Positions 1-33,711 of a DNA stretch of 33,711 nt are shown in pieces. The translations under genes and the position numbers were made by a program. Every line of letters begins with the position of its first letter. Positions within the stretch are counted from its first letter, which is position 1. The notes below the pieces were generated by a model, which had not been told where the DNA came from, searched no databases, and saw nothing but the letters and a program-made list of their open reading frames with translations. This DNA is from Gemmatimonadaceae bacterium (GTDB lineage: Bacteria > Gemmatimonadota > Gemmatimonadetes > Gemmatimonadales > Gemmatimonadaceae): contig JACCWE010000118.1 of the NCBI GenBank assembly GCA_013697785.1, positions 1-33,711 of the forward strand, in the 5' to 3' direction.

Positions 1-1564
1 CCGCTTCCCCTTGTGTGACGAGGGAAGCACGGCGCGCGAGCTGCGCGCGATACCACTCGACCCCGAGCAACGGCGCGACCACGACGGTGACATCTGGGCG
101 CATCCCCTCCACCGCCTGCGCGTACCAGGCCGGGAACGAATCGTTGTCGCCGCCTGTGAAGAGCACGGCATCGCGAGGCGCGGACTCGAGCAGCGCGTGC
201 GCGACGTCGAGCGCGATCGAGCGCTCGGGCTCCGCGCGCCTGTCCGCGGCGGGCGCGTTGAGTACGATCGGTACCGCAGCGGCGAGCACGCCCACCGGAA
301 TCCACTGCGCGCCCGCGCACCGCGCGAGCGCGACCGCGCCGATCCCGGCCCACGCGCCCCACACCCAGAAGCCGAGTACGAAGAAGTAGTCGCGGTCCCG
401 CACCTCGTGCGGCGCGCTATCGGGGAGCACGCCGAATCCAAACGAGGCGCCCGCCTTGAAGTTGAGGTACACGACGAGCCCCGCGCTCGCGCATACGAAG
501 AGCATCGCGAGCGCGCGCCAACTGCGCGCGTGCATGCGCAGATGCTCGCGACTTCCGAACACGCCAAGAGCCGCGAAGGCGATCGTGATCGGCGTGCGCC
601 ACCAACTCGGCGCGACACCGTTCGAGACGCCGAGTGCGAGCTGCCAGTCCGCGTACTCGAACCAGTTCGCGATCTGCGCCCAGAGCGGCGCCTGGCGCGG
701 CCACATCCCCGCGGCGCCGTACTGCCGGCGCCCGACGACGTTCCAGAGCGCGTGCAGCGTGGAGGGCGCGCCCTCGTTGAGCCACGGATCGAATCGCGCG
801 CGCACCACGAGCACCGCGAGGGCGGAGATGGCGAGGAGCGCGGCGCCGATCATCGCGATTGCTTCGCGACGCTCGCCGCTGCGCGTAGTGATGAGCGCCA
901 GCGCTAGCGACACCGCACCGACGCCCGCCACCCCGATGCTCGCCAACCCGATTCCAGCTGCGAAAATCACCACGGTCACGAGCCGCGTGCACAGCTGCCA
1001 ATCGAAGCCTGCATCCTCGCGCTCCGCCGCCAGCATCACCGCTGCCGGCGCCGCCACCAGCGCACTCAGATGGAGCGGCACCGCGAGCGCGAACGCGTAC
1101 GCCGTCGCGATGCGCCAGCGACGATCACCGGTACGCCCGGCACGCTCTGCCGCGAACAGCGTCAGCATCACGAGCAGCAGCACGCTCGCGTACACCTCTG
1201 TCTCCGTCGCGTTCGACCACACCGTGAACATCCCGCCGGCGCACAGCGCCCCCGCGAGCGCCATCGCGCGCGCGTTCGTCGCGCGCACGATGAAAATCGC
1301 GAGCAACCCGCCCGCCGCCGCCGTGCTCGCAGCCGAGAACAAATTCGTCGCGAGCGCTGTGCCGAGGAATGGAAGCGCGAGCGACCACGCGCGCGCGAGC
1401 AGCACGTAGAGCGGCGTCCCCGGCTGATGCGGAATTCCGAACGTGCGCACCGCAGCGAGCAGCTCGCCCGCGTCCCACATGGTGAGCCCCGGCGCCAGCG
1501 TCCCGACGTACGCGGCGAAGAGAACGGCCGCGGCTCCCGCCGAAACTCGAGTGGCGGAGCTCAG
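1..1564 (-). CDS. DUF2723 family multi-pass membrane protein, partial (runs off the window)
   Basis: About 521 codons are visible and the 3' end lies beyond base 1. Near the N-terminus the protein carries the segments TMWDAGELLAAVRTFGIPH and PGTPLYVLLA. These match the conserved D-x-GE...HxPGxPLY signature of DUF2723 proteins, which are GT-C-like membrane proteins related to protein O-mannosyltransferases. Many hydrophobic helices follow, separated by Arg-rich loops, and there is a late DRDYFF segment. The role is probably transfer of sugar from a lipid-linked donor at the cytoplasmic membrane, but the substrate is unknown. The open frame begins inside cdaA and contains no ATG, GTG or TTG before the conserved region. 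The best start is a CTG at 1564 that overlaps the cdaA TGA as CTGA, so translational coupling is likely. It is the last visible gene of the tilS-hpt-ftsH-folP-cdaA chain. Family call is fairly sure; the start is not. Confidence 0.8.
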   Translation of the reverse strand, partial: MSSATRVSAGAAAVLFAAYVGTLAPGLTMWDAGELLAAVRTFGIPHQPGTPLYVLLARAWSLALPFLGTALATNLFSAASTAAAGGLLAIFIVRATNARAMALAGALCAGGMFTVWSNATETEVYASVLLLVMLTLFAAERAGRTGDRRWRIATAYAFALAVPLHLSALVAAPAAVMLAAEREDAGFDWQLCTRLVTVVIFAAGIGLASIGVAGVGAVSLALALITTRSGERREAIAMIGAALLAISALAVLVVRARFDPWLNEGAPSTLHALWNVVGRRQYGAAGMWPRQAPLWAQIANWFEYADWQLALGVSNGVAPSWWRTPITIAFAALGVFGSREHLRMHARSWRALAMLFVCASAGLVVYLNFKAGASFGFGVLPDSAPHEVRDRDYFFVLGFWVWGAWAGIGAVALARCAGAQWIPVGVLAAAVPIVLNAPAADRRAEPERSIALDVAHALLESAPRDAVLFTGGDNDSFPAWYAQAVEGMRPDVTVVVAPLLGVEWYRAQLARRASLVTQGEA

Positions 1565-2361
1565 CCTGGGTGGTGGAGCAGCGGATGCTCCGCCGTGGGA
1601 CGCGGCTTCCCGCCCGCGATGATGTCGCGCAGCTGCGGCGTCGTGAGACCGCGCGTCAGCTTCCCGTCATCCGCCACCGAGATCTGCGCCGTCTCCTCGC
1701 TCACCACGATCACGAGCGCGTCGCTCTCCTCGGAGAGCCCGAGTGCGGCGCGATGCCGCGTGCCGAGCGTGCGATCGAAGTTCTGCGCCTGCGACAGCGG
1801 AAGGATGCACCCTGCCCCGACGATCGTGTCGCCGCGGATGATCACCGCCCCATCGTGCAGCGGCGAGTACGGGGTGAAGATCGTCGCGAGCAGATCGGCG
1901 CTCACCTTCGCCTGCATCTCCTTGCCGCTCTGCACGAAGTCGCCAAGCGCGATCTCGCGCTCGAGCACGATGATACAGCCGATCCCGGAACGGCTCAGCC
2001 GCTCCACCGCATCGGCGACCTCTTCCGCGACCTCGCTCACTTCCATGCGCCTGAAGAAGCGCGTCACGCGTGACTGGCCGAGGTGTGCGAGCGCCGCGCG
2101 CAGCTCCGGCTGGAAGATCACGAGCGCCGCGAAGGCGCCGTACGTGAAGACGATGCCCAGGAGGTAGGTGATCATCGTGAACTTGAACACCCATGCCAGC
2201 GCATACGTCAGCACGAGCACCACGATTCCGATGAGCATCTGCACCGCCCGCGTCCCGTGCAGCAGGAGCAGCAGGCGATAGACGCCATACGCCACCACCA
2301 CGACCTCGATCGCGTCGCGCCAGCCGAAGGCGAGAAAGCGCAGCTGTTCGAACATCGTCAC
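1561..2361 (-). CDS. cdaA: Diadenylate cyclase (c-di-AMP synthase), CdaA type
   Basis: The 266-residue membrane enzyme condenses two ATP into cyclic di-AMP. Three hydrophobic helices fill residues 15-85 and are followed by a short coiled linker. The cytosolic DAC domain has both catalytic motifs: SPLHDGAVII (DGA at 170-172) and GTRHRAALG (about 200-208), the latter contacting ATP phosphates. Length and order match CdaA/DacA of Firmicutes. The GTG start at 2361 overlaps the folP stop (GTGA) and has a GAGG seven bases upstream; an ATG at 2355 is the alternative. No cdaR (YbbR) partner is visible next to it, since the following gene is the DUF2723 protein. In well-studied bacteria c-di-AMP controls potassium and osmolyte uptake, which makes the KdpE/KdpD-like pair at 10808-12979 worth relating to it, although no direct link is shown by the sequence. 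Confidence 0.95.
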   Translation of the reverse strand: MTMFEQLRFLAFGWRDAIEVVVVAYGVYRLLLLLHGTRAVQMLIGIVVLVLTYALAWVFKFTMITYLLGIVFTYGAFAALVIFQPELRAALAHLGQSRVTRFFRRMEVSEVAEEVADAVERLSRSGIGCIIVLEREIALGDFVQSGKEMQAKVSADLLATIFTPYSPLHDGAVIIRGDTIVGAGCILPLSQAQNFDRTLGTRHRAALGLSEESDALVIVVSEETAQISVADDGKLTRGLTTPQLRDIIAGGKPRPTAEHPLLHHPG

Positions 2362-3224
2362 CCGTCTGCCTCACCCAGAATGCTCCACGCCATGTCGAGC
2401 GCGCGGCGCGCACGATCGACATCGTGCACGCGAAAGATGCGCGCACCGCCCGCCAAGGCGAGCACGTTCGCCGCCGTCGTGCCATCGATTCGGTCATCGA
2501 TCGCCTTCGCGCCGCTCAGCTCCCCGATGAACCGCTTCCGCGACACGCCGATCGCCACCGGCAGTCCGAGCTCCGCGAATCGCGAGAGCTCGCGCAACAC
2601 CGCGACCGAATGTTCGGTGCGCTTCGCAAAACCGACGCCGGGGTCGATGGCGATGCGCTCGCGCGCGACCCCCGCCTCGCGCGCCCACTCGACGCGCGCA
2701 CCGAGCTCCCTGATGATCTCACCCACCACATCGTCGCCATATCCCGCCTCGGCGTACGTCCCCATCGTCGCGACGTCGCCGCGCGAGTGCATGAGAATCA
2801 CGCCGGCGTTCGACTCGGCGCACACCTCGGCCATCTTCGGATCGAGCCGAAAGCCGGAGACGTCGTTGATGATTTCGGCCCCATTGGCGAGTGCCGCGCG
2901 CGCGACGCCACTCTTCACGGTGTCGATCGAGATCGGAACGAACGGATCGGATGCGTGAAGGAAATCGAGCACCGGGAGCACACGCTCGAGCTCCTCCTCC
3001 TCAGTCACCGGCGTCGCCCCCTGCGGCCGCGTCGACTCGCCTCCGACATCCAGAATGTCGGCCCCCTGCGCGATCAGCATCCGCCCGTGCGCCGCTGCGG
3101 CAGGGACAGAAAAAAACTTACCCCCGTCGCTGAAGCTGTCGGGGGTAACGTTCACGATCCCCATGATCAGGGGTCGGTTCAATTGCAGCGCGCGTGTCGC
3201 GAGCCGCCAAGCCACTGCGCTCAC
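2358..3224 (-). CDS. folP: Dihydropteroate synthase
   Basis: Condenses p-aminobenzoate with 6-hydroxymethyl-dihydropterin diphosphate to form dihydropteroate in folate synthesis; this is the sulfonamide target. The TIM-barrel signature IMGIVNVTPDSFSDG is at about residues 20-34. It is followed by the second signature GGESTRPQGATPV, the SIDT motif, and a C-terminal R-x-H-D-V that binds pterin diphosphate. The open frame extends back to 3404, but that part overlaps ftsH and is Arg/Ser-rich without family similarity. I therefore place the start at the GTG at 3224, which gives 288 residues and a 25-base gap after ftsH; a second in-frame GTG at 3215 is also possible. The stop overlaps the cdaA start. 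The linkage ftsH-folP is a common bacterial arrangement. Confidence 0.93.
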   Translation of the reverse strand: MSAVAWRLATRALQLNRPLIMGIVNVTPDSFSDGGKFFSVPAAAAHGRMLIAQGADILDVGGESTRPQGATPVTEEEELERVLPVLDFLHASDPFVPISIDTVKSGVARAALANGAEIINDVSGFRLDPKMAEVCAESNAGVILMHSRGDVATMGTYAEAGYGDDVVGEIIRELGARVEWAREAGVARERIAIDPGVGFAKRTEHSVAVLRELSRFAELGLPVAIGVSRKRFIGELSGAKAIDDRIDGTTAANVLALAGGARIFRVHDVDRARRALDMAWSILGEADG

Positions 3225-3249
3225 GCGCGCGTGCGCCGTGCGGCGGAGG

Positions 3250-5235
3250 TCACGCCGGCGCGACCTCTGGTCCACCCAACAGCCCCGGACGCGCGGGCTT
3301 CGGCTGCACGACGACACCCGGCGCCACCGAAGCCGGCACGACAGGCGGCACGCCGGTCTTGCGAGGCGGCAGCGGATTCCCCTGCACGAGCAGCGCCGCG
3401 TCATCCGCAGTGAGCGTCTCGCGCTCCAGCAGCGCCTCGGCCATCCGCTCGAGCAGATCCCGATTGTCGATCAGCGTCTGCTTCGCGCGACCATACGACT
3501 CGTTGAGCAGCCGGGTGACCTCGGCGTCGACCAGCTGCGCCGTACGCTCCGAGACTTCGCGATGCCGCGAGAGCTCGCGACCGAGGAAGACTTCCTGCTC
3601 GTTGTCGCCAACGAGCACCGGACCAATCGCATCGGACAGTCCCCATTGCGACACGTATCGCCGCGCGAGCGACGTCGCCTTCTGGATGTCGTTCGACGCG
3701 CCGGTCGTCACCTTGTCGTGACCGAACACGAGCTCCTCGGCAACGCGCCCGCCGTACGTCATCACGAGCATCGCCTCGAGCTGCTGGCGCGTGATCGAGT
3801 ACCGATCCTCGACGGGCAGCGTGAACGCGAGCCCGAGCGCACGTCCGCGCGGCACGATCGTGACCTTGTGCAGTGGATCGCAGCCCGGCGTCTTGATCGC
3901 GCACACCGCGTGTCCGGCCTCGTGATACGCCGTGTTCCGCTTCTCGTCGTCCTTCATCACCATCGACTTCCGCTCGGCGCCCAGCATGACCTTGTCCTTC
4001 GCCTCTTCGAGATCGGCGAGATAGACCTTGTCGGCGTTGCGACGCGCGGCCAGCAGCGCGGCTTCGTTCACGAGATTGGCGAGATCGGCGCCCGACATTC
4101 CGGGCGTTCCACGCGCGATGACGGTCACCTCGACATCATCGGCGACGGGAACCTTGCGCAGATGCACGCGCAGGATCTCCTCGCGTCCGCGCAGATCGGG
4201 AAGATCGACCACGACCTGGCGATCGAAGCGGCCCGGGCGAAGGAGCGCGGGATCCAGCACGTCGGGACGGTTCGTCGCCGCGATGAGGATCACGCCCTCG
4301 TTGGATTCGAAGCCGTCCATCTCGACGAGCAGCTGGTTGAGCGTCTGCTCGCGCTCGTCGTGGCCGCCGCCGAGTCCGGCGCCGCGATGGCGTCCGACGG
4401 CGTCGATCTCATCGATGAAGATGATGCACGGAGCGTGCGCCTTCCCCTGCTCGAAGAGATCGCGTACACGGCTCGCGCCGACGCCCACGAACATCTCGAC
4501 GAAGTCCGAGCCGGACATCGAGAAGAACGGACGTCCCGCTTCGCCGGCAACCGCACGAGCGAGCAGCGTCTTGCCCGTTCCCGGAGGACCGACGAGCAGT
4601 ACACCCTTCGGCAGTCGTCCGCCGAGTCGGGTGTACTTCTGTGGATCGCGGAGGAACTCTATGATCTCCTCGAGCTCTTCCTTCGCCTCGTCTGCACCCG
4701 CGACATCCGCGAACGTCACCTTGGGCGTGTCGCCCGTGAGCAGCTTCGCCTTGCTCTTGCCGAAGCTGAACGCCTTGGCGCCCCCCGCCTGCATCTGGCG
4801 GAAGATGAAGATGAAGATGCCGAGCACGAGGAAAAACGGGAGGAACGTGAGCAGCTGTCCGACGACGGAGGGCTTCGCGTCAGTGGCGCTGATCTCGACG
4901 TTCTTCGCGCGCAGGCGCTCGATCTCCTTCGGATCGTTCGCCATCGGGAGATGCACGGAAAAGTGCAACACGTCCTTCGCCGCGGCCGCACTCGGGACTT
5001 TGTGGCGGAAGTCTCCGTTGATGACCTTCCCTTCCTGGATCGAGATCTTCTGAACGTTGTCCAGATCGAGCTGCTGGCTGTACGTCGAGTAATCGATCTC
5101 GGTCATCTGATCGCGCGCGCCGTTGACCTGCATGAAGACGATAGGGATCAGGATGACGATGATCCAGAGCGAGAGCGTCTTCGAGATTTTTCCCCAGCTG
5201 AAGTCGCGCTTGGGGGGAGGTGTGCGGTCAGCCAT
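3250..5235 (-). CDS. ftsH: ATP-dependent zinc metalloprotease FtsH
   Basis: Membrane-anchored AAA+ protease of 661 residues that degrades misassembled membrane proteins and short-lived regulators. Hydrophobic segments lie at about 22-38 and 128-147 and enclose a small periplasmic domain. The AAA module shows Walker A GPPGTGKT (216-223), the pore motif FVGVGA, Walker B IIFIDE (271-276) and the second region of homology with arginine fingers (about 321-339). The zinc-protease site HEAGH is at 438-442. The C-terminal tail is Pro/Val-rich. All catalytic residues are intact and the length is usual for the family. Its ATG shares one base with the hpt stop (TAATG), so the two are very likely co-translated. 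Confidence 0.98.
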
Positions 5236-5786
5236 TACTGCAAGCTCGCGATATAGGGGAGATGGCGGAAATTCTCCGCATGATCCAATCCGTACCCGAC
5301 CAGAAACTCGTGTGGTGCATCGAATCCTACGTACCGTACCGGATAGCGCAGCTGTTCGGCAATGTGCTTGTGAAGCAGAGCGCAGATCGCCAGCGATTTC
5401 GGACGTCGGACGGAAAGCAGATCCATGAGCCGGCTCAGCGTCCGTCCCGAGTCGACGATATCCTCGACCAGCAGAATGTGGCGCCCTTCGAGCACCGTCT
5501 CCGGATCGTACACCATGTGCACGTCGCCGCTCGACGACGTTTCCGAGCCATAGCTCGATGCTACGAGGAAATCTACCTGGATGGGGCGCGTGATGTGGCG
5601 CACCAGATCGCCGAGAAAGATAAAGCTCCCCTTGAGCAGCCCCAGCACGAGAAGGTCGCCGTCGGGATACTCCGCGGAGATCTCGGCGCCGAGCTCGCTC
5701 ACGCGCTGAGCTATGGTCTCCGTCTCGAATGCGATGCGTTTGACGGCGCGTCCGTCGAGCCTGGGATCAGCGATCGATGCGCTCAC
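5235..5786 (-). CDS. hpt: Hypoxanthine phosphoribosyltransferase
   Basis: Purine salvage enzyme that joins hypoxanthine (and often guanine) to PRPP to give IMP or GMP in the cytosol. The 183-residue protein has the PRPP-binding loop LLVEDIVDSGRT at about 105-116, the LKGSFIF segment near residue 51, and the flexible-loop SSYG at about 77-80. It starts at a GTG at 5786 inside the last 20 bases of tilS and ends one base into the ftsH start codon. The order tilS-hpt-ftsH is conserved in many bacteria, which supports the assignment. It most likely has no promoter of its own here. Confidence 0.95.
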   Translation of the reverse strand: MSASIADPRLDGRAVKRIAFETETIAQRVSELGAEISAEYPDGDLLVLGLLKGSFIFLGDLVRHITRPIQVDFLVASSYGSETSSSGDVHMVYDPETVLEGRHILLVEDIVDSGRTLSRLMDLLSVRRPKSLAICALLHKHIAEQLRYPVRYVGFDAPHEFLVGYGLDHAENFRHLPYIASLQ

Positions 5787-7041
5787 AGTGATATGTCACC
5801 ATCGGTCGGCCGGACCGGGCGGACGCCGCAGAGTTGCGACGGACTCCAGGAACCCACACGATCTCATCATCGGCCAGCACCACTGGCCATGCGCTCCGGC
5901 TTGCGGCATCGATCCCCGCGTCGCGCAGCAGCCCTTTGACGCGTCGTACATCGCCGCCTGCCGGAATCATGCGATCGCCCGAATGCCATGTGCGCACCGT
6001 GAGCGTTTTCTTCGCCGGCAGCTTCGCGCTCCATAGCGATACGACGTCTTCGTCGCGTGCATGGAAACGAAAGTTGCCGAACGAGATGCTTCCGTGAAGG
6101 GATAACGCGCCCGAAGCCGGATTAGTTGCCGCCCGGCGCAGTATGAGCGAGTCGCGGTGCGCCACCACCTCGAAGCCACCGGAAAGTTGAATCCGCGCTC
6201 CGCTCCTCTCACTGATTGTAAACGCCACGAGACGGTCCGTTCCTCGGCGATCGAGGGTCGCGCCGGCGTACGCAGCGACGGCTGGCCAAAGGAGTGCGAG
6301 CGCGTCCGCATCGAAGCGAGCCATGGAGTCGCGCGCGACGATAACCGCGCCGCCGCGATGCACGAGCGAGAGCTCGCGCACGACGAGCGCTTCGACCTCG
6401 GCGCGGAGGGTGGCTGCGCGCTCGCCGAGCGCGAGGAGGTTGGTGGCGAGTGACGGAGCCGCGCGCGCGAGCGCGGGGAGGAGATCGTGGCGAATGCGAT
6501 TCCGGAGGTGATCGGGGCGCGCGTTCCCAGGATCCTCCACCCATTCGAGCCGCGCGCGGGCGGCGTAGGCGGCGAGATTCTCTCTGCTCGATTCGAGCAA
6601 CGGACGCGCGATGCTCGTCTCCGCGCGGAGCGCCGCGAGCCCGCGCGCGCCGGAGCCGCGCATCGTGCGCATGAGCACCGTCTCGAGCTGATCGTCGCGC
6701 GTGTGCGCCGTGGCGACCCGCGCATCACACTCGCGCGCAGTGCGATGGAGGAAACTCCAGCGCTGCGCGCGCCATTCGGCCTCGGTGCGCATCGTGGTGC
6801 TCGCGCGCTCGGTGACGAAGTGGAGGCCGAGGCGGGCCGCCACACCGCGGACCAGCGCGACGGACTCGGCCGCGTGGGCGCCGGTCGCGTGATCGAAGGT
6901 GGCGACGCACGCGATAGATGCGCGCGCGCGCGCGTGGGCGGCGTGCAGCAGCGACATCGAGTCGCGACCGCCCGAGACTGCCAGCACGACACGCTTCCCG
7001 CGCAGCACACGGTCAACGAGCTCTGGTACCATATCTTCCAT
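5767..7041 (-). CDS. tilS: tRNA(Ile)-lysidine synthase
   Basis: Modifies C34 of the AUA-reading tRNA-Ile to lysidine using ATP and lysine, which changes both codon and amino-acid identity. The N-terminal PP-loop SGGRDS is at about residues 23-28 (usual form SGGxDS). It is followed by THD-type and N-type family segments (TAHTRDDQLETVLMR, NRIRHDLLP). The C-terminal part matches the TilS substrate-binding domain (WHSGDRMIPAG, then KGLLRDAGI). The frame is open back to 7143, but that would run into the divergent small gene at 7132, so I choose the ATG at 7041 (424 residues); 7032 is an alternative. It heads the minus-strand chain, so its promoter should lie in 7042-7131, where I could not define -35/-10 boxes. 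Confidence 0.92.
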   Translation of the reverse strand: MEDMVPELVDRVLRGKRVVLAVSGGRDSMSLLHAAHARARASIACVATFDHATGAHAAESVALVRGVAARLGLHFVTERASTTMRTEAEWRAQRWSFLHRTARECDARVATAHTRDDQLETVLMRTMRGSGARGLAALRAETSIARPLLESSRENLAAYAARARLEWVEDPGNARPDHLRNRIRHDLLPALARAAPSLATNLLALGERAATLRAEVEALVVRELSLVHRGGAVIVARDSMARFDADALALLWPAVAAYAGATLDRRGTDRLVAFTISERSGARIQLSGGFEVVAHRDSLILRRAATNPASGALSLHGSISFGNFRFHARDEDVVSLWSAKLPAKKTLTVRTWHSGDRMIPAGGDVRRVKGLLRDAGIDAASRSAWPVVLADDEIVWVPGVRRNSAASARSGRPMVTYHCERIDR

Positions 7042-7131
7042 GCTACAGTCTAACTCCACTGGCTCCCGCGACGCAGCCACCATAGATTCACCAGCGTACG
7101 CACACTCAACGAGCACTCTGCGAGGATTTCG

Positions 7132-7302
7132 GTGGAAACTCACGGCCCGCTTGGCACGATCTGGGTAAGTCTCGGCCTGATCTCATTTTATCTGGCGCTG
7201 GTGTGGATCAATCTGGTCGTGCTGCCGCTGATCATCACGGCGCTCTTCATGTTGCCGGGCACGCACCTGCTCGACAAGAAGCCCAAGCAGCCCACGGCCT
7301 GA
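7132..7302 (+). CDS. Small two-helix membrane protein of unknown function (56 aa)
   Basis: A 56-residue reading frame begins with GTG at 7132 and has a good ribosome site (GAGGA at 7122-7126, five-base gap). The product starts METHGPLGTIWVSLG, then has two hydrophobic stretches of about 17-20 residues each separated by little more than a proline, and ends in a Lys-rich cytosolic tail (LLDKKPKQPTA). Third codon positions are strongly G/C-biased like those of neighbouring genes, which argues that it is translated. It lies between tilS (divergent) and lemA (same strand, 115 bases downstream). I do not recognise the family. It could be a helical-hairpin membrane peptide acting with LemA and the HtpX-like protease, but that is inference from position only. 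Confidence 0.6.
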   Translation: METHGPLGTIWVSLGLISFYLALVWINLVVLPLIITALFMLPGTHLLDKKPKQPTA

Positions 7303-7333
7303 CACTTTCCAGCGGAAATTGTCGTATTAATGT

Positions 7334-7361
7334 GCGGGACGAAGCTCTGCTTTCGTCCCGC
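7334..7361 (+). terminator. Stem-loop upstream of lemA (terminator or 5' leader hairpin)
   Basis: A perfect 10-bp stem, GCGGGACGAA paired with TTCGTCCCGC, encloses an 8-base loop. No T-run follows on the plus strand, so it is either a weak terminator of the small gene ending at 7302 or a structured leader of the lemA transcript. A TATTAA just before it (7325-7330) could be a -10 box, with no convincing -35. Confidence 0.5.
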
Positions 7362-7417
7362 TCGTCCATCGTGGAGTCAGTGCGTTTTCGTCACGGTGCA
7401 CACCGTCAAGGAGACAC

Positions 7418-8017
7418 ATGATCGGAATCGTCCTGCTCGTCGCAATCGTCGCCTTCGGATTCTGGTTCGTCGGCGTGTACAATTCGCTCATCAGTCTGCG
7501 CAACCAGGTGTTCAATGCCTGGAAGCAGATCGATGTGCAGCTCAAGCGCCGCCACGATCTCATTCCGAATCTCGTCGAGACCGTAAAGGGCGCGATGAAT
7601 TTCGAGAAGGGGACGCTCGAGTCGGTGATCGCTGCGCGCAACCAGGCGATCGCGGCCACGAGCGGCACCACGAGCCTCCCCACCGCGGGACAGGTGCAGG
7701 CGACTGCCGCGGCCGAGGGACAGCTCTCGTCTTCGCTCAGCAAGCTCTTTGCCGTGGTCGAGGCCTACCCCGACCTCAAGGCGACCAGCAACGTTGCGCA
7801 ACTGCAGGAAGAGCTGACGTCGACGGAAAACAAGATCGCCTTCGCGCGCCAGCTGTACAACGATCAGGCGACGGTCTACAACACCCGCCAGCAGCAGTTC
7901 CCCGGGAGCATCGTCGCGGGCTTTGCCAAGGCGACGCCGGCCGAGCTGTGGGAGATCACGGATGCATCGGAGCGTGAGGTCGTGAAAGTCGATCTCTCGT
8001 TGACCGACAAGAAGTGA
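7418..8017 (+). CDS. lemA: LemA family membrane protein
   Basis: The 199-residue protein has one N-terminal membrane helix (residues 2-22) followed by a helical domain. Its signature segments are VYNSLISLRNQVFNAWKQID and LKRRHDLIPNLVETVKG, diagnostic of LemA. A later segment (RQLYNDQATVYNTRQQQFPG) matches the conserved C-terminal YN motif of the family. Function in the cell is poorly known; LemA proteins are often encoded next to HtpX-type metalloproteases or TPM-domain proteins. The ATG has an AGGAG seven bases upstream. The stop overlaps the next gene's GTG, so LemA and the M48 protease are translationally coupled and probably act together in membrane protein quality control. Confidence 0.95.
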   Translation: MIGIVLLVAIVAFGFWFVGVYNSLISLRNQVFNAWKQIDVQLKRRHDLIPNLVETVKGAMNFEKGTLESVIAARNQAIAATSGTTSLPTAGQVQATAAAEGQLSSSLSKLFAVVEAYPDLKATSNVAQLQEELTSTENKIAFARQLYNDQATVYNTRQQQFPGSIVAGFAKATPAELWEITDASEREVVKVDLSLTDKK

Positions 8018-9090
8018 GCGACGAGGTAAATCTCTTCGCGCAGCAGGAGGCCAATCGCCGGCGCTCACGATGGCTGGTGATTGGCTTCATCCTGTTCTTC
8101 GCGTGGCTCGGCTTCGGCGGCGATGTCATCTGGTGGCTCTCCACCTCGAACAATGCCCCCGAGTCGTACCATCACGTCTTCCCCTGGCTGGGTGTCCTGC
8201 TCACGGGCTTGGGCGCGATCATGGCGAAATACTCGTACGCCACCGGTCCGAAAAACATCCTGAAGTCGACCGGCGCGCGCGAGATCGTCGACGCGCAGAC
8301 TCCGCAGGAAAGGCAGCTCGTGAACGTCGTGGAGGAAATGTCGGTCGCTTCTGGGATCACGAAGCCGCACGTCTGGATCGTCGATGATCCCGATCCGAAT
8401 GCGTTCGCCACTGGACACGACGAGTCCGACTCGAACATCGCGGTGACGCAGGGGCTCCTCGCCGCTCTGTCGCGCGACGAGCTCCAGGCTGTGGTCGGGC
8501 ACGAGATGGGACACATCAAGAATCTCGACGTCAAGCTGATGACGCTGCTCGCGGCGCTGGTCGGCGCAGTTACACTGATAGCGGACGGCGTGGGACGTAT
8601 GATGTTCTACGGCGGCGGACGCGGTGGCCGAAGCCGGAGCAACGACAGCGACAGCAAGAGCGGCTCGAATCCGCTCGTCATTCTGCTCTTCGTCGTCTGG
8701 ATCATCAGCTGGATCCTCGCGCCGCTCATCACGCGGCTACTCGCGATGGGCGTGAGCCGGAAGCGCGAATATCTCGCCGACGCGATGAGCGCGCAATTCA
8801 CGCGCAACCCGATCGCACTGGCGAGCGCGCTCACGAAGATCGAGAGCGCAAGCGCGCCGACGACGAGCATCAAGGGCGGCGCCGCACACCTGTGCATCGC
8901 CGATCCACTCGGCCGCGCACTGAACGGCAGCGAAGGAAAGATGGCGGAGCTCTTCGGAACCCACCCGCCAATGGCAACGCGCATCGCGCGTCTCAAGCAG
9001 ATGGGCTACGAACAGTCCGCCCACGCGATTCCGGGATCCGAGGCGGCGCCGATCTCCGTGCCATCGACGGCGCGCGTGCGTGCGACCTGA
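8014..9090 (+). CDS. htpX: M48 family (HtpX-like) membrane zinc metalloprotease
   Basis: The 358-residue product has two N-terminal membrane helices (about 20-42 and 56-72). The zinc motif HEMGH is at 163-167, a second pair of hydrophobic helices lies around 175-190 and 226-245, and the third zinc ligand Glu sits in the SRKREYLADAMSAQF segment. A late FGTHPP motif is typical of M48B proteases. A Gly/Arg/Ser-rich cytosolic loop separates the helices. The GTG start at 8014 overlaps the lemA stop by four bases. By family knowledge it cleaves damaged membrane proteins at the cytoplasmic membrane, in parallel with FtsH encoded 3 kb away. The gene symbol denotes family rather than proven orthology. 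Confidence 0.93.
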   Translation: MSDEVNLFAQQEANRRRSRWLVIGFILFFAWLGFGGDVIWWLSTSNNAPESYHHVFPWLGVLLTGLGAIMAKYSYATGPKNILKSTGAREIVDAQTPQERQLVNVVEEMSVASGITKPHVWIVDDPDPNAFATGHDESDSNIAVTQGLLAALSRDELQAVVGHEMGHIKNLDVKLMTLLAALVGAVTLIADGVGRMMFYGGGRGGRSRSNDSDSKSGSNPLVILLFVVWIISWILAPLITRLLAMGVSRKREYLADAMSAQFTRNPIALASALTKIESASAPTTSIKGGAAHLCIADPLGRALNGSEGKMAELFGTHPPMATRIARLKQMGYEQSAHAIPGSEAAPISVPSTARVRAT

Positions 9091-9154
9091 GGTTGCGCGG
9101 AACACAAGCACTAACAATCAAGTACGCAAATCTCCGAAAATTCGCGTTGGATGC

Positions 9155-9199
9155 AAAAAGGGCTCGCCGGTTTGCTCACCGGGCGAGCCCTTTTCTTTT
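9155..9199. terminator. Bidirectional Rho-independent terminator
   Basis: AAAAGGGCTCGCC pairs with GGCGAGCCCTTTT across a short loop, with an A-tract on one side and a T-tract (TTTTCTTTT) on the other. It sits between the convergent M48 protease gene and aceA and can end transcripts from both. Confidence 0.9.
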
Positions 9200-9216
9200 G
9201 TCGCCCAGCGAACGAC

Positions 9217-10515
9217 TTACTTGTGCGCCAGGTGGAACTGCTCCGCTTCGGTCGAGCCCGCGAGTGCCGCCGTTGCCGACTGGCCGCTCGTGACCGCCAT
9301 CAGCACTTGGTCGAAGTATCCCGTACCCGCCTCGCGCTGGTGCTTCGTGGCCGTGTAGCCGTCGGCCTCGCGGGCGAACTCCTCGTTCTGCAGCTCGACG
9401 TACGCCGGCATCCCCTCGGTGCTGTAGCGATGCGCGAGGTCGAACGAGTAGTAGTTGATCATGTGCCAGCCCGCGAGTGTGATGAACTGGAACTTGTAGC
9501 CCATCGCCGCAAGCTCGCGCTGGAATTTCGCGATCGTCGTTGCGTCGAGATTGCGCGACCAGTTGAACGACGGCGAGCAGTTGTACGCGAGCATCTTCCC
9601 CGGGAACCGTCCGTGCACGGACTCGGCGAACTTCTTCGCCTCGTTGAGGTCGGGCGTGCCCGTCTCGCACCAGAGCAGATCGGCGTACGGCGCGTAGGCC
9701 AGCGCGCGCGCGGCGACGGCGTCCATGCCGTTCCGAATGTGGAAGTAGCCCTCGGTAGTGCGCTCTCCCGTCGTGAACGTCTTGTCCGCTTCATCGATGT
9801 CGCTCGTGATCAGCGTCGCCGCGAGCGCATCCGTGCGCGCGATGATCACCGTTGGAACGTCGAGAACGTCGGACGCGAGGCGCGCCGCGTTGAGCGTGCG
9901 CACGAACGAGGCGGTGGGAATGAGTACCTTGCCGCCCATGTGGCCGCATTTCTTCTCGGCCGCGAGCTGGTCTTCGAAGTGGACGCCGCTGGCGCCCGCG
10001 TCGATCATCGACTTCATCAGCTCGAACGCGTGGATGGGGCCACCGAAGCCGGCTTCCGCATCGGCGACGATCGGGGCGAGCCAGTCGCGACCTGCCTTCC
10101 CTTCACTCCACTCGATCTGGTCCGCCCGCATGAGCGCATTGTTTATTCTGCGCACCAATGCGGGCACGCTATTCGACGGGTAGATACTCTGATCGGGGTA
10201 CGTCTGCGCAGCGAGATTGCCGTCCGCCGCCACCTGCCAACCGCTCATGTAGATCGCCTGCAGCCCCGCCTTCACCATTTGGACAGCCTGCGCGCCTGTA
10301 AGCGCTCCGAACGTATGAACGTATTCCTTGCTATGCAGCAGCTCCCACAGCTTGGCCGCTCCGCGAGTCGCGAGCGAGTACTCGACCTTCACCGACCCGC
10401 GCAGACGTACGACGTCCTCCGCGGTGTACGTGCGCTCAACCCCGTTCCATCGCGGGTTCTTCGCCCACTTGGACTCCAGCTGGCTCGCCTCGGCGGCGAA
10501 GTCGACGTTGCTCAT
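9217..10515 (-). CDS. aceA: Isocitrate lyase
   Basis: Splits isocitrate into glyoxylate and succinate, the first step of the glyoxylate shunt. The 432-residue protein matches the length of the E. coli enzyme. The catalytic KKCGH loop is intact with Cys190, and Mg2+/substrate contacts are visible ([38 protein letters not shown]). The ATG has a GGGAG upstream. The gene is convergent with the M48 protease and shares its terminator. It is about 13 kb from aceK/icd and 6 kb from gltA, all within this window, so the isocitrate branch point is regionally clustered although not one operon. Malate synthase is not visible. Confidence 0.97.
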
Positions 10516-10535
10516 CTCAAACTCCCTGTGTTTTC

Positions 10536-10547
10536 ACCGGATCCGGT
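10536..10547. promoter_or_regulatory. Perfect 12-bp palindrome upstream of aceA
   Basis: ACCGGATCCGGT lies 21-32 bases before the aceA start codon, just downstream (on the minus strand) of a CATTAT that could serve as a -10 box. Its position suits an operator controlling aceA. In GC-rich DNA a palindrome of this size can occur by chance, and no cognate regulator is identified. Confidence 0.3.
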
Positions 10548-10807
10548 CCGGATAATGTTGTCGTTGCTTCGCGTCTACGCGGCCGTAGCAGGCGTGCAGC
10601 GATCTGTGCGCGGGCGGGTTACATACGGGTGCGCGGGGGTGGAAGTCTAAGGCGCCCGGACCCCATTGGCCCTGTCCGGTCGGGTAGGCCCGGGAGCGTC
10701 TTCCGAGGCGCCGGGTAGCATGACGACACGGAACATTCCAATCCCACGCTTTACATCGGCTTACCCAACGCAATATTGGTTCTCGCCTCCCACCTCAGGC
10801 CATACGT

Positions 10808-11503
10808 ATGCTAGCTGACACGATCCTTATCATTGACGACGAGCCGCAGATCCGGCGCGTCGTGAAGAATGCGCTCGCGAACGAGGTTTCCTCGGTGCTC
10901 GAAGCCTCCGACGGCGCCGAAGGGCTCGCGGTGGCGACGGCTGAACGACCGACACTCGTAGTGCTCGACCTCGGGCTCCCGGACATGGCCGGCATCGATG
11001 TCTGCCGCTCGCTGCGCTCGTGGTCCGCCGCACCCATCGTCGTTCTTTCCGCACGCCACTCCGATCACGAGAAGGCTTCGCTGCTCGACTCCGGCGCCGA
11101 CGACTACATCACGAAGCCGTTCAGCAATCTCGAGTTCGCCGCGCGCATCAGAGCGAATTTGCGCCGCGCACAAGCGTCGCAGATCGCCGCGAGTGTTCAG
11201 CCGATGCAGATCGGATCGCTCGTCGCCGACTTCACCGCTCGCGTGCTGCGCCGCGGCTCGGAGACGCTCCATCTCACGCCGATCGAGTGGGAGCTTCTGC
11301 GCACCTTCGTCACACAGGCGGGGCGCACGCTCACGCACCAGCAGATCTTCAACGCCGTGTGGGGACGCGCCTTCGGCGATCCGCAGCAATACCTCCGCGT
11401 GCACGTCGCCAATCTGCGTCGCAAGATCGAGACGGATCCTGTCCGTCCGCAGCTCATCGTCACAGAGCCAGGCGTCGGTTATCGCTTCGAGCTGCCGCGC
11501 TAG
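10808..11503 (+). CDS. KdpE-like OmpR-family response regulator
   Basis: The 231-residue two-component regulator has an N-terminal receiver domain with acidic pocket DD at 10-11, phospho-acceptor Asp54 (VVLDLGLP), the conserved Ser (VVLSARH) and Lys (YITKPF). A C-terminal winged-helix DNA-binding domain follows (LTPIEWELLR, VWGRAFGDPQQYLRVHVANL, PGVGYRFEL). The last segments are typical of KdpE within the OmpR class. The stop is immediately followed by the ATG of the sensor kinase (TAGATG). Canonical KdpE activates the kdpFABC potassium pump, but no kdp structural gene is in this window, so the targets here are unknown. Confidence 0.88.
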   Translation: MLADTILIIDDEPQIRRVVKNALANEVSSVLEASDGAEGLAVATAERPTLVVLDLGLPDMAGIDVCRSLRSWSAAPIVVLSARHSDHEKASLLDSGADDYITKPFSNLEFAARIRANLRRAQASQIAASVQPMQIGSLVADFTARVLRRGSETLHLTPIEWELLRTFVTQAGRTLTHQQIFNAVWGRAFGDPQQYLRVHVANLRRKIETDPVRPQLIVTEPGVGYRFELPR

Positions 11504-12979
11504 ATGACCTACGCGCCCGAACGCCGATTGACGTCGGCGTTCGTCTGGACGGCGATATTCCTGTTCGCCACGGTCGCAATGGTCGGCGCGCAGGGAGAGA
11601 TCACGGAGGCGCACGTCGCGCTCGTTTATCTCCTCATCATCCTCGGCGGCAGCTCCGGCGGCGGGCGCGGCATCGGCTTCACGCTCGCCGTGCTCGCGTT
11701 CATCTCCATCGACTTCTACTTCCAGCCGCCGTATGGACGCTTCGAAATCTCGAAGCGTCCCGACTGGATAGCGCTCATCGCCTTCATGGCGACTGCGCTC
11801 GTGGCGACGCAGCTGCTCGCGCGCGCGAACGAGAAGACCGTCGAGTCGAGCCGTCGCGCGGATGAGATCGACCGACTCGCATCACTCGGCGCCGAGACGC
11901 TGAGCACGGGGAGCGCATCGCAGGCGCTCACCGCGATCGCGACGGTCGTGCGCGACACCATCGGCACCGACGCCTGCGAGATCTGGGTGCAGCAGGGCGA
12001 GACGGCGGCGCCGGAGGTCGCGGCGCAGGCGGGCGCGGGGCTCGGGACGCTCGCACCGAGCCCGGATGTGGCGCTACACGACGCGGATCCGCGAGTGATC
12101 GTCGTGCCGCTCCGCGTCCACGCGCGCTCTGTGGGCATGCTCGCGCTCAGGCACAATTCGCCGATCGTGCTCGACGCAGGTGCGCGCCGATTCCTGTCCG
12201 CGCTCGCGTACTACGCCGCGCTCGGCATCGAGCGCGTGCGACTGGTCGCCGAGGCGGAGCGCGCGGAAGCACTACGCGAGGCCGATCGACTGAAGGACGC
12301 GCTGCTCGCATCCGTGTCGCACGATCTGCGCACGCCGCTCACGACGATCAAGGCGCTCGCGCACGACATCGCCGGCGATGGCGACGAGCGCGCGGCGACG
12401 ATCGAGCAGCAGGCGGACCGGCTCAATCGCATGGTCGCGGATCTGCTCGACCTGTCGCGGCTCAACGCTGGCGAGCTTCCGGTGCGCGCGGAGCTCAACG
12501 CTGCGGAGGATGTGGTGGGTGCCGCGATCCAGCAGGTTTCCGGCGCATTTGACGGGCGAGAGCTGCGCACGTCGATCGAATGGTCGGAGCCGGTGCTGGT
12601 GGGCCGCTTCGACTTCGTGCACGCACTTCGCATTCTCGTGAATCTCCTCGAGAACGCGCACAAGTATTCTCCGCGCGCGCAGCCAGTGGACATCCAGCTT
12701 TCGCGCACGGGGACGATGATCGCGATCTCGGTGGCCGATCGCGGGCCCGGCGTACCTGCGGCGGAGCGTGAGCGGATCTTCGAGCCGTTCTATCGTCCGA
12801 AGCGCAGCACTCCCGATGCGGGAAGCGCGGGACTGGGACTATCGATCGCGCTGCGCCTTGCGATGGCGCAGGGCGGTTCGCTGACGTACGAGGATCGAAT
12901 TGGCGGGGGGAGCGTGTTTACGCTCGGGCTTCCGGCGGTCGCGGACGCAACAATGGATGCGCTCGCAGGAGCCGACTAG
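11504..12979 (+). CDS. KdpD-like sensor histidine kinase lacking the N-terminal KdpD/USP half
   Basis: The 491-residue kinase begins directly with a DUF4118-like membrane region (about four short helices in residues 12-105, including the FYFQPPYGRFEI segment typical of KdpD). A GAF-like domain follows (about 125-245), then HisKA with phospho-acceptor His273 (SVSHDLRTPLTTIK), and HATPase_c with N box (LVNLLENAHKYSP), G1 (VADRGPGVP) and G2 (GLGLSIALR). Full KdpD has about 400 extra N-terminal residues (KdpD plus USP domains); these are absent and there is no room upstream. The USP domain is the c-di-AMP receptor in some Firmicutes, so a direct c-di-AMP input by that route is unlikely here. It is paired with the regulator ending at 11503. 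Confidence 0.88.
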   Translation: MTYAPERRLTSAFVWTAIFLFATVAMVGAQGEITEAHVALVYLLIILGGSSGGGRGIGFTLAVLAFISIDFYFQPPYGRFEISKRPDWIALIAFMATALVATQLLARANEKTVESSRRADEIDRLASLGAETLSTGSASQALTAIATVVRDTIGTDACEIWVQQGETAAPEVAAQAGAGLGTLAPSPDVALHDADPRVIVVPLRVHARSVGMLALRHNSPIVLDAGARRFLSALAYYAALGIERVRLVAEAERAEALREADRLKDALLASVSHDLRTPLTTIKALAHDIAGDGDERAATIEQQADRLNRMVADLLDLSRLNAGELPVRAELNAAEDVVGAAIQQVSGAFDGRELRTSIEWSEPVLVGRFDFVHALRILVNLLENAHKYSPRAQPVDIQLSRTGTMIAISVADRGPGVPAAERERIFEPFYRPKRSTPDAGSAGLGLSIALRLAMAQGGSLTYEDRIGGGSVFTLGLPAVADATMDALAGAD

Positions 12980-13005
12980 CAGTCGCGGACTGCCGATGCG
13001 ACTTG

Positions 13006-13227
13006 CTAGTTCTTGTGGCGGTAGATGATTCTGCCGCGCGTGAGGTCGTAGGGCGAGACCTCGATGCGCACACGGTCGCCCGCGAGCACTCGGATGCGGA
13101 ACCGGCGCATGTTGCCGCCGAGGGTGGTGAGCACGTTGTGCTGTTCGTTCACGGCAACGCGGAAGGTTGCGTTGGGCAACACTTCCATGACCGTTCCCTC
13201 GAGCTCAATGGCATCTTGCTTGGACAT
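13006..13227 (-). CDS. infA: Translation initiation factor IF-1
   Basis: The 73-residue S1/OB-fold protein matches IF-1 over its whole length ([43 protein letters not shown]). It binds the ribosomal A site with IF-2 and IF-3 during initiation. It starts 14 bases after the rpsU stop and is probably co-transcribed with it; no clear ribosome site precedes its ATG. The gene is outside the usual ribosomal-protein cluster, a placement commonly seen for infA copies beside rpsU or cold-shock genes. Confidence 0.96.
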
Positions 13228-13241
13228 TAGGCGGGCCGCGA

Positions 13242-13436
13242 CTAGCGAGCTTTGCGCTCTGCCCGCGCGCTACGCTGCCGCGCTGCGACGGCCTTCTTCT
13301 GCCGTGCTTCGCTGGGCTTCACGTAAAAGCGCTTCTTGCGAACGTCCTTCAGCACGCCTGCGCGAATCACCTTGCGCTGAAACTGCTTGAGAGCCCAATC
13401 CAGACGGTCGTTCTCACCAATGATCACTTCAACCAC
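13242..13436 (-). CDS. rpsU: 30S ribosomal protein S21
   Basis: The 64-residue, very basic protein matches S21 ([18 protein letters not shown], then [19 protein letters not shown]). It has a GTG start preceded by GAGGA and a strong upstream promoter at 13476-13504. S21 helps mRNA recognition at the 30S platform. It is the first gene of a short rpsU-infA unit and is separated by 99 bases from the helicase gene upstream. Confidence 0.96.
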
Positions 13437-13475
13437 GTGTAATCCTCTTTGTTAGGAGAGTGCGGACAAGCTTGA

Positions 13476-13504
13476 ATCATAGCGCGTGCCTGTACCTAAG
13501 GCAA
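13476..13504 (-). promoter_or_regulatory. Sigma70-type promoter of rpsU-infA
   Basis: On the minus strand, TTGCCT (13499-13504) and TATGAT (13476-13481) are separated by exactly 17 bases. The expected start point leaves a leader of about 30 bases before the rpsU GTG. The match to consensus is good for so GC-rich a genome. Confidence 0.7.
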
Positions 13505-13535
13505 TGACGCGCCAATGGATGCGAACGTTTTGACG

Positions 13536-15008
13536 TCAGCCCCGAGAGGGCGACCCACCGCCCCTCGAGCCGCTGCTTCCCGGGCCTCGCCCCCCGCGCG
13601 AGCCGCCCGAGTTACGGCCGCCACCAGAGGGCGGACGACGCGGTCCGCCGCTCGAGGCGCCGCTGGACGCCGATGGCGCCCGAGACGGGTGCGGGCGAGC
13701 CGGCGGAGTGCTGCTCGAGCTGTGGCTGCTCGAGGCCCGGCTGCTCGCGCCGTTGCTACTGGCCGCACTTCCGCCGTTCCGACGCTCCAGCTTGGCTTTC
13801 GCCCGCGCTCGATCCGCCGCCTTTCGGCTCCGGATCTCGGCGATCCGCTCGCCGATCGGTACCTCGAAGCGCTCCGCCGGACGCTGCTTGTAGTCGAAAT
13901 CTGGGAGGACGACGCGCGGCAGCCGCTTGCCGACGGCCTTTTCGATCGCGCCCAGGTCGTGCTCCTCTTCCGGCGACACGAACGTGTACGCCTCACCGGT
14001 CAGCTCGGCGCGAGCCGTGCGACCGACGCGGTGGATGTAATCCTCGGGCATCGCCGGCACGTCGAAGTTGATGACGTGGCCGAGCGCTTCGACGTCGATA
14101 CCGCGCGCCGCGATGTCGGTGGCGACGAGCACGCGGTAGCGTCCGGATTTGAAGCCGTCGAGTGCGTCGGTGCGTTGTGACTGCGACCGATTGCCGTGGA
14201 TGCGCGCGACGGAGATGCCGGCCTTCTCGCAGCTCTCGAACAGGCGGTTCGCGCGATGCTTCGTTCGCGTGAACACGATCGCGTTGCCGATGGCGTTGCG
14301 ATTGAGCAGCTCGCGGAGCAGCGCGGGCTTGGCTTCCTGCGACACGGGATAGACGGCCTGCGTGATACCGATCGCGGGCTGCGAGCGACGCTCGAGATTG
14401 ATCGTCGCCGGGGAGTGCAGCATCTCCTTCGTCAGCGTGACGATCGGGCCGGGCATCGTCGCCGAGAAGAAGAGCGTCTGGTGTTTGGCCGGCAGATGCT
14501 TGAGGATGCGCCGAATGTCGGGGAGAAAACCCATGTCGAGCATGCGGTCGGCTTCGTCGAGCACGAGCACTTCGAGCTTGTCGAGCTTCGCGTACGGATG
14601 TCGGAAGTGATCGAGCAGTCGGCCGGGTGTGGCAATCAGGATGTCGACGCCGCTCCTGAACGCGTGCTCCTGGGGGCCGAGGCCGACGCCGCCGAACACC
14701 GCCGCGCCAGAGATGGGCGTGTGGGTCGCAAGCTCGCGAAGGTGCTGCTCGATCTGGGCTGCGAGCTCGCGCGTGGGCGTGAGCACGAGCGCGCGCGTGA
14801 TGCCGCGCGTCTTGCCCATGATGCGATGCATGATCGGAAGAAGAAATGCGGCTGTCTTGCCGCTCCCCGTCATCGCGCACGCGAGTACATCGCGGCCTTC
14901 GAGTGCGGGCGGAATTGCATCGTGCTGAATCGGTGTTGGGCGTGTAAAGCCAAGCTCTTTCACGCTGCGCACGAGAGCAGCGTCGAGACCGAGTGCTGAG
15001 AAGGACAT
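13536..15008 (-). CDS. DEAD-box RNA helicase (RhlE-like)
   Basis: The 490-residue ATP-dependent RNA helicase has the Q motif near residues 21-28 and motif I AMTGSGKT (45-52). Motif Ia is PTRELAAQ, motif II DEAD (151-154), motif III SAT (182-184), and motif VI HRVGRTAR lies in the second RecA domain. The segment after about residue 400 is a low-complexity Ser/Gly/Arg tail of the sort that binds RNA non-specifically. RhlE-type helicases act in ribosome assembly and RNA turnover, especially in the cold. Its position before rpsU and infA fits a translation-related role. A TAAGAT lies just upstream of the ATG, so the transcript may have a very short leader. Confidence 0.95.
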   Translation of the reverse strand: MSFSALGLDAALVRSVKELGFTRPTPIQHDAIPPALEGRDVLACAMTGSGKTAAFLLPIMHRIMGKTRGITRALVLTPTRELAAQIEQHLRELATHTPISGAAVFGGVGLGPQEHAFRSGVDILIATPGRLLDHFRHPYAKLDKLEVLVLDEADRMLDMGFLPDIRRILKHLPAKHQTLFFSATMPGPIVTLTKEMLHSPATINLERRSQPAIGITQAVYPVSQEAKPALLRELLNRNAIGNAIVFTRTKHRANRLFESCEKAGISVARIHGNRSQSQRTDALDGFKSGRYRVLVATDIAARGIDVEALGHVINFDVPAMPEDYIHRVGRTARAELTGEAYTFVSPEEEHDLGAIEKAVGKRLPRVVLPDFDYKQRPAERFEVPIGERIAEIRSRKAADRARAKAKLERRNGGSAASSNGASSRASSSHSSSSTPPARPHPSRAPSASSGASSGGPRRPPSGGGRNSGGSRGGRGPGSSGSRGGGSPSRG

Positions 15009-15064
15009 CCTCGAATCTTAGCGGATCCGAGCGTTTTATCACAGTGCGAATGAGCATCGCACGC

Positions 15065-15101
15065 GTGACAGCGCGCGCCGGTTTGTGTATGCTATGCATA
15101 C
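15065..15101 (+). promoter_or_regulatory. Promoter with overlapping palindrome, upstream of the cysteine-rich protein gene
   Basis: GTGACA (15065-15070) and TATGCT (15088-15093) are 17 bases apart. The -10 box lies inside an inverted repeat GTATGC-TAT-GCATAC (15087-15101), which could be an operator. The expected leader is about 45 bases. Confidence 0.55.
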
Positions 15102-15144
15102 CAGCGCGCGATCAATGCGCGCATCACGCGCTCCGGAGCCATGC

Positions 15145-15411
15145 ATGAAGCCCGCAACGAAACTGACCGTCTTCTGTGCCGTCGTGCTCGCGGCCTTTCT
15201 CCTCTACTCGACATTGGCGGCACAAAAGAAGGCGTGCAATGTGTGCGTGGCCTTCAAGGGCGCCCGCAACTGCGCGCACGCGTCGGCCGAGACGGTGAAG
15301 GAGGCGACCAAATCGGCGCAGACGACGGCATGCGGCCCGATCGCGCACGGCATGGCCGAGTCGATCGAGTGCGACAACGTGCCGCCGGCCGAGGTGAAGT
15401 GCGATACGTGA
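15145..15411 (+). CDS. Small cysteine-rich exported protein (88 aa)
   Basis: From the ATG at 15145 the protein has a Lys-containing n-region and a hydrophobic segment (LTVFCAVVLAAFLLYS) that acts as signal peptide or membrane anchor. A short domain follows with six cysteines in the order CNVC, NCAHAS, ACGP, ECDN, KCD. The pattern of an N-terminal CxxC and spaced single Cys suggests two or three disulfides outside the cytoplasm. The middle motif (SAQTTACGPIAHGM) looks like that of small uncharacterised secreted proteins I have seen in other phyla, but I cannot name the family. The frame is open upstream to 15085 without a ribosome site. The stop overlaps the GTG of the next gene, so the two products are probably made together. 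Confidence 0.72.
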   Translation: MKPATKLTVFCAVVLAAFLLYSTLAAQKKACNVCVAFKGARNCAHASAETVKEATKSAQTTACGPIAHGMAESIECDNVPPAEVKCDT

Positions 15412-15851
15412 GCGGGACGCGACTTTTTCGGGTCTTTCTGCCGCTCTGCTTGATGGCGTGCGGCAGGACTCAGGAGCAGCTGCTCTCGGGTGCGACACAT
15501 TTCGATTCGACGCCGGTCGCGCTGACGTCCTCGAGCGCTCTCAAGAATTTCGAAAAGGCGCGGGTGCAGGTCGTCATCGATCGCGTCGGGTCTCAAACGG
15601 CCGGGACGCCGCCCGATTCCTGCGGAAGTGCGGGGATCGAGCTGACCGCGGACATAGCAATGGTCAACGGACGCCGATTCAGCTACGGCGGGCATGGCGA
15701 CAGCCCGTGCAACGCGCAGACGCCCGGTGACACCATCGAAATCAGATTGCAGGATCTGCCAATGGGCGAGCTCGCGAGCATTCAACTGCGCAGTTCCAAG
15801 CCCATCGTAGTGCGGGCCGTACACTGGGAGAGCTGGCAGAATGGAGCGTAG
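15408..15851 (+). CDS. Putative lipoprotein of unknown function (147 aa)
   Basis: It starts at a GTG at 15408 that overlaps the preceding stop (GTGA). The N-terminus has a basic n-region and a hydrophobic core ending in a lipobox, LMAC, so Cys would be lipidated and the protein membrane-attached. The mature part is about 125 residues, predicted mostly beta, with two further cysteines (PDSCGSAG, SPCNAQ) that could form a disulfide. I recognise no enzyme motif. Coupling with the cysteine-rich exported protein suggests a shared envelope role. The open frame extends further upstream inside the previous gene, but the lipobox position supports the start given. Confidence 0.7.
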   Translation: MSGTRLFRVFLPLCLMACGRTQEQLLSGATHFDSTPVALTSSSALKNFEKARVQVVIDRVGSQTAGTPPDSCGSAGIELTADIAMVNGRRFSYGGHGDSPCNAQTPGDTIEIRLQDLPMGELASIQLRSSKPIVVRAVHWESWQNGA

Positions 15852-15866
15852 GAGATAGTTACTGAT

Positions 15867-15906
15867 TGGAAAACCATCGAACGGATGAGACGAAACAAAC
15901 GGAGAG
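15867..15906 (+). repeat. Left arm of an imperfect inverted repeat flanking a decayed segment
   Basis: The arm begins TGGAAAACCATCGAACGGAT. It resembles the reverse complement of 16731-16771 (TTGAAAACGATTGAACGGAT): 18 of the first 21 bases match, and the rest (GAACGGA.. ACGGAGA) matches with small gaps. The two arms enclose about 0.8 kb holding only a pseudogene. Confidence 0.5.
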
Positions 15907-16084
15907 GATCAACGGCAAAAGATTTTACGGAGTTGACCAGGTTTTGTAGAGACCTCTCTGCACCTGATACCGAGGTGTTGCATTAAATGATCGGCGGGGA
16001 GTGCGACGGGACGACGCGCAAAGCGAGCCTGCAGTGCAGACTCCAAGCTGGAAGCCGTAGCGTCGATGCGTCGTCTTGCTGATC

Positions 16085-16599
16085 TCAATGGCGGCATGCG
16101 GGACATTTCAGAAGCCGCCGCGGTCGCGCTCTTGCGGGCGATCCGGCTGCGAATGCCGCAGATGGTAGTCCCATGGATCTTCAGCAGTTTGCCCCATTCC
16201 TTCACGGACATCTCCCCGAACATTGGATGCGGGCTTCCACGCATCCGGGCTACGCGCCTGCCACGCTGCTTCCGGGATCTTCAGCAACTGCGCCCTCTCG
16301 GATTCGAAGTCGCATTTTTGTTCCGGAGAGATCTTGAAGTCCGCCGGCAGTCGCAATCCGACCGGCTGCTCCGAAAACCAGTCGACGATAATTCAGCGAG
16401 ATAGCGTGCGAGAGGTGAAATAGCTCTCGTCGGGCAGATCGTAAAAGCCGAGAGAACTGCCGCACGCAAGATTGAGATGATGAAGCATCTACTCGACGCT
16501 CATCGTGCCCCATTGCCGCGGCGCGTTTATCGTGATGTGTTCGACACGGGCGCGGAGAGCTCGACGAGTCGCTTCCGCGAAGAATTGATTTCCGTCCAC
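16085..16599 (-). pseudogene. DinB-like (DUF1569-type) protein pseudogene
   Basis: Reading the minus strand from about 16599, conserved-looking protein can be stitched together: RQWGTMSVE, MLHHLNLACGSSLGFYDLP, IIVDWFSEQPVGLRLPADF, FESERAQLLKI, HPMFGEMSVKEWGKLLKIH, DYHLR. This order (W-G-x-M, MLxHL, then HPxFGxMxxxEWxxLxxxHxDHHLRQF) is that of DUF1569/DinB-like small proteins. The frame is broken by a TAG at 16489-16491 (where Gln is expected) and a TGA at 16393-16395 (where Trp is expected). Shifts occur near 16230 (extra base), 16174 and 16158 (missing bases). So many lesions make sequencing error unlikely. The gene sits between imperfect inverted repeats. Except for the flanking repeats, I see nothing else supported in 15852-16800. 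Confidence 0.72.
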
Positions 16600-16730
16600 A
16601 CGTTTGACCCGGAAGGACCGCGGAATGTACCGGGCGATGGCGAAGCGAGATAGCCAGATAGCCAGAAGTGGCTCGTGACGAGCGCCATGGCGAGGTTCAT
16701 GACGACTTTGCTCCTGGCCGCGCCCTGCTT

Positions 16731-16771
16731 TCTCCGTTCGTTGTCCGTTCCATCCGTTCAATCGTTTTCAA
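16731..16771 (-). repeat. Right arm of the imperfect inverted repeat
   Basis: The minus strand reads TTGAAAACGATTGAACGGAT and continues with GGAACGGACAACGAACGGAGA, which itself contains repeated GAACGGA units. It pairs with 15867-15906 in opposite orientation. A short tandem (GATAGCCA twice) lies nearby at about 16649-16665. Confidence 0.5.
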
Positions 16772-16800
16772 AAGAAGGAAACGCGTCCCCTCACGCGCGC

Positions 16801-18117
16801 TCAATAAACGAGCGATCCCGTGTACGGCCGCTCGCCCGGGCCAGTATAGATCTGCCGCGGCCGCGCGATCTTCTGTTCCTTGTCGAGCAGCATCTCTTCC
16901 CACTGCGCGAGCCAGCCCGCCGTGCGTGCGATCGCGAAGAGCACGGTGAAGAAGTCCATCGGGAATTTCATCGAGCGATAGATGAGCCCTGTGTAGAAGT
17001 CGACGTTGGGATACAGCTTCCGCGACATGAAGTAGTCATCGGACAGCGCGATCCGCTCGAGCTCGAGCGCGATCTCGAGATCCTTGTCGACGCCGACCTC
17101 GGCGAACACTTCGTCCGCGAGCGCCTTCACGATGCGCGCACGCGGATCGTACGACTTGTACACGCGATGGCCGAAGCCCATCAGCCGCCCGCTCTTCCCG
17201 CCCTTCACCTCGTCGATGAACGCCGGCACGTTCTTCACGTGCCCTATATCCTGGATCATCCGCAACACCGCCTCGTTCGCCCCGCCGTGCAGCGGTCCAT
17301 ACAGCGCCGCGATTCCCGCCGCGATGGCCGAGAAGGGATCGACGTGCGACGAGCCCACCGCGCGCACTGCGTTCGTCGAACAGTTCTGCTCGTGGTCCGC
17401 GTGGAGGATGAAGAGAATCTCCGTCGCCCGTGTGAACACCGGGCGCGCCTCGTAGCGCGGCTCCGTCATGCGCGCGACCATGCTCAGGAAGTTGTCGACG
17501 TACGAGAGATCGTTGTCGGGATAGACGAACGGCAATCCCTTGATGTGCCGGTACGCGAACGCCGCGAGCGTCGGCAGCTTCGCGATGAGGCGGATGATGG
17601 CGAGGTTCCGCTCTTCCGGATCGTAGATGTTCTTCGCGCTCGGATAAAACGACGACAGCGCCGCGACCGTGCTGCACAGCATTGACATCGGATGCGCGTC
17701 GTAGCGGAACCCCTGCAGAAAGGTCTTCACGTTCTCGTGCACGTACGTGTGATACGTGATGTCGTGCACCCACGAGTCGTACTCGGGCTGCGTCGGCAGC
17801 TCGCCGTGGCGAAGGAGCCACGCCACCTCGAGGAAGCTCGCCTTTCCCGCCAGCTGCTCGATCGGATAGCCGCGGTAGCGAAGAATCCCCGCGTCGCCAT
17901 CGATGTACGTGATCGCGCTCCGGCACGACGCCGTGTTCAGAAACGCGGGATCATAGCTCAGCAGCCCGCCGTCTTCCGTCGGCACCTTCCTCAGATCGTT
18001 GGCGCGAATGGCGCCGTCGACGATCGGGAGGTCGACGCTGAGGTCGGAGCCCGGCGCCGAGAGGTGCAGCGTGGACGGAGCGGCAGTAGGCGCTGAAGCG
18101 GACGGGGTGTTGGCCAT
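16801..18117 (-). CDS. gltA: Citrate synthase
   Basis: Condenses oxaloacetate and acetyl-CoA to citrate, the entry step of the TCA cycle. The 438-residue protein is of the long, type II (hexameric, NADH-sensitive class) size. Catalytic and binding segments are intact: LHADHEQNCSTN (239-249), GPLHGG with His277, FGHRVYK with His317, DPRA, and the Asp in VDFYTGL near 374. The first 25 residues are Ala/Ser/Thr/Pro-rich and poorly conserved. It is divergent from the M1 peptidase gene. It sits 6.6 kb from aceK/icd and 6.3 kb from aceA, all encoding steps around isocitrate. Confidence 0.97.
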   Translation of the reverse strand: MANTPSASAPTAAPSTLHLSAPGSDLSVDLPIVDGAIRANDLRKVPTEDGGLLSYDPAFLNTASCRSAITYIDGDAGILRYRGYPIEQLAGKASFLEVAWLLRHGELPTQPEYDSWVHDITYHTYVHENVKTFLQGFRYDAHPMSMLCSTVAALSSFYPSAKNIYDPEERNLAIIRLIAKLPTLAAFAYRHIKGLPFVYPDNDLSYVDNFLSMVARMTEPRYEARPVFTRATEILFILHADHEQNCSTNAVRAVGSSHVDPFSAIAAGIAALYGPLHGGANEAVLRMIQDIGHVKNVPAFIDEVKGGKSGRLMGFGHRVYKSYDPRARIVKALADEVFAEVGVDKDLEIALELERIALSDDYFMSRKLYPNVDFYTGLIYRSMKFPMDFFTVLFAIARTAGWLAQWEEMLLDKEQKIARPRQIYTGPGERPYTGSLVY

Positions 18118-18243
18118 GCGAACTCGTCGTGAGCGGGGATGTGCGCGGGGTGCGCACTCGGAAAGCTATGCAAGATTCGGGAGAACGGGATGGGCGCTGA
18201 TTGCGTGCGGGAGAGCACGAGCGAAGATTCCAGCGCCCGTTCG

Positions 18244-20691
18244 ATGGCCCGCCCTCAGCTCCCGAGCATCATGCGCTTCGCGACACTCTGGCTCTCGTTG
18301 TTCGCCTTTGCCGCCCCGCTGCGCGCGCAGGCGCCCGCGACGTGGGTGCCGGGGAACGTCGAGACGCGGTCGCACGACTTCGACATGGTGCACCAGCGCA
18401 TCGAGCTGCGCGACATCCGCTGGGACTCGACCTCGCTCAACGGGCGGGTCATCACTACACTCGCGGCCAGGCGTCAGTCGCTCGATTCGGTGATTCTCGA
18501 CGCGTCGGCCGGCATCGCGATCACGAGGGCGATGGACGCCGCTGGGCGCGCGCTCCGCACCGCGCGCCGGGGCGATACGCTCGTGGTGCATCTCGCCAAG
18601 CCGCTCCGCTTCGGCGAGAGTGCTCGCATCACACTCGACTATCACGCGCACATCGAGAACGGACACGGGCTCACCTTCATCTACGCCGACGGCAGGCCGC
18701 ATAGGCCGCAGCAGCTGTGGAGCATGGGCGAGACCACGGGGAACAGCGCGTGGTTTCCGACCTACGAATCTCCGAATGACAAGGAGACGTGGGAGGTCAT
18801 AGCCACCGTCCCGGCGCGAATGACGGTGGTGTCCAACGGGCGACTGGTGAGCGACGCGCGAAACAGTAACGGCTCGCACACGACGCGCTGGAGCCAGGAG
18901 CAGCCGTCGGCGACGTATCTCATCTCGATTGCGATCGCTCCATACGCGCGCATTCACGATCAGTGGCGCGGCATCCCTGTCGACTACTACGTCTATCACG
19001 AGGACAGCGCGCTCGCGCGTCCGCTTTTCGGCTACACGCCCGACATCATCGAGACATACACGAAGCTCACCGGCGTGAAATACCCGTGGGCCAAGTACGC
19101 TCAGGAGACCGTCGCCGACTTCTTCGGCGGCGAGGAGATGGTGAGTGCGACGGAGCTCGTCGACTGGCTTCCCGACAAGCGCGCGTATGCCGATCGCCCT
19201 TGGTACCACTGGCTCCTCATCCCGCACGAGCTCGCCCACCAGTGGTTCGGCGACTACGAGACGACGGAGAACTGGTCGCATCTCTGGCTCAACGAGGGCT
19301 TCGCCGAGTTCATGAACGGCGCGTATTGGGAAGCCAAGCTCGGGCGACGGGTAAGCGACGACTTCTACTTCGATGAATACCGGCAGTTCATGGCAGTGGA
19401 TGCGAGCCATTCGATGCCGCTCGTCGCCGCGGGATCCAACAACATCTATCCGAAGGGAGCGCTCGTGCTGCGCATGCTGCGTCGCAGGCTCGGCGACGAG
19501 CGCTTCTGGGCATCGATCCATCTTTTTCTGATGCGTCATCAGTTCGGCAACGCGGTCACCGAGGACGTTCGAGAGGCGGTGCTGGACGCGACGGGCGAGA
19601 ATCTGGCGCAGTTCTGGGCGGAGTGGATGTATCGGCCGGGTTATCCGCGCTTCTCCGTGCACGCGGCGTACGACTCCACCACACGCGCGCTCTCGTTGCG
19701 CGTTCAGCAGACGCAGTCGGACTCGGCCAGCCAGGAGTCGGCGTGGCCGCCCATGGCGTCCGTGTTCCACTCACCGGTGACCGTGATGGTCGGAACCGCG
19801 AGCGGCGATGTCGAGCGTCATGCGAGCCTCGACGCGCGCGATCAGACGATCGTGATCGACTCGCTTCCGGGTGCGCCGACGATGGTCGTCTTCGACGCTG
19901 GGAACACGATCGTGAAGGCGCTCGAGTTCCCGCAGCCCACGTCGTGGCTCGCCGCGCAGCTGGCGCGCGATCCGGATCTCTGGAATCGCTGGTGGGCAAT
20001 CGGCGAGCTCGCGCACCATCCGGACGATCCCGATGCGGGAAGCGCGATCGCGAAGGCCGCGACGAGCGCCGACTATTTTCTCACGCGCGAGCACGCGGTG
20101 ACGGCGCTGCCTGCCTTCCCGGCATCCATCGCGCTACCCGCGCTCGACGTCGCTCGGCACGACACATCGGCTCAGGTGCGAGCGGCCGCGATCACCGCGC
20201 TTGCCCGCATTGGCGGAGCCGATGCGCTCGCTGCCGTGCGCGAGGCGTGGAGCGACACGAGCTACGGCGTGGAGACTGCCGCGATCCGCCCGCTGATCAT
20301 CGCGGATACCGCGAACCGCGCGGCGTGGATCGCCCGCGGGCTCGCCGCGAGCTCGTATCGCGATGTGGTGCGGAACGCGGCACTCGATGCGGTGGCGCGC
20401 ATCGGCGGCGGCGACTTCAGCTTCACGGCGGCGGTCGACTCGTTGCGAGGCGAAACGCCGAGCGCAGCGAACTCTCTCGCGATACTCTCTGCGCGCGGCG
20501 ATTCTGCGGCGCTCGCGCTGCTCGTGCGCGCGCTCGATGACACGCGTCCCTACGTGCGCGAATGGACGCTCCGCGCGCTGCGCCGGCTACCCCCTGATCT
20601 TCGCGACCCGCCGCTCGGCGCTGCCGTTGGCTCGTTGCGCGATGCGAAAACGAAGGCGGCGGTCGATTCCCTGCTACACGCCACCCACTAA
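18244..20691 (+). CDS. M1 family zinc aminopeptidase with C-terminal HEAT-like repeats
   Basis: An exported peptidase. The N-terminal region has a signal sequence (LWLSLFAFAAPLRAQA) that should be cleaved after Ala-Gln. The zinc site HELAH is at about 328-332, with the third ligand Glu in LNEGFAE 18 residues on. The substrate-amine motif is GGEEM in place of the usual GAMEN/GGMEN; the Glu at its fourth position is kept. After the catalytic and beta domains, residues from about 600 on form alpha-helical repeats (VRAAAITALARIGGADALAAV and similar) like HEAT repeats. The frame is open to 18139. I use the ATG at 18244; 18271 gives a tighter signal peptide, and 18190 has the best ribosome site (GGGAG). 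The 3' end overlaps the convergent oxidase gene by 18 bases. Confidence 0.92.
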   Translation: MARPQLPSIMRFATLWLSLFAFAAPLRAQAPATWVPGNVETRSHDFDMVHQRIELRDIRWDSTSLNGRVITTLAARRQSLDSVILDASAGIAITRAMDAAGRALRTARRGDTLVVHLAKPLRFGESARITLDYHAHIENGHGLTFIYADGRPHRPQQLWSMGETTGNSAWFPTYESPNDKETWEVIATVPARMTVVSNGRLVSDARNSNGSHTTRWSQEQPSATYLISIAIAPYARIHDQWRGIPVDYYVYHEDSALARPLFGYTPDIIETYTKLTGVKYPWAKYAQETVADFFGGEEMVSATELVDWLPDKRAYADRPWYHWLLIPHELAHQWFGDYETTENWSHLWLNEGFAEFMNGAYWEAKLGRRVSDDFYFDEYRQFMAVDASHSMPLVAAGSNNIYPKGALVLRMLRRRLGDERFWASIHLFLMRHQFGNAVTEDVREAVLDATGENLAQFWAEWMYRPGYPRFSVHAAYDSTTRALSLRVQQTQSDSASQESAWPPMASVFHSPVTVMVGTASGDVERHASLDARDQTIVIDSLPGAPTMVVFDAGNTIVKALEFPQPTSWLAAQLARDPDLWNRWWAIGELAHHPDDPDAGSAIAKAATSADYFLTREHAVTALPAFPASIALPALDVARHDTSAQVRAAAITALARIGGADALAAVREAWSDTSYGVETAAIRPLIIADTANRAAWIARGLAASSYRDVVRNAALDAVARIGGGDFSFTAAVDSLRGETPSAANSLAILSARGDSAALALLVRALDDTRPYVREWTLRALRRLPPDLRDPPLGAAVGSLRDAKTKAAVDSLLHATH

Positions 20692-21819
20692 ACGCGAGAT
20701 CGCGAATGGCGAGAGATCGAACGTCGTCTCGCCCTTCGTGATCAGATCCGCGAGTATCTCGCCCACAGCGCTCGAGAACTTGAAGCCATGCCCCGAGCAC
20801 GGGCTCGCGATGATGACGTTCGGATGCTCGGGATGCGCGTCGAGCACGAAATCGTGGTCTGGCGTGTTCGTGTAGACGCACGTCGCGCGGTCGAGGATCG
20901 TCCCCGCCGCCTCCGGCAGATATCGCGCGAGCAGCGCGAGCATCTCCGCTCCCTCCGCTGCCGACGCCGGCTCGCGAGCCGCATCGATATCGATCACTGC
21001 GCCCTCGTGGTGGATCCCCGCCTTCACGCCATCTCCGACATCGGGGAACGTTGCGAAGTAGCGATCCTCGGCGTACTCGATGAGCGAAATCGGCGAATGC
21101 GCGGCGGCGTACCACTCGGGATGCGATGAGGGCTCGAACCAGTGAAAGAGCTGGCGCTCGATTTCCAGCGGCAGCTCGAGCTCCGGTACGAGGCTCGACA
21201 GCCACGGGCCCGCCGCGATGATGAGCGTCTCCGCGCGGAGCTCCCCCGCATCGGTCATCACGCGCACGCCCTCATCCGCATCCCACCCGGTCACGGCGAC
21301 CCCCGTCCGGATCGTCGCGCCGGCGCGCTGCGCCAACGCGAGATGCGCCTCGACGCACTTCTCCGGAAACAGCAATCCCGCACGCGGCTCGAGCAGCGCC
21401 AGCGATCCCTCCGGCACCTGGAAGCCCGGATAGCGCGCGGTCACCTCGGCGGGATTCAGAATCGTGTGCTCGAGCTCATGCTCCTCTGCGCTGCGCAGTG
21501 CGCCGGCGAAGAGCAGTCCGTTCGGCGGTCCGATCATCAGCCCTCCCGTCTGCACGAAGAGCTGCTCGCCCGCCTCGCGCTCGAGCGCCGACCACAGCTC
21601 GTACGCCCGCTTCACGATCGGCACGTAGCATGGATGCTCGTAGTACGCCTCACGGATGATGCGCGTGCGTCCATGCGTCGAGCCGTGGATGTGCGGCGGC
21701 GCATAACGGTCGACGCCGATCACCTTCACTCCGCGCGAGGCAAGATGATAGAGCGCGGCGCTCCCCATCGCACCGAGCCCCACTATGACAGTGTCGTACT
21801 TCGGCGACCCTGCGCTCAT
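20674..21819 (-). CDS. Monomeric sarcosine oxidase / N-methyltryptophan oxidase family flavoenzyme
   Basis: The 381-residue FAD oxidase demethylates secondary or N-methyl amino acids, giving formaldehyde and H2O2. The Rossmann motif VIVGLGAMGSA is at 11-21 and THGRTRIIR near 48-56 (active-site Arg). HH is at 270-271, TCVYTNTPD contains Cys314 (the expected covalent FAD attachment site, equivalent to Cys315 of the Bacillus enzyme), and GHGFKFSSAVGE holds the active-site Lys. All key residues are present, so it should be active; the substrate cannot be told from sequence. Its start overlaps the aceK stop by four bases (ATGA), an unexpected partner for aceK. The 3' end overlaps the M1 peptidase gene. 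Confidence 0.92.
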   Translation of the reverse strand: MSAGSPKYDTVIVGLGAMGSAALYHLASRGVKVIGVDRYAPPHIHGSTHGRTRIIREAYYEHPCYVPIVKRAYELWSALEREAGEQLFVQTGGLMIGPPNGLLFAGALRSAEEHELEHTILNPAEVTARYPGFQVPEGSLALLEPRAGLLFPEKCVEAHLALAQRAGATIRTGVAVTGWDADEGVRVMTDAGELRAETLIIAAGPWLSSLVPELELPLEIERQLFHWFEPSSHPEWYAAAHSPISLIEYAEDRYFATFPDVGDGVKAGIHHEGAVIDIDAAREPASAAEGAEMLALLARYLPEAAGTILDRATCVYTNTPDHDFVLDAHPEHPNVIIASPCSGHGFKFSSAVGEILADLITKGETTFDLSPFAISRLVGGV

Positions 21820-23573
21820 GTACGCACCAGCCGTCGGCCCACGCTGTACGGAAAGACGTCGACGACCTCACCTGCCTTCTGCTTTCCCTGCATCCCGCGC
21901 CAGTAGTCGACGGTCAGCAGATCCTCGTGCGAGTCCAGGAAGATATCGCGGAGCGGCGCGGGCGGAACGAGGAAGGCGGTGAACTCTTCCGGAAAGACAT
22001 CGAGCTCGCCCACGTAGTACCACGGCTCGGCCGCCATCTCCTCCTCCTCCGTGCGCGGCTGCGGCAGCGAGCGGATGTTGCACTCGGTGAGGAGACAGAG
22101 CTCGTCGTAGTCGTAGAAGATCACGCGTCCGTGGCGGCTGACGCCGAAGTTCTTGAGCAGCATGTCGCCCGTGAAGATGTTGGCGGCGGCGAGATCCTTG
22201 ATCGCCGCACCGTAGTCCAGAATCGCGTCCGCCGCGGCCTCCGGCGTCGCGTCGCGCAGAAAGACGTTGAGCGGCGTGACCCGCCGCTCGGTATAGAGAT
22301 GCGCGATGATCACCGACTCTCCCTCGACCTTCACGATCGACGGCGCGACCTCGCGGAGGTGCTCGAGCAATGCATCGGGAAAGAGCCGCCGCGGAAAGGC
22401 GAGATGCTCGAACTCCTGCGCATCCGCGAGCCGCCCAACGCGGTCGCGCACGAACACGAGATGGTACTTCCCGAGCACGCCCGTGCGCGTGATGCGCTTG
22501 GGATGTCCGAAACGATCCTTGATGATCTTGAAGACGACGTTCAGCGATGGCAGCGTGAAGACGCTCATCACGAGCCCCTCATCGCCCTCGGCGAACTCGA
22601 AACGCGCATCCGGGCGCGCCATGTGCTCGACGAGACTTCGATAGAGCTCCGTCTTGCCGTGCTTGTTGAAGCCAATTGCGTTGTACAGCTCGTCCACGCG
22701 CTTGAGCGGCATGATGGACGCCAAAAACTCCACCACCGCGCGCGGCCGTTCCGCCTCGACGAAGAAGTAAGACCAACTGAATCCGAAGACGATGCTGACC
22801 TCGTCGGAGGTCATGAGCACGGCGTCGATCACAATCCCGTCGGAGCCGTGGAGCAGCGGGAGCACGAGCGGAAGCCACTCATCGCCGTTCTTCACACGCG
22901 CGATCACGTACGCTCCCTTGTTGCGAAAGAAGATCGGCACGAGCGCCTCGATCTCGCTGTTCGCGGACGGAATTCGCGCGGCGCGCATGGCCAGCTCCAC
23001 ACGCTCCGCGGCGAGCTCGACGTGGCGATCGAGATCGTCGTACGGTACGCTCCACGCGAGATCGGCGAGCAACCGCTCGAGCGCGCGCGCCACACCTCCA
23101 CCCAGATCGTAGGAGCGCGTGATCGGCTGCTCGTCGCCGCGAAGCTCGGGATTCGCCTCCGGGAGCACATACTCCACGTGCGAGTTGACCCCCACCGTCG
23201 TGAACACCCGCCGCGTGACCGAGCTGAAGAACGTTTCTGCGATCTCGCAGTCGTCACGGTCGACGATGAGAGCAGCGTGCAGCCACTTCACCTCTTCCCA
23301 CGTCGCGACATCTGTCGCGAGCGCGCCGAGCTCGAAGCGCACTTCGGCCAGCGCTTGGGCGACGTGCAGTCGATAGAGCGCGAGACGCGCGGCGGCATCA
23401 TCCTGCGTGCCGAGCCAGTCGCGGCGCTCGAAGCGGTCACGCACGCCGCGCGTGATTTCCGCGAAGCGCGCGCGATACGCGTCGAATGCGTCGGCGATCG
23501 CCGTCGCTGCCCGCGCGGTGGCCTCGTTGCCCTCCACTGGCCCGCTCAGCAGATTGCGTGCATTGGCACTCAT
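21816..23573 (-). CDS. aceK: Isocitrate dehydrogenase kinase/phosphatase
   Basis: A bifunctional enzyme that phosphorylates isocitrate dehydrogenase (turning it off, and opening the glyoxylate shunt) and removes the same phosphate. The 585-residue product has the usual length and order: an N-terminal regulatory domain, then the ATP site GDEGLVMSVFTLPS with Lys in VVFKIIKDRFGHPKR. Next come VYxTERRVTPLNVFL-type segments and the catalytic GDMLLKNFGVSRHGRVIFYD. The frame extends to 23762 inside icd, but that part shows no similarity, so I start at the ATG at 23573. There is no clear ribosome site. It is divergent from its substrate gene icd across 39 bases and overlaps the downstream oxidase gene. 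Confidence 0.95.
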   Translation of the reverse strand: MSANARNLLSGPVEGNEATARAATAIADAFDAYRARFAEITRGVRDRFERRDWLGTQDDAAARLALYRLHVAQALAEVRFELGALATDVATWEEVKWLHAALIVDRDDCEIAETFFSSVTRRVFTTVGVNSHVEYVLPEANPELRGDEQPITRSYDLGGGVARALERLLADLAWSVPYDDLDRHVELAAERVELAMRAARIPSANSEIEALVPIFFRNKGAYVIARVKNGDEWLPLVLPLLHGSDGIVIDAVLMTSDEVSIVFGFSWSYFFVEAERPRAVVEFLASIMPLKRVDELYNAIGFNKHGKTELYRSLVEHMARPDARFEFAEGDEGLVMSVFTLPSLNVVFKIIKDRFGHPKRITRTGVLGKYHLVFVRDRVGRLADAQEFEHLAFPRRLFPDALLEHLREVAPSIVKVEGESVIIAHLYTERRVTPLNVFLRDATPEAAADAILDYGAAIKDLAAANIFTGDMLLKNFGVSRHGRVIFYDYDELCLLTECNIRSLPQPRTEEEEMAAEPWYYVGELDVFPEEFTAFLVPPAPLRDIFLDSHEDLLTVDYWRGMQGKQKAGEVVDVFPYSVGRRLVRT

Positions 23574-23574
23574 T

Positions 23575-23610
23575 GAGGCAGGAGTCGAAAAAGAGGCAGG
23601 AGTCGAAAAA
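23575..23610. repeat. Exact 18-base tandem duplication filling the aceK-icd gap
   Basis: GAGGCAGGAGTCGAAAAA occurs twice back to back (23575-23592 and 23593-23610). Each unit contains AGGAG, so the icd ribosome site is duplicated. The proximal copy ends 11 bases before the icd ATG. The repeats occupy 36 of the 39 bases between the two divergent start codons, leaving no room for full promoters, which must lie inside the opposite genes. Confidence 0.85.
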
Positions 23611-23612
23611 AC

Positions 23613-24869
<1,257 letters not shown>

Positions 24870-24887
24870 GCGTGACGAAGATGGGAA

Positions 24888-24931
24888 GATGGAAAAAGGG
24901 GAGGCGCGATCGCGCCTCCCCTTTTTCCATC
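24888..24931. terminator. Perfect 44-base palindrome, bidirectional terminator
   Basis: GATGGAAAAAGGGGAGGCGC and its exact reverse complement meet around a central GATC without any mismatch. A5 and T5 tracts lie inside the stem. It separates the convergent icd and susD genes and can terminate both. Confidence 0.9.
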
Positions 24932-24943
24932 GGCGCGTTACGA

Positions 24944-26218
24944 TCAGCCCGCGGGCGGGTTGCGCGCGTTTGGATTGTTGTTGGTCTCCACGGCGGGAAT
25001 CGGCATGCAGGTTTGCGAGCCGTATTCGCCGCCCTTCGTATACTCGGGCGTGTAGGGCGTGCCGGCCGCCGGCACCAGCGGAAGACCGAGACGGCGCACG
25101 TCGAAGTAGTGCGTGCCCTGCAGCCACAGCCAGCGCGCGCGCTCCTGACCGATGTCGGCATTGATGACCGCCGGATCACTCGAGGATGCGAGCGGCGCGA
25201 GCGATGCGGTCGAGCGCAGGTTGTTGAGAATCGTGATGGCACCCGACCCGCCGGTCGCCTCGGCGAGAATGAGCTGGGCCTCGATATAGCTCGCGAGCGG
25301 GATGCTCGCCGAGCCATCGATGTACTTGCCCTGGGTGAACAGCGGGGTCTGCTCATCGCCGGCTGCGCGGTGCTCGTCGGTCACGGGCACCCGTGGATCG
25401 CCAAGACCACGATACGCTGGAGCTATCGTCACGCTGTGACCAGCGTTGTTCTCGGAGTACACGCGATTTTCCCGCTGCGCCGTTCCCTTGTCACTGGTGA
25501 CGTAGTAGACGAAACCTGACGGTACGAGTGCCGCATCCGTTGCTGCCGCGGCCTTATTCCCGGCATCGAGCTCGGCGCGGGCTCGCCCCACGAGCGCGAG
25601 ATTGACGAGACTGTCGACTCCCGCGGTCTGCGCCGCCGTGACGGCCGTATCGAACTTCCCTATCGCGAGCTCGAATATCTGTTGCGATGTGAGCTGCGGT
25701 CCGAGGTCGATCGCCGCCGTGCAGAATCCCTCGCCGAGAAGAATTCTGCTGTAGCCGGCGAACGTCGCGGCCTTCGCGATCAGCTCCTGTCTGTCGCTGA
25801 CATCCGTGTCGCTCCACCCTTCGAGCAGACCGAGCGCGTGGTCCGCTGTGAAGCGTGATGTCGAAATCGGTGTGTACGTGCCGAGCGACGTGCAGTCGTC
25901 GGTCGAGTACAGCGACTCGTTGGGATCGAGATCGCGACGATCGTACGACCAGCGCGCCGCCGTGAGTGTGCCGTCCTCCAGCTCGCCGCTCATCAATCCG
26001 CTGGCGACGACGTAGGAGCCGTAGGTGCAGAAAAAGTCACCGATGGCGCTGTTCACGAGCAGCGAAGCGTTCGCCGGAATTTCGAGGGAGCCCGGGTCGA
26101 TCGCGTCCGGTGACTTCACATCGAGAAGATTGCTGCACGCCGCAGCGAAGCAGATCGTCGCTATCGACAGAAATGCCCATGCCTTGGTGCGCGCAGTGCG
26201 CGCGGTTCGCGTCTGCAT
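24944..26218 (-). CDS. SusD/RagB family outer-membrane lipoprotein
   Basis: Surface lipoprotein that captures a nutrient for the SusC transporter encoded just upstream. From the ATG at 26218 the N-terminus has several Arg, a hydrophobic core and a lipobox (CFAAAC-SN), then the typical start of mature SusD proteins (LLDVKSPDAIDPGSL). Helical TPR-like segments and the C-terminal pattern RARWLWLQGTHYFDVRRLG and GSQTCMPIPAVETNNNPN match the SusD end motif. Length is 424 residues. In-frame ATGs at 26251 and 26248 lie nearer the susC stop and are possible starts. The 30-42 base gap to susC marks a two-gene operon. The transported substrate cannot be told from sequence. Confidence 0.9.
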   Translation of the reverse strand: MQTRTARTARTKAWAFLSIATICFAAACSNLLDVKSPDAIDPGSLEIPANASLLVNSAIGDFFCTYGSYVVASGLMSGELEDGTLTAARWSYDRRDLDPNESLYSTDDCTSLGTYTPISTSRFTADHALGLLEGWSDTDVSDRQELIAKAATFAGYSRILLGEGFCTAAIDLGPQLTSQQIFELAIGKFDTAVTAAQTAGVDSLVNLALVGRARAELDAGNKAAAATDAALVPSGFVYYVTSDKGTAQRENRVYSENNAGHSVTIAPAYRGLGDPRVPVTDEHRAAGDEQTPLFTQGKYIDGSASIPLASYIEAQLILAEATGGSGAITILNNLRSTASLAPLASSSDPAVINADIGQERARWLWLQGTHYFDVRRLGLPLVPAAGTPYTPEYTKGGEYGSQTCMPIPAVETNNNPNARNPPAG

Positions 26219-26259
26219 GTCGATTGGCCTGTATGAGTCGTTTGGCATCATGACGGCGC

Positions 26260-29214
26260 TCAGTAAGAGAGATGGAGAGTCGTGACGAACTGCATGAGCT
26301 GCGGTGTCACATCCTGCTCCCACTGTCCGAATCCTCTGGTGCCGCCCTGAAAGGATGCCTCGGGGTCGAGGCCGTCGTACTTCGTCCACGTCTTGAGGTT
26401 GCGCCCGGCTATGGAAATCGTTGCGCCAGAGGAGCGAAGCGCGGAGGCAAAGCGGTCCGGGAGCGTGTACGTGACCGAGACCTCACGAAGCTTCAGGAAG
26501 CTCGCGTCCTTGATGATGTCGCTGTAGTACGAGCTGCGCGTCTGGGCACCCAGCGTCGCCAGGTCGAAGCCACGCTGCGGATACCAGTTCGACTCGCACA
26601 AATCGAAAATATGGCAGCGCACGCGAGCGTTGCCGTCGACCTTCTTGTAGCCGGTCTTGCTATCGAGCATGACGAAAAGCTGGAAGTTCTTGAAGAACCT
26701 GAGGGTCGAGGTCGCCGATCCTTCGAAGTTCGGCAGGGTGCGGCCGAGGTAGACGACAGGTGCGCCGCTGCAGGCGATCGCGGTGTGACTGGAGGTACCA
26801 TCGTCGCACATGACGTCGGTGATGCTGCCATCGGGATTGAGCGTCGAGCCTACCACCTTCTTCGCGAACCAGCCGCCGACCGGGTATCCGACGACGTGAC
26901 GAACATTGGTCGAGGCCTGGAGGAAATCGGCGCCGTTGAGATCCGCCACCTTCGAATCGGCCTTCGCGAGGTTGACGCCGATCGTCCACTCGGTGTTCGG
27001 CGTCTGGTATGGCGTTCCGTGCATAGAAAGCTCGAAGCCGTGCTTGGTGATCTTCCCGGCGTTGACGAACTGCGTGCCCGGAAAGCCCGTTGATGGCGCA
27101 ACTTGCTGCGCGAGAATCGCTTCCTTTGTTCCGCCGGTAAAGTAGGTGAACTCTATCCCGGCGCGGTCGTGAAGGAACCCTGCGTCGAAGCCGACTTCCG
27201 TTTCGTATGCGCGCTCCGGTCCGAGCCCCGGGTTTCCGATATTGAGCGGGGTGACCGATGCGCCGAAGGGACCGGGCACCGCGCCATAATTCTTCCGGGC
27301 CGAGTAGGCCAGGGGCGACTGCCCCGACTGTCCGTACGCCGCGCGAAGGCGGAGTGTCGAGAGTTGCGAGACGTGAAAGAAGGGCTCTTCGCTCAGTACC
27401 CACGACCCGCTGATCTTCGGATAGTACACGTTGCGAAAGCGACTTCCGAACGCACTGTTGTTGTCGAGACGCACGCCGCCGGTGATGAAGAGGCGATCCC
27501 GCCACGCCAGCTCTTCCTGCGCGTAGAAGCCGACGGTGTTATCGAGCGTATCGGCCGATTGCGTCTGCTGCTGCGAGGTCGTCGAGGACAGCGACGAGAG
27601 GCCTGGCGCCGGAAAGTCGTATCCAGTGCCATTGAGATACCGGCCGTCGCGCTTCGTGATGTCGCTTCCGAACGACGTCGTCGAGCGAAGGGTGCTGGTG
27701 ACCGGCGCGACGAAGTTCGCGACGTACGCCGACGTGAACTGCCGCGTATTGCGCTGCTTTTCGACCTTGTATCCGGAGTCGGCCTCGACATCGAAGAAGT
27801 ACGAGAGATCATGATGCACGCCCGCGAGCTCCTGGCTGCTCTCATCGCCCTCATCGAGTCCGAGCGTCAGCCGTTGGTTGAACCAGGAAATCGGGTGATG
27901 GTTGATCGTGACGCCACCCGTGAAGCGATTGATGGACTGGAAGAGATTATAATTCTGGTGGTACGCATCAGGGGTGCCGCTCAGGAAGCCGAGGTGCGGC
28001 GTGCCGATGTTGGCAGGATCCGCGTAGTAGGTCGTCCACGTCGTGCCGCCAAAGCCGGCTTCCGCGGGAAGATTCGTTTTGCCCACGATGTATCCGGCGG
28101 TCGCCGTGATGTCGAGCTTCTCGCTCGGCGTCACCGCGATGTTCGCTCGCGTCGTGTAGTTGTTGACGTTGTTCGTGATCTCGACGCCTTCGTTGCGTGT
28201 GTAGGCGCCCGAGATGCGATAGCGGATCAGCTGGCTGCCGCCGCTGACGCCGGCGCCGTACGACTGCAGATGTCCCGTCGTGAAGATCGGCTGGCCGTAC
28301 GCCTTCTGCAGATCCGCATACACCTCGCTTATCGTATCGCCGGCGGCGTTGGTGTCGTAGTTCCGCCAGAGACGACCCTGCGGGTTGGCAAACCAGTTGG
28401 CGCCCTGACGCATGTTGAATTCGTACGTCGTCTTCCCCGGCGCTCCCTTCTTCGTGATAATCTGGATCACGCCGTTCGCGGCCTCGGTGCCGTAGAGCGT
28501 CGTCGCGGCCGGCCCCTTCAGGATCTCGATGCTCTCGATGTCGTTCGGGTCGAAGTCGTTCCAGCGAGTCGTCGTATTCGCGCCGAAGCCCTGGTTGTTC
28601 GTACCCGTGCCCTGCGAATTGTCGATGCGAACGCCGTCGACGTAGACCAGCGGAGTGTTCGTGAGCGCGAAGCTCGAGATGCCCCGGATGCGGACCGTCG
28701 ATCCGGCGCCGACGACGCCCGAGTTCGCGACCAGCGTGACTCCCGGGACGCGGCCGTTGAGCAGCTGCTGCACGTCATTGATCGGCGCCTTGTCGACGAG
28801 CGTCGACGCATCGATCTGCGCGACGTCGACTCCGAGGGCGCGGCGCTCGGTGCTTCCAGGAGTGCCGGTGATGACCATTTCGTCGAGCTTGACGGCTGAT
28901 GGCTCGAGCTTGATCACGATGTTCTCATCCCCGACGTGCACCGCAGCAGAGCCGCTCGCGAAGCCGATACGGCGCGCCACGACCGTGAACGCCGTGCCCA
29001 CGGGCTCGGAGATGCTCGCGATGTGGAAGCGACCATTGTTATCGGTGGCGGCAGCGTAGCGTGTGCCCGCAATAGAGATCTGGGCCGCGACGATCGGGGC
29101 ATTCACGTTATCGGTGACTCTTCCCGAGATCATGCTGCTCTGCGCGAACGCAGCGGTCGACATGGTCCCGAGCAACACGGCTACCGCTGCAAACGAGCTG
29201 CGCCAGCGCGGCAT
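26260..29214 (-). CDS. SusC/RagA family TonB-dependent outer-membrane transporter
   Basis: The 984-residue protein has a signal peptide (residues 1-25, ending AAFAQ) and a carboxypeptidase-like regulatory domain (ISGRVTDNVNAPIVAAQISI to about 100). The TonB plug follows (VQQLLNGRVPGVTLVAN, STVRIRGISS, PLVYVDGVRI, ILKGPAATTLYGTEAANGVI), then a 22-strand barrel ending in FVTTLHLSY, with the terminal aromatic residue needed for outer-membrane assembly. I choose the ATG at 29214 because GGAGG lies six bases upstream and the signal peptide is compact; an ATG at 29280 also has an AGAGGA. It imports large substrates with energy from TonB and pairs with the SusD gene downstream. No glycosidase or regulator is next to the pair, so a polysaccharide locus is not indicated. 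Confidence 0.95.
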   Translation of the reverse strand: MPRWRSSFAAVAVLLGTMSTAAFAQSSMISGRVTDNVNAPIVAAQISIAGTRYAAATDNNGRFHIASISEPVGTAFTVVARRIGFASGSAAVHVGDENIVIKLEPSAVKLDEMVITGTPGSTERRALGVDVAQIDASTLVDKAPINDVQQLLNGRVPGVTLVANSGVVGAGSTVRIRGISSFALTNTPLVYVDGVRIDNSQGTGTNNQGFGANTTTRWNDFDPNDIESIEILKGPAATTLYGTEAANGVIQIITKKGAPGKTTYEFNMRQGANWFANPQGRLWRNYDTNAAGDTISEVYADLQKAYGQPIFTTGHLQSYGAGVSGGSQLIRYRISGAYTRNEGVEITNNVNNYTTRANIAVTPSEKLDITATAGYIVGKTNLPAEAGFGGTTWTTYYADPANIGTPHLGFLSGTPDAYHQNYNLFQSINRFTGGVTINHHPISWFNQRLTLGLDEGDESSQELAGVHHDLSYFFDVEADSGYKVEKQRNTRQFTSAYVANFVAPVTSTLRSTTSFGSDITKRDGRYLNGTGYDFPAPGLSSLSSTTSQQQTQSADTLDNTVGFYAQEELAWRDRLFITGGVRLDNNSAFGSRFRNVYYPKISGSWVLSEEPFFHVSQLSTLRLRAAYGQSGQSPLAYSARKNYGAVPGPFGASVTPLNIGNPGLGPERAYETEVGFDAGFLHDRAGIEFTYFTGGTKEAILAQQVAPSTGFPGTQFVNAGKITKHGFELSMHGTPYQTPNTEWTIGVNLAKADSKVADLNGADFLQASTNVRHVVGYPVGGWFAKKVVGSTLNPDGSITDVMCDDGTSSHTAIACSGAPVVYLGRTLPNFEGSATSTLRFFKNFQLFVMLDSKTGYKKVDGNARVRCHIFDLCESNWYPQRGFDLATLGAQTRSSYYSDIIKDASFLKLREVSVTYTLPDRFASALRSSGATISIAGRNLKTWTKYDGLDPEASFQGGTRGFGQWEQDVTPQLMQFVTTLHLSY

Positions 29215-29601
29215 CGACTGCCTCCGCGCTCGCATTACTCCTGCTGACTGGTGTCGCAATGCACACCGGGGGAGTGTCATCTGTGGTCCTCTGAATGGGG
29301 GATGAGGAGGGAATTCGCGATCGGACGATCGGGGACGCGCGTAAAACTTTGTGCGGGTTGGGGAACATATCGCGCGTTCCGCCTCATGCAATACTCTGTT
29401 CACCATCAAATTCACGACCTTGGCCCAAAACAAAGGCCCGGCATCTCTGCCGGGCCTTCTCGATTCAACGCTCTATTCGACTACTTGCTCGTCATGGTTG
29501 CGGGTCGACGATCGTCGTCTTCGTGAATTCGGCACGACATAACTGTCGAAGGAAAGTCCATCGAGATAGCCGATCACGGTGATCGCGCAGCGCGTGGACG
29601 C
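29215..29601. other. Intergenic region between susC and the small membrane protein gene
   Basis: About 387 bases without a supported gene. It should hold the susC promoter (29281-29420, minus strand), but I cannot define convincing boxes. It also contains the hairpin at 29433-29458. A short minus-strand frame ending in KTTIVDPQP (stop at 29492) looks protein-like but lacks a start and any family match. Confidence 0.5.
29424..29458 (-). terminator. Rho-independent terminator (minus strand)
   Basis: AAGGCCCGGCA pairs with TGCCGGGCCTT around a four-base TCTC loop. On the minus strand the stem is followed by a T-rich TTTGTTTTG tail, so it ends transcripts coming from the small membrane protein gene and insulates susC. 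Confidence 0.85.
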
Positions 29602-29889
29602 TTACGGCAGATACAGCTCGGATCCCCCGCGCTTGATATCCCGGACGCCATGCGCCACGGCGGTTCCGACGCTCGTGCCGAGAATGAGCGCGGTGCCCAG
29701 TCCGACGAAGGGGAGAAAGGCGGCGACGGGAATGCCAATGAGCGCCACGGCCGCTCCGGCAATCCACGGTGCGCCCGGACTCTGCACCTTGTCGACATAC
29801 CGAAGTCGGCGACGCACGAAGTCGCGCGTCTGCACGTAGGCGATCACGGCAACCGCGATCGAGATTCCGATTCCGATGAGACTGAACAT
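29602..29889 (-). CDS. Small membrane protein of unknown function (95 aa)
   Basis: The 95-residue protein has one N-terminal helix (SLIGIGISIAVAVIAYV), then a basic loop (TRDFVRRRLRYVDKVQS). Two further helices follow (WIAGAAVALIGIPVAAFLP and VGLGTALILGTSVGTAVAHG), and a short tail. The ATG has AGGAG five bases upstream. No family is recognised. The basic loop after the first helix predicts cytosolic placement. It is on the same strand as the TonB-like gene 71 bases upstream and is followed by a terminator, so the two may be one transcript. Confidence 0.78.
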   Translation of the reverse strand: MFSLIGIGISIAVAVIAYVQTRDFVRRRLRYVDKVQSPGAPWIAGAAVALIGIPVAAFLPFVGLGTALILGTSVGTAVAHGVRDIKRGGSELYLP

Positions 29890-29960
29890 GCGCGCTCCTG
29901 GTGAAGGCTGCTACACCAGCCCTTACGAGAGCCGCACGCGTTGTGTTTCGCCGGACGGGA

Positions 29961-31229
29961 CTAGGGCGCCGAGGCGACCTGGGGAGCGAAGGTGAAGGTC
30001 AGGATCTTCGCTCCAGCGGTCACCGCTGGATCCGTCGACGCGAACGTCCAGTCCTTCGCGAGCGCGCGCACGCACGCCTCGACTTCGCCGGCGCTGATTC
30101 CCTGCCAGTTGCGCTTCGTGACCATCGCGTCCTGCACCGAGCCATCGCTGTTGACTGCGAGCTTCACCGTAATCTCGCCCTTGAGATCCGGATTGTACTT
30201 GAGCCCGAGCTGCGAGTAGCAGTACTGCACCTGCTTGTCGCGATCGGCGAGCATCGCGCCCGGAATCGTGAAGGGCCCGAGCGGCGTGTGGATGAGCTTG
30301 TCCGCGGGAGAATCGAGATGCGGAGCAACGACGACTAAATCCGGCTCTGGTGCGGGCAGCGCGCGAACGACCGGCGCCGGAATCGCGGGGCGCGGCAACG
30401 GCATCGGCCCTATCTCCACGCGACTCGCAACCAGCACCGGCTCGCTCGGCATCGGCAGCACGAGCTCTGGCGGCGCCTGCACTGCCGCCGGCTCGATGAC
30501 GGCGATCGTGACCGCGGAGTCCGCGCTCGGGGGCGCGACGCCGATCACCGGCGTGAGGGCGGGCGTGGTTGCGGGCGTGGGCGCCGGAGTCGGCGCCGCG
30601 GCAACGACAACGATCGGCGGAGCAGCGACGACGGGTGCGGGCGCAACCGGCGGTGCGGCCACGTGCGGTAGGACTGGCGTCGCCGGCTCCGGCGCAATCG
30701 CAACCGTAGGCGCCGCCACGGGCGCATCGCCCGGGAGCATGTGCGCCATCCTCGATTCCGGCGTCAGATCGCTCGCGGCGTGCACCGCCGAGTCGAGTGC
30801 AGCGATGAAGTCGCGCGCGGTCGGCTCGGCCATCGTGATCGGCTCCTCACCATTCACGAGCAGCCGCAGCCCCGAAAACGGTCCGCCGACGCGGCGCACC
30901 ATCGTGACGTCGGTGCCCACGACAGCGCCGCGAAGCCGCGTGTCGATACTGCTCGAGTCGTCCGCCGGCAGTGGCGCGATCGCCCGTACGCTATCGATCC
31001 ACTGTTGCAGCCTCGCCGCATCCATTTCGTGCGGGCGCGCAAATGCATCACGGAAGCCGCGGCCGACGAAGAGCTCCACTGTCTTCGCGTTCGTCCCGCG
31101 CACCCACACGATGTACCCGCCAACCGTCACCGACCCTGTCTCGCGATAGGTCGATTGTGCGCGCACGGCGACCGCCGATGTCGCCAGCAACCCTGCACAC
31201 GCGATCGCGATGCGAATTCGTCCCTGCAT
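29961..31229 (-). CDS. Exported protein with AgmX/TonB-like C-terminal domain and Pro/Ala linker
   Basis: From the ATG at 31229 (GAGGAG five bases upstream; a GTG at 31247 is possible) the 422-residue protein begins with a signal sequence (IRIAIACAGLLATSAVAVRAQ). A folded N-terminal domain of about 140 residues follows (VGGYIVWVRGTNAKTVELFV), then a long Pro/Ala/Val-rich linker (about 160-300) like the periplasm-spanning part of TonB. The C-terminal domain has QVQYCYSQLGLKYNPDLKGE, ITVKLAVNSDGSVQDAMV and an aromatic-rich end, as in AgmX/PglI C-terminal and TonB-related domains. The signal looks cleavable rather than a TonB anchor, so a periplasmic role is inferred. Nearness to the SusC receptor is suggestive but not proof of partnership. 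Confidence 0.75.
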   Translation of the reverse strand: MQGRIRIAIACAGLLATSAVAVRAQSTYRETGSVTVGGYIVWVRGTNAKTVELFVGRGFRDAFARPHEMDAARLQQWIDSVRAIAPLPADDSSSIDTRLRGAVVGTDVTMVRRVGGPFSGLRLLVNGEEPITMAEPTARDFIAALDSAVHAASDLTPESRMAHMLPGDAPVAAPTVAIAPEPATPVLPHVAAPPVAPAPVVAAPPIVVVAAAPTPAPTPATTPALTPVIGVAPPSADSAVTIAVIEPAAVQAPPELVLPMPSEPVLVASRVEIGPMPLPRPAIPAPVVRALPAPEPDLVVVAPHLDSPADKLIHTPLGPFTIPGAMLADRDKQVQYCYSQLGLKYNPDLKGEITVKLAVNSDGSVQDAMVTKRNWQGISAGEVEACVRALAKDWTFASTDPAVTAGAKILTFTFAPQVASAP

Positions 31230-31307
31230 TGCTGCTCCTCGGCTCACTCACGGACACACGTTTCCTGCCTATGGAAGGACCGACGTCGAGCGGGCCGCGC
31301 AACACGC

Positions 31308-31338
31308 GTAACGGAGTGTTACAGCGTCATCCCGTTAC
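31308..31338. promoter_or_regulatory. Inverted repeat in a divergent promoter region
   Basis: GTAACGG (31308-31314) and CCGTTAC (31332-31338) form a 7-base inverted repeat with a 17-base spacer, centre spacing 24. It lies between the TonB-like gene (minus) and the coiled-coil gene (plus), just upstream of the latter's -35 box. It could be an operator for either gene. Confidence 0.35.
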
Positions 31339-31357
31339 ACCCTCCTGAAAAGAAGAT

Positions 31358-31386
31358 TTGCACGGGGCTTGCGATGTCCCCATTAT
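31358..31386 (+). promoter_or_regulatory. Sigma70-type promoter of the coiled-coil membrane protein gene
   Basis: TTGCAC (31358-31363) and CATTAT (31381-31386) have the ideal 17-base spacing. The start point should fall about 25 bases before the GTG at 31418. Confidence 0.7.
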
Positions 31387-31417
31387 CGGGAGGATTCACC
31401 CGAACGAAGGAGCGTAG

Positions 31418-32797
31418 GTGGAAGTCGGATCGACGGTCTTTTCCTGGGTCGCGCTGGTCACGGCGGGGTTCGGGGCGCTCGCGGGCGCCGCGATCGCCTC
31501 ATACGTGTGGTCACGCCGCGCGCGTCAAACGCGGCAGGACTTTTCGTTCTCCATGCGGAAGCGCGCCGCCCAGTCTGAGAAGCTCCGCGATCAGCTCGGC
31601 GAGCTCCAGGAGCGTCTTCGTCACCACGACGAGCAGATCATCGAGCTGACGGCGGCCCGCCGCGATCTCGGCGCACTCAAGGTAGAGCTCGAACAGGCGC
31701 GCGCCACGCTCGATGACGCGCAACGCTCGCTCGAAGCCCTGCGCGCCGATGCGGGCGATGCCGAAGCGCGCTTCACAGCTCGACTCGAATCCGAGCGCAT
31801 GGACAGCGCCCAGCGCCGCCACCACGTGGAATCCGAGCTTGCGGGCGCGCGCGACGCAATGCTCACGATGCAGGACGAGCTCACCTCCGCGCGCTCGAAC
31901 GCGCAGCGCACGATCGATCGCCTCGAAACCGATCTGGACGCGACGCGAGTGATGCTCAGCCACTCCTCGGTGGCGCTGCGCAACGAGCGCGAAGCTGCGG
32001 CATCGATGCGCGACGAGCTGCGCGCGCAGATCGCGAGTGTCGACTGGGATCGGCAGCCCGCCGAGGTCGAGCTGCAGGTAGAGCGTCGCGAATGGGCGGA
32101 CAAGCTCGCGGCGACGCAGCCGTACATTGCGACGATGCGCGAGCAGTACCTCCTCGCCGCCGCGGAGCGCGACGCGATGGTGAAGGAGCTCACCGCCCAG
32201 CGCGAGCGCACGGAGGAGAATGCGCGCACGATCGAGCAGACGCGCGCGGAGTTTGCGCTCGCGCTCGACGAAGAGCATCGAACCGCGATGGAGCTGCTCA
32301 ACCGCGCGTGGAGCTACGTGCAGAGCTATCCGCGCATTCCGGACTCGTGGTCGAGCACTCTCGCGCGCGACGCCGGCCCCGCGCACGCTCCATCGGTCCC
32401 GGACGACATGCCGCAGCCGAGCGCTCGTCGCACCGAGTCGGAGACGCGCATCGAGGTCGAGCGGGAGGCGGATCGCGTGCCCTTCCCCGCGGCCGCCGCC
32501 GCTGCCGCTTCCGCGCCTGAATCAGCACCTGACTCAGCGCCTGCGGACAAGCACTCCGACTACGATATAGAAGCGGAGCTCGCCGATGCGATCGCCGAGG
32601 ATCTGGAGGCGAGGAGCTTTGCGCGCAATCGCAAGGCGCGGAAGCCGATCGGAACCGTGAAGCTCGGGAATGAGACCGTGGTCGTGTGCGATGATGGATC
32701 GACGTGGCGCAAGAGTGAGCGCGGCTGGCGCCAGGTCACGCCGCTTCCCGGTACCCCCGTGCTCTCGCGCGAGCCTCGCATCGAGCGCGCGGGCTAA
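31418..32797 (+). CDS. Membrane-anchored coiled-coil protein of unknown function
   Basis: The 459-residue protein has a single N-terminal helix (about residues 8-30, WVALVTAGFGALAGAAIAS). A long charged coiled coil follows (about 45-280, rich in Glu/Arg/Ala/Leu heptads), then a Pro/Ser/Ala and acidic linker (about 300-375), and a compact C-terminal part (GTVKLGNETVVVCDDGSTW, then GWRQVTPLPG). The GTG start has GGAG five bases upstream. The architecture resembles RmuC-like or septation-type scaffold proteins, but the RmuC nuclease core is absent, and the C-terminal motif is not one I recognise. It probably organises something at the inner membrane surface. It is convergent with mscL, 27 bases away. 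Confidence 0.75.
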   Translation: MEVGSTVFSWVALVTAGFGALAGAAIASYVWSRRARQTRQDFSFSMRKRAAQSEKLRDQLGELQERLRHHDEQIIELTAARRDLGALKVELEQARATLDDAQRSLEALRADAGDAEARFTARLESERMDSAQRRHHVESELAGARDAMLTMQDELTSARSNAQRTIDRLETDLDATRVMLSHSSVALRNEREAAASMRDELRAQIASVDWDRQPAEVELQVERREWADKLAATQPYIATMREQYLLAAAERDAMVKELTAQRERTEENARTIEQTRAEFALALDEEHRTAMELLNRAWSYVQSYPRIPDSWSSTLARDAGPAHAPSVPDDMPQPSARRTESETRIEVEREADRVPFPAAAAAAASAPESAPDSAPADKHSDYDIEAELADAIAEDLEARSFARNRKARKPIGTVKLGNETVVVCDDGSTWRKSERGWRQVTPLPGTPVLSREPRIERAG

Positions 32798-32824
32798 CTC
32801 ACTCGCGCGTCACGCCCGTCGCTG

Positions 32825-33289
32825 CTAAGCCGCCGCCGCGCCCGTGAGCTGCGACGTGCAATTGGGGCAGCGCGAAGCCGACAGTGGGATGTCCATCGCG
32901 CAATACGGACACGGCTTCACCTTCGTGACCTGCGGCGCCTGATTCACGCGCACGAGCCGGTTCACCGCGCGCACGATGAGAAAGGCGCAGAAGCCGACGA
33001 TCAGAAACGACACGACGTTGTTGACGAAGATGCCGTAGTTCAGGGTCGTCGCGCCCGCCGCCTTCGCCGCCGCGACCGACGCGTATGGTCCCGGCACCGC
33101 CGCGCCATCCTTGAGCACCGCGAATTTATTGGAGAAGTCGATACCTCCGGTCGCCATCCCGATCGGAGGCATGATCACATCATCGACCAGCGACTTGACC
33201 ACAGCGCCAAAGGCCGCGCCGATGATGACGGCAATCGCCAGATCCATCACGTTGCCGCGCAGAATGAACGACTTGAAATCCTTGAGCAT
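32825..33289 (-). CDS. mscL: Large-conductance mechanosensitive channel with C-terminal zinc ribbon
   Basis: The 154-residue channel starts at the ATG at 33289 (GGAG upstream); the frame is open to 33361 without similarity. The MscL N-terminus FKSFILRGNVMDLAIAVIIG gives TM1 with the gate-forming Gly/Ala pattern. A periplasmic loop and TM2 (VVSFLIVGFCAFLIVRAVN) follow. After TM2, in place of the usual C-terminal helical bundle, come two Cys pairs, CPYC (127-130) and CPNC (141-144), forming a zinc-ribbon knuckle. It opens under membrane tension to release solutes in osmotic downshock. The extra domain is not part of the classic E. coli protein and could bind another protein or sense redox or zinc state. 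Confidence 0.95.
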   Translation of the reverse strand: MLKDFKSFILRGNVMDLAIAVIIGAAFGAVVKSLVDDVIMPPIGMATGGIDFSNKFAVLKDGAAVPGPYASVAAAKAAGATTLNYGIFVNNVVSFLIVGFCAFLIVRAVNRLVRVNQAPQVTKVKPCPYCAMDIPLSASRCPNCTSQLTGAAAA

Positions 33290-33428
33290 TGACAGTCTCC
33301 AGGTTGGTGGCGAGCTCGCACTGCGCGAGAGCGTCGGAGCGCTGCGAATAATGTACGGCATCCGGGATCCGGCTGGCGATGGCGAGCTAAGCGGTATTGC
33401 TTTGATACAACGCGTATCGCGCGGCTAC

Positions 33429-33457
33429 TTGACGACGCCGATTGCGCGGCGCATAAC
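33429..33457 (+). promoter_or_regulatory. Sigma70-type promoter of the last lipoprotein gene
   Basis: TTGACG (33429-33434) and CATAAC (33452-33457) are separated by 17 bases; the start codon is about 30 bases downstream. This is one of the best promoter matches in the window. Confidence 0.7.
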
Positions 33458-33488
33458 AGCAATCCGATTTCCCAACCCGAGGTAGTCA

Positions 33489-33711
33489 ATGTCCTCCCCC
33501 AATCGCACGCGCGCACTCGTCACGTTCGCCGCCGCGTCGATACTCGCCATCGTCGCCTGCTCCGAGCAGGCGCCCCTCGCACCCAACGTCGATGCGAGCG
33601 TCTCCGCCGCATCGCAATCCTCGCTCGCCAGAGTCGGCGCGAGTCGCAGACTCGTCGCACTGCGCGACGGCCGCCCCGCCGCGGCCGTGGTCGCACGCAT
33701 TCGCGCGCTCG
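33489..33711 (+). CDS. Lipoprotein, N-terminal part only (runs off the window)
   Basis: Only the first 74 codons are visible. The start ATG at 33489 follows GAGG. A hydrophobic signal ends in a lipobox (SILAIVAC-SE), and the mature part begins with a Ser/Ala-rich spacer, then RRLVALRDGRPAAAVVARI. That last segment resembles the start of an inhibitor-I9 prodomain as found in exported subtilisin-like (S8) proteases, but too little is visible to claim this. Confidence 0.6.
   Translation, partial: MSSPNRTRALVTFAAASILAIVACSEQAPLAPNVDASVSAASQSSLARVGASRRLVALRDGRPAAAVVARIRAL

Follow-up and report, generated by a model that had tools for sequence, protein, structure and literature searches.

The closest described counterparts of the protein analysed here are the MscL channels of Escherichia coli and Mycobacterium tuberculosis (PF01741; 2OAR and 4LKU), in which an N-terminal helix, the transmembrane helices TM1 and TM2 and a linker are followed by a helix of the LLxEIRDLLK type that forms the C-terminal bundle. 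The role of this C-terminal domain is called controversial in the accessible part of one study, which for E. coli MscL also states that gating does not involve the bundle, for which a role as a size filter has been proposed, and that deletion of the bundle alters subconductance behaviour (PMC5722894). In the available portion of a second study the function of the domain is described as ‘not well understood’, and truncation of M. tuberculosis MscL is stated to give higher tension sensitivity and higher conductance (PMC6167328). The same portion describes MaMscL, from Methanosarcina acetivorans, as being without this domain, which suggests that the bundle is not a defining feature of MscL.

The MscL examined here is encoded within a stretch of 33,711 nucleotides from a Gemmatimonadaceae bacterium (termed ‘the window’). 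It shares the N-terminal helix, TM1, TM2 and linker with the E. coli and M. tuberculosis proteins, but lacks their LLxEIRDLLK helix and carries a four-Cys (C4) ribbon instead. MaMscL resembles it in having an MscL core and no C-terminal bundle, but differs in that no ribbon is mentioned for MaMscL in the accessible text of PMC6167328. No description of a zinc-ribbon-tailed MscL was found in the open-access literature that was searched, and the sequence databases plainly contain such proteins.

The window mscL gene and its product

The mscL coding sequence occupies positions 32825..33289 of the minus strand, and its translation gives 154 residues plus a stop codon. The product matches PF01741 with 131.5 bits (cut-off 27.4; E = 2.7e-38; residues 1-119) and TIGR00220 with 108.4 bits (cut-off 71), and the PF01741 match spans TM1, the loop and TM2, which places the protein in the MscL family. 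By extension from its family, the window MscL would be expected to form a pentameric, tension-gated channel. The ATG at 33289 is preceded, at a distance of 6 bases, by a ribosome-binding-like GGAGA stretch that was read in the sequence (33296..33300, minus strand), and hence the longer ORF of 178 residues that opens at 33361 probably does not mark the true start. A scan for promoters and terminators found none. No other MscL match is present in the genome to which the window belongs.

As delimited by the PF01741 match and by alignments, the membrane core comprises residues 1-112 (32954..33289, minus strand), that is, the N-terminal helix, TM1, the periplasmic loop and TM2. It is followed by an Ala/Pro-rich linker that is variable among relatives (residues 113-126; 32912..32953, minus strand) and by a zinc-ribbon-like module (residues 127-148; 32846..32911, minus strand; CPYC-x10-CPNC-TSQL), which is defined by Cys conservation and by a model of the isolated fragment. 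Translation and alignment place the first Cys knuckle, CPYC, at residues 127-130 (32900..32911, minus strand) and the second, CPNC, at residues 141-144 (32858..32869, minus strand). After TM2 and the linker, the tail therefore presents two CPxC-type knuckles at the spacing of a zinc ribbon (C127-x2-C130-x10-C141-x2-C144), and a search of the window protein for the helical-bundle motif (LLxEIRDLLK type) gave no match. These readings bear out the preliminary description, which had placed a C4 module after TM2 in the position of the helical bundle. Eight sequences of solved structures matched the window protein, all of them MscLs, and in no case did the alignment run past residue 122.

Ribbon and bundle do not co-occur in the loci examined

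Of 334 loci, 332 contained MscL, the exceptions being L286 and L288, in which no core could be matched. With the bundle class called by a permissive motif (an LLxEIRDLLK-type helix), the tails comprised 240 ribbons, 73 bundles, 19 with neither and none with both, proportions that are not frequencies, since the loci were fetched so as to include non-ribbon forms. The 332 loci contain repeats, for example the window gene as both L001 and L002; among the 320 distinct proteins the corresponding numbers were 229, 72, 19 and 0. Both tails follow the same kind of Ala/Pro linker, the median distance from the core being 15 residues to the first Cys and 18 residues to the bundle helix.

The distribution of Cys residues follows the same division. 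Ribbon loci contain either four Cys (199 loci) or five (41 loci), and 88 of the 92 non-ribbon MscL loci have no Cys at all. The four exceptions are two bundle forms with a single Cys, one ribbon that is interrupted by unread bases and one that is broken. No half ribbon of functional appearance was seen among the 332 loci. The broken copy is L297, from the Desulfobacterota draw, in which a ribbon begins (KECPKCYSSIP) and then gives way to unrelated letters. A group of Gemmatimonadota MscLs of 113-116 residues (L255-L261) has neither ribbon nor bundle.

Exchange of the two tails was observed at one locus. The cores of L229, which has a ribbon, and L232, which has a bundle, are 87.9% identical over 107 columns (Nitrospirota draw). 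When L229 is compared with L232 and with L233, also a bundle form, the difference is confined to the last ∼ 100 bases of mscL and the flanks are conserved. The DNA alignment of L229 proceeds at ∼ 68% from the upstream gene across the core and ends 90-100 bases before the stop codon; downstream of mscL similarity returns, and amounts to 69% for L232 and 73% for L233. At this locus the upstream gene, scanned in L231 and 91% identical in L232, encodes a DUF481 protein; the gene downstream, scanned in L232, encodes an OmpA-family protein. Together, the absence of MscLs with both tails from the 332 loci and the exchange of ribbon and bundle at a single locus suggest that the ribbon is an alternative cytoplasmic module that occupies the slot of the pentameric bundle. 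Pairs produced by such a natural tail swap, at a conserved locus and with cores that are 88% identical, could serve to separate the roles of core and tail.

A tree of the cores, built with the tails removed, was calculated after L001, L158, L297 and L307 had been removed and the remaining 328 loci had been reduced, at 72% core identity and separately for each tail class, to 126. On this 126-core tree the ribbon state changes 22 times, compared with a mean of 41.0 for shuffled states; the starred branches alone force at least 3 changes in what is a weakly resolved tree (5 of 123 inner branches starred). The tree is unrooted, and so gain and loss of the ribbon are not told apart. One long starred branch (1.73) carries a set of very divergent MscL-like proteins of 95-103 residues from Gemmatimonadota (L287 and L289-L294). 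With ancestry uncontrolled, the periplasmic loop holds most of the 14 core columns whose association with the ribbon is strongest; columns 9, 49, 53, 94 and 112 lie elsewhere, and column 9, which belongs to the N-terminal helix, gives the top z value of all (9.6). The association of the periplasmic-loop columns with the ribbon looks like shared ancestry.

Conservation and selection on the ribbon

The first set of relatives included 80 from a scan of species genomes, all of which have the ribbon; it is biased towards ribbon forms because CPYCAMDI was among its search patterns and only the best were kept. In the 111 loci of this ribbon-favouring collection (105 distinct proteins, with the window's own gene counted twice among the loci) all four Cys are invariant (111/111), and a Thr follows the last Cys in each of the 110 loci that have a residue there. 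Residues K125, I134, A138, R140, T145, S146 and L148 are strongly conserved beside the Cys in the same 111 loci. The wider collection gives a similar picture, with a knuckle spacing of 10 in 239 of the 240 ribbon loci, a last Cys that is immediately followed by Thr-Ser in 209 of the 240, and a ribbon net charge of +1 to +3 in 219 of 239. The preliminary description had made the ribbon depend on conservation of the Cys pairs in homologues, and the pairs proved to be conserved across phyla.

Values of pN/pS were obtained from 82 disjoint ribbon pairs with core identities of 75-96%. The ratio was 0.15 for TM1, 0.24 for the ribbon and 0.47 for the linker, the highest of the three regions. As judged from these ratios, the ribbon is under purifying selection. 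With its invariant Cys residues and its presence in 240 of the 332 loci, the ribbon tail is not a chance feature.

Predicted fold and relatives of the ribbon

The isolated ribbon was modelled with two short strands and a pLDDT of 79.8 overall, rising to about 90 in the segment 11-30 of the 39 residues modelled. A full-length monomer model calculated from 32 sequences was poor (pLDDT 64.7). Foldseek searches with the ribbon model returned E values of 0.82 or more, with RadD, the C4 fingers of Nup153 and TRABID, and ribosomal and IFT proteins among the matches, and in a VIA structure comparison Z was at most 3.4; the PDB neighbours included many C4 zinc fingers. These neighbours, weak and mixed as they are, are consistent with a predicted zinc finger and do not amount to proof. 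The four-Cys knob of the tail is probably zinc-binding.

The CPxC...CPxC pattern of the MscL ribbon is shared with UPF0547 (PF10571), DZR (PF12773) and Zn_Ribbon_1 (PF13240). However, the window ribbon falls under the Pfam gathering cut-offs (19.0 versus 29, 18.4 versus 27.3 and 18.0 versus 25 bits), and the Thr-Ser after the last Cys is typical of the MscL ribbon. When MscL ribbons were compared with UPF0547, 65 of 72 matched at E values of 1 or less, which is weak, the best being 1.1e-7. The best PDB profile match of the ribbon was Nup153 (E = 0.0076), whose RanBP2-type finger is similar in having CxxC-x10-CxxC followed by TSE. This finger is eukaryotic, however, and its consensus, which includes a Trp two residues before the first Cys and an Asn four residues after the second, is not that of the MscL ribbon: in the 111 first-collected loci position 125 is K in 99, R in 10, T in 1 and Q in 1, and position 134 is I in 99, V in 11 and M in 1. 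The RanBP2-type finger was accordingly rejected as a homologue, and the resemblance to Nup153 is likely to be convergent.

Twenty non-MscL proteins with a similar ribbon were found in the surveyed genomes, and most of them appear to be membrane-linked. Five were scanned with Pfam, giving one each with SPFH, PspC, bPH_2 and SH3_3 and one small protein with a single TM helix and no family. In the 17 other ribbon proteins for which the next residue was available, the last Cys is followed by Thr-Ser in none and by Gly in 7. Four proteins of 71-74 residues from the Zixibacteria draw (L335, L343, L351 and L352) combine one similar ribbon with an apparent single TM helix. The SPFH and PspC ribbon proteins found here fit the ZnR-PspC and band-7-ZnR fusions that are reported in the accessible part of PMC11237479. 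In these published proteins, too, a stress protein linked to the membrane bears a similar ribbon; their membrane domains are unrelated to MscL, and the PspC ribbon is N-terminal.

Predicted role of the ribbon

The reading that we favour, with modest confidence, is that the window protein is an ordinary MscL pore in which a C4 zinc ribbon replaces the five-helix bundle, and that the predicted zinc-folded knobs tune gating and cap the cytoplasmic mouth. In the reducing environment of the cytosol the four Cys of each subunit would hold one zinc, and five small, mostly positive knobs would hang below the pore on tethers of ∼ 15 residues. Like the bundle, the knobs would be dispensable for tension sensing; they would instead tune gating and cap the cytoplasmic mouth, either as a steric filter or as an aid to assembly. 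The conserved surface K-x-CPxC...A-x-R-CPxC-T-S-x-L would pack against a neighbour, the membrane face or a partner. Since the ribbon takes the bundle slot, excludes the bundle and is under selection, a related tuning or capping role is most likely, and the shared position and mutual exclusion suggest that the ribbon performs the bundle's job. The existence of MscLs with neither tail argues against such a bundle-like role. Zinc ribbons are usually monomeric, and for this reason the MscL ribbon may give no help to assembly.

A possible, if rather doubtful, alternative is that the ribbon is a docking module and not a cap, and that it brings a protein, lipid head groups or nucleic acid from the cytosol or the membrane surface to the channel. 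The conservation of the non-Cys residues K125, A138, R140, T145, S146 and L148 goes beyond the needs of a passive knob, and the net positive charge of most ribbons (+1 to +3 in 219 of 239) would also suit docking, as would the occurrence of similar ribbons on other proteins that are for the most part linked to membranes (PspC, SPFH/band-7, bPH_2 and small one-TM proteins), among them the ZnR-PspC and band-7-ZnR fusions described in the available text of PMC11237479. However, part of the conserved residues are probably required by the fold itself, and the gene neighbourhoods do not point to a partner. Among 80 loci and the window (440 ORFs, those overlapping mscL excluded) no family of neighbouring genes was common to more than three distinct mscL cores, and the families containing the window's own genes span one distinct core.

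It is improbable that the ribbon is, as suggested in the preliminary description, a zinc or redox sensor, in which loss of zinc or oxidation of Cys alters gating and osmotic release is thereby coupled to the state of zinc or thiols. The chemistry of the CPxC pairs is appropriate to such a function and Cys is wholly absent from nearly all non-ribbon loci (88/92), but the arrangement of the Cys is what a structural zinc site would show, with the spacing of 10 in all but one of the ribbon loci (239/240) and no functional-looking half ribbon. The ribbon is also common in phyla with many anaerobes, which include the ribbon-rich Chloroflexota and Desulfobacterota surveyed here. Crosslinking, in which covalent or zinc-bridged links between subunits hold the pentamer together, is quite improbable as well. 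Five copies would lie close together below the pore, and the domain that the ribbon replaces is pentameric in the M. tuberculosis and E. coli proteins according to the accessible part of PMC6167328; on the other hand, a single chain with four Cys spaced as in a ribbon can fully coordinate one zinc by itself, and an isolated single chain was modelled at a pLDDT of about 90 in its middle. That the ribbon is a neutral tail, carried along by chance and with no function in the channel, is scarcely credible given that its pN/pS over the 82 pairs (0.24) is half that of the linker and that the four Cys are retained across phyla, even though MscLs with neither ribbon nor bundle exist and E. coli MscL tolerates deletion of the bundle (PMC5722894, accessible part).

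Beyond the favoured tuning and capping role, a broader and unlikely proposal is that MscL has a modular cytoplasmic slot, and that the ribbon forms constitute a second major class of MscL whose zinc-folded head couples the valve to the cytosolic status of zinc or thiols, or attaches it to membrane-stress machinery of the PspC/SPFH type. Were this so, exchanging bundle for ribbon would retune the valve and leave the tension sensor untouched.

Distribution of the ribbon across phyla

Because the first set of relatives was biased, genomes were drawn evenly within six phyla, using P0001 as the query for Gemmatimonadota and the profile A1 for the other five, and the reach of each match into the ribbon was judged by eye. 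Every draw contains a centre genome already known to have the ribbon, and the phylum names, apart from that of the window itself, were inferred for each draw from its centre genome. The preliminary description had proposed a survey of other MscL proteins for the ribbon, and the ribbon was found in all six phyla drawn.

Among genomes with an MscL match, the ribbon was present in 57 of 108 in Gemmatimonadota (200 drawn; the 57 include one putative case, G016), at least 82 of 112 in Chloroflexota (201 drawn) and at least 12 of 208 in Pseudomonadota (398 drawn). The count for Desulfobacterota was 48 of 68 (198 drawn), which includes G907, read in part, and omits seven genomes that matched solely through a different ribbon protein, all seven having been read and found to be non-MscL. 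In Nitrospirota it was 26 of 46 (118 drawn; nine weaker matches omitted), and in Zixibacteria 39 of 42 (80 drawn), with the omission of seven genomes that have only short tail matches, of which three were read and found to be non-MscL. Thus, among clear MscL matches, the ribbon is in the majority in Chloroflexota, Desulfobacterota, Zixibacteria, Nitrospirota and, narrowly, Gemmatimonadota, and in the minority in Pseudomonadota. The E. coli and M. tuberculosis models are in this respect unrepresentative of the usual MscL in several phyla. One genome of the Nitrospirota draw has a ribbon MscL (L222) together with an apparent second copy (G1024:C1:23564-23954) whose match ends before the ribbon.

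Ribbon MscLs also occur in one Actinomycetota record and in two contigs of a phage collection. A record titled as a Klebsiella pneumoniae MAG (L104) contains a ribbon MscL that is 54% identical to that of the window, and this MAG is perhaps mislabelled. MscL matches were present in 111 plasmid records and 15 phage records, and among the matches listed few reach the ribbon; the three plasmid or phage-collection matches reaching it that were read all have the ribbon. In IMG/VR at least 4 of 41 loci have the ribbon. Six ribbon MscLs (L355-L358, L202 and L203) lie on contigs that are filed as viral and that may be host DNA.
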